Shown here piece after piece: positions 1-64,000 of a DNA stretch of 64,000 bases (positions are counted from its first letter, which is position 1; each line of letters begins with the position of its first letter). The DNA lies in the NCBI RefSeq assembly GCF_002994745.2, contig NC_037092.1, forward strand, positions 23,957,001 to 24,021,000, given 5' to 3'. This stretch comes from Rosa chinensis (lineage: Eukaryota > Streptophyta > Magnoliopsida > Rosales > Rosaceae). The position numbers and the translations under genes are program-made. The notes under the pieces were generated by a model, which was not told the DNA's origin, made no database searches, and saw nothing but the letters and a program-made list of their open reading frames with translations.

Positions 1-319
1 TCAAATCCATGTCTTACGGCATACACATGAATCTCCTTTCCCTTTAATAACATCTACATATTCTGCAAAAACCAGAAGAACACTAGACAAAGTAAAAGAA
101 TCAGGCTTCAAGTTGGCATTCCCCATCTCTCACCCTTGCTAAAGCCTGTTCATACATCCCCGCAATCACCGTATTCCAGGACACAATATCTCGTTCTGGC
201 ATCATGTCGAAGACCTTTCTTACACTATCCATTTTAATAACTCTTTCGCCTTTCTTTTGCTTATAAACTCGATCAATGTTCTCATTAAATTGATCATCTA
301 CTTCCCTATACGTATCCAT
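1..319 (-). pseudogene. PLS-class PPR gene fragment (middle part), frameshifted
   Basis: Reading from 319 leftward, the protein contains DSVRKVFDMMPERDIVSWNTV, a PPR L/S-type repeat typical of plant organelle RNA-editing factors. It resembles the central part of the Arabidopsis At3g23330-type protein (from memory). At about 135 a two-base change shifts the frame; the next frame continues as GNANLKPDSFTLSSVL and EYVDVIKGK. A second one-base shift near 25 is needed to reach IHVYAVRHGF, and the sequence runs off the window edge. No N-terminal PPR repeats are found upstream. The missing repeats and two frameshifts make it a pseudogene. It lies just downstream of QOR exon 1 on the same strand, that is, inside what would be QOR intron 1. 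Confidence 0.75.
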
Positions 320-929
320 TTGAGGAAATTCATTTGAACAAAAGAAATAAATTAATAGAAATTGCCCTGATTTTCACAGCCTAAAGAACGCGAATGATTT
401 AAAAACTGGACATTGGGTATAGAGGGGATAGCTAGCAGATAGTAGCAACAATGCAGACACATGTATAAACAATCCCAGCCAACAGAAAATCAAAGGTGTA
501 TTGGTGTAATATCAGGATAAAGTTGATACTTAAATGTAGGTGTTAAAAATTGCGAAATTGTGTAATGAGCAATTTATGAGGTAGTAGTAGTCCCAATAAC
601 ATGTTTAACTTGATAGATCAGATTGTACACTAATCACACAGCATTGATAAGCAGAGAGCTTAAGCAAATTAAATGTCTGATGAACTAGAGCATATATTAA
701 TTCCTAATATGTAGCGTTTTACTAAAGCCCATTACCACCTCCTGGGAGGTTAAATGAACTCATGGTTAGCAAATCAAAATTTGTCTTACAATTACCACAA
801 CAGGGAAAAAAAAAAATAATAAAATCTTTTTTCTTATTTACGACTAGAACTGATTTTCTTACACCATTTCCTCTGTGGCTCTGCAAGCAAACAAACCTCA
901 AGACAAACAATATCTGAATTGAAAATCAC
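320..929. other. Presumed QOR intron 1 sequence, no gene seen
   Basis: This AT-rich stretch lies between the PPR fragment and QOR exon 1. A consensus-like donor (GAG|GTGATT, read on the minus strand) sits at its right end, so it is probably intron. The open frames here are short and resemble nothing recognisable. Confidence 0.5.
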
Positions 930-1175
930 CTCTTGGCCTACTTTCCATCGCTGGACGTCTTTCCCGACTTTCACGATCGTTCCTGCACATTCCAGACCTA
1001 GGTACTCCCTTTGCATCGGCGGCAAAGACCTCGTCCTCGCAGTAAGGTCAGGCTCATTCAGGGCGGTGGCTGCAACCTTTATCAGGACTCCATCGTCCTT
1101 TAGTTCTGGTTCAGGCACCTCGATTTCTTTGAGAACATCCGGACCACCTGGACTTGTTACTACTACAACTTTCAT
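930..1175 (-). CDS. Quinone oxidoreductase (zeta-crystallin-like MDR family), exon 1 only
   Basis: ATG at 1175-1173 opens an 82-codon exon, MKVVVVTSPGGPDVLKEIEV..., with the GroES-like N-terminal motifs of NADPH:quinone oxidoreductases: ALNEPDL, LGLECAGTIVKVGK and WKVGQE. These enzymes reduce quinones or enals with NADPH in the cytosol. The exon ends in phase 0 at 930, before the donor GTGATT. Its natural continuation, VCAVLSGGGYAEM, is not downstream here but matches the phase-0 acceptor at 62098. Because both pieces are on the minus strand, exon 1 should lie to the right of exon 2, yet it lies 60 kb to the left. The two are therefore probably from two tandem copies. The remaining exons of this copy would be beyond the left edge. 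Confidence 0.85.
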
Positions 1176-1987
1176 TTTCTTGTTGCTAATATGGTCTTCA
1201 CTGACTTAGAGCTAGCTCTTTTTTCTCTCTAGCTACCTCCTGGAGTTGGAGATGATCACCTTTATTTGCTGGTTAATTTATAATCCCTACCACAGTACGT
1301 ACCCAAATCAGCAAGAACAACAGCAATGAGTGTGAAAACCACAGTACCCAAATTAATCTAGCTAGCTAGTGAGAGTGTGTTCTGTTCTCCACTATCATAA
1401 TAAGGAACAGAAAGTGAAATCATAGAGTTTGGTGAAGAGCAATGAATTACGGTGTTGGTTGAAAAAGCAATGAATGTTAAAGACTATTGGGTGAGAGCAA
1501 TGAATTGCAACTCAGGTTTTGGGAGAAAGTGCATGGCTTACTTAGCTCCTTAACAAACGTAATGATCGAGATCTCATTTGAACTGTGGAATTACTTCAAC
1601 TCATTGGTCTTGGCCAATTCCAGTCAGAACTGCCTTACAAAATGTTGAATGATTTCAACTCGTTTGTTTATTTTTATTTTTTATTGAATGAAAGAACTTC
1701 ATTAATAATGTTCAATTACAGTCTCAAGCTTTTTTTATGATGTGGCAAAAAAGAGTATCACCGACATAGCTAATGTGGGTTTAGTCTCCTTCCAATAACT
1801 CATCCCAAACAAAAGAGTGTCATCCTCGCTATTGTGTGAGCAGTTTGGTTTCATTTCATCTAGATCTTCCTCCATATAATTGCTTCAAAATCTCGTACCA
1901 AAAGTTTGATCTTATAAAAAATTGCACCCTCCATACTTGGGTCCAAAAATGTATTTTTCTGTTTCATTTTTATTATTGTGTGGTGTG
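1176..1987. other. 5' flank of QOR exon 1, with a possible LINE 3' tail
   Basis: No coding sequence is recognised. On the minus strand the part around 1667-1710 reads ATGAAGTTCTTTCATTCAAT followed by an A-rich stretch, the usual look of a plant LINE 3' end. This is a weak call. Confidence 0.3.
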
Positions 1988-2243
1988 TTGACTGTGACGT
2001 CCCGAACCCGAATTCACCGGTTTACTAGTCATTTGGACGGTAAACAACTTTTACTGTCGTTTCAATGCTTTTAGGGGGCCCTAAAAGTTGACTTTTTGTT
2101 CGGGTCAAAATTTGAGAAAATTTCCTTCATGAAAGTTGTAGAGGACGTTAAACCGAGCGCGTGCATATGTGGTACGTAAAAATCGGAGTTCTTATGCAAA
2201 AGTTATAAGCGAAATGGTAAAGTTACTGTTCATGATAAGTTTC

Positions 2244-2251
2244 TATAAATA
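2244..2251 (+). promoter_or_regulatory. TATA box of the solo LTR
   Basis: TATAAATA is followed about 30 bp downstream by a pyrimidine-rich tract (2290-2340). This is the expected Pol II promoter of the LTR. A transcript starting here would include the hairpin array. Confidence 0.55.
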
Positions 2252-3827
2252 GGACGAGTTACTGTGGTAAGTTTCCATTTTCGGAAACTTACCGAGCCCT
2301 CTCCTTTCTCTCTCCCCGACTCTCTCTTCCTCTCCGACCTCGTCACCTTCTTCCGGCCATAACTCCTCCATCCGGCGACGGATTTTGACGTGTAAGATGT
2401 CGTTGGAAAGCTCTCTTCCTTCTCTTGATTTCTGGGTTCGTTTCGTAGCTTAATATGAACTGTGGAAGGTGTAGCAACGAGAAGAAGATGATGGTCACTG
2501 TAGCATTTTTGAGGCAGCGTCGATATTTTCCGATTCCGGCAGTCTCCGGCGACCAAATTGGCGTCGAAGGTTTGGTTTTTGACATAGATCATTTCCCCTA
2601 AGGTCTTTCATTTCAATTTGCAGTGTAGAGGTCGAATTAACAATTTTAATTTCTAGGGTTCTTGGAGTTTTCGGGAAAAATTTCACCGGCCTAATTGGAG
2701 CTCTTCCAGGTAAAATTGGAACTTGTTGTAGTTGAGAAAGAGGTTGGGTTTGTTGAGTAGATGGTGCTGCCAAATTTTGGTGGCCATCTGAGGTGGCCAC
2801 TGTTGGTGGCGCGTGGAGGCGTGTTGGGCTGTGTTTTAATTCCAGTTTTTAGCCCATTAAATCCTATAAATATTGTAGAGCTTGTATATGAAATTTGGTG
2901 AATTTTGGAGAAGCTTGGATTTAATTATGAATTTTTGAAGTTTAGGGTTTCGATTATCGAATTACGAGAATCCGGCCGTCGGATATCTCTCGGTTCTGCC
3001 TTGGAACCTTTAAATTAACGAAATGGTATTAGTGGTATAATTTGGGTTGCATCCGAGGAGAAGTGGAGATGTAATTATGAGGATTTGATTTTGAGAATCG
3101 TATTTAATTGTTGAATAGTTATTCACGGAAAATAATTGTATACAGGGCGACGTACCGAGCTATTGCTCGACGAAGGAACTCGTATGCATGGTCGCCTAAA
3201 CAGTATTGTGAGTGGACATTTGTTTTTAAATTAATTCCGCATGCAGTATTATTATTATTTTCTTCCAATTGAGATTTAATTATGTTTTGAATATTTGAGA
3301 TTTAGTTTATCGAGATTTATTTATGGATTACGAGATTAGTATTGAAATTCCTTCCCGAGGGCTTTTAGTAGATTTTTGAGATAGTCATTCATGAGTTATT
3401 GAGTTGGGAAATGATTTTCGGGAAGTGACTGATTCGGAAAAATATTATGAGAATTATTGTTTTCGAATATCAGTTTTTATGAAGATATACGAGTGCGAGG
3501 GATTTAGCAAATATTTGAGCATGATTGATTTATCGAGATTTATTGGGTTTTGAATTCCGCACTTATCAGACTTGGGTTAGATGGAACTTTCTTTCCGAAA
3601 GCAATTATTGAATTATAGAGTATGTGATTATGCTTTCGAGGATTTATTGAGATATCGAGGATTGAGTTAGTGAGTTATTACTGAGATATGCTTTCGGTGA
3701 ATTATTATTGATTTATTGAGGTAATATCGAGTTTCTTTCTGAAAGCAAGTGATTGAAAGAGGTTATGTTCAGTTCTTGAGGAGGCTATTCAGTTTATTAA
3801 GGAGGCCAGTTTTGGCGCATGCGTATC

Positions 3828-4139
3828 TTACCTAGTTGGCAGTCCCTTCTAGGTAATAGTCTGGTTGGCAGTCCCTTCCAGACTACAGCTCGGTTGGCAG
3901 TCCCATCCGATGCGTCACCTGGTTGGCAGTCCCTTCCAGATGACATGAGGTAGCTAGTCGGCAGTCCCGTCTACTACCTGTGGTTAGTCGGCAGTCCCGT
4001 CTACTACCTGTGGTTAGTCGGCAGTCCCGTCTATCTACCGCCTCCTGTCCCGGTTGGCAGTCTCTTCCGATGCGTCATCTGGGTGGCAGTCCCTCCTAGA
4101 TGGCATGAGATGACTAGACAGCAGTCCTTTCTAGTCATC
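3828..4139 (+). repeat. Array of about 10 hairpins with constant loop and varying stems
   Basis: The unit is a variable stem around a 13-nt loop close to TTGGCAGTCCCTT. Clear stems are: 3828-3856 TTACCTAG/CTAGGTAA; 3857-3885 TAGTCTGG/CCAGACTA; 3890-3910 TCGG/CCGA; 3915-3943 TCACCTGG/CCAGATGA (one C.A mismatch); 3948-3979 AGGTAG-TAG/CTA-CTACCT with a bulge; 4076-4102 CATCTGG/CTAGATG (one G.U); 4109-4139 GATGACTAGA/TCTAGTCATC. Units near 3983, 4013 and 4051 pair less well. The stems differ in sequence but remain complementary, while the loop is nearly invariant. Confidence 0.85.
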
Positions 4140-4827
4140 AAACGAGCCTCATGAAAAGGATTTTTTATAAGGATTGAGGATGAGATTTTAAGAGGTTTCA
4201 AGATGTTCTTGTTACGTGATTGAGATTTCAGTAAAGAGGATGATTAAGAGTGTTTTCAAGATTGTTACTGCATGCGAGGTTTTAGAGAATAACTTGGGAA
4301 AGCATTAAGTTTTACTTATTCATTTGAAATTACTTATTTTTCGTCCACTCACTCTAACGGATTTTAAATGTTTTCCCCTGGGCCCTTCAGTTTTAAATGC
4401 CCAGTTTGCAGGCCAGTTTAGCTTGAGGTCGAGCGTACTTGGGGTTGAGGCATAGCTGTCATAGCTTCCGCATTATAAAAGCATCGGTCATTTATCTTGC
4501 TTTCTATTCTCTTGTTCGCCTGTATATTAGATTGCTCTGATAACCTATGAGATTAATATTCTTAAGTTTCAGAATTGTTTGGTGATATGAGAGATGTTGT
4601 GATTTAGGGAGCAGGGTGGCTCCAGGAGAATAAGGATGGATGATTTAGAAGTGTAATTGTTTTTCTACAGGTTTTGGGTTGTCCATTTTTAGGGGAAGTT
4701 CTGTCAAATTTTTGGTAGAATTTCTTCTAAGGTGGGCCCCTCAGGGCCTCTTCGGATTTCAGGGTGAAATCCGGGGCGGGTCCTGTCATTGACCAAGTTT
4801 CGTCAGTTTACTACTGCAATTTAGTTG

Positions 4828-5395
4828 TTTTTTTTTTTTAAATTTATTTTATGCAACTTTAATTTGGTTGTAGTGCATTGACAATTCGGAGGCCTGTATG
4901 AAAATAACCTCCTTGCAACATTTCTTTCCATGAAAATAATGGAACAAAAAATACATAAATAAATAACTTAAAAAAAAAATTTAGCTGAAGCAAATAAGGG
5001 GCCTTCCCCTTATTTGAATTTATTAAAAAATAAGAAGAAAAGTAGCAACTTAGGAGGAGAACAAAACTAAACCTTCCTACAAAAGTAACAAAAAGAAATA
5101 AGCTATCATAACCGAAATTGAGGAATACCCAATTGGTCACTCTGACAATGCGATAAAAAAAAATGGAGGAGCATCCCACCATACCATGTTAGGAGAAGTC
5201 GTACCATAAATTTGCCAAAACATTAGCTACCTTATTACATTTGCGAAAAATATGTGATACACGAAAAGTCATTTGAAAAATCTAGTACAAGCAATTGAGC
5301 CATCTAATAATACGAAGTTGCCAGGGGACCAACAAAGGAGACTTAATAAAATCGAGAATAAAAGAAGAGTCTACTTCTAGCCAAATTTTATAAAA
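4828..5395 (-). mobile_element. Decayed LINE 3' end (RNase H domain and poly(A))
   Basis: Translation of the minus strand with several frame changes and stops gives pieces such as LWLEVDSSFILDFI, HIFRKCNKVANVLANL and TNWVFLNFG. These align in order with the RNase H C-terminus of the intact LINE at 20.2 kb (WIECDSAVAIHFL, HIYREGNQVADCLAN, LQGLPNF). The T-run at 4828-4841 is the poly(A) tail. The piece is truncated at its 5' side near 5395. Confidence 0.7.
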
Positions 5396-5799
5396 TTAAC
5401 ATGATTGGTGAATGAAATGTAAAATACATTGAAATTGGACGACATCACTACCTCATGGCCATTTATGTTTATACTTTACACATGTTATTACATACTCATT
5501 AATTATATCTTTTATAATAAAAATTACTCTCTGTTCAAATCGTCTACACAACACTACTAGAAATCTGTTCATTTACATCACGTCATTTAAATCGGTCAGA
5601 CTTGCACATGATGTAAAAATGTAAGTTAACATCGTTTTAGAAAAATACCGATTTAAATGTATACCATTAACATCGGTTCTTAAAATGACCGGTGTTAAAA
5701 GTTTTGTTTAAAAATTTGTGGGAACCTCATTTTCGTGGACGCGCTAAGTGTTTTAATGAATTCAAGGACGCGGGGACTAAAACTTAAAATTTTCACACT

Positions 5800-7480
5800 T
5801 AGAAAAAAATAGAGCCCCCAAAACTGAAACAGAAACCCTAAGCTTAGTCTCGAGCTCCTCCGAAACTCGAGCACCTCTCTCCTCACTCGAACTCACCGCT
5901 CTTGTTACCTTAATCTACCTCCTCGCCTCCTTCATCTACCTCCTCCAACCTTGACCCCAATTTCCTCCTGCTTTCTCCGTCTCCTACCCCATCTTCTGAT
6001 GACAACTATAATCTGTGATTGAAAGAGGTTGAATCGGTTTGACCCCGACCCCTGATTGCGGTTTCTCCAACTATAATTTCTGACTGCCGAACTCGAAATC
6101 GAAGATGGGGCACAACCGAAATGCCATTTGATGCCCAGATCTAGAGTGAAGAGAGGCAAAACGAAAAGCGAAAAGAAGTAAGTGACCATGGTGAAGTTCT
6201 GTTTGCACCAAGACTAGATGTTCTGTTTCACCTGTACAGGTTAGTTTGCACCAAGACTTGGAACCCACCGCTTCCTCTTCTCTTAGTTTGAGTTTCTCCC
6301 ACATCATTCAACAGCAAAATCTCTCAAATCTTTCTCCAGCCATCGATGTCAACCCCCGAAAGATTATGTTCGGGTTGTTCAATCTATTAAGGTGAGTATG
6401 TCTTTAACTTGCTACCATTGTATATAACATTAGATTTATAGTTATAATTTTGATAGTTTTATACATGTGGGAAAGTTCGATTCACGATATGGATTAATTG
6501 TATAATTCACCCCCACTCCAACCCATTTTGGCCTTCTCGGAATCTGTATTTATTGTCCACAAAAGGTTTAATCTTTATTTGTCATAGAATATAGTAGCTG
6601 ACGCTGTTGATTTTGTGTGTTGAAACAGGCCGCCATAGCTGAGAGAGCAAATGCCTTCAGGCGACAGTGTTGCTATCTGAAACTGATGTTAAGCTGGTGT
6701 ATATGTATGTGAACAACATATAAGTAGTAGCTACTGTCAATCTATAGTTTAAATAAAACAAAATTGGTTCAGAACAAAAGAATTGCAAAATAGTGCAGAT
6801 GATAAACATTTCATTTAACTGAAGTAGGCTGGAGTTTTGCACTGTTAATGATTGTATGGCTGGAGTTTTGTTTCTAATTGTGGCAACATGTGTGGAGAAG
6901 GCACACTATAAGTTAGATTTTTTCGCTCTGCTCTTTAAGTAACTTTTTGATTCATTCTCTGTATTTGTTTGACTTTGATGGTTGTATAGTCTTTAACTAA
7001 TTAGTGTTTCTTGTGTTCTGTCTTGACAAGTGATGCCCAAGTAAGTCTATTTATGATAGAGTGATCTTGCTTTTAGTCAAGGGTATTAGTTGTACTTCTG
7101 ACATGAAGGATGTTATAGGTGTATATTGAGAATGATGCAGTATATTGTTAACTTCGGCTAGTTTCTGAGATTCGATATGCTACATCAAGAAAAAACAATC
7201 AATGATTTAAAGTCAATTCTGAATCACCAGTATCAAAGGTCATTCCCCATTTTAAGTTATCAATTTTATTTCATAACAGTTAAGAAAGAAAGAAAAAATA
7301 GGTTGTTAGATATATGAAGCCAGCACATGTTCATGAGGTTGCTTATAGCTCGAGATATATTCCTCCTTCTAGAATAGATTAGCTTTGTGGAGTCTCATAT
7401 GCAGATTGCATGTTTTGCTACCTCTTGTGCAGAACTCCTGTATAACTCCTTACTTGGAAGCTGAAAGTGCATGCATTCAA
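5800..7480 (+). other. CACTA interior: 5'-UTR-like sequence and two unidentified exon-like pieces
   Basis: A CT-rich, UTR-like stretch (5790-6000) is followed by an exon-like piece ending AAG|GTGAGT at 6395. A second piece starts after an acceptor near 6629 and reads AAIAERANAFRRQ. I cannot name the source gene. The rest is AT-rich and intron-like. Confidence 0.35.
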
Positions 7481-7489
7481 AATATGCAG

Positions 7490-8090
7490 GATATATCGCA
7501 GCTAAGTATGGCAGTGCTTCTAATTTGAGCAATACAGATATTGAAATGCTTGAAGATTGTGATAGATTGGACAATGAATTTGTTGTGCATGAGAGTGAAA
7601 CTAAAGGTATGCGATATGTCTTGCTTCCCCCTTGATTATTTCTTTGGATTTTTTGTTTTTACCCTAGTAATTTTAGCAAGGCCTATCTAACAGTCACTGG
7701 TTACAGAGAATTCAAGTACATTTGGGTCAGATATTATACCTTTGGATGAAGCCCTTAACTTAGTTGCCTCAAGACTGAGAGAGGAAAATGTTTCTGCTAA
7801 AACAATGGTTCAAGATGAAGGTATCCAAGCAGAAATTTGTGAAGAAAAAGCTAAAACTGCTAGTGGAACTCACAGCTTCCATATGAGGTTGAACAGTCAG
7901 TTGGGGCCAGGGACTTGCTTTGCACCTTTGACAATTGGCCCAACTGCAACGTTGGAAGTTCTAACAGAAAAGATGATGGTATGAAGCACTTTGGATTGGA
8001 ACTATCTTTAAGAAGTTCGGATGGTTCACACAAGGAAGTGACTGAGAAGAGGCCTGCACTGAAACATTCTGATGCCTCTACCTTTTCACG
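7490..8090 (+). pseudogene. Captured fragment of a pseudo-response regulator (PRR7/PRR3-like)
   Basis: Two exon-like pieces splice in phase: 7490-7606 (YIAAKYGSASNLSNTDIEML...) and 7707-8090 (ENSSTFGSDIIPLDEALNLV...). The first frame ends at a stop near 7982. A shifted frame continues with FGLELSLRSSDGS and LKHSDASTFSR, which match the conserved ELSLR...HSDASAFSR region between the receiver and CCT domains of clock PRR proteins. Both the receiver and CCT domains are absent. It sits inside the CACTA element and cannot encode a working clock protein. The PRR identity rests on this motif only. Confidence 0.6.
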
Positions 8091-8616
8091 GTGAGTATTT
8101 TGGTTCATGTCCAATGATGAACTTCAACTATCTTACATTATAAAAGCATGTGTTTGGTTTTCTTAGAGTGGCAATAGTTACACATTTCTTTCTACGACCC
8201 TCCCTTAGAAAGAAAACAGAATAATTTGTAACATGTTGCCCGATCTTATAATTGCATGTCATTTTGTTTCTAATTTTGTATCTTCATTCGACTACAGGAG
8301 GCAAGAGCTGTCAAGAAGAGAAAACAAGAAGAGTATACAGAACATATAAGGTGTGCATTATTTGGTATGCAAAAATTGAATGAATCTTCATTTTGGCTCT
8401 CAGTGAGATGCTTCTAAACGCATTAGTTTGTGTATGTTCATAAATCTCAGTACTATCAGCAAGAAGCTGCCAAACTGCTTGCCCAGATAACCACTTTGCA
8501 AAACAGTAACAAGTAACCTCAGAGAGACTAGGTCAACCCTATATACATAACAAAATAATTTCACCTTGGTAGATATATATTGACATACTGTTGATATCCA
8601 GGGGTTATATGGCTGA

Positions 8617-8700
8617 GGGTTTAGCAATATGTCTATCAAGGAGATCAAGGGTGTGGAGACCAAACTTGAGAAAGCAATTAGCAGAATTAGATCCAAGAAG
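8617..8700 (+). pseudogene. Captured MADS-box K-domain exon (AGAMOUS-clade-like)
   Basis: The piece reads LSNMSIKEIKGVETKLEKAI then RIRSKK, ending at AAG|GTATCT. This matches the K-domain helix of AG/STK-type floral MADS proteins, whose exon also ends at ...RIRSKK. A short exon-like piece (DWKICSLKRKA) follows at about 8811-8844. No MADS domain is present. Confidence 0.65.
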
Positions 8701-9060
8701 GTATCTCTTCCATCTGAGTATTTGATATTCTTTGTGGTATCTCTCTCTCTCTCTCTCTCTGATTTTTTCTTTGATTTGTTTTAACTTTGTTTCGTCTTCT
8801 CTTTTCTCAGGATTGGAAGATATGTTCTCTTAAAAGAAAAGCAGGTAAACTGCTTGTTTTTGCAATAAAGAGAGAAGCCATAACTAATTGATAAGAAGCT
8901 GTAGGATTTATATTTTATGATGCTTTTGTTTAAAATTTAGTTTTGTCCACTCTGCAAGATTAAAATGGACTGCTTTGTACGTAAAATTCATCTTTGCTTT
9001 GTAAGTAACATTGAAATTCATCGTTTCAGTTATTCAAAACTTAGTTGTGCATAAAAATAG

Positions 9061-9360
9061 AAGGGCAAAGGAGGCATGGTGAAAAAGAAAAGGAGAGGAG
9101 AGAGGGCAAAGAAAGACGGGACGACTGGGATTTTAACCATGATGGCAAAAGGGACTTCAACATGCAGCGTTTTCCACACAAATGGAAATCCACTCGTAGG
9201 AGTGAAGACGTACTTAGCTGCTGATCAATTGCATCAAGGTGGGGAAGACGATGAAAGCCTGGGAGAACATCTCATTTCATCTTCTCATGACGATAAAAAT
9301 TCTGCAAAAAGTGAGAATTGTGATGTTTTTGTGCAAAGGAGCAATTTTATGAAAACTTAA
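9061..9360 (+). pseudogene. Captured charged-region fragment, possibly SIN3-like
   Basis: One frame reads [20 protein letters not shown], then [21 protein letters not shown] shifted frame continues [17 protein letters not shown] and SSSHDDKNSAKSE. The charged run followed by PHKRKS..., DQLHQGG and SSYDDKN resembles the linker before the third amphipathic-helix repeat of plant SIN3-like co-repressors. This is from memory and uncertain. The frames are broken, so it is non-functional. Confidence 0.45.
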
Positions 9361-10202
9361 TTTGTTTTCTGGATGTGTTAGTGTGCACAACCAAGTAGCT
9401 AAAACTTTAAACTTGCAGCTTCATGATCTCAGTAAAAAGTTTCTTGTCATTAGAAATCAATATCAAAATAAAAATCAATGTCTCATGATTATCAACATAT
9501 CGAAATGTGACCCCAAAATCGATGTACACAAAACCAATGCACATCGATATCTAAACACCAAACCGTTATCTACTGTCAACGTACAAATAAGCTATTATAA
9601 ACTAAACTGATTTGCCATGAAATACAGGACATCGGTTTTGAAAAATAGAAATGATGTCTACAAAACTACTAGACATCGTTTCAACCAACAAAAAGCGATT
9701 TTCCTAGTAACATAAAACATCATTCTTAATAGATTAACCGATGTTGCCTAAAGGCACATACATCATTCTCAGGAGAATAAGGCTGCAAGATGCAAGTAAA
9801 AATGGACACGAACAAACAAAAGTTTTTGGAGACTGATGTCTACAAGAGTATTAGACATCATTTCTGAAATTGTAATCGATTTAAATGTTCACTTAGGTAT
9901 TGTTTGAGATATACTTTATTAAGCATAAAATGTGAAAATATGAAGAATTAAATATAGTTAACATATAAGATTATGATGATTATAACGATTATACATCGAT
10001 TTGTGTTTCAGAATCGATGTTGGTTGTTGTCTGGGACATCGGTTAAAAACTCGCTTATACTGATGTCTATATCTTTTACATCAGCCACAAAGAGATCGGT
10101 TAGAATTTAGTTTTACATCAGTTCTGGACTGATGTAAATGAACAGAATTCTAGTAGTGCAACCTCTCACTTTCTTTTTTTGAAAGAAACTGTAAGCATTT
10201 TA

Positions 10203-10907
10203 TTAATGGTTCAAATGGTTACTCTCATGGAGTAGTACATCAGCAATACAACTAGGAGTATGGGAGAGCCAAGTCTCATTTTGAGGTGACTCAAATCCAA
10301 TGCTAGCAAGACGATGAGCCACCTTGTTACAGCTTCGAGGAGCATACTTGATTTGCACATCTGGCATGCTATGTAATATCATCAGAATATCATCTATAAT
10401 GCTACTCAAGTCTGTGAGTGCAGCTTCAGTGCATGAGATATCTTGTACTGCAGCTAGACAATCCGTCTCAACTATGGCTTTATCAATATTCAATTGTCGA
10501 AGAAGATCCAAGCCTTCTCTTATAGCTAGCAGCTCTGTATGTTTAGCTGAAGAAACATGCGGCACAGAGTGAGCTAAGGCAGCAATAAATTGGCCCTTTG
10601 AGTCACGAACTATGCCTCCAAGGCCCCCATGATTAAATGATGGCAGAAAAGCTCCATCCACATTAATCTTAACTGTCGAACCATGTGCAGGTTGCCATAT
10701 TTCTATGACCTGTGACCGTTTGACCTCAGAAGATGCATGAGCTTTCCTAAATTCATCCAGCCAAGTCATAGCACTTAGAAAAAGATCAGCAGCTGGTTTT
10801 GACTGATTCTCCCATAACATACCATTCCTGTTCTGCCAGAGCGACCATATACCCATCAAAAGCCTCTCAAACACCTCAGTTTGTAGGTTTAATGCTCTTT
10901 CTAACAT
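10203..10907 (-). pseudogene. LINE ORF2 C-terminal RNase H part
   Basis: The 234 codons include the RNase H residues in VDGAFL, TELLAIREGL and VETDCLAAV, and the end motif NKVAHRLAS. The frame is the same as the reverse transcriptase upstream. Only a TGA at 10908-10910, where other copies would have a Trp codon (TGG), separates the two, so this is a piece of ORF2 and not a separate gene. Confidence 0.85.
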
Positions 10908-13313
10908 TCATTCCTTGAAGACAACATTTGGTAGAAAGGAATTCTGCAGATGAAACGGAGGAGTAGAAAAGAATTCAACAGCAACTGGACACTTACAAAA
11001 AAGATGAGCAGTGTCTTCAACTGAATGCATACATAACAGGCATCTTGAGTCTCCTTCATAGCCCTTTGTGAGAAGTCGGTCTCTGGTAGGTAACAAGTTG
11101 TGACATGCCCTCCAAACACATATTTGGACTTTTCCAGGAACCTTGGTTTTCCAAAATCTTTTCCATAGCTCAGAAAACGGATCCCCAGTTGATGTAGAAG
11201 CCAACACATCCCCCAATACATGCTCCTTGGCCACCCAATAGGCTGTCTTAACTGTGAAAAGACCCCTCAGCTCTGGTTTCCAATACAATCTGTCCCTTAC
11301 AGGACGTCTACCAAGAGGGATAGATAAAATGTGTTCAACAATCTCAGGAGGAAAGAGGGTACTCACCGAGGCAGTGATCCAAGACCTCTCATTGGAGTTA
11401 ATTAAATCTGCTACTTTTTCGACATGGCAGTTTGTAGGTCTTCGAACTTGATATTGAGGACAGTTAGGAATCCAATCGTCCTGCCACACATTTTTATTCA
11501 TTCCATCCCCAACTCTCCATTTAACCCCTGCGTTGAGTACCGGCCTCCCTTCAAGGATACTCCTCCAAGAGAAAGAAGGAGCATCTCCCAATTCTGCATC
11601 CCAAAACGAACAATTTAGAAAATATTTTGCCTTATACAGTCTAGCAATAAGAGATGCGGGATTTGAAATAATCCTCCAGCCCTGTTTTGCTAACATGGCA
11701 AGATTGTAGGCATATAAATTTTTGAAGCCCATTCCTCCTTCTTTTTTGGTTAGGCATAGCCTTTCCCAACTCCTCCAGTGAATCTTTTTCTTGTCATTAG
11801 TGTCACCCCAGAAGAATGAGGCACAAAGTTTGTGAATGTCATCACATAGACCTTTAGGTAATAAGTAACAATTCATAGCATATTGAGGCATGGTTTGGGC
11901 AACAGCTTTTATAAGTATTTCCTTACTTGCACTGCTTAGAATCTTTGACTTCCAGTTCACCAGCTTCTTGGTCAACTTCTCTTTGATGTACTGAAACTTT
12001 TCGACCTTGGATTTGCCTACACGCAAGGGTAGACCCAGGTATCTATCATGCTCTTCAACTCTCTGCACTTCAAGAATAGATGCCAAAATAAATTGCATAT
12101 CAATAGGCACATTTCTGCTAAAAACCACACTACTTTTCTGAAAATTAATCTTTTGTCCTGAGGCTTTTTCATAAACATTGAGAATTCCTCGAATAGTCTG
12201 ACATTCGTGAATATTTGCAGCTCCAAAGAGGAAACTATCATCGGCAAAGAACAAGTGATGCAGCGTAGGAGCTTCAGGACACATCTTCAAACCTTGAATA
12301 GCACCTACTTCTACTGCCTGAGAAAGAAGAGCCGAAAGCCCTTCAGTGCATAGGATGAATAAGTATGGTGAGAGTGGATCACCTCGCCTAATCCCCCGAG
12401 TCGATGTAATGATCTCAGTTTGCTTACCATTGACAAGGATAGCATAGGTAACAGACTCCACACATTTCATAATTGTATTGATCCACCTCACATCAAAACC
12501 CAACTTGGTTAGCATAATTCGCAAGAAGGACCATTCTAGGCGGTCGTATGCTTTTGAAATGTCTAACTTGAGGGAAAAGAAGCCTTCCTTTTGAGTCCGA
12601 AGTTTATACATAAAGTGTGCAGCCTCAGTTACTACCAATGTATTGTCTGATATCAATCGTACTGGGACATAAGCACGTTGTAGGGGAGAAATAATCTCAG
12701 GTAACCACTTCTTTAACCTGTTGGCAATGACTTTGGAGCTTATTCTATAAAGAACATTACAGAGCGCAATAGGTCTAAAATGAGAGGCAACTGTAGGGTT
12801 TTTGACTTTCAGAATAAGGCAGAGATGAGTGAAGTTGGAGGCTGCCCATATCTCTCCCTTTTCTAGAAAGTTGCGAATTGCAACACAAACATCAAATCCA
12901 ACTATATGCCGATATTTTTGATAGAAGAAAGGAGACATACCATCAGGCCCCGGGCTTTTAGAGGGATGCATTTGAAATAAAGCATATTTGATTTCTTCAT
13001 CTGTATAGGGCAGGAGCAAGTCATCATTCATGTGAGGTAACACCTTCATTGGAGTTGCATGAAAAATGGTAGAGAGGGCGCTATCATCTGTCCCCTCAGT
13101 TGTAAAAATAGTTTTGTAATGATCAGCCAACATGCCCTGAACTACAGTAGGTTCATTTAGCCAAACTCCAGCCTCATTTACAAGTCCCTTGATGCAATTT
13201 CTACTTCTTTTGTTGGTAGCCTTTCGATGAAAGAAGGCTGAATTTCTTTCACCATCCTTCAACCATACAGCCCTAGATCGTTGTCGCCAATACTTTTCTT
13301 GCTGGGAAAACAA
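10908..13313 (-). pseudogene. LINE ORF2 reverse transcriptase part, 801 codons open
   Basis: The open frame has the RT motifs KLDISKAYDRLEWSFL, GIRRGDPLSPYLF and the catalytic box FFADDSFLF, then the C-terminal zinc knuckle CLLCMHSVEDTAHLFCKC with all metal ligands. RT copies the element RNA into the genome by target-primed reverse transcription. The frame is closed upstream by a single TAG at 13361-13363 that is in phase with the endonuclease part. Confidence 0.92.
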
Positions 13314-13360
13314 TTGACTATGTCTTACATGGAGGAGACGTTGCTCCTCATATTGTTCCG

Positions 13361-14343
13361 GTGCAAAAGGCTACCGCATGATATCTGCCAATTTCTCTTG
13401 GATTTCCCTCAATTCCACCTTTTTCTGCTCAAAATCAGTACAGTGCCATTGCATAAGTTGTTTTCCAGTGGCCAAAATCTTACGACCCACTTGTTGTAGC
13501 ATATTACCTACTGTAGGGATTGCCCAATTCTTTTGAATAATGACAGAACATTGTTCATTCCCGTGCCACATCTCTTCAAATCGGAATCGTCGACAAGGCT
13601 TTCTGAACCTGTTCTTATCAGTTCTCAGTTCCACCACAATGGGGCAATGGTCTGAGTCATTAGGTGGAAGTATCACCGTTCTGCTATAAGGAAACATGGT
13701 TCAGAGGGAAACTGACTGAAAGCTTCTATCAAGCCTTTCCTTAGTAAACTTGTTGGACCAAGTAAACCTACTGCCCAGGAAACCCATGTCCACAAGGCCA
13801 CAATCTTTCATCGCTTGCCGGAACGCAGCCATTGGAGCAGCTGCACGAGGGGGTCCCCCGGAGCAGCTGCACGAGGGGGTCCCCCGGATTTGTCTTCTTG
13901 GCACATGATTTCATTGAAGTCACCTGCCATGAGCCAAGGCAGGTGACAATCTTCTGCAGCTAGGGCACGAAGTAAATCCCAAGTCCTGCCACATTCACCT
14001 CTGGCTGCAAAGCCATACACGCCTGTGAAACGATACTTTTCTGGGTTACCAAGGTCTTTAATCTCCACATCAATATGATGAGGAGATTTTGTTCTAAGAT
14101 CAGCATGAATTTCACTGTTCCAAAGCAGCGCAAGTCCCTGTGATCCCTCCTCATGAGGGACGCATATGTGCCTCACGAACCCAAGCTTGTTTGCAAGAGA
14201 TGCAATATGTGATGGCTGGGCTAGGGTTCAGCCAAAAAGATCAAATTTGGCTTTTTCAACTGAACAAGATCGATAAGGGCGCGTTGAGTCTCGTTGCACA
14301 CAACACCCCTGCAATTCCAGACTAGAACGTTGCCGTGCAACAT
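13361..14343 (-). pseudogene. LINE ORF2 endonuclease part with few lesions
   Basis: ATG at 14343 begins MLHGNVLVWNCRGVVCNETQ, the start of an APE-type endonuclease. GDFNEIMCQEDKSGG, FTWSNKFTKERLDR and SDHCPIVVEL carry the catalytic Asp/Asn/His residues. Lesions: a small indel near 14200, a 26-bp tandem duplication at 13835-13886 that changes frame, and stops at about 13701 and 13361-13371. Everything below the duplication is in the RT frame. Confidence 0.85.
13835..13886. repeat. Perfect 26-bp tandem duplication inside the LINE endonuclease
   Basis: The unit GAGCAGCTGCACGAGGGGGT plus CCCCCG occurs twice with no difference. Because 26 is not a multiple of 3, it alone accounts for the frame change between the open frames above and below it. 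Confidence 0.95.
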
Positions 14344-14429
14344 GAGTGCAAGGTCGAGCGCGAAGCAAAGTCGCTGTTTGTGCGAAGCACTAGGTACCCT
14401 AGCTCCGCCTAGCCTCTCACTTTCTTTTT

Positions 14430-14649
14430 GGGCATGAACAAAGTAGAGAAATAGAAATACACAGAGGCCTAATCGTGTCAGATATGAACAAAGAGAGAGA
14501 TTTTCTAGTTGTCCCCATTGCACTTCTACAAGACTCCAAGTAAAAGATGTGCATGTTCAACTCAATGGAGCAATATCACTAACCCATATTTCTTTCCACT
14601 TCAATATCTTTGACATTTTCTCAAGCCATAATATTTAAAGAACCATAAC
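14430..14649. other. Flank between LINE and epimerase pseudogene, nothing seen
   Basis: This AT-rich sequence has no recognisable coding content. It is probably 3' flank of the UDP-arabinose epimerase relic. Confidence 0.4.
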
Positions 14650-15310
14650 CGCGCGTTCAAATGTTTTTTTTTTTTGTTGTTGTTGCCATATCCATGCAAT
14701 CTGTAGGCTCTGTTGAAGATCTGTGTGCTGAGCTGTCCAGGTTAACTCTTCCCTTATATTGGAAGGATCACTATAAACTTAAGCATAATCCCCTGGCCTT
14801 CGACCTAGATATTCAACCTTTATATCAGCCCCTGCGCCTTCTTACATGCTTCCATAAACTCCTTCACTGAATTACCTGTTATCAAAGTGATTTAAAAAAT
14901 TATGATTAGTGAGAGGCGGAAGGGAAAATTCAAGGAAAGGAGAAAAATGAAATTTAAGAAAGAAGGTGGATTTCCCAACCTTTTCCAGTTCCCACGTTGT
15001 AGATGCCAACTTTACTTGGCTGTGCGTTGGCAAGAGCTTTTACATGAGCATCAACCAGGTCAGTGACATCAATATAGTCCCTTGCGCAAGTGCCATCAGG
15101 TGTCGCATAAGCTATTCCTCTGACCTAGAAAACTTGAATAAAGGAATTCACTTCTACAATATAAAGACTAGGAGAGTACCTTCAGTCCAGAAATAATTCC
15201 TCGAGCTGCATCAAAACAAACTCCAGATCGATATTCTGCCCCGCTCGTGTAGCTTAGGACGAGCAGCCTCTCTTAATCTTCCCTCAGGATCTGATCCTAT
15301 ATGTTAGTGA
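14650..15310 (-). pseudogene. UDP-arabinose 4-epimerase (UXE/MUR4-like) 3' part
   Basis: Reading leftward, the pieces in order are SDPEGRLREAARPKLHERGRI (15300-15230), FDAARGII.GLK (about 15215-15180), then after an intron [20 protein letters not shown] and [23 protein letters not shown] (15115-14965), then VKEFMEACKKA, ADIKVEYLGRRPGDYA and [17 protein letters not shown] (14870-14660). These are the C-terminal half of Golgi UDP-xylose/UDP-arabinose 4-epimerase. A TAA replaces Glu in the expected GDYAEVYSD, and at least two frameshifts occur. The N-terminal NAD-binding half is missing: CACTA number 2 begins 20 bp upstream. Confidence 0.8.
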
Positions 15311-15328
15311 TGGTGGGAACATATATAC

Positions 15329-15840
15329 CACTACAAGAAATATGAGCTTTTACAGCCTAAAATTTACGGCGTGCATATATGTGTGCCGTAAAAATTAGTC
15401 ATTTACGGCGTGCATTTAAAGCATGCCGTAAATGTAGTGTAACATAAATCTATTTACGGTGTGCTTTAAAAGTGCGCCATAAATGAGATGCTATCTTGAG
15501 TTATTTACGGCTTGCATTGATAGCACACCGTTAATGTAGTATTATGTAGAGATATTTACGGCGTGCATTAGTTGAGCGCCGTAAATGAGGATGATGTATT
15601 TACTGCGTGATAGTTTCTATTGGGACCTCCAAATCTGCTCACTTGACCTCACTCTATTATGAATTATTAAATGACATATATAACCTACTATAAAATGACT
15701 ATTAGGGACAATAATTATATCAAAAAAATGGTTATATTTATTTTCTCTAGACATTCCAATTCAATAATATTAGATTACATTCTTTATTATTTTCCCTATC
15801 TATTTTCATTTTCTAATTTCAGTACATACTCATTAAAGCA

Positions 15841-15879
<39 letters not shown>

Positions 15880-16560
15880 TTATTTATTAAGAAATAAAAC
15901 TATGATTAAGATAAAAATGTATGATATGCATATATATTGAACGCATATTAGTCAGGGAGAATAAAATAAATTGTATTATGCCCTAAATCTAAATCTATCC
16001 ATTATATTTGTAAAAAGAAGAAGAAGAAAAAAAGAGCTAGCAAATAAATAAAAAAATATTTAAATAATTAATCATGAGGTACAAAAAATAGAGAAACATT
16101 AAGAAATAATGACTAATCTTTATTTTTTTAACAGCTAAAAAAGAAAAACTAAATAAAAAAATCACATAATCGTTCAAGTTATTTTATTTTTATTAATTTT
16201 TAAAACTCAATACCTTGTGTTTGATTTTTTTTATTGGATAAGAGATTTATGTTGTCAAATTAAGGAATGAAGATGTAATTAAGATTTATAGAGTAATTAA
16301 ATCATTGAAATGACTAAGTTTTTTATTATAAAGATCTTAGTTTGTTTGTAAATTAATTATATGAGTGAGGTTATTTGAGGAACTTTAGTGAGGTTTAATG
16401 AGCAAATTAAGTATTTGAAAATTTGATAGGAGGTGTAAAAAGTATAGAGGTCAAGTGAGTAAATTTGGAGGTTCCAATAGAAAAACTCTTACTGCGTGCA
16501 TTAGTTGCGCGCCGTAAATGGGATGAGGCATTTACACCTCTGCCCGCTCAAATTTTTTGC
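15329..16560. mobile_element. Left end of a second CACTA element
   Basis: It starts CACTACAAGAAATATGAG, a classical CACTA terminus, preceded by TAC. Six subterminal palindromes follow, with constant arms about TTTACGGC/GCCGTAAA and differing centres: 15362-15393, 15401-15433, 15451-15486, 15502-15534, 15554-15586, and a sixth that is split by the nested MULE (15597-15608 and 16498-16519). I found no matching right terminus, so the right border is unknown and the element may be truncated. Confidence 0.75.
15609..16488. mobile_element. Non-autonomous Mutator-like element, 880 bp
   Basis: The terminal inverted repeats are about 40 bp: the left end continues TTTCTATTGGGACCTCCAAA and the inverted right end TTTCTATTGGAACCTCCAAA. 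The 9-bp target duplication TTACTGCGT lies at 15600-15608 and 16489-16497; nine bases is the Mutator signature. The interior is AT-rich, has a (TA)n tract at about 15842-15875, and no transposase. A relative is at 47.13-47.45 kb. Confidence 0.9.
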
Positions 16561-18430
16561 CAAAACTTAAACTTCCCACTTTTTTTGTGTGAAAGGAAAT
16601 AAAAGTTCCCATTGAAAACAAAACTCTCTCCTCTTAGACGCCCAACACAGACGGCGAGCTGTCTCCCTCGCGAAATCTCCCTCTTCATCCTTACCCACAT
16701 GGCCAAAACACCAGTTGATGTCGAATAAAAAGCCTATCCTCCCGCAATTGCAGTGGGTAAATTTCTCTGTTATCTCTCCCTCATCTGCATACCAAATTGG
16801 GTATCGGATTTCACTTTCTAGGGTTTCTTTTAGATTGGAGATTAACATGCATCGCTTTGGATATGGAGAACCTGATCTTGCTGCCTCTCTTCTCTATGCT
16901 CTTTTACTTCGAAAACCTAGGCCAGATCACCCCACCATGATGCCCAAATCGAAAACCCTCACCACGGTTCTCTGTCTTCCTCTTCGCCTTCTATCCCATT
17001 CTCTCAACACACCCACCCCCACCCACCCCCAACAAACCCTTATCTAAAACCATATACCCAAACACCACTCTGTCATCTTATTCTTGCTGCTCTGAAAAGG
17101 TAATTTTCTAATATTCATTTGTCTAGTGTTTGATTTCTAACTAATTTTAGGTTTGGTTTTGTCTGCAATTTGGGTGTATATTTGCAGTGGGTGATGGAAT
17201 TACTTGAGCTTTTACTTTTGATATTGAATCTCTGTTTAGTATTGTGTCCCTCATGTGGTATTCTAGTGATAAATTGCGTGGTTGGAATCTTGTTTGGGCT
17301 GCAAGAGTTTGGATTTTGGTACACTTGGTTTACTGTGTGTGCATTTATTTGCAGGTTGTAATTTGCTAGCTCACAAATGAAGTCATTTTTATTTATCTTA
17401 AATTTTAGTTTGTGGATTATTCGTATATAATCATATACTGGTAAACTGTGTTGTAATTGCACAGTATGAATACAGTGGTTCACATGAGCCCATCTTTTTG
17501 TTGAATTTAAGAGCATAATGCTAACTCTTTTGTTCATATTCCAATTTTTAAAGCTTATCTAACCACATTATTGTTATTTTGGTATTTTGTTACTTTTGTT
17601 CATTAATTGGTCTTGATCTTGCAGGTGTGAAAAGATTTACTTGTCTTTGCTACTGATTTTGGCTTGGAAAATCACTTGCTATAAGGGTATTATATATTAA
17701 AGGTACTACTCTGGACATGACCTTTTTCCTGAATGAACTATCAGGACATTAAATTCTCAGTTGAATTCTCAGCATGCTCTATACTGCTTCCGATTAAGCA
17801 GCTGAACATAACAAACCATTTAAAGCTGAGGTATAAAAACCCACGATTCAACTATACTGTAAGCTCATGACTGCCATGTTTGAGTTCTTGGAAAAATCCA
17901 GTATGATATCTTCTGCCATCTTCTTGGCTTTTACCTACGGATCGATTGGAACCTGACCATGACAGAGAACAAAATTTTCATATCTACCACAGCTTTGATC
18001 CAGGTATCAGTGTCTGTTGTACGGTTTGATGTATAAAACAATAAACATATGATAATACACTTGTACAGATAACAGACTAAGATAATGAATTATTGGCACT
18101 GCCTGTTTATGTTTTTGTATATAATGGCCATGTGATTTTGGTGGACGGGTATGATTCTATATTAACATTTATAACGGTACAACTAGCTTCTATCGATCAT
18201 GTAACTGTTTTCTTCCCTATTGTAATGAAGATTAAAATGACACACACACAAACACTGAATATCTATCGAGCTACACATCTAGATAGTGTTTGAATTTCAT
18301 CATGACTGTCGATCTTTATCAAACAAACAAATAAACCACAAGCTAATAGCAGATTTGAAATTGAAGCCAACGTCGTACAATTGATTTACGAATTTGGTAG
18401 ATCTAAACTAAATAAATAATCCAAGAGGAG
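16560..18430. other. No gene recognised; UTR-like and intron-like sequence
   Basis: A CT-rich, C-rich leader-like stretch (16560-17100, including CCCACC repeats at 17010-17035) is followed by AT-rich sequence. The short open frames carry no recognisable motif. It may be the interior of CACTA number 2 with captured UTR sequence. Confidence 0.3.
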
Positions 18431-18451
18431 CTAGCTAAGGTGGTATTGGCC

Positions 18452-19063
18452 TTATTGGAGACAAGAAGGAGGATCAAAGTCGCAATCGTTGTCGCTGGAA
18501 TTCATAGAGCAGGTATCTTCCCAGTGTTTACCGATAGCTCCACAACAGTTACAACGCATGAGATATTCATAATGTTCTTCCATGTGGTCTGGATCATCCT
18601 CATTTTCACATGGACCGTCATCACAAATCCTACAAAGGGTTACATATCCCTCTGATTTGTCCGGACAATTTATAGTTTCGTGGTCGCCATTCCCTTTACA
18701 GATCAAACAAAACACAAGTTTTGGTTTTACATCGTCGCTGCCTGTTTGCGGTTCCACTGTTAAAAAAAAAAAAAAAAAAACTGTGATTGTAATGACGAAC
18801 TCCCAAAACCTTATATTCACAAAAGTAGGCTCACAGAAATTGCTGATAATCTTTCCCCTAAAACAAAATTGGGGAGTTAGGTTATCGCTTAGGGCTTGGA
18901 GCGTTAACATGAGATGAGAGAATACTAAACACTCAAAAAACTAACCTTCTTTTCCTCGAAAGAAACCGAAAAGACCAACAAAATTCCATATCATCTTCCT
19001 CCGGAATCCTGATGTAAAAATCGTAATCATACCGGAAATCACAGGGTGCACGAGGTTGTACAT
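18452..19063 (-). CDS. Small Cys-rich zinc-knuckle-like protein, two exons, 140 aa
   Basis: Exon 1 (19063-18946) starts MYNLVHPVISGMITIFTSGF and ends at AAG|GTTAGT. Exon 2 (18756-18452) follows a long T-tract and AACAG. The join is in phase and gives 140 residues. Exon 2 contains CLICKGNGDHETINC (CX2CX5HX4C), CRICDDGPC and CNCCGAIGKHWEDTC, so at least two CCHC-like metal-binding knuckles, separated by an acidic stretch (ENEDDPDHMEE). The N-terminal 35 residues are hydrophobic and basic and may be a membrane or organelle-targeting segment. I do not recognise the family by name. Intact frame, clean splice sites and a TATA box upstream support a real gene. A nucleic-acid or zinc-binding role is inference. 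Confidence 0.75.
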
Positions 19064-19149
19064 AAAGCTTCCAAATAGACGGTTTTCTGTGCGTGAAAGA
19101 GAGCAAGAGAGTACAGAAGTTGGGTTTGTAAATTGTGGGATTAGGTTTT

Positions 19150-19158
19150 TAGTATATA
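19150..19158 (-). promoter_or_regulatory. TATA box of the zinc-knuckle gene
   Basis: TATATATA, read on the minus strand, lies about 90 bp upstream of the ATG at 19063. This is a suitable distance for a plant core promoter with a short 5' leader. Confidence 0.5.
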
Positions 19159-19169
19159 TACATATGTTA

Positions 19170-19850
19170 TGCTCTTAAAAAATAAGGGTAAAGTAATTAC
19201 TAATCGAATTAGGACAAGAAAAGAGACTCTACTTTCCTATTCCTATTCTGTGTTTCGAATTTTCTTACTTGCCCAGTAACGAAAACTCATAAAAAATTTA
19301 ATTTCACATCTCATGAGAAAGAGAAATGAATTTTATTTTATTTTTTGTGAACCAAACACTAAAATGGGAAGTTACTATGTAGTTCACTGGATTTTTAAAA
19401 ATGTATAAGAAATGAACTTCCAAGACATCATATTATGAATTTCGTAGACCATGCTTACGATTGTTGGAATGTACATTTTGATTTAAGCTACCAATTGCCA
19501 ATGCATCATTTTGGTATTTAATCATTTATATTAAATATGATATTTTAATTTTTGGTAAATAATATCAAATAAGTTATTCTCGACCCCCTTGCAATCTTAA
19601 ATGACATGTTTTTGCTTTCCTTTCCAGTACCAACCAAACACTAGAGGGAAAATCAAATGGTCTTTCTTGAATACTTTTCCTATTTTACTAAACATAGGAG
19701 AGAAAACCTGATAAGAATTTTAATTTCCCATCCTCATAAAAAAGACATGAGAATTGATTTACTTTCCGTGGACCAAACAAAGCCTTAATCTCAAAACAAC
19801 ATGACTCCCCCTAAGTAGTACAAATTATTATTATTATTATTATTTTGAAT
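19170..19850. other. Intergenic AT-rich sequence, no gene seen
   Basis: Nothing recognisable is encoded here. An (ATT)n tract at about 19827-19845 may be the 3' tail of the LINE to its right, because (AAT)n is a possible tail when read on the minus strand. A GC-rich patch at 19880-19960 is probably LINE 3' UTR. Confidence 0.35.
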
Positions 19851-20161
19851 TAAATAGAGGATTAGGCGATATTAGTTCCTCTGCGACAGCCGATTTGGGG
19901 TGACTGGCACCCACCCACAATCCCGAAAGAAAGGGGGCCATCGCAACCGGGAACCCACCGCCCATCCCTCTATTTTATTTTATTAAAAAAGGAAAAGAAA
20001 ACACAAGAAGAGAGAGGGGGACAAGAACCAAAACCTCTCTGAAAACAAAATGAAATAAAGTACTCAAAGTGAGCACTGAGCTAAAATAGTTACAAACTAA
20101 TGAATAGAGCAATCATGCAGCAGAAACCACCGTTGCATGAAATCTATCAAGCACTTCAGAA

Positions 20162-21016
20162 TTAGCTAATACGGAAATTCGGTAACCCTTGCAGATTGTG
20201 AACAAAGACAGCTGATGCACAAGGAGGGCAAGAGTCCCACCAATAATGCCCCTCATGATCCACCCCATAGTTAGCTAAGCAATCAGCCACTTGATTCCCT
20301 TCGCGATAAATATGTGAAAACTGAATCTGCATAGAGGAGAGAATGATACAACAATTGACCCAATCAACACTTTGACGCCAAGGGACTGAGTAATTTTTAT
20401 TGGCAAGAAAGTGAATTGCTACTGCTGAATCACACTCAATCCAGAGAGAAGTCCATCCTTTTCCTGATGCTATTGAAACTGCATGAATAATGGCTTGAAG
20501 CTCTGCTTCTAGGGCAGTAGCAATACCCAAGGAACCAGCAAAACAACCCATACAATTACCCAAGTGATCACGAAAAATACCTCCATAGCTCGCGAGTCCT
20601 GGCGTCCCCCGAGCAGCACCATCTGTATTAACCTTTAATTGAAAAGCACAAGGAGCAAGCCAATTTACCTCACGAATTTGATGTGGTCTTGAGGCTCTAC
20701 CGCTGATTCTAAGAGCACTGAAAATACAAAGCTCATCTACTGAGTTACACATAATTCCTAAACCCCAAGAATCAACCTCTCGAATTTGCTGCTTGATAGA
20801 GCGAATCAAATAATCAGTAGTTAAGCGACGCTCATCAAAACGGATAGAATTTCTAGCCTCCCAAAGAGAGTAGAAGCCAGCTCCCATCATTCCCCACCAT
20901 AGCAATTGCAATTGAGTACCAAAACCATGTTGCAGTGGGTAAGAGAAGAAATCATATATATCCAGGAAATGAATACTGACTTTAAACCAAGATAAAACTG
21001 CAGACCATACCTTCAT
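20162..21016 (-). pseudogene. LINE ORF2 C-terminal RNase H part (separated by frameshift)
   Basis: The 284 codons hold an RNase H domain: VNTDGAARGTPGLASYGGIF, LEAELQAIIHA, WIECDSAVAIHFL and HIYREGNQVADCLAN. It overlaps the stop of the RT frame by ATGA. The end of the RT frame lacks the last Cys of the zinc knuckle (CSLCHASTETAHHLFF then SA). A lost base near 21020 would explain both, so this is one ORF2 broken by a 1-bp deletion and not an independent gene. Confidence 0.85.
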
Positions 21017-24000
21017 AGAGAAAGAGCACTAAAAAAAAGGTGGTGGGCCGTCTCAGTAGATGCATGACAGAGAGAGCACATAGAAGCAAAAGAAAAGCCT
21101 CGCTGAAGTAAGAGATCATCTGTTAAAAGCTTACCATGAAGAAATTTCCATAAAGTAACAGAGTTTCGAGGATGAAAGCACTGACGCCAAACCCATCTAT
21201 CCCAAAGAACAATTGCCTGTTTACTCCTCTTGAACTCATAGGCTATAGATAAAGATAAACTCCCATCAGAAGAATCCAACCACACCAGCTTATCCTCCAT
21301 GTCTGAATAAGGAAGTCTAACAGCTGAAATTTCTGACCAAAGTGCAGAAAGATCAGCAATCAAATTTGTAGAGCAATACCAAGAGCCATCTCTGATGAAA
21401 TCAGAAACTTTGGCACATAATAATTTGCCAAGCTGATGCACAATACCCAATCTATCAACAACAGAACCATTAAGCCAATTACCATGCCAAAAATCAATTG
21501 ATCGACCATTGCCCACTAACCATTTAGAGTTGTAGAAAATATCCATAAACAAGGGTCGCATGCCAGGCCAAATAGATGATTTTTTATAGTAAGAACATGG
21601 CTGACCTGAACGTTGAAGAAACCGAGCAGAAAAAAAAACAGCCGCTGGTGTAGACTTAGTTAAGAAATCCCAAATTTTTTTTAGGAGGAAAGCCTTATTA
21701 AGAGCCATAATAGTATGAACTCCAAGACCACCCTCCTTTAATGGAGCACAACACTTTTTCCAAGAGACTGGATAATAGGCTCTAGAAGACACATTGCCGG
21801 TCCAAATAAAATTCCTCATCCAATTTCGAACTTGTTGCAATACAGTCCTTGGCCAAGCATAAATTGTGAAACTATGGGAAAGCATACTAACCACCACAGA
21901 ATTGACCAGAGTTACCCGTCCTGCCATGGAAAGAGAATGCCCTCTCCAATTAGACATAACATTACGAATTCGATCAGCCAAGACTTGGAAGTAAATTCGC
22001 TTTGGACGGCCAACAAAAATTGGCACACCAAGGTACATGAAAGGCAATTTACCCACTGAAACACCCAACCAAGAATATATTAGAGTACGACGATGAAGAG
22101 CTGACTTCCCCAAATAAACATGAGACTTGGTTTTGTTCACCAATTGACCCGAGTTGAGTCCGTACTCCTCAAAGAAAGCCATAAGATTTAGTAGGCTTCT
22201 TTTATCTCCCTTACAAAAAACCATTATATCATCAGCAAATAAAACATGAGAAGGGACTTTCACAGTACAAGGAGAGGATATAGCTTGGACATGCCCCATA
22301 TCAACCAAACGCAAGATACCACGGCTAAGAACCTCTTCAGCAAGGCAAAAAAGAAGAGGAGACAGGGGATCACCTTGTCGAACTCCACAGCTACAACTAA
22401 AAAATCCCACTGGAGAGCCATTAAATAAGATAGAGAGCCGAGCTGAAGCCAATATAGAACTAATCCATTCCACAAAAGTTGCATGAAAACCAAAAGTATT
22501 AAGAACCCTTCGAAGGAAGTCCCAATTCAAAGTATCAAAGGCCTTTGCTACATCAAACTTAATGGCAACATTCCCGCCACGGCATTTATTATCCAACAAG
22601 TTAACACACTCAGAAGTCAGAAAAATGCAATCAGAGATTTGTCTTCCTTTCAAAAAAGCAAATTGATTCGGCAATATAATCCTGGAAGCAATAGGAGCAA
22701 GACGGTCTGCCAGTATGCGAGTAATAATTTTAAAAGAAAAATTAGCCATAGCAATGGGCCGAAATTGAGTGATAACATCAGCTTCTTGAACCTTTGGAAT
22801 AAGCGCCACAAAGCTGGAATTTAGATTAGGCAGTATATAACCTGACTGAAAGAAAGATCTAACAGCACGGACCACATCCAACCCAACTACATCCCAACAA
22901 GCCTGAAAAAAGTGACCAGAATAACCATCCGGACCTGGGGCACTATCAGCATTCATGGAAAATACAACATTTTTGACATCTTCAGCAGAAGGAATAGCAA
23001 GTAAAGAGCCATTTTCTGAATCTGAAACCATTGAAGGAATAATATTTTCAACCAAACCTGTATCAGCAATATTTCCATCATCTGAAAAGGCACTTGTAAA
23101 ATGCTGAACAACATGATCACGCAAAATATTAACATCATCCACCAAGTCATTCCCAATGCGAAGAGAAGTGATAGAGGAGCGTGTTCTCCGAATTTTTGCC
23201 AAAGTATGGAAATAGCCAGTATTTCTGTCACCTTCCCTTACCCATCTCACCCTTGCCTTCTCCGCCCAGAATTTTTCCTGAACCAATAAAGCATTTGATA
23301 AAGCATCCTGGGCTAAAAGCTCCTCAACACGACGCACTTCAGTAAACCCATCAAGAGATATGGCTAGTTGAATTTTTTCAAGGGCAGCGCGTGCACTATC
23401 CACAGCAGTATGAACATTACCGAAGACATTAACATTCCAATCCTTCAGAATAGGTTTTAAAAGCTTAAGCTTCATTTGTAGAATAAACATAGCACAACCA
23501 CATACCACAAAAGATTTCCATGCTACTTGAACAATTTTAAGAAAATCTGAGTGCCCCAACCAAAGCTTCTGAAAACGGAATGGAATTGGACCTTGTGCAA
23601 TGTAATTGGTGAATGAAATCAAGAGAGGATTATGATCAGAAGAGTGCCGAACCAAAGTGGAACAACTAGTCATCGGCCAATAGTCTAACCATGGAATAGA
23701 ACAAAAGCACCTGTCCAACAACATTTCAATATGTGAGCCAACTCCTCGACCATTTGTCCATGTAAACGGTGACCCTTTAAGATCAATTTGTGTCAAATGA
23801 CACACATCCACCATATGCTGAAAGTCATCACAAGAAACACGAGTAGGTAGTCTACCACCCGTCTTTTCATGGGCTCCTAAAATCGCATTGAAATCACCAA
23901 CTAACAGCAAAGGACCCGAGAAGCTTGTCTTTATATGCTCAATTGCAGACCATAAAGGACGACGTGCCACACTAGTTGTTGCCGCATAGACAAATATCAG

Positions 24001-24306
24001 ACCATGAGCAATACCACCAACAGAAAACTGCACAAACATATGTTGACTAGAAGAAGATATCATAGTAGGAGAAGAGATGTTTGTTGAATGAAAAACCCAA
24101 ATATTAGGAAATAACTGACCTCTATCATTGACACCGATCAATTGCATACCAATAGATCTGCAAAAAGAATCAGGAATATGTGTCAAAGATGTCATTGGTT
24201 CCGATAAACAAAGGAAATCAGGGGAGTGCTTTCTAATCAAACTACGAAGAGCAGTTCTTGTAGGAGCATTAGCTAATCCCCGAATATTCCAAAAAATAAT
24301 CTTCAT
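21013..24306 (-). CDS. LINE ORF2: endonuclease and reverse transcriptase, 1097 aa open
   Basis: It starts MKIIFWNIRGLANAPTRTAL, the first APE-endonuclease motif, followed by LLVGDFNAILGAHEKTGG, SPFTWTNGRG and SDHNPLLISF. RT motifs are KFDVAKAFDTLNWDFL, GVRQGDPLSPLLFCLAEEVL and LFADDIMVFCKG. The C-terminal zinc knuckle lacks its last ligand because of the frameshift at the end. The EN/RT part has no internal stop, so the copy is fairly young. Confidence 0.93.
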   Translation of the reverse strand: MKIIFWNIRGLANAPTRTALRSLIRKHSPDFLCLSEPMTSLTHIPDSFCRSIGMQLIGVNDRGQLFPNIWVFHSTNISSPTMISSSSQHMFVQFSVGGIAHGLIFVYAATTSVARRPLWSAIEHIKTSFSGPLLLVGDFNAILGAHEKTGGRLPTRVSCDDFQHMVDVCHLTQIDLKGSPFTWTNGRGVGSHIEMLLDRCFCSIPWLDYWPMTSCSTLVRHSSDHNPLLISFTNYIAQGPIPFRFQKLWLGHSDFLKIVQVAWKSFVVCGCAMFILQMKLKLLKPILKDWNVNVFGNVHTAVDSARAALEKIQLAISLDGFTEVRRVEELLAQDALSNALLVQEKFWAEKARVRWVREGDRNTGYFHTLAKIRRTRSSITSLRIGNDLVDDVNILRDHVVQHFTSAFSDDGNIADTGLVENIIPSMVSDSENGSLLAIPSAEDVKNVVFSMNADSAPGPDGYSGHFFQACWDVVGLDVVRAVRSFFQSGYILPNLNSSFVALIPKVQEADVITQFRPIAMANFSFKIITRILADRLAPIASRIILPNQFAFLKGRQISDCIFLTSECVNLLDNKCRGGNVAIKFDVAKAFDTLNWDFLRRVLNTFGFHATFVEWISSILASARLSILFNGSPVGFFSCSCGVRQGDPLSPLLFCLAEEVLSRGILRLVDMGHVQAISSPCTVKVPSHVLFADDIMVFCKGDKRSLLNLMAFFEEYGLNSGQLVNKTKSHVYLGKSALHRRTLIYSWLGVSVGKLPFMYLGVPIFVGRPKRIYFQVLADRIRNVMSNWRGHSLSMAGRVTLVNSVVVSMLSHSFTIYAWPRTVLQQVRNWMRNFIWTGNVSSRAYYPVSWKKCCAPLKEGGLGVHTIMALNKAFLLKKIWDFLTKSTPAAVFFSARFLQRSGQPCSYYKKSSIWPGMRPLFMDIFYNSKWLVGNGRSIDFWHGNWLNGSVVDRLGIVHQLGKLLCAKVSDFIRDGSWYCSTNLIADLSALWSEISAVRLPYSDMEDKLVWLDSSDGSLSLSIAYEFKRSKQAIVLWDRWVWRQCFHPRNSVTLWKFLHGKLLTDDLLLQRGFSFASMCSLCHASTETAHHLFFSALSL

Positions 24307-24874
24307 AAATTAAGCTTATGAGGAGGACCCCTATTTCTTGCGGGGTAACGTTCCACAGTGCCCTTTCCTGGCTGCTTTTCCTCTCTTTGCTGTTTGCGGA
24401 GTCTCTTTTTCTGCCCTTTAGAAAGAACAAGGGTCATATTCTTAAGGCCTGTATCACCCCCCATCATAGAATTCACTGCTTGCATTTCAAATTGCCCCCT
24501 AGGAGGGGTTCCATCAATACCAGTTGTGCATTGGTCTTCCTCAGTTAAGTCATGGCCACTAGTTTTCCCTTTTGTCAACTCACCTGCTGCATTTTCCAGA
24601 GAAAAATGCTCCTCAAGAACTTGTTCAGTCGTTTCGAGGAGCTCAAGTCATCCTTCCTTGCATTAGCAACGTCAATATTTGCTTCCAATGGCTCCTCTAT
24701 TACTCGCTGGGCAATAGTCTCCATTTCATCCAAAGCCGCCTCTTCAATAACGGTTTGTGCAAACTGAGCAATTTCTACCAATTCTCTTTCAGAAGATTGG
24801 ACCCTAGGAGAGTCATCATGAACTGTCAGAGTTGGAGCGGCATGTTGATCCTTTGTAACAATTTCATTAGTCAT
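24303..24874 (-). pseudogene. LINE ORF1 (gag-like) C-terminal remnant, two frames
   Basis: Two overlapping frames read VIEEAALDEMETIAQRVIEE (24874-24575) and then GQKKRLRKQQREEKQPGKG (24578-24303). The basic C-terminus is usual for plant LINE ORF1. The N-terminal part with RRM or zinc knuckle is missing. The stop overlaps the ORF2 start codon, as expected for stop-restart translation of ORF2. Confidence 0.6.
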
Positions 24875-24899
24875 ATTTGGTGGAGAAGCATAGTCTCCG

Positions 24900-25224
24900 A
24901 GAGAAATTAGTTATTTCACCTCATCTTTTGTTGAAAGCTAAAGTTTCTCAAGATTACGTTTTTCCTTTTATCTTTCCATGCTTTATTTTAGTCCCGGGTT
25001 TCTCAAACTCTCAATTATTGGCCAGACAAAAAAAAAAAAAAAAAAAACCTCTCTACTATTATCCGCCAAGGACTTCAGTTTTCTGTATTTTTCATTTCTG
25101 CCCAGCAAGGGGTTGCATTTGTATATTCTGTTTCGAGTTGTATTGCTATTGTTTGCTTAGGATGAGGCATAATGTAAACTATAGTGGTCTGGTCATGTGC
25201 TTACTATATCCAGCTGCACTGCAG
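24900..25224 (+). other. Intron-like sequence upstream of the first surviving GGH exon
   Basis: A run of about 20 A at 25028-25047 and AT-rich sequence; no GGH N-terminal motif is found in any frame. It ends with the acceptor CACTGCAG|AAG. Confidence 0.5.
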
Positions 25225-28200
25225 AAGCTCAATCTGGTCAATGGCGTGCTTTTCACCGGAGGCTGGGCTAAAAGTGGTCGGTACTATGAAGTTGCTGCGA
25301 AAATATTTAAGGTACTTTACGGTACTTGCAATGCCTTTAGTGCATGATACTGTCCTGGTTTTCTGGGCATCCCAGTAAAACCATATTTTTATATATTCTG
25401 GGACCGCTTTCACAGCTAAACAAAGAACTCCATACTTTCTACATGAAATGCTGGTCAATGCAAAACATTTTGAATATCCCAATGCACTTGTAGCAGCTCA
25501 CTCTGAAGGTGCCAGTAGCAAAATGGACTAATATGAGTCATCACAGCATAAATATCGTGATGCTCATAATGCATGGACATGATATTAAGCTTAGTATCAT
25601 ACTGTCCAAAAGCATCAGCATCAAACATAATTTCTATGTACCACAGCCTACACTAGGCAAAAGAAAATTTTGATTATGCAGGTTAGACCGAAGAGCTAAA
25701 TGGGGCTTGGAAGTGAATGGTAGAAGAGACATGGGATGTTGATAGTTTGAGTATGTATTGCAACCGTGGCATTGTTGTCATGGTCAGCTAGCATCAAAAG
25801 TTTCAAGGCTTCCCTTCACAAAATTTCCTGTAGAATAGTTCCACTGCTTTTCTTAGTGATTTATCTATGTCCACTATTCAAAAGCAGTGTATCTACTTAA
25901 GTACTTATATCAGCTATTCTCTTATTGTTGTCTGCAGATGATTTTAAAGAAGAATGATGCTGGTGACCATTTTCCATTATATGCCATCTGCTTGGGTTTC
26001 GAACTTCTAACAATGATCATCAGCAAGGTAAATCCATCCAGTTCATAATTCACTGTAACTATTCAGTCTCTTGCAGTTCAAATTACATTTTGTTTTTGGC
26101 CTTTTTTAGTACAATATATGCCTACTAATCACTTTCGATGATCAGATTCAATGCCATCAATTTTATTATTTCCAATGATGCTTTAAATGATTCAATTGTT
26201 GAGAGAAGCAAACTAGGATTTCTGGTTCTTGGGTAACACCTTATGCATGATGAAACAATCTCAACTATTTACTGCATGTGAGCTATTCCCACCCTAGTGA
26301 AAGGCCTTCTTTGGTTTCTTAGGTTGATACAACTTGAGACTTCAAAAAACAAAACACCCTTTTCACGAGTTAGAAGAAGTTGAATGTACTACTTTGCATT
26401 CACAGTTGAAATTGTGGAACAATTGTTCGTTGTCAATCTGAATCACCTTAGTTCAGTTAGATGTAGTGTTAATTTTAACTTTTGAATTTCTTATCTATAT
26501 ATGTGTCTCAACAATGCCTTTTATAGAATTGTCTCAGTTTCATGCATGACCATTTTCTTTCTTTCTTTCTTCATAACAGAACAAGAAAATTCTGGAGTCA
26601 TTCAGTGCTGCAGATATGGCTTCAACTTTACAATTTACCGAGACAAATATTGAGGGAACTGTGTTTCAAAGGTATATACCTCGTAATATGGTTTTGCCAT
26701 TCATTCTGTATGTACTTGAGCTTTACAAGGCCTCTACCTCTCATTAAACAAAAATTTTATTAATAATATTTAAGTCAATCTTTCACGTTTTTCTTCAAAC
26801 AGTGTGCATTGATCACCCTTAACATGATCCATTATCCATTATCGAAACAAACTGTGAAATCTATGAGTATGTGCATAAACGAAAACACTATAGTTTTGAT
26901 TTTTACAGCTGTACAAGCAGCATGTTAATTGTTTACTGGCCCTCTAAAAACTACCTTGAATTCGTGGTGGAACAAGTGAATTTCCATTTGTTATCTCTGT
27001 TTAGTGGTTATGACATTTATTCTCATCATGACAGGGAGGATGGTTGATATCTAGAGTTGTATGGTCTTATTTTTATAAACTTTTTTTGATGTAGAAACTT
27101 CTGTGGTTACCGAATACCCCGGCTGATTTAATTTTTGTGACCTCCAAATGATTGTTTTGCAGATTTCCGCCTGATTTGCTTAGAAAGTTGAGTACAGATT
27201 GTATTGTCATGCAAAACCACCATGTGAGTTATAATGAACTTTATTATCTATGCCTATAAGCACAGTCCTGAATAATCACCTGAAAATAAATTATCTGTTG
27301 TAAAACAGAAAATTTTTTGAGAGAGAGAGAGAGTTTGGACACAGAGAATCAGATTGTGTGTCTTATTCATCTCACCATGAGGAGCCTTATATAGGACTAC
27401 ATGGTGTGCACAAAAGGGTAATGCTTAATTACAATCCAATCACTCCTACAATTACAACCTATCAATCACCAATCTATAGGGATAGGCACCTATTACTCAT
27501 CATCTATTTACATGATTATCCACAAATATTTACAACACTCCCCCTTGGATATTCCATGTCAATAGTGTTGCATAGGCTGAGCGCTTCTAAGTTGCCTCGT
27601 CAAAAACCTTGCCAAGTAATAAAAACCCTGTGGGAAAAAAACAATCTTGGTCGAAGGAGAAAAAGAGCACAACGCGCTTGAGTGTGGAGTGGCAGTATCA
27701 CAGCTTTAGAGATAGGTGAAGTCTTCTTATCAGCACCATAAGTAGGTAGTATGTCTACGAGAGGGATGCATTAGAGTTGCTACACCAAAACCTTGCCCGG
27801 TAAACCCAGTGGGAGAAACCCGTGGTCGAAGGGAAAAGATGAGCAAATGCATATATGTCAAATCAAAGCATCTTCAGGATGTACTATAATTAGGGTGACC
27901 ATGCTAAAGATGTGCCTCGTTAAAACCTTGCCAGGTAACAAAACCCAGTGGGACAAAATAACCCTGGACGAAGGACAAAAAGAGTACACGATGGTCAAGT
28001 GGGTATGCTTCAGGATACTCCCCCTGATTTCGACTCCCCCTGAAAATTACATGTTAGGTAATTCAGATAGTTTACGTAGACCAATACCTTGAACATACTT
28101 CTGGAATGTAGACTTTGGTAGTGACTTGGTAAAAAGGTCTGCACGATTGTCTTCAAATCAAATATGCTCAACTTCAATCTTCTGATGCTCCTGTTGTTGC

Positions 28201-31200
28201 TAATTGAAGGAGAACTTCGATACAATATGTTTGGTGTTGTCTACTTTGATGAAACTCATCTTTATCTGCTCTATGTAAGCAGCATTATCCTCGTAGATAA
28301 TGGTTGGTTCATCAGTGGTGGAATGCAGTCCACATGTGCTTCGAACATGCTTTGTAACGGCTTTTAGCCATGTACATTCACATACTGCTTCGTGAAGAGC
28401 TAGTATCTCAGCATGATTCTAAGAGGTAGCAACAACTGTCTATTTCGTAGACCTCCAAGAAATTGCAGTATTCCCAATGGTAAATACATAACCAATCTGG
28501 GAACATGCCTTGTGCAGGTCTGATAAATAGTCTATATCAGCATATCCAACAAGTCAAGCATCATTCTGAGGATCAAGGGGGTTTGATCCATTCCTTGATG
28601 CATAGGGATAGAATAAGCCCATATCCGCTGTACCTATAAGGTAGCGAAAAATGTCTTTTATGCCATTTTAGTGGCTGCGTGTCGGCGCAGAGCTATATCT
28701 AGCTAACAAGTTCACATCGAATGAGATGTCTTGTCTAGGGAATTAAGCCAAGTACAATAATGCGCCTATTGCACTTAGATATGGGACTTCTGACACCAAT
28801 ATCTCTTCGTTATCATCTGCAGGACGATATGATTCTCTCTAGACTTTAGACGACCATGGGTGTGCTTGCTTTTATCCTCATTAAAGCATCTTAACATCTT
28901 TTGGATGTAATTTGGTTGATGGACCAAACTTTCATCTACACTGTGCTCGGGCTCTAGGTCGAGACAATAATTTGTTCTCCCAAGGCCTTTCATCTCAAAT
29001 TCCAACTTCAGGTGCTTTGCGGTTTCCTTGATCTCTTCAGGAGTATCGATCAAATTCATGTCATTGACATAGACCGCCACAATTCCAAACTAGGAACTTG
29101 TTTCCTTAATAAACACGCATGGGCATAGTTTATTATTCACATATCTCATCCCGATTAAATATTCACTTAGACGGTTATACCACCTCCGTCTGGATTGTTT
29201 CAATCCATAAAGTGAACGCCTCAAAACTAATGAAAAGCGTGTTCCATGGTCTAGAACTATTTGCATCGGGTATATTAAGTCATTCTGGAACTTTTATGTA
29301 TATCTCTGTGTCGTGATCCCCATAGAGATAAGTTGTGACCACATTCATAAGCTGCATATTCAGTTTTTCGGAAACTACCAAACTGAAAAGGTAGTGGAAC
29401 GTTATGACGTCCATTACGGGAGAATACGTCTCCTCGTAATCAACCACAGGGCATTGAGAAAATTATTGCGCCACTAGACGAGTCTTGTGTATCACAATCT
29501 CGTTTTTCTCATTACGCTTCCTTACAAATACCCATTTAAATTCTACGGGTTTAATATGGGGAGGTGTAGGAACAACAGGTCCAAACACCTTTCTCTTTAT
29601 CGAGGAATCTAATTCGACCTGGATTGCTTATTTCCTTTTTGGCCAGTCTTCTCTTCGTTAATATTGATCAACAAAGCAGGGTTCGAGGTCATCGCTTATT
29701 ATATTTTCGGTGGCCACCGCAAATACTAATATATCATCGATGATGATCTCATTCCAATTCCAAATCTCACTAAATTTACTGAGATTTCTCTATTCTCGGG
29801 AGTGGGTTCAAATGTTGGAGCGTCCCCCAACATCGTCTCTTCTAGGACAGACCTATAATCTAGATTTATCTCATGAGATGAATCGGTTTGAGATTGCGAT
29901 GTCAAGAGGATTCTTTTGTGCCAAGTTTACCCTCTTCTAGGGATAAGAATCCTTCGAACCTAATGATCTACCTCACTTCTGGGCAGTGACATATGACTGG
30001 TTAGCCGCCATGGTCGTACCTCGTCCATCTGGGACGACACATCGTACAGGGACATCTATCCTTGCAGGCACATTTGCAGCAGGTATATATGATCTCGTCA
30101 CTTTTGCTAGATCAAAGAAAGCGTCTGGCATATTTTGGGCTACACTCTGTAGATCTAGAATTCTCCGCACTTTATTATCACATTGTGCGGTTCGGGGATC
30201 AAGATGAGACATAGTGGGGACATTCCACGTCAATTCACGTCGTTCATCAGGAACAGTAATGTTCTTATCTCCCCCTAACGGCGGGAAGACTGTCTCATCA
30301 AAGTGACAATCCGCAAATCTAGCGGTAAAGAGATCGCCTGTCAAGGGCTCGAAAGAGCACATAATGGATAGGATTCATAATCGACATGTATGCCCATCCT
30401 TTGTTGAGGACCCAAGTTTGTACGTTGTGACGGCACAATTGGCACTAGAACTGCATACCCAAATGAGTGTAAGTGCGAAACATCAGGTTAGTACCCAGTC
30501 ACCAGCTATAACGCGGAGTAAGGTTGGTAGCAGTGGGCCTCAACGGGACCAACGTAGCTGCATGCAAGATTGCATAGCTCTATGCAGAAATTAAAAGCTT
30601 GGTGCGCATTACCAAGATTCTATCTGCGAGACCATCTTGGGTGTGAACATAGGGAAATACATGTTCAGCATCAATCCCAAAGGATATGCAATAATCATCA
30701 AAAGACTTCGATGTAAACTCTCCGGTATTATCAAGTCTTATAGACTTTATGGAATAATCCGAGTGGTGAACCCTCAATTTCATGATCTGGGTGAGAGTTT
30801 AGCAAAAGCAGCGTTTTCTTGTGGACAATAGTGTAACATGTGATCACTTTGTCGATACATCAACCAAAACCATTAATATTTAACTGGTCCACATGGTGGT
30901 TGGATATGTCCACAAATTTCCCTTGCATTCTGTGCAGAAAAATGGTGGTGTATGTACTAGTCTTTGCATATGATGGTCTAGTATGGCATAGCGTATTATT
31001 ATATACAAGACCCTTATTCAGAAGGGGATGCACCTGCAATGAATTGAGGATACGGTGCATCATACTTTGACCTGGATGTCCCAAAAGGTCATGCCATAGC
31101 AAGTAATTGCTTGAATTAGTTAGCTTCTAGCTAACAAATTTCAATTTCTCCAATGTACGCTTCTGGCTGCACACTCGGAGGTTATACAAAGATATTCCAC

Positions 31201-34200
31201 GCATTTTTCTCAGTGGTTTCAGCGTGATAACCGTTGGTTCGAATATCCTTAATACTCAATAACGTTCTTCTGGAACGTGGAGAATATATGGCCTCATTAA
31301 TGGTAAGTTCAGTACCATTGGACAACATAAAGTAGGCTTTGCCATAGCCCTCTATCAGGTTGGATTGCCCTGATACGGCTGTCACAGAGGTATGAATAGA
31401 CAATAAGTTTGAAAAATATCTCCGATCTGGGAGTATGGTGTGCGTAATAGCACTTTTAACCAGACAACAAATTTCCCCACAGAATATGCCTATTCATTTA
31501 TTTAATTCAATGGATCACATGTATGAATAAGTTTATTGAATTAAATATATTCGAACATAACCACATTTCTATAATCCAAAATAATTGAAAACATAAATCA
31601 CCAAAATCTGAAGATGTTTCATTCATTAAGATGAAATAGATATGGCACAAGGGGCCAATTATACCCATGTCTTCGAGTTCTAATCCTCGGTATGTTCAGT
31701 AACTACCTGAAAATTCGTGATCTCTAGTGTGGAATCAATAGAAAATGACCCTTTAATAAAGTTGGTATTTCGAGTTCCGCGATCGGCGTAATACTCATCT
31801 ATTGCTTCGGCTATCGCACAACAGGTGCGGGACCAGCAGTCAATTCTTCCACATCGATAACAAAGATCATGCTGATTCTGGTGGCGACAGGCCTGACCAG
31901 TGTTCCTTTCAACTCAGGCTTGTTGAGTTAGGGCATCACGGTTCCCACAACGTGGGCCTTGGCCACTTGGATGACGGTCATATGGGTTTTTTTTGTTCTA
32001 CCAATCTTGTCTTGCTTCAAGCAAGAAAATGGTCATCTGATGGTGAAAGTACTCTTCCAGAGCAACCCAAAGAGTCTGTGTATCCTTTTAATCGGGTACT
32101 TAACTTGGAGTGCTCTCTCCATATGTTTCTTTATGAACATTATGACACTCGCCTTAAAAGCCTCAGTGACGACATTGTCAATATCGATTGTTGATCTCAT
32201 CTTCTTTGCAGTTAGATGAATTTTCACATCTTGAGTTCACTTTAGATAGTTTCTTCTGGAGACCTCCAAAGCAACAAAGTCAAACATGTTGAGATTTGAC
32301 ATTTCTTACAGGAAAGGAACAAATAATATTAGTGCTTTGGGTAATATCATCCATAAGCAAGTAATGAGAACTTCAGGTTCTATAACATGGTATGAAAAAT
32401 CGGATTAGACATGTAAAATCTACTGGTTTTATCATGTGTGGTGAATTTATGAAAGGAAACTTCAAGTTTCTTAAACGGCATTATCAAAACTACAAGTTCG
32501 ATTTATATATGAACTACGGGTTCATTTAGAACTTCTAGTTCACTAGGTACCTGCATTTTCTACACATATATTCTAGTGCGAAAATTCAGACAAGTAACAC
32601 AATAATATTGAAAAAGGTAAATTGTAATAATATCTCACAAATTGGATAAATGGAAATCATAAATCAATTGAGATATTAATTGCATGCTAGTAAAATAACA
32701 TATTAATTATCACACAATTATGTGAATAAATGCTTCTGGCAATTAATTACACATATTAGATATGGTGAATTTATTTACAATATGATTTACAATATGAAAT
32801 CATTTTTATTTTGATTCTGCGGGACCAAAGAAGGAGTGGGCTTGATAGTGAAGCCTATCGGGCTTAGTCTGCAGCAGGCTTGTGACCCGGGCTTTCATGC
32901 GTAAGTCAAATGGTGTGTGAGGCATGCTGGGCTCAGGCTGGTCTGCCAAGGAATGAAAAATTATTACTCAACCCTTTCGGTAACTCCAATTGAATACGAC
33001 CAGGTAAGGAAGGATGAGGTTTAGGTGGAGCGAGGCTCACTTAAGTACACAGCCTCATTTGAACCTTACCTAGACATCGCATCCAACTGGATGAGCCTAC
33101 TTTGAGAAGATTCATAACTTTTGTCATGGTAACATGTAGTGAGTTGCTATTCTGGCCTTGCAACTTGGGCCTGAGCTTCTGGCTCGAATTTGTTGTTATG
33201 ACTTTGGGCTTGATTTGAGCTTCTGACTCAGCCTCTATTAATATTCACAATTATAACATAACCAAATTCAATATATGTTATTAAATCGTAACATAAATAA
33301 ATTAATGCAGCGGTTATATACCTAAGGAAATGGGTTCAAATCCCATTAATGCTTCTGGCATTACGTACAGGTAATAAATTTAGCAAATACTTTTGGCATA
33401 ATGTTTATGTAATAATCACGTAATAATTTAGCCCATAATGCTTCTAGCATAAAGAATTATAATGGCAGATTCAAATTTGTGTAACCAAAAATTAAGCCCA
33501 TAATTCTTCTATCATAATTCAGGCAATAATTCAGAATTGTCTCAATGTGATAATGAAGTGATTGTGGTAATGAGCATAAATTACAATGGTAATTGCTTTG
33601 GATAAAATCAATCAAAATCAAATCACGGGTTGATCAATCACCAATTATATGGAGTTGAATCTGCTTATGGCAGTATTAATATTAAATAGTGTTGATAAAT
33701 TCCAGCTAGCCATAGTGGCATAGTGGACAATGTGCTAAGCTAATGCATGATGTGGCTGGGTTCGAATCCCAGGAGCAGCAAAATCCCTTTTCTTTTTGCT
33801 TGTTTTTTAATTGGTATGCACTATATGGTACTACTGGACCAAATGCTTTAAATCCAAGAATCCTAACCTTTTTTTTTCTTTTCCAACCAAACAATCCAAA
33901 GCCAAATAAACCAAGACACATAAACGAATATATATAAATATGTATATACCAAATATTAGGGTTCATGCATCATGGTGATTGTTCATATTCAATCATTAGG
34001 CTCAATAAACATGAGTATGAAATTAGATTTTGGAAAATATTACTTGATGAAGAACGGATGAATCTTCAGCTTATATGTGCAGAACTGAGAAGGTTGTCTT
34101 CTCAGCCAATCCAAGAGCTATTCGCCTATTCTGGACAGCTCCCACTTCGAATGGTGTACAGGTCTCAAAACGACTCCAATATGGATGAAATTTGGAGGGC

Positions 34201-36841
34201 AAATAGAAGAGACAGAGACGAACAACTTTGATGAAGGAAAGTTTTTGATCTGACGTCCCGATCAAGAGGTTTCTGGGCGTGCAAACAGGCTGCAGCAGGG
34301 GGGTTTTTTTTCTTGGCTAGAGCTTTGGTTAGAGCTTCGTGCTGATAACGTGTTGTAAAACAGAAAAATTTTTGAGAGAGAGAGAGAGTTTGGACACAGA
34401 GAATCAGATTGTGTGTCTTATTCATCTCACCATGAGGAGCCTTATATAGGACTACATGGTGTGCACAAAAGGGTAATGCTTAATTACAATCCAATCACTC
34501 CTACAATTACAACCTATCAATCACCAATCTATAGGGATAGGCACCTATTACTCATCATCTATTTACATGATTATCCACAAATATTTACAACATTATCTGG
34601 TTAAATCTTAGCATTGTTTATCTCTTTTTTCATGCGTAACCCACTTTTTTTTTTTGGGTTCAGATGGGTAACCCACTTTTAAAACATATATCATTGGCTT
34701 TTTTGTTCATTTGTTCTTCTAAATAATGAATTATTAATAGTCTGAGAAAGTTTAGATTGTTTCATTATGATGATGAGCTGTGGCCTATCATCTGACAAAG
34801 CTTGATGAGAATAATTTGATTCTTATATCATGACATTGCTGAATGTTGTTGAGACTTGAGACAAGGATTTTTTTCGCTTCTGCTTCTCTGAACCATGCAT
34901 TTTGGTTTTGGTCCTGCTTTAATCTATATGATTATGATTACAAAGCAAACTATTGGTTTTCTAAAGTAACCCGAGTTTACAATGATTCAATGCAACAGTA
35001 TGGTATCTCACCAGAGACGTTGGAAGAGAGCCAAGATCTATCAAGTTTTTTTAAGATCTTGACAACCAGTACTGATAAAGATGATAAGGTAGTGGATCTT
35101 GTTACATGTTTTCCAAAATCAATTCCAAAATTTCCTTTTTCCCGTGAAGAATTCTAATTCTTGTAGCATTAATACCAGGTCTATGTCTCCACAGTACATG
35201 CATACCACTATCCTGTGACTGCCTCCCAATGGCATCTGGAGGTATTATTATAATGTTGTTAAGTCTTTTGATTGTATGTGACTATTAATTTATTTAAGTC
35301 TGCCATAGCAGCAATAGCACAACAAAACACTGTTTACAAGTGGAAACACGTTGAGGTTCTTATTTCTATTAGTGTCTTCATGGATATCTAACATGTGTTA
35401 TTGTGGAATTTAAGACAAAATAACATTTTTCTTTCCCACTTCAAACAATTGCAATATGGCTACATTTGTATTCTTAGAATTTGTTCAAATAACTATTTCC
35501 GTAAAGCCAGTAAAGTTTTGCATTGCAACAGAAATAATTGGATGAACCCTGCAGATTAAGTGAAGAATAGTATATTAAGAAAATGAATAGACTACTGACT
35601 AGTCTTTGTATTCTTCTCCCTCTGTTCTTGCCTCATATATTTTGGTTATTTACATATTGGAGCGTTTCCAATACATCTGTTAATTTCATATATGATGCAG
35701 AAAAATGCTTTTGAATGGGGGTTACCGATGATTCCACACTCAGAAGATGCCATTCACGTGACTCAGCACATCGCAAACTTTTTTATCAGGTCAGGGCTTA
35801 TGCTGTATCCTTCTTATGTTCTCCTTTGATTGAATTACTATGTTAAACCTCAATATGTAGTGTACAACTCTCTTTAGGAAGGAAGAGGCCATGCAACAAT
35901 TATCGGACGATGTTGAAATTTAGGTTTAGAACTGTACAAATGCATTATTAGTTTTTTCATTATTCAAGGTATCAAATTTCAGAATACACGTAGAGCTGAA
36001 AAACTCATGGGATTCCAAACATAAGTTAGATTCAGTATCTTACCGAAACAACAGTTACCTGGTTTATCCAACCAGAATGATAGAAAAGCCAAAACTCATT
36101 GCAATTGAATTTTTGATGCAGCGAGGCAAGGAGGTCATTAAACAGGCCACCTATTCAGGATGTCCTCGACAATCTCATCTACAATTACAGTCCAACATTT
36201 TGTGGGAAGGCAGGGTAAGCCAAAAGTGCCCTTGAAACTGCATTACTGACGCAGACGGATTGATAACTAGGTTTACCAGCAATAAACCTAAGCAAAAGAT
36301 TCTGGAGTCCACCAGAGATAAAAGAGAATAATCTCAATTTTATTGATAAAAGATGATAAAAGATCCTCCTGCAGCCTTTAGGCGGCTTATTTATAAGAAA
36401 ATAAACCCTAGGGCGACTAACATTGAAACCCTAAAGGCCATGGGTAAAAACGAAAACAATCCGAAAACAACTAGAAAAACCAAAACGTCGGAAAATAGAA
36501 AAATGCAATTTTGAGGCCCTAAACGACCCCGAAAGCCCGAAAAAGGTCACAGGTCGTGGCATAGCGACGAGTTTGATTTCTGGCGCGATTCCCTTTCCGG
36601 AAAGGTAAGGTGCGTCCCAATCGGACTCCGGAAGCCCATTTCACGTCTACTAGTCACTTTTCGTTTTCCACCTTTGGCACGATCCAATTGTTCTTCAAAC
36701 TGGACTGCCATCTGTTCTGCATCAATTACTATTTTCTTTATTTGAGTTTACTAACTTCTAATTTTTCATATGCTTTCTGATTGTAGGAAGGGATACGATG
36801 AAGTTTACATCTTTAAACAACCTTCACTCGCACATTTGTAA
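25225..36841 (+). CDS. GGH: Gamma-glutamyl hydrolase (folate conjugase), 5'-truncated, nine exons
   Basis: The exons join in phase: 25225-25311 (KLNLVNGVLFTGGWAKSG), 25938-26027 (MILKKNDAGDHFPLYAICLG), 26580-26671, 27163-27223 (FPPDLLRKLSTDCIVMQNHH), 34999-35088 (YGISPETLEESQDLSSFFKI), 35179-35241 (VYVSTVHAYHYPV then QWHLE), 35701-35789 (KNAFEWGLPMIPHSEDAI), 36122-36214 and 36787-36841. GGH is a vacuolar class-I amidotransferase-fold cysteine peptidase that trims polyglutamate from folates. The nucleophile Cys (AICLGFEL) and the His in QWH are present. The usual QWHPE reads QWHLE. The first part, normally about 100 residues with the signal peptide and PVIGILTHPGD, is absent: a LINE ends just upstream. 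Intron 4 holds a 7.3-kb Copia and the last intron a solo LTR. No internal stop is present, so truncation is recent or the missing exons moved. Confidence 0.85.
27296..27537 (-). repeat. 3' LTR of Copia number 1
   Basis: The 242-bp LTR has TGTTGTAAA...TTTACAACA ends and a TATATAAG promoter box (minus strand) near 27388. It differs from the partner LTR at one site in the A/T run near 27312. Confidence 0.95.
27592..27995 (-). repeat. Three copies of a conserved Copia 3' non-coding block
   Basis: A block containing, on the plus strand, CCTTGCCAGGTAA, CCCAGTGGGA and GGTCGAAGG occurs at about 27592-27680, 27787-27840 and 27908-27990. The same block occurs once, in the opposite orientation, before the 3' LTR of Copia number 2 (55028-55120) and in the Copia fragment at 46727-46835. 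Confidence 0.8.
28000..32230 (-). pseudogene. Decayed gag-pol of Copia number 1
   Basis: Recognisable pieces from right to left: gag-like (32227-32033, FKASVIMFIKKHMERAL), protease region (31403-31182, YGKAYFMLSNGTELTI), GAG-preintegrase (31102-30860, LWHDLLGHPGQSMMHRILNS), integrase core (30783-30580, IRLDNTGEFTSKSFDDYC), linker (30362-29973, CHFDETVFPPLGGDK), and RT (29080-28775, VYVNDMNLIDTPEEI...). The RT catalytic YVDD reads YVND. There are many stops and shifts between pieces. It cannot encode a polyprotein. Confidence 0.85.
32367..33450 (-). repeat. Hairpin array in Copia number 1
   Basis: Short inverted repeats surround a loop that on the minus strand reads CAGAA, TAGAA or CTGAA: 32367-32381 AGAAC/GTTCT; 32456-32470 GAAAC/GTTTC; 32509-32525 ATGAAC/GTTCAT; 32529-32541 GAAC/GTTC; 33173-33185 GAGC/GCTC; 33216-33230 TGAG/CTCA; 33347-33363 TAATGC/GCATTA; 33438-33450 ATGC/GCAT. 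The array lies between gag remnants and the primer side, the same place as in Copia number 2. Confidence 0.75.
33714..33782 (+). repeat. tRNA-like sequence (SINE head or tRNA relic) inside Copia number 1
   Basis: TGGCATAGTGGACA fits a Pol III A box, and 30-40 bases on CTGGGTTCGAATCCCAG forms a perfect 5-bp T-stem with 7-nt loop and B box GGTTCGAATCC. The acceptor and anticodon stems do not pair well, so it is not a standard tRNA gene. It runs opposite to the Copia. A tRNA-derived SINE is most likely. Confidence 0.4.
34351..34592 (-). repeat. 5' LTR of Copia number 1
   Basis: The 242-bp partner of the LTR at 27296, with only one difference between them. It is followed on the minus strand by the primer-binding-like CGTTATCAGCACGA. 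Confidence 0.95.
36247..36724 (-). mobile_element. Solo LTR or short terminal-repeat element, 478 bp, in GGH last intron
   Basis: On the minus strand it starts TGATGCAGAACAGATGGCAG and ends GTCTGCGTCA. The 5-bp target duplication ATTAC lies at 36242-36246 and 36725-36729. A CTTATAAATAAG box (minus strand, about 36386) is the likely TATA. No internal region is present. Confidence 0.85.
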
Positions 36842-37326
36842 ATCGAAGTGTACGTGCAAATTTGTAATAATGGACGATGAAAGTGAAAATATGTAATGAG
36901 CATTTCAACTCCAAACATTTGTATTTATAAGGCAGTAGACCTCTCATTAGTCATTTGCTCTGATTATTGTACACTCCAACATTATTACACTTGAAGCTCA
37001 ATTGGGTCCAGCGACTCTTACCTATCAGCGGCTTGCTCTTCACAAAATTCTTATGTGCATGGTCAAATGGCTTGTAATGGTTCAAGTAGCGCAATGCTTA
37101 GAAGTCATAAGCCACCCATTATCTTATGATCTTACGGAAAATCACAAATTTGCGTAGCACAATTTGAGTGTGCCGGAGCATCTTCGATGGTTGAACATTT
37201 TACGCCATGAACATACCAAGTCAATCTCAAAACAGATGCAAGTTTATGCCTTTGCATTATAATATGGATTGGTTGTAAACCTTAATCAATCCTCGACTAG
37301 AACATTACGTTTGTTAACATCAACAG
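36842..37326. other. GGH 3' flank and spacer to the POLD3 gene
   Basis: No coding sequence is recognised. I looked for POLD3 N-terminal exons here and saw none. Confidence 0.5.
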
Positions 37327-40300
37327 CTTTCACAACCTAAGAGAGCTTCCATTTGTGCTAGAGAAGCAGAACCTGGTGTCATCAGCGACGATGATGATCA
37401 AGATGTTAATTTTAAGAGAGCTTCCAGTTCTGAAGTCACTAGGAAACGGAGGGTTGTCTTTGATTTCTCTGATGAAGACGAATGTGAAGATGCAGTCAAT
37501 TTAGCATCACCAGAGTATCCAAAAGGAAAATCATGTCAAGAGCTCAAAGAAAGTAGCAAAACTTTGGTTCCACTTAAAACCAATTTGAACTTTGACGAGC
37601 AGATAGAAGATAAACCAGAGGTCAAGGAAGAGATATCAGTTGACGGAAAATCTGACCCACCTTGCAGAGAAGATTCTACTGTTGTCAGCAAGGAAAGTAA
37701 TTCTGGGATTATCCTGACAGAGAAAACAGACAGATCTGTTCCTGAAAAAGATGTGAACAAAATGGATAAGCTGGCCACTGCTGCTAAAACACAGATAGAT
37801 GCTGGGATTATCCTAACTGAGAAAAAACGTAACTCTGTGCCTGAAAAAGATGTGAACAAAATGGATAAACCGACCAACGGTGCATCAAGATCTCCTCAAA
37901 GAAGAAAAATTTTGAAGACGCGGATTGATGAACGTGGAAGAGAAGGTATTCCCTGCTTTCTATGCCTCAGTTTTCATAGAGTCCTGCTTGTAGAATGTCA
38001 GTTTGCATCTTAGCATATATTCTCTGCTGCAAATGGCTTGCGGTTATTCAACAAAATGTAATAAATTAAGATGGACTCATTAGTAACTGCTTACAAGCAA
38101 TCTGTTCTATAAACATTCCCAGTCATATCTCTGATACAGCTGGTTCTAGTTTCTTTTCTTACTGCAACTGTTTAATGTCAATATATCATATGTGATTTAT
38201 ATATCTGAAATCTATCCTGAATAAATATGTTGTAGCAAGGTGAGCTAATAAATTTTTTTATTTGTTGTAGAAGAAATCACATGTCCATCTAAATTTTATT
38301 TTTCATTTGTTGTTCCAATGTAATTTATACAGTAACTGAGGTAATATGGGAGGGCAAGGAGACAGAAGCAAAGAAAGCTGACAGCAGTGCAACAATGAAA
38401 GCTGACAGCAGTGCAACAAAGAAAGCTGATAATACGGTTACCAGTGTTACGAACAGGTTAATTTATATCTTGCTATTATTTTATCCATTCAGTTCTTGAT
38501 CTAAGATGATTGTAGCAAAAGGGGGTCGTCTTGGGTACCTTGATGTATGTCATACCCTTATTTTTTTTAGTTTTTTTACTTTTAGTAAATTAATATAGTG
38601 GAAACCTACTAAACTGGTCAACATATTACCCAATTAAATATCGACATGTGTCATTTAAATTTTTTTTTTTTTACTATATTAACAACACACTCTTTCTTGA
38701 TATGTAGCATTGTTAAAACTCATGTAACAAGTATTGTCAAAATAATAAATTACACATAGTTGAACTACAATTACGACTTATGACAACAGTTGTTGTGATT
38801 ATTGTAATTGAGTGGTCAAAGATGTAAATATCATATTTGGACAACTTTTATCAAATTTAGAACCTTGATTATCAAGTGGAGAAGCTCCTTACAATACTGA
38901 GTTGTTACATATCTTTTGGTCTAATTTTAATTTTACCATGTTCACAACACAAATGTTATCGGGATTGTAAAATGGTTGGTAATCTTGTAAATGGTATAGT
39001 TTTTGAAGTAATTACTATAATCAGAACAAAAGTTACCACTTTTACACCAATAGTTGCGAGTTATGGTAAAATATGTAGTCATTGAGTAATTATTCCATTA
39101 ATGATAGAAATATAAAGATTTACCACTTTGACAACAAATTTGTTGTGGCATTTGTTAAATTGTCCATAAATTAGTACATTAGTTTAGGTTGAGTAATTAC
39201 TATAAATAGGACAAAAGTTACCGCTTTTACATCAATTGTTGTGATTGTGGTGAAATGTGTAGTCATTGTAGTAATCATTTCATTAATGATAAAAACATAA
39301 AGATTTACCACTCTAACAACAAATTTGTTGTCATACTTGTTAAATTTTCTATAAATTATTACATTAGTTTAGGTGGAGTAATTACTACAAATAGAACAAA
39401 AGTTACCGCTTTTACATCAAGTGTTGTGGGTTGTGATAAAATGTGTAGTCATTGTAGTAATAATTTCACTAATGATAAAAACATAAAGATTTACCACTTT
39501 GATAAAAATTTATTGTCACACTTGTGAAATTATCCATAAACTAGTACATAGGTTGTAGGTGGAGTAATTACTAAAATTAGAACAAAACTTTTTATTTTTT
39601 CATCAATTGTTGGAATTTGTGGTAAATTATGTCAATTAAAAGTAATTACTAATTCGACGATCGATGGACATTACACAATATATTACTTTAATTACGCAAG
39701 GGAGAACTTTATTACACAAATGAGGACGGGTAAAGTTATGGACATTAACATTTCTCATACATATTCTATTTTATATAATATTTACCACTCAGAAGACTCA
39801 TGTAACCACTTTGAGAACACATGTGATAATTAGAAAAAAAAAACCTCATTAAAGTAAATAAGGTCTTCGTTAGAGTAAAATAGGTTCTCATTTGAGTAAT
39901 TAAGTCCTAAAAGTGGTAATTGTAATATGTTCTCATTCGAGTAAAGTAGATTCTCATTTGAATAAATAAGTCCTAAAATAGGTTCTCATTTGACTACATT
40001 TAAAACAAATATTATTTATTTTTACACTAATTGTTGTCATTGTAAAATGCATGTAAAAAGAATTATATTTGGTTAAGGAAACTACTAATGATATAATTAA
40101 TTGGTAATAAAGACTACTTAACTAATACTACTTTTGCGAACTTAGGTTAGAAGGTTTTTATTTTTAATATTAAAAAAACATAATTTTCAATTGTGTAATT
40201 GTCCATTACTAACAAAGCATTAATTCACTAATAATAAAATTAATTAGTAATATAGACTATTTAACTAAAAGTAATTCGGTGAACCTAGGATAGAAGGTTC

Positions 40301-41743
40301 TTTTAATTTTTTTTGAAAAAGGAAAAATCATAATTGTCAATTGTCAATTGATAATCAAACATTAATTGGCTTTATTGTTTTCACTATCTTTATTGTTTTC
40401 AATTCAATTAGTAGTTTGTGTTAACATTTTTGCTTATTGGAAATGAGTAGCATAATTAGTGCCTGGGGTTAAATTATGTTAAGTAGTCATTGCTAGTTCT
40501 TGATATCTTAAACAATTAGTAATTTGTTAACTTATATTGTTTTCACTATCCTTCTTAGAAATGAGTTTTTGTTTTATTTGTGTATGAGGTACTTTGGAAT
40601 ACTCCCTCTGAGGTACTTATACTATGATTGTAGGCTTTGTGGTTTATGGAGTTTAATTAGCAAAAGTGTTACTTGTTGTGTATGGTTTCAGCAAGACAAA
40701 GAATAAAGTGTATATGGAAGATTTAAATGGACCGACTGAATTTGGATTGGAGTTGTATCATATATTTAAGCTGTATGCTTAGGTAATACTTTGTGGAATG
40801 AAGTTGGTACAAGATTGTTGGCATTAATGTGGCAGAGCTAGTCGCCTTGGCACCCCTCAATATCTCCATGATTCCTTATGTGGAGCTGTTAAGACAATAG
40901 TTAATAGACTTTGAAAAGTTTTGCTATTGATTCTTTTGAAATTTGATATGTGGCTGCATGCAATATTGCTGGAGATAAAAAAAGAATTTGCTTCTTCTTG
41001 TTCCAACTTAATCCTAAAGGAAAAAAAATTAAACTAGAAAGGCTAAGAGCTAAACAAGTTACCAATTTGTTAAATATTTTGAACCACTGGATATATTACT
41101 AATCCAATGGTCCAAAATATTTAGCAGAATGAGGGTATGGCAAACACTAAGGTACCCAAGAATTCTCCGTAGCAAAAGATCATTTGTGTTTTTTCGTTTT
41201 TACTTTCTATTCCTCTTAATGTCATACAAATATGAGTCCATAGGATTTAAGTGAAACATTAAGCCAAAAGATGTCACATCATATTTAACTATACCAATTC
41301 TGCATTTATGGGTTGAAACAAATGTAGTCAAGATCGTTGGCACAATTGAGAGAGGCCTTAAACTGATAGAATATTGAAATTTTATGTTACCCACGACAGA
41401 CTTAGACAAACATGTAGTTCAGAAGCTAATCAATATGAGTCTAGCCTTTGTGTACTTCTAGTAGTGTAAATAGTAACCAAGGCATTTGTTTGGTTTATTT
41501 GATGTGTTCGTTATTTTTTTATTCCCAAAAGCTTCATTTGATTAAATTTTTCTAGCTGAAGTTGGAGCTTTTCCCTGGTGACTGAACTCTAAATGTTGGT
41601 TTTATTAATCCAGGCCTGCCGCAGCTCAGAAGTCAGTGGCGAACACTGGGCCGAAAAATCAAACTGCCAAAGCAGGAGGCAAGAAAGCAGTAAACAAGGA
41701 TCCTAAGCAAGGAAATATTCTTTCATTCTTCAAGAAGGTCTAA
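37327..41743 (+). CDS. POLD3: DNA polymerase delta subunit 3 (p66/Pol32-like), C-terminal exons only
   Basis: Three exons join in phase: 37327-37945 (LSQPKRASICAREAEPGVIS, RKRRVVFDFSDEDECEDA), 38333-38456 (VTEVIWEGKETEAKKADSSA) and 41614-41743 (RPAAAQKSVANTGPKNQTA...). The protein ends DPKQGNILSFFKKV, a C-terminal PIP box (Q..I..FF) that binds PCNA, the hallmark of the nuclear Pol delta accessory subunit. The middle is acidic and disordered. It has an internal repeat of 32 residues (SVPEKDVNKMDK twice, 96-bp period) and three KADSSAT-like units. The N-terminal polymerase-contact domain is absent; GGH ends just upstream. Intron 2 is expanded to 3.2 kb by a MULE. Frame is intact, but the gene is 5'-truncated. 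Confidence 0.85.
38522..41169. mobile_element. Non-autonomous Mutator-like element, 2648 bp, in POLD3 intron
   Basis: The terminal inverted repeats are about 40 bp with the shared core TTCTTGGGTACCTTAGTGTT on the inverted right side and GTCTTGGGTACCTTGATGTA on the left. The 9-bp target duplication TAGCAAAAG is at 38513-38521 and 41170-41178. No transposase is seen. The interior is AT-rich with tandem repeats. Confidence 0.9.
38990..39620. repeat. Imperfect tandem repeats, period about 185 bp
   Basis: Three to four diverged units share AGAACAAAAGTTACC(A/G)CTTTT, GTGTAGTCATTG and ACATAAAGATTTACCAC. Unit starts are near 39022, 39210 and 39395. They lie inside the MULE. Confidence 0.7.
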
Positions 41744-42077
41744 GGCGTTTTTCAAATATCCTTGCAGGGGAACTCTCTGATATAATGCTTCTTACAAAAT
41801 CAAGGTTCCTTCGGGCAATGAAGGTTTTTGAGTTGCTTAAATCTTTGCTTTGCCTTGTGTCTGGAGGGGAGTCGCAGAATTCGGGTTTAGGGTACATTGC
41901 TCTTACATTTTGTTATTTTCAGATGATGGAGACTGGAGAGTGTTTGCTTTTCTTCTCTGCTGTTAGTTTAAGCCTTTAAGGCTCCAAATGTAAATGGATA
42001 TAACGGTTCAGTCGTGTCTGGTTGCTCCAATACTGTTTCATTCTTAAATTTGTGCTGTCGATTATTTAGCGTACTTT

Positions 42078-42116
42078 TGGAGCTATGGATGCTATGGTTT
42101 AGCATCCATAGCTCCA
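42078..42116. repeat. Perfect 17-bp palindrome with 5-nt loop
   Basis: TGGAGCTATGGATGCTA pairs with TAGCATCCATAGCTCCA around the loop TGGTT. It lies about 340 bp downstream of the POLD3 stop codon. Confidence 0.85.
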
Positions 42117-42718
42117 TTTAGATAACATAATTACTTGAAGGTTTAGTACCCACGAAGTACTTTAGCAAGACAACTCAGGTTGCTAAACATGGCGTCAAAT
42201 GATCGAAAGGCTACTCGTCGAACATAAGCCAAAAAATGGGGAACCCTCTATCACTTGGGCAAATTCAACCACCATCCAAGTAAACTCTGAAAAAAAAAAA
42301 AAAAGATTTTTAATTCGTAATGTCTTCTTTTTCTGGTAGAAACTTGAAAGAGGAACCCACAGTCCCATGCCCAAACGACTTGATCATAATCCCAAAAACT
42401 GGGATTTTCCCTATGTTCATTAATACCAGAACTGCGTAATCCCCGAGACTAGGGAAGCCACTTTTGTAAACTAGCCGTTGCTTATATAGTGAGGTCAAAT
42501 TACATGATTTCCTCTCCTCCCAAGCTCTATAACGGTTAGTTCGAGGGTTAACAGTGTCATTTGACCCCAAAACTTTCTGTACAAATACTCTACCCATTCC
42601 TTGAATTTTCCTCTCGTCTCCTTTCTCACACAACTCTCTCCCTTCCTTTGCAACTCTTTCAAGTAACTACAAGTTTATCGCTCTCTCTTCGAAGCTTTGT
42701 GAGGTATTTTCTTCATTT
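42117..42718. other. Spacer and probable 5' leader of the hAT gene
   Basis: A minus-strand open frame (42310-42633) has no recognisable motif and is not called. The stretch 42600-42718 is pyrimidine-rich, as in a plant 5' UTR. Confidence 0.4.
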
Positions 42719-44514
42719 TTGCTTGAGAATATGGATGATACTGAAATCAGAAACAGCGTGGATGATGTTGAAATGAATGAGTCTGATAATGAATGTGTTG
42801 GCCAAGAAAGTCGTATTGGAAGTTCTTATATGCCAACTTTTCAATACTCTCAGCAGAAAATGAGACAAGGTTTGACCAAGTACATTTCTTCAAGTGGGCA
42901 AGTTTATTCTTCTGCTCAACATGCTAGATTTGAAAAGTTTATTCAAGAATATGTTCAGTCTGAGTATTCTAGTCTTTGCCTGCACACTATCAAAAGTGAT
43001 TCTCTGAACTACTTCAATGATATGAAAAGAGCACTGGTATCCGAGCTTTCTGGTTTCAATGGTACGTTTTCTTTCAGTACTAATTTCTGGAGTAGTGCCG
43101 ATGAACAACTTGTGTTACTGCACATTATATTGACTCTGCTTGGATGTTGCAAAGGAGAATCATTGCTTTTCGTATGCTCGAATATCCTCATAGTGATACT
43201 GTTATATTTCAGAGCATAATGGATATATTTAGGGAATATATGATTGATGATAAGGTCTTCAACATTACTTTTGATGATGTTACTGGGAGTGATGCCATCA
43301 TTGACATGTTTAAAAACACTTTGCAACCTCCTTGTGGAGGTCAATTTTCTTATATGAGATGTTTATGCCATATGGTCAATTCAATGGTGCAAGAAGGCTT
43401 GAAATTGATGGAAGCTCATATAGAGAAAATTAGGGGTGCTATTCTTAACATTGCTTCCTCTTCTGCTAGGCAACAAGAATTTTCTGCTTTATGTGAGTCT
43501 CGAGGTCTGAAATATAGAGAGCTGAAACCTGATTTCAAGGATCATTTGAACTCTACTTTTCTCATGTTAGCATCTTGTGTCAACTACAATGCTGCAATCA
43601 GTGAACTTTACAATGGCAAACATGATGGTAGCAATCTTTTATGTGAAAGTGATTGGGAAATTAGTTTTCTTTTTATGAACTTTCTCAAAGTATTTTGCTC
43701 CGTGGCACTCTCAAATTCGAAGGTTTATTTGCCCACATCTTCTGGTGGTCTTTTTATTTTGAGATATATTAGCAAGTGTTTTGACAAACACAGAGGTCAT
43801 TCAATTCCAGAATTTACAGCAGTTTATGAAAAAATGGAGTCGAAATTCAAAAGTTATTGCGAGTGCATGTTACCCAGTTACTGTTTAGCTGCAGCAATGG
43901 ACCCTAGATTCAACGGACAGGGTCTAGATTTCTTAGTTAAAGACATTTCTGAATACTTGAGCATGCCATTGTTGAATATGGATACAAAAGCTATTGAAGC
44001 TAGGTTACATGACCTCTACAAAGGTTATGAATCCAAATTTGCAGAAAAAGAAAAACCCACCTCTGATCGAATCCCAAAACGAAAGAGATTTGATGATGGT
44101 GATGAAAGTGCTGTCGAAAAGTTTCTAGAATGGAGGAGACAGAAGGAAATAAAGACCTATGGGCCAACTGAGCTTCATAAATACTTGGGAGTTAACTATA
44201 CAGCCTATATGACCAATGAAGAGTTTCAGAATTTTGATGTTTTAGCTTGGTGGAAAGACAATGCACTGTCATTTCCTGTGCTTTCAAAAATGGCATGTGA
44301 TCTACTAACGGTTGCGGTGTCTGCAATAGCACCGGAGTTTGTGTTCAGTAGTACTTCAGGTAACCAGGTCCTGGACTATAAGAGGAGCATGGAACCTTCA
44401 GAAATGTTGGACCGCCTTTTCTGCATGAAGGATCGGGAAGATGCACGACTTCGAGCTCAGAACTGGACGGATGATGACATGGTCAAGTACTATGCAGATT
44501 CAGAGCAGTGTTGA
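42719..44514 (+). pseudogene. hAT-family transposase (RICESLEEPER/DAYSLEEPER-like), one frameshift
   Basis: Frame 1 (42719 to about 43108) covers LTKYISSSGQVYSSAQHARF and STNFWSSADEQ. Frame 2 (about 43109-44514) continues VTAHYIDSAWMLQRRIIAFR..., FDDVTGSDAIIDMF and FSYMRCLCHMVNSMVQEGL, a DUF4413-like RNase-H-fold part (CSVALSNSKVYLPTSSGGLF) and the hAT dimerisation domain (FDVLAWWKDNALSFPVLSKM, then MACDLLTVAVSAIAPEFVFS). One base is missing near 43108. The N-terminal BED zinc finger is absent. In the dimerisation domain the usual ASE(S/A)(A/V)FS reads APEFVFS. I see no clear TIRs or 8-bp duplication, so it could be a relic of a domesticated gene or of a transposon. Confidence 0.85.
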
Positions 44515-44590
44515 TTAATGGATGAAGGATTGGGAAGATACATGAGACTGAGCTCAGAACTGGACCAATGATGATATGGTCAGACTAGTT
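44420..44590 (+). repeat. Diverged duplicate of the hAT 3' coding end
   Basis: The segment GAAGATGCACGACTTCGAGC... at 44437-44500 reappears, diverged, at 44534-44592 (AGAACTGGACCAATGATGAT versus AGAACTGGACGGATGATGAC). Confidence 0.65.
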
Positions 44591-44789
44591 TGCAGATTCA
44601 GATAGAAGCATTGATAAGCATCAGCCAATTTTAATTTATAAGATATGAGCAATGTGTTATGCCAAAGCAATATCCTCGGACTGATGCAATGAAGAAGCAG
44701 AATCAGTTAATGGCCACCGATCAGCTTTCTGAAGATCACAAAGTAATCAATATCTCTATTTTATTCTCATAAACATGGTATTTTACTAC

Positions 44790-44990
44790 TTGCCTGTACT
44801 TCTCTTTTCTATATAGTAAATCTAGGGGCTATTTGTAATCAGAACTAGTTGTACCAATTTGAAGCAGTAAAAGAAGCAGACATTGTATTGTACCACTATC
44901 TTGCCTGTACTTCTCTTCTCTATATAGTAACTCTACGAGCTCTTTATTGATTACAAGTTTGGCCAATTTCAAGCAGTAAAAGAAACAAAC
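44790..44990. repeat. Tandem duplication of about 107 bp
   Basis: TTGCCTGTACTTCTCTT...CTATATAGTAA...CAGTAAAAGAA occurs at 44791-44876 and again at 44898-44984, with small differences. No gene lies in the surrounding 44593-45240. Confidence 0.75.
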
Positions 44991-45244
44991 TTCGAATAGA
45001 AAGACCATAAGACAGTGACATAACCTTCTTTTTAGTAGTAGGAGAGTAGGAATCAGTGAGATGGTGATAAACCCAAACTGTTGCAATAATGTCCAGCTAA
45101 CCAAAGAAACTTACAGCAAACTAAGAAGATCAAAGTGAATGGCATAAGTGGAAGATCAAACTTACACCAACATAGAGAAATTTGACCTAAATGGAAAGAT
45201 GCGATCCATATTAAGTTGGATTCTCTAACGAAGAAGAAGGTTTT

Positions 45245-47100
45245 TGAGCCAGTGATGCCAACACCTCCTAACATAAAACCTATTGACTAATGGGTCTTCG
45301 TTAAAAAGCGTGATGAGAAAAAAAGATGGCAATCTCGCCTTATGGGGCAAGGTTTCTCACAAAATGCCCTGAAATCGACTACGATGAGACATATTCTCTC
45401 GTAATGGATGTCATTGGACTCCACTACCTTGTCAATTTAATAGTTTCCAAATAACTGAACATGCAGCTTACAAATGTGGTCAGCACGTACCTTTATGGGG
45501 ATCTAGATACGGAATATACATGAAGGTTCATGGTGGACTTCATTTACCCAAGTCAAGTGGGTCTTGACCTCGGAGCGCGTTTGCAATAAGGTTGAAACGC
45601 TCACTAAAGTGACTACTTGATTGGGAAGGGATATGCCCGCGCGTTTTCATAACAAATTTCAGATTCTATGGCAGTTCATGTTGGACATGATCTTCATTAG
45701 AAGCCCATAAAGAGTTATGGGAAACTGCTGAATACTTGAAATTCGAGTTTGAGATGAAGGATTTTAGGAGAACATGATTATGTCTCGGTTTGGAACTTGA
45801 GCATCGTGTTGATAGATGCTTAGGCATTTTGACAAGGTCAAGCCTTCAAGCACCCCCATGATCGTCCGTAGTCTTGATCTTGAAAAGGATTTTCTTCGTT
45901 CAAAGGATGATGACGAAGATGTGCTAAAGGCAAGAGTGCCTTACTTGAGTACAATAGGCGCATTATTGTACTTAGCTCAATGCACAAGACTGGACATCTC
46001 ATTTGCCATGAACTTGTTAGCTAAGGTATACCTCTACGCCAACGCGACGCCATTGGATTGGTGTAAAAGATATCTTTCGATACTAGAGATGTATGACTGA
46101 TATGGGCTTGTTTTATCCCTATAGAGAGATGATGGATTCGGACCCATCACACACCAGGAATGAGGCCAACACTGGCCTGGGTCCTCTATCCTCATCCCAA
46201 AACAACATGTGTTTTGAAAGGTTTTGCTGATGTTGGGTATCTCTCTGACCCACACAAAAGTCTTCCCAAAATGGTTAAGTGTTCACGATGGGTAAAGACC
46301 GTAATATCTTGGAGGTCTACAGAAATAGACCCTAGTCGCTATATCTTCGAACAATGCAGAGATTTTTGCTCTTCACAAAGTGGTTCGTGAATGTATATGG
46401 ATTGGATCCATAATTACACATGTTTGAACAATTGTGGCTTGAAGTCTACCACAGATGAGCCTACGAGCATATAGGATAATGCTGCTTGTTTTGAACAAAT
46501 GAAGTAAGGCTACATCAAAAGCGACATCACCAAGGATAATCAGCAACAACAAACTCTCCTCAAGATCAAAGTGAACTAGGTTCAATCTGAACACAGTGTA
46601 ACAGACTTGCTCATTAAATCATTGCCTTAATTCCACTTTCGAGAAACATGTTGGTAGCATCGTTTGTGGAAGTTATCTAAACTCCCATGACCGTTGTCAT
46701 CAGGGGGAGATGTCTACATGTATGGTCTCGAAACGTGAAGGGTGTGTTGTGCTCTTTTCCCCCTTCGACCGAGGTTATTTTTGTCTCACTGGGTTTTTGT
46801 TACTTGGCAAGATTTTTAGCGAAGCAACGAGAGAAACACCACGTTTGGGAGACACAAGGGGGAGTGTTCAAGTAAATCCATAACATGTGTCTGGCCCAAA
46901 CTCGAGGTTACTTGCTCTAGTTGAAATATGGTTTATATTTCAGATATTCTCGGAGAATCTTAGGAGATATTCAATCAATGTACGATTATGTTTCTATGTA
47001 CAACTCTATCTCTATGTTTGTAATCCTCTATATAAAGAGGTCCCCTATTATCAATGAAAGTACGACTGAATTCTCTCCTAATTTCAGTTTTCCTTAAACA
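45245..47100 (+). mobile_element. Copia retrotransposon 3' portion with 3' LTR
   Basis: Decayed RT reads WVFVKKRDEKKRWQSRLMGQ, then VKPSSTPMIVRSLDLEKDF and LSTIGALLYLAQCTRLDISF. RNase H reads FADVGYLSDPHKS and VISWRSTEIDPSRYIFE. A polypurine tract CAAGGGGGAG precedes an LTR of about 236 bp (46865-47100, TGTTCAAGT...TTAAACA, TATATAAA at about 47030). The 5' half is missing. The conserved Copia 3' block is at 46727-46835. Confidence 0.85.
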
Positions 47101-47129
47101 AAAGTTAAAAAAAAAAAAAAAAAACCACA

Positions 47130-47455
47130 GAATAGTTCATGTTATTTTCTTGTTAATTAGAAATTAATTTTTGAAACTCAATACCTTGTATTTGATTTTT
47201 TTAAAATGAAAAAGATATTTATGTTGTCTGATTAAGGAATGGATATGTACTTAAGATTTATAGAGTAATTAAATCATTGAAATGACTAAGTTTTTTATTT
47301 TAAAGACAATAGTATGTTTGCAAATTATATGAGTGAGGTTATTTGAGGAACTTTAGTGAGGTTTAGTGAGTAAATTTAGTATTTGGAAATTTGATAGGAG
47401 GTGTAAAAAGCATAGGAGGTCAAGTGAGTATATTTGAAGGTTCCAATAGAAAAAC
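47130..47455. mobile_element. Fragment of the MULE family seen at 15.6 kb
   Basis: It matches 16160-16485 nearly throughout: AACTCAATACCTTG, AGAGTAATTAAATCATTGAA, GAGGTTATTTGAGGAACTTT, and the terminus GGTTCCAATAGAAAAACT. Only the right-hand third of the element is present. Confidence 0.85.
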
Positions 47456-47529
47456 TAAAAAAAAATAATAAGTGAGTGGTGTAAGGGGGAAAAACTTCCC
47501 TAGAATAGGTGTAAAGAGACATTTTCCAA

Positions 47530-48725
47530 AAAAAAACCCTCGAGGATTATGAGAAGGGGTTCTTAGACCAAAGGGACTGCTTCTAAGCCTAGTCCAAAGA
47601 CTAAAGGAAGGAGAAGTTGCTAGTTGAGGAAGTTACAGCGGTGATTCTTCGGAGGATCCTCCAATTGACTAGCAGTGGCGAGGCTATTCGTCGTGGGAAT
47701 GTGGTGATGAGGGCACTGGCAGTCCCTTTGCTCGTGTTTCTCGTCATCGTTGGCTGATGTAGAGAAGATCTTAGTCGATGGTCTTTTTCCACGTTAGATC
47801 GGTGCTGCATCTGTGCTAACAGACGAGAACTGATGTTTTGTTTGGCTGACCGCCTATTATGGCGATGGGGTAGACCATCGGATGTCGGCACGGTGACGGG
47901 GATGGTCAAATTATGTGGCCGAGGATGTCATTATCTGGATTGTTTGTTGGGGATGGAGAGATCTAAGATGGAGGCAATGGAGGGCGTGCTGATTCCAGGC
48001 GTGAGACCATCGGAGGTGCAACAAGGAGCAGCGGCGGTACCGGTTCTCTGCTTCGGCGCTTGGTCCTGCCTTGATTGGGTGCCCATATCAGATTTCTGGG
48101 TGCCCAGTATAAGGTTATAGGCTTGGGAGTTGGGCTGGCTTTGGGCCCGCGACAGAGCCCAGTGGTTGGGCTTGATTTCTCCACATATTTGGATTTGGGA
48201 CCCAGGCAATGGTTTGGGTACTTGCTTGCTCAAATGTGTTCTTATAATTTCAGGTGTGTTGTGCTTACGTACAGGCAGATTCCTCATTGCTATATTCTAC
48301 AAAAGATCTAGGTATAATCACGCTATGAGTACCACAATTTCTTGTCTGGCGAGCAGTATTAATTGTGTTGGGACAAACATAGTCTTGAGTCATCCACCGA
48401 TCTCTTGCATGCCCAAGTTACAGACTATGATGATTTGGTCTCCAAACCTCAAGGTCATGGCAATGGTCTCATTGTTGGTAATTATTTTGAGGAGGCTGAG
48501 AATTTATCTTCAGTTTTCTGTTAGTTTCTCTATAAGTGATGCAGAGCAGTATTTTATTGTACATGAACTACCTGTTGGTATACTACACCTTCTGGTTTGT
48601 TCTAGCTTTGCTCTAGCTTCAAGCCGTTTGTGGCTTGTGTCTGCTCTCAATTGGGATGTCATTCTAAACGATTGTAATCGTTAAAAGTTTCAATGAATTC
48701 ACTTTGAAAAAAAATAAAAAAAAGG
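47530..48725 (+). mobile_element. Polyadenylated unknown, possibly a LINE-derived or processed insertion
   Basis: The sequence is GC-richer than its flanks, has no credible long frame, and ends TTTCAATGAATTCACTTTG followed by an A-rich tail (48706-48725). That ending is like plant LINE or processed-transcript 3' ends. I cannot name the source, and no target duplication was found. Confidence 0.4.
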
Positions 48726-48805
48726 GAAGCAATAAAGCTTCTAATATCTAGAGGGGCATACCCACTCCAATGTGGGCAATTGTATTGCCCTATATTATAT
48801 ACATA

Positions 48806-49180
48806 TCCAGAGCTCTGCTTTGAAATTAAAGTGCGCATTTAGATTTTATAGTCACTTTTTGGTCGCATATCCACATCTCGACCATTCACTTTTTAGGTAC
48901 TAATATATAGATTATCTCTGCAAATTTTCAGCCAAATTGATGATCATTAAGGCATTGATAACTGCCTTAAAGCTAGTACGGTTCAGGTTGGACAGATTCA
49001 GTTCGTCCATTAGTTTAAGTGAGTTAGATACCTTAACAATCATCAATTTGGTTGAAAATTTGCAGAGATGATCTATACATTAGTACCTAAAAACTGAACG
49101 GTCGTAATGTGGATATATGACTGAAAAGTGACCAAAACTCTAAATGCGCACTTTAATTTCAAAGCGGAGCTCCACTATGA
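48806..49180. mobile_element. Foldback MITE with arms of about 145 bp
   Basis: Left arm 48806-48955 and right arm 49030-49180 are inverted copies. Both read GCTTTGAAATTAAAGTGCGC, then TATCCACAT, TTAGGTACTAAT, ATCTCTGCAAATTTTCA and CCAAATTGATGAT. There is a spacer of about 75 bp and no coding sequence. Confidence 0.85.
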
Positions 49181-49183
49181 ATA

Positions 49184-49184
<1 letters not shown>

Positions 49185-49228
<44 letters not shown>
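49185..49228. repeat. (TA)n microsatellite
   Basis: About 20 TA units directly follow the foldback MITE. MITEs often insert at TA. Confidence 0.9.
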
Positions 49229-49233
<5 letters not shown>

Positions 49234-49377
49234 CCATTTAGCAGCTCTTTCTGACATTTATTGAATTTGTACTATTATGCTATTTACTGAATTTGTAATA
49301 AAGTCTAACATTTCTCTAAAGAAATATGCATCCTCTTTATAATTTAATAACTAAGATTAAATATAAAAATAAAGAAA

Positions 49378-49541
49378 TGTTGTAAATATTATTATTTATA
49401 TGGCTGTCCACGTAAATACTAATTAGTTATGTGCTTTGATGCAAACCCTACCTCTATATAAAGGAGGCTAATGAGACTGAATGAAAAAACTTCTACTTCC
49501 TCCCTACTATTCTCTCTCCATATTCTCTCTACTTTATAACA
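49378..49541 (+). repeat. 5' LTR of Copia number 2
   Basis: 164 bp; TATA box CTATATAAAGG at about 49453. The LTR family differs in sequence from Copia number 1, apart from the TGTTGTAAAT start. Confidence 0.95.
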
Positions 49542-50330
49542 CGTTATCAGCACGCTTTGCTCTTATTTTTATTTTTTCTGAAAACTCTATGATGATCTAA
49601 GAGTTTTTGGTGTAAGCTGCTTGCTTTTTGACCTAACTCATGATCTATGGGTTTATCCTTTTTGATTGACTTATGCGATTCATATTCATGTGATGATTTT
49701 TTTTAACATTGTTTGCGATACATATATATTGCAAGTCGGTTATATGCATAGATACAAAGCCCGAGACCATATACACCTTGATATCTACATATTGCAGGAC
49801 TGCTTAATTTTTCCAATTATGCAAAAACTGATATATGATTTGTTTCTTAACTCCTAGATGACGAACTGGCTTGATTCTCTATATATTATATAATTGCTTA
49901 ACTTTTCCAACTTGTTGCTTTTGACGAATCACTACTGTGTTATATATGTACAATCTATGTTTTGTTTAATTTCAATTGCAGCTCCTGTTCCTTTTATTTA
50001 GACCATGACATTTTGTTTTTGATATTAGAGCTAGCATAGTGGATCTTTTATAGTATAGCATATTTTATTGTATAATCAGTGCTAGCTAATGGTACTACTG
50101 TGTCTTATGTTTTAAAATTGATATTCATCATATCATATATATATGCAATACCCGAATTGAAATATAGTGCGGTACAGTGCGAGTTGAATCACATCATTGG
50201 AACTACACATAATTGAAAGAAACTCTGGTATGTTGGTATAGTTTCAATCTTAATTTACTCTCTTTACTATTAATTCCAGCGATGAATAAAGTCACATATG
50301 GAACTGTGAATTTTGTAATACAAAGTGATT

Positions 50331-53300
50331 GAGACCTGAAGTCTCTTACTCTAATTACTGAGGGCCTGAAGTTCCTCGAGAGTTGCATAATGATAAAATT
50401 GCAACATGAAATTTCTCAAAGCTTAACGAGGGCCAGAAGTTCCTCAGAATTATACAATGATCAAAATCGCATGTTGCTTGATCACTGATCATATGGGGAC
50501 CTGAAGTTCCTCTAGGGTCATGATATGTAAATTGGAAAATTGTGACATGAAGCTCTTCAGAGTTTATACAATTACGAGGGCCAGAAGATCCTCAGAGCTA
50601 TACAATCGAATATATAAACTCATATTAATCCCCAATTATAAGAGGGCCTGAAGTTCCTCTAATGTTTTTTTTTTCAATAATGGGGTTCAAACCACCTCCA
50701 GAAGTTGTAGTTCGAGGATGGACACTAAGTCAATGCCAGAAGCCTCTTGACTATACATTTTTTTAAAGAGAATTTGTCCAGAAGACTTCTTGTGCAATTT
50801 GAAGAGAGATAGAAGATTTTCATGAACCAGACCAGAAGTTCTGCGTATTCGATCTCTTCATTAATGGAACCAGAAGTTTCCACAATTAATTTTATTGCAT
50901 AGTTTATCTATTTATTTTTCTTCCCTGCAATTTTTCTATTTTGTTATGTACTTTCATTACAGTACTTATCTTTTAAATTAATTTTTTTTTTGTTACTCAT
51001 ACGGACCAGCAGTCTTATACCTCGAACATATGAATTTTGAGTGTAATATTTTTGAACCAGAAGTTCAAAATTTCATAGTAGAACCTGAAGTTCTAACAGT
51101 AAAACTCAAACCCGAAGCTTTGAGTATAAAATATAAATTAGTTAAAAGTGAACTTGAAGCTTCACTTTAGTCACCTCGAGCCTGAAGTTTCGAGCATCAA
51201 ATTTATTTGAACCCGAAGTTCAAATTACGAAATTTTAGAACTTGCAGTTCATAAAAAAAAATATTCGAACCTGAAGCTTCGATTACACATACAATTCATT
51301 CATAGTTTATTTGACTTTATGTCAACTCGAACTAGAAGTTTCGAGTAAATTTTCATATGTCGATTGATACATTCTTCTTTATGTCTGCTTAAAGCATTCC
51401 ACCTTAGAACCTGAAGTTCTAATTGTGCAGACTCGAGCCTTAAGTTTCGAGTGGATATATGGACAATTTATTGAAGAATTTTAATCTCGGTCAACCTCAA
51501 ACCTGAAGTTTTGAGGGAATTATATTGACACCAATTTAAAAGTAAGCAGATATTTTACTGTTCGTTTATGACGAATGAGTACGAGTATACCCCAAATTTG
51601 TGATGGTGGATTTTGTAATTAAAAGAGATCAAAAACTGTAGTTCCTTGATCCTTAATTACATGAGGACTTGAAGTTCCTCAATGATCAAACTAACTAGAT
51701 GACCATCTAAAGTCCTTCACTCATAAGTTAAGGTCATGAAGTTTGAACTCGACATTTCGAGTATATTATTTTGGCTAGAAGTTCAAAATGCATTTGATGT
51801 TAATCTACATCAAACAACAACACAATAATTAAACGTCATGTTTTACCTGTATAACACGGACCAGAAGCTTCGTGTATATCCTATGAGATCCACTGTTCAA
51901 TTCTTACAAATTGATTTGTGTCATCTTCAAACTTATGTTTTGAGTGATTTTCAGGCAATGCAATTTTATGCATGGTGTCCAGAAAACATTATTAAAGCTT
52001 ATGCTTATGAGGCTAATATAACAATCATCTCAGATCTTACATATCTGATTGATGGCTCCAGAAGAGCACACATTATTGTCCCTTTGCATTCTGTGCCTCC
52101 AATATTACTAGAGATGTATAATCTCCCTGTCTCATAGATCTCATTGTATAGTAAGAAAGCCGATTGACATGGCTATACCATGAAATGCCACCAGAAGTGG
52201 ATCATGGCAAAAGAAAAATCAGGAGTCAATGTAAATATTGTCCTAACATCCACACATGTGAGGAAATTGTAAATTGGGTGTGTGTCGCCCATGGTACACT
52301 ATATGGTGGATGATCATCAAGCCACTTTCGAAAGGGCACTGGTCAAATTAAAGTGCATTGACTAGTAAGAACATTGAGATCATCACACATCCCTGATGTC
52401 TTTTGCTTACAATAAGCAACTTGAAATCACTATTATGCTACTCCATAGATTTATTGTATCCTTTTGAGTTCCCATTGAAACTCAATGTTTCTTAATCCGA
52501 TTATCTAGGAACCTAATGTTCCTTAAGAGGTTGTTATAAATTGAAAAAAAAATTGAAACCTGAAGTTTCTTGGATCTCCAATTATATGAGGGCTTGAAGT
52601 CCCTCCTCTTTATGACTACACAAATATATACGTGACAGTGAACTTGAGGTTCTCCACGTAATAAAGTTACTCTTTTATTATGGATTGTAGTCTTTAACTC
52701 GAAATTTTCGAGTATATCATTTTGGCCAGTAGTTCAAAATGAAGTTGGTCCATTCCAATTATCAGTATTTCACAATTAATGTTTACTGAAGCTAAGGTAA
52801 CAACTATATCAAGAGTTGTAGATCTTGATCTATGGCTCCAAATGAGCTACTATCATGTTACCAAATTTGAAATATTGTTGCATTATTTGCTTATTATATG
52901 GTTGGAGAAGACTTTATGCCATCGGATATATACTGTATCGAATTTTCTGCAGTAAATTAAGGCATATGATGTCATGAACCTGAAGTTCCTTGAACCAAAT
53001 ACACTATTTTGACATGATCGGTTACTTCATCTTTTGTCTACCATGTTGCATGGAATCACTTACAAGTTTGATGATTGCTAATCTTACTCACAAGCAAATT
53101 GTTTATTTACATATTTGCGAGTTGTCACTTTAATGAGACAATCCTCCTGCAATGAGGGGGAGAAATATTGTTCCTGAAGAACGATATGAATTGGTGTGAG
53201 ATATTTATCCACCGTCTCATTTTGACTTTGAGAAATATCAAAACTAGTGAATTGATAAAAGAAAGTGACAAAATTATATGCTAAATGCAAAGGCATCTGC

Positions 53301-54622
53301 TTGGGTTAAAGTCCTTGAGACCAGCCATATTAATACAAACAATGTAGACTCCATTTGATTTGTAGGATGCAAATGTATCCAATTGACATGGTTCTCCTGA
53401 AGAGAATGTCATTAAACAATATCACAGCTCCTAATATGGCTACACATACAGAGGGTGTAAGTACGCCATTCGGAAATGATGTCTTAGTGATACAATAATA
53501 AATCAATATGGTTGATGCTAATGGACAAAACATTTTTGACCTAAAACTTGGTTTGGGTTCGCCACCAGCCAATGAACACCTTCACTCCAAAGAAAGTGAT
53601 AGATTTTTGAATGCATCTTTTGAGCATGGTCATAATAAGACAGTCTTCCCGCTGTTAGGGGGAGGAAAGACTACTATCATTTGAATAACGGCGTGAATTT
53701 GCGTGGATTGTATCCACCAGGTCTAAAGTTTTAAATTCCCAAAACAGGGAAGATTATACAAGCCCTATAATGCTCTATATGAGATTATAAGTAAAAAGAT
53801 CCACATTCGCTACATAATTCATCTATGAGAGATGATTGTCCTAGAAGCGACAATGTATGCCCCAGAAGTGGCATGGGTACCCAATATCAATAAGCTTATT
53901 ATAGCTAATGCATGCATATAAGAATGTGTGGGATCTATGATTGTTGATCATCGATGATAATTTACATTTGGTAGCTACCAAAAATCTTTAAGGGCTGTAT
54001 GGACGCTATACCACGTTTCACCATAAATGTCGACAAAGTATATTATTGGCCAAATTGGAAAGAGGCAATTCCAATGAAATTCAATATTTGAAACGTGATG
54101 AAATACTTGGACCTCTAACCCTACAAGTTACAAAAGGGTATTTATCAAAAGTGAAGATAAATCACTACGACACAATGTCTATTTATAGAGACATGAGATT
54201 ATGAATATCTTCCCTTATATGAATGACAATTTTCTATAAGTACAGTGTTACATATAGCTGTTATATTGACGAGAGATTTATGGCACTTTGTCATCGTATA
54301 TTGTGAAGACACATTGCTAAAAGCAAAATTTTAAAAGCAAAGTGTCATAATAAGTGTATTTCTTATCAAATCCTCAAGGGATTCAAATACATGAATGATT
54401 CAAATGCAAGTCCATGAAAGGTTGAAAGAGCCTGAAGCTCACTTATGGAATCAAAGAGTCTAAAGCTAGCTCATATGTACTCATTTCGTTCTAGTCAACG
54501 AGATCTAAATTGCCTTAATGAGTACTATGACGAGACTACTATCAAATTTAAATTATGATTATAATGTTGCAACATATTCTAACTTTCACTAAGTTATGAA
54601 TTATTTAGAGCTCTTGAAGAGC
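50331..54622 (+). repeat. Array of about 35 hairpins with conserved C(C/T)(A/T)GAAG loop (densest 50331-52988)
   Basis: Examples (stem halves): 50331 GAGAC/GTCTC; 50641 AGAGG/CCTCT; 51050 TTTTGAAC/GTTCAAAA; 51079 TAGAAC/GTTCTA; 51105 CTCAAA/TTTGAG; 51145 AAAGTGAA/TTCACTTT; 51205 ATTTGAAC/GTTCAAAT; 51265 TCGAA/TTCGA; 51325 ACTCGAA/TTCGAGT; 51404 TTAGAAC/GTTCTAA; 51495 CCTCAAA/TTTGAGG; 51854 ACACG/CGTGT; 52055 GCTC/GAGC; 52188 CCAC/GTGG; 52507 AGGAAC/GTTCCT; 52588 GAGGG/CCCTC; 53835 ATTGTC/GACAAT; 53857 ATGCC/GGCAT; 54428 GAGC/GCTC. The loop core is CTGAA, CAGAA, CCGAA or TTGAA, usually followed by G. Spacing is irregular, 20-120 bp. Confidence 0.88.
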
Positions 54623-55168
54623 ATATATGAGACATATCAATACACAAAGATATTGATGTGTATGGCTAGGCATGCCATAATGATTTTCAATGTTTTAAGC
54701 TATACAAAGTTAAATGTGTCAATTTCTTTATATTGTTTAGCTATTACTCAGTGAATGAATTTGAGCATATGAGATTGTTTCTAACCTTATTATATGAGGT
54801 AAGACTTATTGAAAATCGTCTAGCTTTGTTGGTATTGCTTAAACTTTGCAGGTATGAAAATTTGTGATGAGCCCCTATATGCAAAGCACACATGGTCTCA
54901 CTTCAGTGATAGACACATCAAACCACTATACATGGTACATGTAGCTTATTGCATACATAATTAAGGCTTGCAACAATCAGGGGAAGATTCTCATCAGGGG
55001 GAGCATCCAGAAGCATGCTACCTAGGACATATGCGCGTTGTGCTCTTTTTGTCCTTCGACCAGGGTTATTTTTGTCACACTGGGTTTTTGTTACCTGGCA
55101 AGGTTTTTAACGAGGCAACAATAAGCGCGTCCAATATCATCATTCATTAGTGGACATCCAAGGGGAAG
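53090..55168 (+). pseudogene. Traces of Copia pol in element number 2
   Basis: Two separate remnants of the integrase-RT linker are visible: HFNETILLQ then GGEILF (about 53130), and HNKTVFPLLGGGKTT (about 53634). They correspond to CHFDETVFPPLGGDK of Copia number 1. The rest is too decayed to assign. The Copia 3' block is at 55028-55120. Confidence 0.55.
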
Positions 55169-55332
55169 TGTTGTAAATGTTATTATTTATATGGCTGTCC
55201 ACTTAAATACTAATTAGTTATGTACTTTGATGCAAACCCTACCTCTATATAAAGGAGGCTAATGAGACTGAATGAAAAAACTTCTACTTCCTCCCTACTA
55301 TTCTCTCTCCATATTCTCTCTACTTTATAACA
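55169..55332 (+). repeat. 3' LTR of Copia number 2
   Basis: 164 bp, three differences from the 5' LTR, all within the first 60 bp. Confidence 0.95.
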
Positions 55333-55337
55333 AGAAA

Positions 55338-56246
55338 GAATTTGAAGAGAGAAGAGAGATGAGTGTAGAAAATTCAAAAAATGATTCTTTATAATTTTAA
55401 AGTTTGTATAAATTAAAAAAGATGATTTTTCTACGGAAAGTTGTGTTATGTGTAATGATATTTTTTATGATAGGTTTCACATATATATAACTCACCCTAA
55501 GCATAAAAAAAAAAAAAAAAAAAAAAGAAGAAGAAACTCACCCTAAGCATCCATCGACAATAAATTCTTCATCAATTGAACTCGAACGTACAAAAATAAC
55601 ATGCTCAATTAACTCTGCAGTTTTGTACCACCTCCGCAATCCTAACTAAACTCCGAATAGTTGAAAAGGGTAAAAATTTACATAAAAATCTTCCATGTCT
55701 TAATTTACAAGAAATAAATATATTCTTTCCTAATTTAAGTTTCCAGTGATATACTATTAGATTAAGGTATATATAGCCGTATAGTGCTTTATAAATACTA
55801 ACAGCCCTCCACTTCTATATTCAATTCACATTGACTTTGTTTATTAAGAAAAACATTGGTGTAAAGGAAGATCTTTTTGTAGTTTACTATACGTGGTCAA
55901 GTCAGGTACGATCCTATAATCCATTACATGACAGAGTTATTTTTCAGAAATCTGTTTCCATCAAAAGAAATATTAAGGTTTTGAATGTTTTGGTGCATAT
56001 ATATTTTGATCAGTATATTCTTCTTAGGGTTTATATGTTGGTATTTCGATCAGTATATTCTCGCTTAGGGTTTATATATCGTATGCACGGTGTGTGTGTG
56101 TGTGTGTTTGTGGATGGGGTTTCAAATATCAAAGACATGCTAAATAAGAATTTTCTTTATGATATATAATTCCTTAATTTATCTAGTAAATAAATAAATA
56201 AATTCCGTTAGCTCGTTTTCTTAGCTGAATTTGTGTTTCTCTCTCA

Positions 56247-56289
<43 letters not shown>

Positions 56290-56500
56290 TATATATATAC
56301 ACACACACACACAATATCTTTTTGTTTTGATTTGATATTGGTACGTAAAGCCGAAAAAAAAACACGACACACACAACTTTTTAATTTCTTGCATCAAGTC
56401 TTGCTGAAATTTAATAAATATATATAAAAAAAATTATGAGTTTTGCTTGCTATGTTTTATCTTTCCACGTCTTACAGGAGGTTTGCCTTTTGACAGGAAT
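55338..56500. other. Upstream region of the beta5-like gene, with microsatellites
   Basis: AT-rich, no gene. An A-run lies at about 55506-55527, a (GT)n tract at about 56092-56107, and a (TA)n/(CA)n compound microsatellite at 56257-56313. The gene's promoter should be here, but no single TATA box stands out. Confidence 0.5.
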
Positions 56501-58317
56501 ATGGGTTGTAACAGTTCGAAGTACTCTTCAGAGCAAGATAATGCAATGGACTCAGAGAGAAAGGGGACAACCATTGTTGCATGTTTTATTGAGGAAGGCA
56601 TCGTGTTTGCCGTTGATTCCAGGTCCTCAAATGAAGGGTCTCAAGGGATCAGGGAACGTAATAAAGAATATAAGCCTAAAAGTAAACAATAACTCTTCCA
56701 TGCATGCATGTTTTGGATATTAACAATGAGTTTACCTATCAATTCTTTTATTTAATATTTCATATTTTCAGTCAGAGACGATACGGATAAAGTGTTTCGT
56801 ATGTCTTCCAACATAGTTGCCGTAATGGCAGGAGAAGCTCGAGCTGGCAGAGAGATGTGCAACTCGGTGAAACGTAAATGCTCACGATTTTTAAAATCCA
56901 ACGGCGTGCTTTCAGTTTCATTTGTATACAAAGAGATGATTAAATATTTAGAAGATCTCGATGACGAGAATAAAGAATTTGGGACCATCATTGCTGGATG
57001 GGATGAAACAGAGGTAATGAATATCGTCTCACTTAGAACTTCTCATTTATTCATATTCATGAAATAGATCACTTAGCTAAGCTTCTGTAACTTTGTTTGG
57101 TACTTTGGTTGCAGGGTTTTCAAGTTTGTCGTATTTTCATATCTGACAACCAAATTGTGAAAAACAGAAATTGTCGCTATGCGTCACTCGGATCTGGTCA
57201 ACAATATGCTAATGATGTTATGGCACCTTGGTATGTGCTTCTTCACACCCTTGTGCACTCGTTATTAATTAATTAATTAATTTATTTTACATAAGTATAA
57301 CAACTGCATAATTTGAGTTTCACATACTCGATTAACATGCATGATCTGCTAGGTATTCCTATAACATGACCGTTGAAGATGCAGCTGAGTTGGTCCTAAA
57401 GTCTTTATTTTTTGCAACCTTGTACGATAAGTACACTGGCGGAACTTTAAATGGTAACATTTCAATCTCTAAATCTATCTTCTCATTTTAGCTGTTAAGA
57501 AATTAAAGATATCAATTATTTGTTCCCATGTAAAACTTTCTATTTAATCCTCACTAACACTGTGGAGATCACGGGTTCAAATCTCACTGATATCAGGGAT
57601 GGGGTGGGTGGGGAGTTACATTGTCGTCCATAATAAAAAAATATAAAATAAAATAAAATAAAAACTTTCTATATAATTCTCACTTATCTTTTATGTTTCA
57701 ATCCAGTTTATCACTTGGACAAAAAGGATTATCATAAGAAATCTAGTCATAGTTCTTTGGAAGCGTATTGTAAATTTTACGACCTTTGCAATGAGAAAGA
57801 TACACTTTTTTTGGTTTGTTCTTCGACGCATCAGCCTTTTACTGCCGATGATCTCATGACTTCCTTCTTCAGGTACATATAAATTAACATTTTCCCTCTT
57901 TAATGTAATCGAGGAAAAAAAAAAAACATTTTCCTCTTTGCATATATTAATATATGATTAATTTACTTCACAGTAATTATCGGTTACAATTTTGACAGAA
58001 AATATGGAATAATGGCGATGTCAGGCCATCGTGTAGGCCATTATGTATCAAAGAAATTGAAGGAAGGCGTCGCCCTCTTCTTCCATCGTCTTGTGTTCGG
58101 AGAGTGTGAAGCTTCAGAAGTATATAACAAAATTATGGCGGAAAATGGTCATAAATCACGTCCTTGTGACTTATCTATTCCCCAGATATATAAGATGTTC
58201 GACTACCGAGTGGAGTTGAATACTAAAGTCGATGCTCGAGAGGTAAAGGTGCCAGTTTATGTGAGTCGGAGCTCAAAGGAATTGTTGCTCGGAATGTCGT
58301 CAGAGTTGAAAGTATAA
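56501..58317 (+). CDS. Proteasome beta5-like Ntn hydrolase with a C-terminal extension, six exons, 374 aa
   Basis: Exons 56501-56681, 56772-57013, 57115-57230, 57353-57453, 57707-57872 and 57999-58317 join in phase with consensus borders. The start MGCNSSKYSSEQ was chosen because it gives a compact pro-segment; an upstream in-frame Met at 56447 is possible. ERKGTTIVACFIEEGIVFAV then DSR matches the mature start of beta5. Thr23 corresponds to the nucleophile T1, Asp39 to D17, and Lys67 (DKVFRMS) to K33, while VMAG (79-82) matches M45-A46-G47. FGTIIAGWDETE and TVEDAAELVLKSLFFAT follow the fold. There is a 12-residue insertion before K33, a pro-segment of only 22 residues, and about 130 residues after the usual beta5 end that I do not recognise. 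Family members are core 20S peptidases; whether this paralogue assembles into 20S is unknown. Confidence 0.85.
57532..57686 (+). mobile_element. SINE-like insertion in intron 4 of the beta5-like gene
   Basis: A 24-bp flanking repeat, AAAACTTTCTAT(T/A)TAAT(C/T)CTCACT, lies at 57532-57555 and 57661-57684. Between them are a B-box-like GGGTTCAAATCTC and a 3' tail of (AAATA)n. The body is about 105 bp. A tRNA-derived SINE fits best. Confidence 0.65.
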
Positions 58318-58877
58318 CTAGAGGGATCTCATAGAGAATCAACTTGCATGCGGGACAGTTATGAACTTATCGAAGATAAAATGCGCTTAGCCTTGCCATT
58401 TAAAATTTTGATACTACTTTTTTCCTTTCGTTATTTTAAGAGAGAATTTTTATAGTTCTAATTTTAAGAGCTAGCTTCAGTTGGTTGGAGCGTACATTCA
58501 ATCATTACATTGTTCAAGTTTAATTTAAGGATAAATTTCTTCTATGGTATCGATCTGAGGTATAGTCAATTGAACACTTTGATATTTAGTCTTCAAAAGA
58601 GGACAATTTGATACCTAAACTAGGCTACGTTTGATATTTTGGTACTTCTATTAATTTTTTCTGTTAAATATAAGGATACAATTGACATTTAGAATATATG
58701 TACAATCAAAGATGGTACGGTCATGATGATGGAGTGGTGGTGATAGGCCTACCCTTAAAAAAATTTCTAATCCTAATCCTAATATGTTTAGATATAGATC
58801 CTACCTTCAATTAGGATTAGAAGAAAATTCTAGTTAAGATATACTGTGCTTATTGATGCAGCACTCAATCTAAACGC
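58318..58877. other. Spacer between beta5-like and F-box genes
   Basis: AT-rich; contains TTTGATACCTAAACTAGGC-type sequence (about 58608) common in plant intergenic repeats. No gene seen. Confidence 0.4.
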
Positions 58878-60104
58878 ATGGGTTGTCGGAGAGGAGCACA
58901 AATGGAGAAGCCAATGCATGGATCAGCAATCGTGCCTTACCTTCCACTCGATGTAATCACCGAAATACTTGCAAAACTTTCTGTCAAATCCTTGTTGCAA
59001 TTTAGAGTTGTGTGCAAGTCATGGTGCTCCTTAATCTCAAGTCATCAATTTGTCAAAAAGTATTTGTCACAAGTCACCACCAGTCCTTCAAGACTAATCA
59101 TGAATCCTTTTGGCTTGGTTAACGACTTGACTTTCTACCATCTTCATGATTCCATAGTAGTCTGTGAAAGTTCAATCGATTTCCGGATCGAAGAATCTGA
59201 GTACTGTGTCATGGGTTCTTGTGACGGTTTAGTATGTGTAAAAGAATGTCACCATGGTATGATCTTCCTCTGGAATCCAAGTACAAGATGCGCCAAAATA
59301 TTACCTTGTACTTCCGAAGTACAAGGGAAAGTGTATGAACTTGGATGGAAGTATGGATTCGGTCACGACTGCAATAGTGACGACTACAAGGTGCTAACAT
59401 TGAGTCCTGAAGAAAATACTCTTGATAAGATGGAGTACTTTAGTTATAAATCCATGATGTACACATTAGGAACAGACTCTTGCAGGAGGATTCGGGATTC
59501 AGCACTTGGTTGTGTGTTTATCGACAAGTCTGCTACTTTTGTAAGTGGAGCTCTACATTGGATGGCGGATCAAGAACCAAGTTTTACTAGGGTAATTATT
59601 TCTCTTGATTTAACAAGTGAGACTAGGGTAATTATTTCTGTTGATTTAACAAGTCTCATAGAAGTGCCACAACCTGATTATGAGTATTCTTCTGAACTTG
59701 CTGAAGTGGGGGCTTCAAGAGTCTTGGACCAAATCGATCAAAATCCCATTTATGTGGGAAAATAAATATTTTCTTGGCTGCTTAAAACCGCTGACATGGT
59801 TTATCGAGAACGGGGAAATCTATAGTGGGAATGTGGCTTCCTACAATGCAAACAGAAACTAAATTAGGTATCTTTCAACAAAAAATGATGATTATTTATA
59901 TCGCACCCCTGAATATGCCTTTTATGTAGAGAGCCTAGTCTCACCCAATGCTTACAGTGGAGACAACGAGATTAGTCATCTCAATATCAATATCGTACAA
60001 GAAAAAAGAGTGGTGATAAATGCATGCGGAGCAACAGAAAACTGCTTCACCATCATGCATTCAGCAGTACTGCTAAGCCAGGAAGCCAGGAAGGTTAGTG
60101 GTTG
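58878..60104 (+). pseudogene. F-box protein (F-box-associated type), frameshifted 3' half
   Basis: The open frame to 59765 has an N-terminal F-box (VPYLPLDVITEILAKLSVKS, LLQFRVVCKSWCSLISSHQF) that would bind SKP1 in an SCF ubiquitin ligase. F-box-associated motifs follow: CVMGSCDGLVC, LWNPSTRCAKILP, YGFGHDCNSDDYKVL and GALHWMAD. Near 59700 the frame shifts; the next frame continues QESWTKSIKIPFMWENKYFL and FIENGEIYSG. A third gives YVESLVSPNAYSGDNEISHL up to 60104. A 36-bp in-frame tandem duplication (59586-59657) repeats RVIIS(L/V)DLTS. The typical segment between the middle and QESW is missing. Start at 58878 is uncertain; Met at 58902 is equally good. Confidence 0.8.
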
Positions 60105-60477
60105 AACTGAACTAATGTGTCAGGCTTAGCGGGGGTATAATCCATTATCACAACTGGACGATGATGATGGCAGGCAGCAGATTTCGTGGTACCAGCCACA
60201 TAAACCAAGGAATACGCAGCAAATTTCATGATGATGATGATAAACCAATACGTACTAATCAATGAATACAATAAAGATTCCTAATTCTCAACAGTCAGGA
60301 AAGGGATAAAAGAAGTCTTGCTCAGTATATGCAGCTAATTAGTTCAAACACAATTTGCTAATGTACTTGGTCTGAATCTCGCTCATGAAAGTCTATGCAA
60401 TTTACTAACTGCAATTAGATTCCTGCAATTGAAGTCGCCCATTTAAATCATCCCCAAGTTTTTCCAACTTCTCCTCT
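60105..60477. other. Spacer between convergent F-box and QOR genes
   Basis: Nothing recognisable is encoded. Confidence 0.5.
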
Positions 60478-62098
60478 CTAACTCTGTTCTATCCTTGAAT
60501 TCTCAAATCTGTCATTAGGAATAAGCAGGATCTTTCCGAAATGCTTGCCACTCTCCATGAGCCGGTGAGCCTCTGCTGCTTTAGCGAATGGAAAACGATG
60601 ATGCACAACAGGTTTTACCTTACCAACTTCTATTAATGGCCACACATGCTTCTGTACCTCCTCGACAACTTTTGCTCTCTCTTCTAGCTTTCTAAACCGA
60701 AAGCCAGCCACTGCAGGCAGAGACACCATATGAGATAAATTTTAACTAATACTGAGAAAAATCAGAAAGTGTTTTTCTGATTTGGGGGGAATTTTAGCAC
60801 TACCCTTTTGACAATTTAATGTAATGAATGTTTTTTTTTTGGAAAAAGAATGGGGTTCAATTTCGGTTTTGGTATTATTAATGCAGAAGGTAACTCAACA
60901 AATAATTGCAAAACTAGATGTCCGATTTCATGATAAACTGGCAGAGATCACTAAATTTACAGGAAAAAAGAAGAAGAGAAAACTCTAACCAAGTATATTC
61001 TAGTCCAGTACCTCCTATGTTGAAGTTCGCCTGAAGCTCAGAATTAACATTTTTTGCCTGTGGAGTGCTAGCACGAGTATCTTTTGGTAGCATCCAACAA
61101 CCATTCATCTTAATAACCATCCCACCTTGCTTAACACAGGCATGGTTCCGCGGCATATATTCAATCGGGAGGCTACTCAAGACGACATCAACACCTGCCA
61201 TTAGGCATACATCAATATGATTTCTCATCCACAACAGTAAATAAAACCAACAATAGAAGGCATATATAGTATCGTTCTTATTGAGGTTATTACTGAGGTG
61301 TTGGTAAGAGAAAGCAAACCTTTGTTGGCAACTGTTTCTCTATTTACCCGTTCAATAAAGTCATCTTCCTTGTCCTTGTAATTGAAACTGATGCATGCAT
61401 CAGCTCCAATTGTCTTACAATACTCTAACTTGTCACTACCTTATTGTCATGATTTATATCCTTAAGTACGTATATGAAAAATAATTTTGAGCTAGCTAAT
61501 TCGTAAATTAAAAACTTAGAATTACCTGCTGTGATGAAAAATAATTTTGAGCTAGCTGATTCGTAAATGAAAAACTTAGAATTACCTGCTGTGACAATCA
61601 CCTTTACACCCCGGGCTTTTGCTAACTGTATTGCAAATGAACCAATTCCCCCGGATCCCCCATGAACCTGAAATTTGACACTAGTTCAGGGATATATGAA
61701 AGCTTAGCATAAATAAGAGGAGTCGTACCATGGAGAAGATTTACCGTCGTAAACAGTCTCAGAGATATATTTATTTAATCCCCTTTTGGGTAAATAATCT
61801 TTAATTTGTTATAACTTAATTAGCAAAAGTGTAAATATTCCAAATCACTTCAGATTGGTGGACTTGGGGAAGTTACCAATATAGTTTCACCGGCAATTAG
61901 CCGACTGTTCCTACCAGCAGGTAACCAATATTCAGAAGATGGCATGTCTTCAGTAAAAAGTGCGGCCCAAACACTACAAGCCACCTGAGGGAAACTAGCA
62001 GCCTCCTCCACAGAAATGCTTTTGGGGATAGGAAATACTAATCCTTCTTGAACAGCTGCCATCTCAGCGTATCCTCCTCCACTAAGAACAGCACACAC
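60478..62098 (-). CDS. Quinone oxidoreductase (zeta-crystallin-like MDR), exons 2-6
   Basis: Exons on the minus strand join in phase: 62098-61877 (VCAVLSGGGYAEMAAVQEGL, FPQVACSVWAALF), 61667-61586 (VHGGSGGIGSFAIQLAKARG), 61439-61320 (SDKLEYCKTIGADACISFNY), 61194-61012 (GVDVVLSSLPIEYMPRNHAC, VKQGGMVIKMNG) and 60710-60478 (VAGFRFRKLEERAKVVEEVQ, VKPVVHHRFPFAKAAEAHRL, GKHFGKILLIP). These cover the Rossmann NADPH-binding domain (GGSGGIG) and C-terminus. The frame is intact. Exon 1 should lie at higher coordinates, but a PPR remnant occupies 62345-63240, and exon 1 may be beyond the right edge. The exon 5-6 junction lacks the usual LLxKRLT segment, so this splice site is the least certain. Confidence 0.85.
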
Positions 62099-62344
62099 CT
62101 AGATAACAAAAATTAGTACAGTTAAAAGTATTTGACATGCATTACAAATGCTCCAGTTCTTGGCAATCCTTCATGGGAAGAGAGCTCAAAGAGAGCTGGC
62201 ACTAACACCCTAGAGAATGCTCACCACACCCAAAAATCAATTTTCTTTTGTCATGGGGCTCATTCATGAAGTTCTATAACATTAGCATATAAAATTATAA
62301 TGATATATATAAATATATGAGACCATCAAACAAGAAGTTCGATT

Positions 62345-63240
62345 CTAATAACTATGAGCTCGATCAGCCAAGTACTGCAGCCACAAGAGACAATCTCTCA
62401 CCATTAGTCTCCACATGAACACTCCACCCTTGAAATGGTGAAACCAGATATTATCTCTGACAGTCTTCCGACAATCTTGGATATAAGTTTCGTTGCTGTG
62501 TGGCAATCCATACATACCCAAAGGTTTCTTGTTACTCGGTCCCAGCAGGAGTGCTGATGATGCCAAATGCCATGGCAAGCCTCTCACTGTGGTGACACAA
62601 CAGGTACTTCTTTTGCTCCTCTTCAACATCTTGGAGCACCTCATTTGTGTTTGGCACATACCCTTCTCGCTCCATCTGCTCCAAGAGAACTTCCAGAGCC
62701 TTGATTATCTCAATACAATATGGTTGGGATTCATCTCCCACTACAAAAGCATGAACCTTGTTTTTAACTTCAATCCAGCTGCAGGGTGGCCTTTTTTTCA
62801 TGCCCTTATTTCTCATCAAGATTCTCATTTCTGCTACTTCTCTTCATTTCTTAGCAGCAGAATATATATTTGACAAAAGCACATAAGATCCACTGTTCTC
62901 AGGATCAACAACAAATATTTTTTCAGCAACCTTTTCTGCCAATTCAACATTCTTGTGAACTCCACAAGCAGCCAACAATGTTGACCATACACTTCCTGTT
63001 GGTTCTATATGCATGCTAGAGATAAAGCGATAAGCTTTGTCCAACCTTCCAGCTCTACCAAGAAGGTCTGCAACAGCAGCATAGTGCTCTATACCTAGAG
63101 CAATCCTATATTTTTTGGTCATACTATTATAATACTTCCAAGCTTCGTCTACCAATCCAGCATGGCTACACGCAGTCAATGCAGCCATGAAAGCAACATA
63201 AGTAGGCTTTATTGCCTCTCCTATTAAAGGAAAGGATCCT
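62345..63240 (-). pseudogene. DYW-class PPR protein, C-terminal end, broken
   Basis: The first frame (63240-62844) reads IKPTYVAFMAALTACSHAGL, DEAWKYYNSMTK, HYAAVADLLGRAGRLDKAYR, then the E domain EPTGSVWSTLLAACGVHKNV and LLSNIYSAAKK. A TGA at 62846-62844 replaces the Trp codon expected after this. The same frame resumes as REVAEMRILMRNKGM, CSWIEVKNKVHAFVVGDE (E+) and HSERLAMAFGIISTPAGT (62532). Another frame continues VRDNIWFHHFKGGV (about 62400). The terminal DYW tripeptide, Cys motif CVDCH and catalytic region are degraded. At about 63220 the gene is cut by the LTR end of a Copia. It resembles At3g23330, as does the fragment at 1-319. Confidence 0.85.
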
Positions 63241-64000
63241 AACTGATTAGGAGTGATCAACATCTTCACTCCTAACTTGAGGGGGAGTATTAAAGGAAAG
63301 GATTCTAACTGATACGTAATTATCTTGCATTGAGTAGATATCCTCATGTAATCTTCTGTAGTTATTATTCTTGTTTTGTTTACCTAGAATAGCTCCTACA
63401 TCAGCTCCTAGATGTGAGGACAGTAGTTGTACATATATGGCTTGTAACCTTGTTCTTGAGATATACAGAAATATTCATAATCACAAATCTCTTTATGGTA
63501 TCAGAGCATCGCTCTTGAGACCTTAAGAAGATAATGTAAGCTATGACATGGCTTACATATGGAACTGGACATTGCTTAGTTCATACACTGATATGCAAGT
63601 GTACATATATTCATATAAATATGGAATTTGATCAGAGTTTAAACAATAGGTGTATAAGCTGTCAATTAATCTTGACTTATGGATAAGCTTATATATATTA
63701 TTTTGAATTCAAAATAGAAATACAGTTGCAGAGCAGTTAAATAGGCAGTTAAGCAATGAAATCAGTTTCTTTATGGATGAAACTGATTTGCTGCATTGCT
63801 ATATGTATATGTCAGATTGGTCCCTTCTGATGCACGAGTTGTTCTTGTTGTTAGTCCCATATACTAAAAGAACATAAGAGTGAAATCAGGAGAAGGCTAT
63901 CATGGACAGTGGGAGTGCATCGAGTAAGTTTTCTGGGTTCATAATCTTGTGTTCTTGTTTTTGCAGGTTCAGGATTGATATCTTCTTTTCAATCCCTATT
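63219..64000 (+). mobile_element. 5' end of a Copia element: LTR, primer-binding site and leader
   Basis: TATGGTATCAGAGC at 63496-63509 is the standard plant Copia primer-binding site for initiator Met tRNA. The LTR is about 63288-63495. The sequence TATTAAAGGAAAGGAT(C/T)CTA occurs at 63219 and 63288, separated by CTTGAGGGGGAGT, a polypurine tract. The order polypurine tract-LTR-PBS suggests a rearranged or nested junction of two copies. After the PBS, ATG at 63902 begins MDSGSAS, and GTAAGT...TTTTTGCAG at 63926-63967 looks like an intron or chance sites. The element continues beyond the window. Confidence 0.7.

What the first reader, a model, noticed from the sequence alone, without database searches (positions are those of the whole stretch)
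50331..54622. About 35 hairpins with a conserved GAAG loop and covarying stems in a Copia element
Seen directly: the motif C(C/T)(A/T)GAAG recurs irregularly over 2.5 kb and more. Each time its flanks are complementary to each other but unlike those of other copies, e.g. GAGAC/GTCTC, AAAGTGAA/TTCACTTT, ATTTGAAC/GTTCAAAT, CCTCAAA/TTTGAGG, ACTCGAA/TTCGAGT, GAGGG/CCCTC. About 25 stems are 5 bp or longer, some 8 bp perfect. Conserved loop plus covarying stem is the signature of selection on RNA structure or of a mechanism that copies stem arms. I know no described plant element with this design. A role in RNA packaging, Gag binding or translation is inference.
Basis: seen in the sequence. Interest (0 to 1): 0.92.

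Follow-up and report, generated by a model that had tools for sequence, protein, structure and literature searches.

The report
Hairpin arrays in Bianca retrotransposons
A plant jumping gene carries dozens of small hairpins that share one loop but have different, self-matching stems, and related elements in the same genome carry similar hairpins with other loops, which may be an address label that gets the RNA into the right particles.

Summary
The element (E1, 49378-55332) has 34 C[CT][AT]GAAG sites in sense and 0 in antisense (shuffle mean 1.28); 22 close 4 or more pairs (shuffle mean 0.08; 0 of 500 shuffles reach either). A second copia element in the window (E2, minus strand, 34592-27296) has the same hairpins. 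Both carry the primer site that marks the Bianca lineage. Of the first 30 of 3,188 primer-site copies in the source genome, 7 carry this loop, 11 the loop TAAGAGY, 10 the loop TTRGA, 2 none seen. In 8 elements with this loop, arms at 81 non-redundant sites fit their own partners far better than swapped ones (z 18.5); the same motif in sister elements gives z 0.8. In ten copies stems vary about half as much as linkers. Against: pairing-preserving changes between close copies show no excess, and G-U pairs do not separate RNA from cDNA. Best explanation: dispersed, loop-specific Gag binding sites for RNA packaging, kept by gene-less copies that travel on proteins of others. Selection on the fold is well supported; Gag and packaging are inference.

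The parts
49378..49541 (+). 5' LTR of E1 (target-site duplication AGAAA at 49373-49377)
   Evidence: local alignment of the LTRs, 164 of 168 positions identical; ends read
49542..49554 (+). primer binding site CGTTATCAGCACG of E1
   Evidence: 17-mer AACACGTTATCAGCACG at 49538-49554, 0 mismatches; Bianca type after PMC6317226
50331..51516 (+). dense part of the E1 hairpin array, loop C[YWGAA]G
50331..50345 (+). hairpin GAGAC/GTCTC
51050..51070 (+). hairpin TTTTGAAC/GTTCAAAA, 8 pairs without bulge
51079..51095 (+). hairpin TAGAAC/GTTCTA
51145..51168 (+). hairpin AAAGTGAAC/GCTTCACTTT, 9 pairs, one 3' bulge
51205..51225 (+). hairpin ATTTGAAC/GTTCAAAT, loop CCGAA
51404..51422 (+). hairpin TTAGAAC/GTTCTAA
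51495..51516 (+). hairpin CCTCAAAC/GTTTTGAGG, one 3' bulge
51520..55019 (+). sparser part of the E1 array; partly pol-derived, decayed sequence
   Evidence: no Pfam hit in the six frames tested
53165..53187 (+). hairpin ATATTGTTC/GAACGATAT, 9 pairs with G-U
55002..55019 (+). hairpin AGCATC/GCATGCT near the 3' purine tract; the matching place in E2 (28003-28018) has GTATC/GCATAC
55169..55332 (+). 3' LTR of E1 (target-site duplication AGAAA at 55333-55337)
   Evidence: ends read
27296..34592 (-). E2, second Bianca copia element with the same hairpin type; LTRs 34592-34351 and 27537-27296
   Evidence: LTRs 241 of 242 identical; RVT_2, Pol_BBD, gag_pre-integrs pieces; 20 motif sites
31262..31278 (-). 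E2 hairpin ACGTTC/GAACGT in pol-derived sequence, loop CAGAA
   Evidence: same place in five relatives
31114..31140 (-). E2 hairpin whose loop holds an in-frame stop
28003..28018 (-). E2 hairpin GTATC/GCATAC near the 3' purine tract

Best explanation
E1 is a Bianca (Ty1/copia) LTR retrotransposon copy without coding capacity. Its RNA can form dozens of short hairpins that present the loop C[YWGAA]G. Stems are free in sequence but must pair; the loop is the part that is read. The likeliest reader is the nucleocapsid (zinc-knuckle) part of a Bianca Gag. Many weak loop contacts along the RNA would choose the right RNA and start particle assembly, as dispersed packaging signals do in some RNA viruses. 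Copies that lost their genes keep the hairpins because that is how they enter particles made by others. Sister Bianca families use other loops (TAAGAGY, TTRGA), so the loop would act as a family-specific address. Shown: the hairpins, their excess, sense-strand limit, loop classes, lower variation in stems, decayed copies with near-identical LTRs. Inferred: that RNA is the molecule read, that Gag reads it, and that the purpose is packaging.
For: Excess and strand limit in E1 and E2. Arm swap z 18.5 over 81 non-redundant sites in 8 elements, z 0.8 for the same motif in 21 sister loci. Exactly complementary 3-base arms at 77 of 174 sites with 14 different triplets, 1 of 31 in 14 sister loci. Motif-free ranking: the four YWGAA loops score 8.2-10.1, the four other frequent C[NNNNN]G loops 1.6-3.1. 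Stems vary about half as much as linkers in ten copies. 29 of 62 well-paired hairpins have one 3' bulge, 6 one 5' bulge. Other loop classes at a comparable place in sister leaders. E1 and L051, with the shortest frames (102 and 84 aa), have the most motif sites (34 and 26) though LTRs are 98-99% identical. Stops shared by copies of the E2 family. Precedents: stem-loops with a common loop in STNV, HBV and an enterovirus; a Gag-less copia packaged by a relative.
Against: No binding or packaging data. Close copies show no excess of pair-preserving changes: 22 of 50 variant pair states against 38% in linker pseudo-pairs; double changes paired in 16, unpaired in 57 cells. The lower variation of stems is as strong for singletons as for shared variants, so other causes than selection before insertion are possible. 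Closing pairs exceed probability 0.5 at only 66 of 174 sites in local folds. G-U against A-C is 14 to 9, not significant. The sister loop classes rest on few different stems (TAAGAGY: 2 of 5 distinct arm pairs complementary, 1.2 expected). In Ty1 the cis needs of transposition lie near the ends (PMC4974528, passages). The zinc knuckle of 4 of the 5 E2-family copies in which it was found lacks its histidine.
Confidence: 0.5

Rival explanations
1. The hairpins are read by a host RNA-binding protein or by the translation machinery (export, stability, ribosome entry or stalling), not by Gag.
For: In the sister classes the hairpins were found in the leader, where such signals often lie. Loop specificity would look the same.
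Against: In E1 and the E2 family the motif is spread along the element, pol-derived and 3' parts included, and E1 has no frame above 102 aa to translate. Different loops in families of one host would need several host readers.
Confidence: 0.2
2. The hairpins act in the cDNA during reverse transcription (pausing, strand transfer, nucleocapsid binding to single-stranded DNA) rather than in the RNA.
For: The limit to one strand fits plus-strand DNA as well as RNA, and G-U pairs are not in significant excess over A-C (14 to 9, p 0.40).
Against: Nothing direct here. Dozens of sites are more than a strand transfer needs (inference).
Confidence: 0.12
3. A mutation process makes the palindromes: template switching at the loop motif copies one arm into the other (quasi-palindrome correction), without selection.
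For: It gives matching arms of any sequence without compensatory selection and fits the lack of excess compensation between copies.
Against: It should remove bulges, yet 29 of 62 well-paired hairpins have a 3' bulge; it does not explain why the loop stays the same, nor why sister elements with the same motif have no stems (z 0.8).
Confidence: 0.08
4. One ancestral hairpin was duplicated many times and the stems are shared by descent, with no function.
For: GAAC/GTTC arms recur, and parts of E1 are direct repeats that contain hairpins.
Against: 14 different complementary arm triplets, all four Watson-Crick pairs at stem pairs 2 to 5, redundancy filter before the swap test, and motif sites in pol-derived sequence that the aligned sister copies lack, L032 excepted.
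Confidence: 0.05

Closest known systems
Bianca lineage of Ty1/copia LTR retrotransposons (Neumann et al. 2019, PMC6317226; passages)
   Same: Primer site of the half-tRNA-Ile type next to the 5' LTR; copia domains in E2.
   Different: The passages seen describe primer site and ORF layout; the terms 'secondary structure' and 'untranslated' do not occur in the paper.
Dispersed packaging signals of RNA viruses: satellite tobacco necrosis virus (PMC3593212, passages), hepatitis B virus (PMC7612645, passages), enterovirus-E (PMC7793301, abstract and outline)
   Same: Many short stem-loops with a common loop motif and variable stems in one RNA (about 30 AXXA stem-loops in STNV; RGAG loops in HBV).
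   Different: Those have measured coat- or core-protein contacts; here no binding is shown, and the carrier is an LTR retrotransposon.
BARE2, a Gag-less copia element packaged by BARE1 (PMC3735527, passages)
   Same: A plant copia element without its own Gag that keeps spreading in trans is the role proposed for E1.
   Different: BARE2 RNA was found in particles; E1 was not tested. The passages seen mention conserved dimerization and packaging signals, not an array.
Ty1 and Ty3 cis-acting RNA regions (PMC4974528, passages)
   Same: Gag recognises structured sites in the RNA of an LTR retrotransposon.
   Different: In Ty1 the sequences needed in cis lie within 380 nt of the 5' end and 357 nt of the 3' end, not in a dispersed array.
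Retrozymes (PMC4918200, passages)
   Same: Non-autonomous plant LTR elements with functional RNA structure.
   Different: They carry hammerhead ribozymes; the Rfam search of the window at gathering scores gave 0 hits.

Membership tests
Bianca lineage (Ty1/copia) | primer site complementary to edited half-tRNA-Ile | tested here: met
   E1 and E2 share AACACGTTATCAGCACG at the LTR end; PMC6317226 gives half-tRNA-Ile for Bianca only. That these bases match the tRNA is recalled, not computed.
Bianca lineage (Ty1/copia) | copia polyprotein domains | tested here: inconclusive
   E2 pieces: Pol_BBD and one RVT_2 piece above the Pfam cut-off, other RVT_2 pieces and gag_pre-integrs below it. E1: no hit in six frames.
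Bianca lineage (Ty1/copia) | place in a tree of RT, RH and INT | not tested
   no tree was made
Dispersed packaging signals | many stem-loops with a common loop motif and free stems in one RNA | tested here: met
Dispersed packaging signals | sequence-specific contact with the coat or Gag protein | not testable with these tools
   needs binding or particle data
Gag-less parasite (BARE2 type) | no own Gag, yet recent spread | tested here: met
   E1: longest sense frame 102 aa, LTRs 164 of 168 identical; L051: 84 aa, 160 of 162
Gag-less parasite (BARE2 type) | its RNA found in particles of a helper | not testable with these tools
   no particle data
Retrozymes | hammerhead ribozyme | tested here: not met
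   Rfam gathering search of the window: 0 hits

The most novel reading that the evidence does not exclude
Bianca retrotransposons use a loop code: each family spreads hairpins with its own loop (YWGAA, TAAGAGY or TTRGA) in its RNA as a family-specific ticket into particles, and gene-less parasites such as E1 have multiplied the ticket to out-compete their helpers. It would be the first dispersed packaging code known to me in an LTR retrotransposon and a visible case of signal amplification in a genomic parasite.
Probability: 0.35. Interest if true: 0.9.

Novelty: new variant of a known kind. Interest (0 to 1): 0.78.

Why it matters
How plant retrotransposon RNA is chosen for particles, and how gene-less copies travel, is poorly known. 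One genome here holds many natural variants, three loop classes and array-less relatives, so loop specificity becomes directly testable. If the reading is right, it links LTR retrotransposons to packaging-signal-guided assembly of RNA viruses and gives a sequence mark for which parasites use which helpers.

Tried and rejected
Chance and base composition: rejected. Known RNA family at gathering score: none. Relatives outside this genome: the 17-base primer site gave one viral contigs locus (L001), not followed up; an RT piece gave no relative there; a leader-hairpin pattern of the sister classes gave 0 in genome contigs and 0 in viral contigs. Spread beyond this plant is therefore untested.

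Compensation between close copies: examined; no excess. One search contained misaligned hairpins and is not used for counts. Two clean cases remain with flanks over 90% identical: L040 against E2 and L041, and L040 against L038; one more difference lies between E1 and E2 near the 3' purine tract. The UGUGGGG hairpin of the sister leaders pairs in 93.5% of 77 cells (slid versions 14-49%), but its covariation score is reached by 32 of 500 shuffles: weak. For that count L031 (a deletion) and L028 (a loop variant) were left out; rows were entered once when identical.

RNA against DNA by G-U pairs: inconclusive. Genome-wide 2x2 arm-swap counts: only the two matched patterns were answered (GAACYWGAAGTTC 586+549, reversed pattern 148+182; TTGCYWGAAGCAA 183+219, reversed 1+4). 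The two mismatched patterns did not complete, so this test is incomplete and carries no weight. A search with an E2 leader piece did not complete.
Full report
What is there. The finding lies in E1, an LTR element on the + strand: LTRs 49378-49541 and 55169-55332 (164 of 168 aligned positions identical), target-site duplication AGAAA, primer site directly after the 5' LTR. Six of its longer sense frames gave no Pfam match. A second element, E2, lies on the minus strand at 34592-27296: LTRs identical at 241 of 242 positions, and broken pieces with copia domains (Pol_BBD and one RVT_2 piece above the Pfam cut-off, further RVT_2 pieces and gag_pre-integrs below it). Both share the 17-mer AACACGTTATCAGCACG, which has 3,188 exact copies in the source genome and none read backwards. 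Neumann et al. (PMC6317226, passages) give a half-tRNA-Ile primer as the mark of the Bianca lineage; I therefore call both elements Bianca. That these bases match that tRNA is recalled, not computed, and no tree was made.

The hairpins are real. C[CT][AT]GAAG occurs 34 times in E1 in sense and 0 times in antisense; 22 sites close 4 or more pairs with G-U allowed, 13 with Watson-Crick pairs only. Dinucleotide shuffles give means of 1.28, 0.08 and 0.02, and 0 of 500 reach the observed values. E2 gives 20, 10 and 10 (shuffle means 1.85, 0.09, 0.03) and 0 in antisense. The + strand of the window outside the two elements has 12 motifs and no stem of 4. With a looser motif, 42 sites each in E1 and E2, arms fit their own partners better than those of other sites (z 12.6 and 10.6).

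It is a family feature with a natural control. I used the first 30 listed primer-site loci, all on contig 1, which is not a random sample: 20 with up to 8 kb of internal sequence and 10 with 1.5 kb of leader. A locus was put in a class if it had at least one hairpin with that loop. Seven carry C[YWGAA]G arrays (L038-L041, L043, L051, and L030, a partial, E1-like leader with two stems of 4 pairs); eleven carry C[TAAGAGY]G, with 1 to 7 sites (L024, L026-L028, L032, L034, L036, L044, L045, L048, L049); ten carry C[TTRGA]G, with 1 or 2 stems of 4 or more pairs (L022, L023, L025, L029, L031, L035, L042, L046, L047, L050); two show none (L033, L037). In E1, E2 and the six fuller YWGAA loci, 81 non-redundant sites give z 18.5 in the arm swap; the same motif in the 21 sister loci (26 non-redundant sites) gives z 0.8. 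The sister classes are small: z 3.6 (12 sites) and 3.2 (7 sites), and by exact 3-base arms the TAAGAGY class has only 2 of 5 distinct arm pairs complementary against 1.2 expected. Their covariation is thus weakly supported; their presence as hairpins is not in doubt.

Without choosing the loop beforehand, only eight C[NNNNN]G loops occur 15 or more times in the eight elements; the four YWGAA loops have mean stem scores of 8.2-10.1, the other four 1.6-3.1. Exactly complementary 3-base arms occur at 77 of 174 sites with 14 different triplets; in 14 sister loci 1 of 31. Stem pairs 2 to 5 show all four Watson-Crick pairs.

Shape. Of 62 well-paired non-redundant hairpins, 24 are perfect, 29 have one bulged base on the 3' arm, 6 on the 5' arm, 3 a mismatch. 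In local folds the closing pair exceeds probability 0.5 at 66 of 174 sites, at 0 of 28 sites with the same motif in 14 sister loci, and at 21 of 27 TAAGAGY hairpins. Many single YWGAA hairpins are therefore only moderately stable by prediction.

Constraint between copies. The dense E1 stretch has 47 matches in the genome (40 of 274 candidates scored); the long ones other than E1 itself are 82-97% identical. Ten copies (E1 and L052-L060; L051 left out) were compared over 20 hairpins. Shared variants fall on 0.068 of stem sites and 0.128 of linker sites, singletons on 0.107 and 0.183; the G, A, A of the loop have 0.05, 0 and 0 shared variants, the first loop position, C or T, 0.30. Against the reading: the reduction is as large for singletons as for shared variants; 22 of 50 variant pair states keep pairing, close to 38% (893 of 2,351) in linker pseudo-pairs; and over 887 comparisons of hairpins with similar flanks, double changes are paired in 16 and unpaired in 57 cells. 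Clean compensatory cases are few. The covariation claim rests on the arrays and on the comparison with sister families, not on close copies.

RNA or cDNA. The limit to the sense strand fits RNA or plus-strand cDNA. G-U pairs (14) do not significantly exceed A-C (9; p 0.40).

Decayed but mobile copies. Longest sense frames are 102 aa (E1), 84 (L051), 133 (E2) and 103-310 in the five others of this loop class, while LTRs, in the six elements where both were bounded, match at 94-100%. Fourteen sister loci have longest frames of 112-422 aa, so they are not intact in one frame either. One stop in gag is shared by 4 of 6 copies of the E2 family, and one in pol, lying in a hairpin loop, by 5 of 6; the frame was read in E2 and in those copies that one search printed. 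Shared stops suggest that these sequences multiplied after losing the frame, hence in trans; read-through is not excluded. E1 and L051 have the most motif sites per kb. Of 14 E2 sites outside the leader that I looked at, seven with the strict motif align to at least one of ten sister loci; no sister has the motif there except L032, at the two 3' sites. A zinc-knuckle-like motif was found in 5 of 6 E2-family copies, 4 of them without the histidine.

How it most likely works. Zinc-knuckle nucleocapsid domains commonly bind exposed loop bases (general knowledge). An RNA with many weak equal sites would be favoured in particle assembly, as reported for satellite tobacco necrosis virus with about 30 AXXA stem-loops (PMC3593212, passages), hepatitis B virus with RGAG loops (PMC7612645, passages) and an enterovirus (PMC7793301, abstract and outline). 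BARE2 shows that a Gag-less copia element can be packaged by a relative (PMC3735527, passages). Ty1 differs: the sequences that it needs in cis lie near its ends (PMC4974528, passages). Steps shown: hairpins, loop classes, strand, lower variation, decayed copies with near-identical LTRs. Steps inferred: RNA, Gag, packaging, competition between copies.

Print. Nine library searches listed no title or abstract start on hairpin arrays in Bianca or other LTR retrotransposons; the library holds open-licence papers only, and the listed papers were mostly not opened.

Noticed in passing
L024, L026-L028, L032, L034, L036, L044, L045, L048, L049 leaders (e.g. L036 internal 720-825): A different conserved-loop hairpin, C[TAAGAGY]G, in short tandem runs (often about 19-32 nt apart) in sister Bianca families.
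   Followed up: partly
L022, L023, L025, L029, L031, L035, L042, L046, L047, L050 leaders: A third loop, C[TTRGA]G, usually as one or two hairpins (CAAGC/GCTTG, CAAAC/GTTTG) 25 nt apart.
   Followed up: partly
leaders of both sister classes, before their hairpins (e.g. L036 internal 690-715, L050 565-590): A hairpin with loop UGUGGGG precedes the runs in 8 of 11 TAAGAGY loci (one with a loop variant) and 9 of 10 TTRGA loci; covariation weak.
   Followed up: partly
window 31114-31140, minus strand: An in-frame stop of pol lies exactly in the loop of a hairpin and is shared by 5 of 6 E2-family copies.
   Followed up: partly
window 53140-53200 and 53640-53690: E1 seems to hold two decayed copies of one pol-derived stretch (both with the AGGGGGAG purine run; compare E2 near 30270), seen by eye.
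   Followed up: no
L032 internal 5280-5440: L032 has a TAAGAGY-class leader but an E2-like 3' part with YWGAA hairpins; it looks chimeric.
   Followed up: no
L033, L037: Primer-site loci without a recognised array; either lost or a loop class missed by these scans.
   Followed up: no
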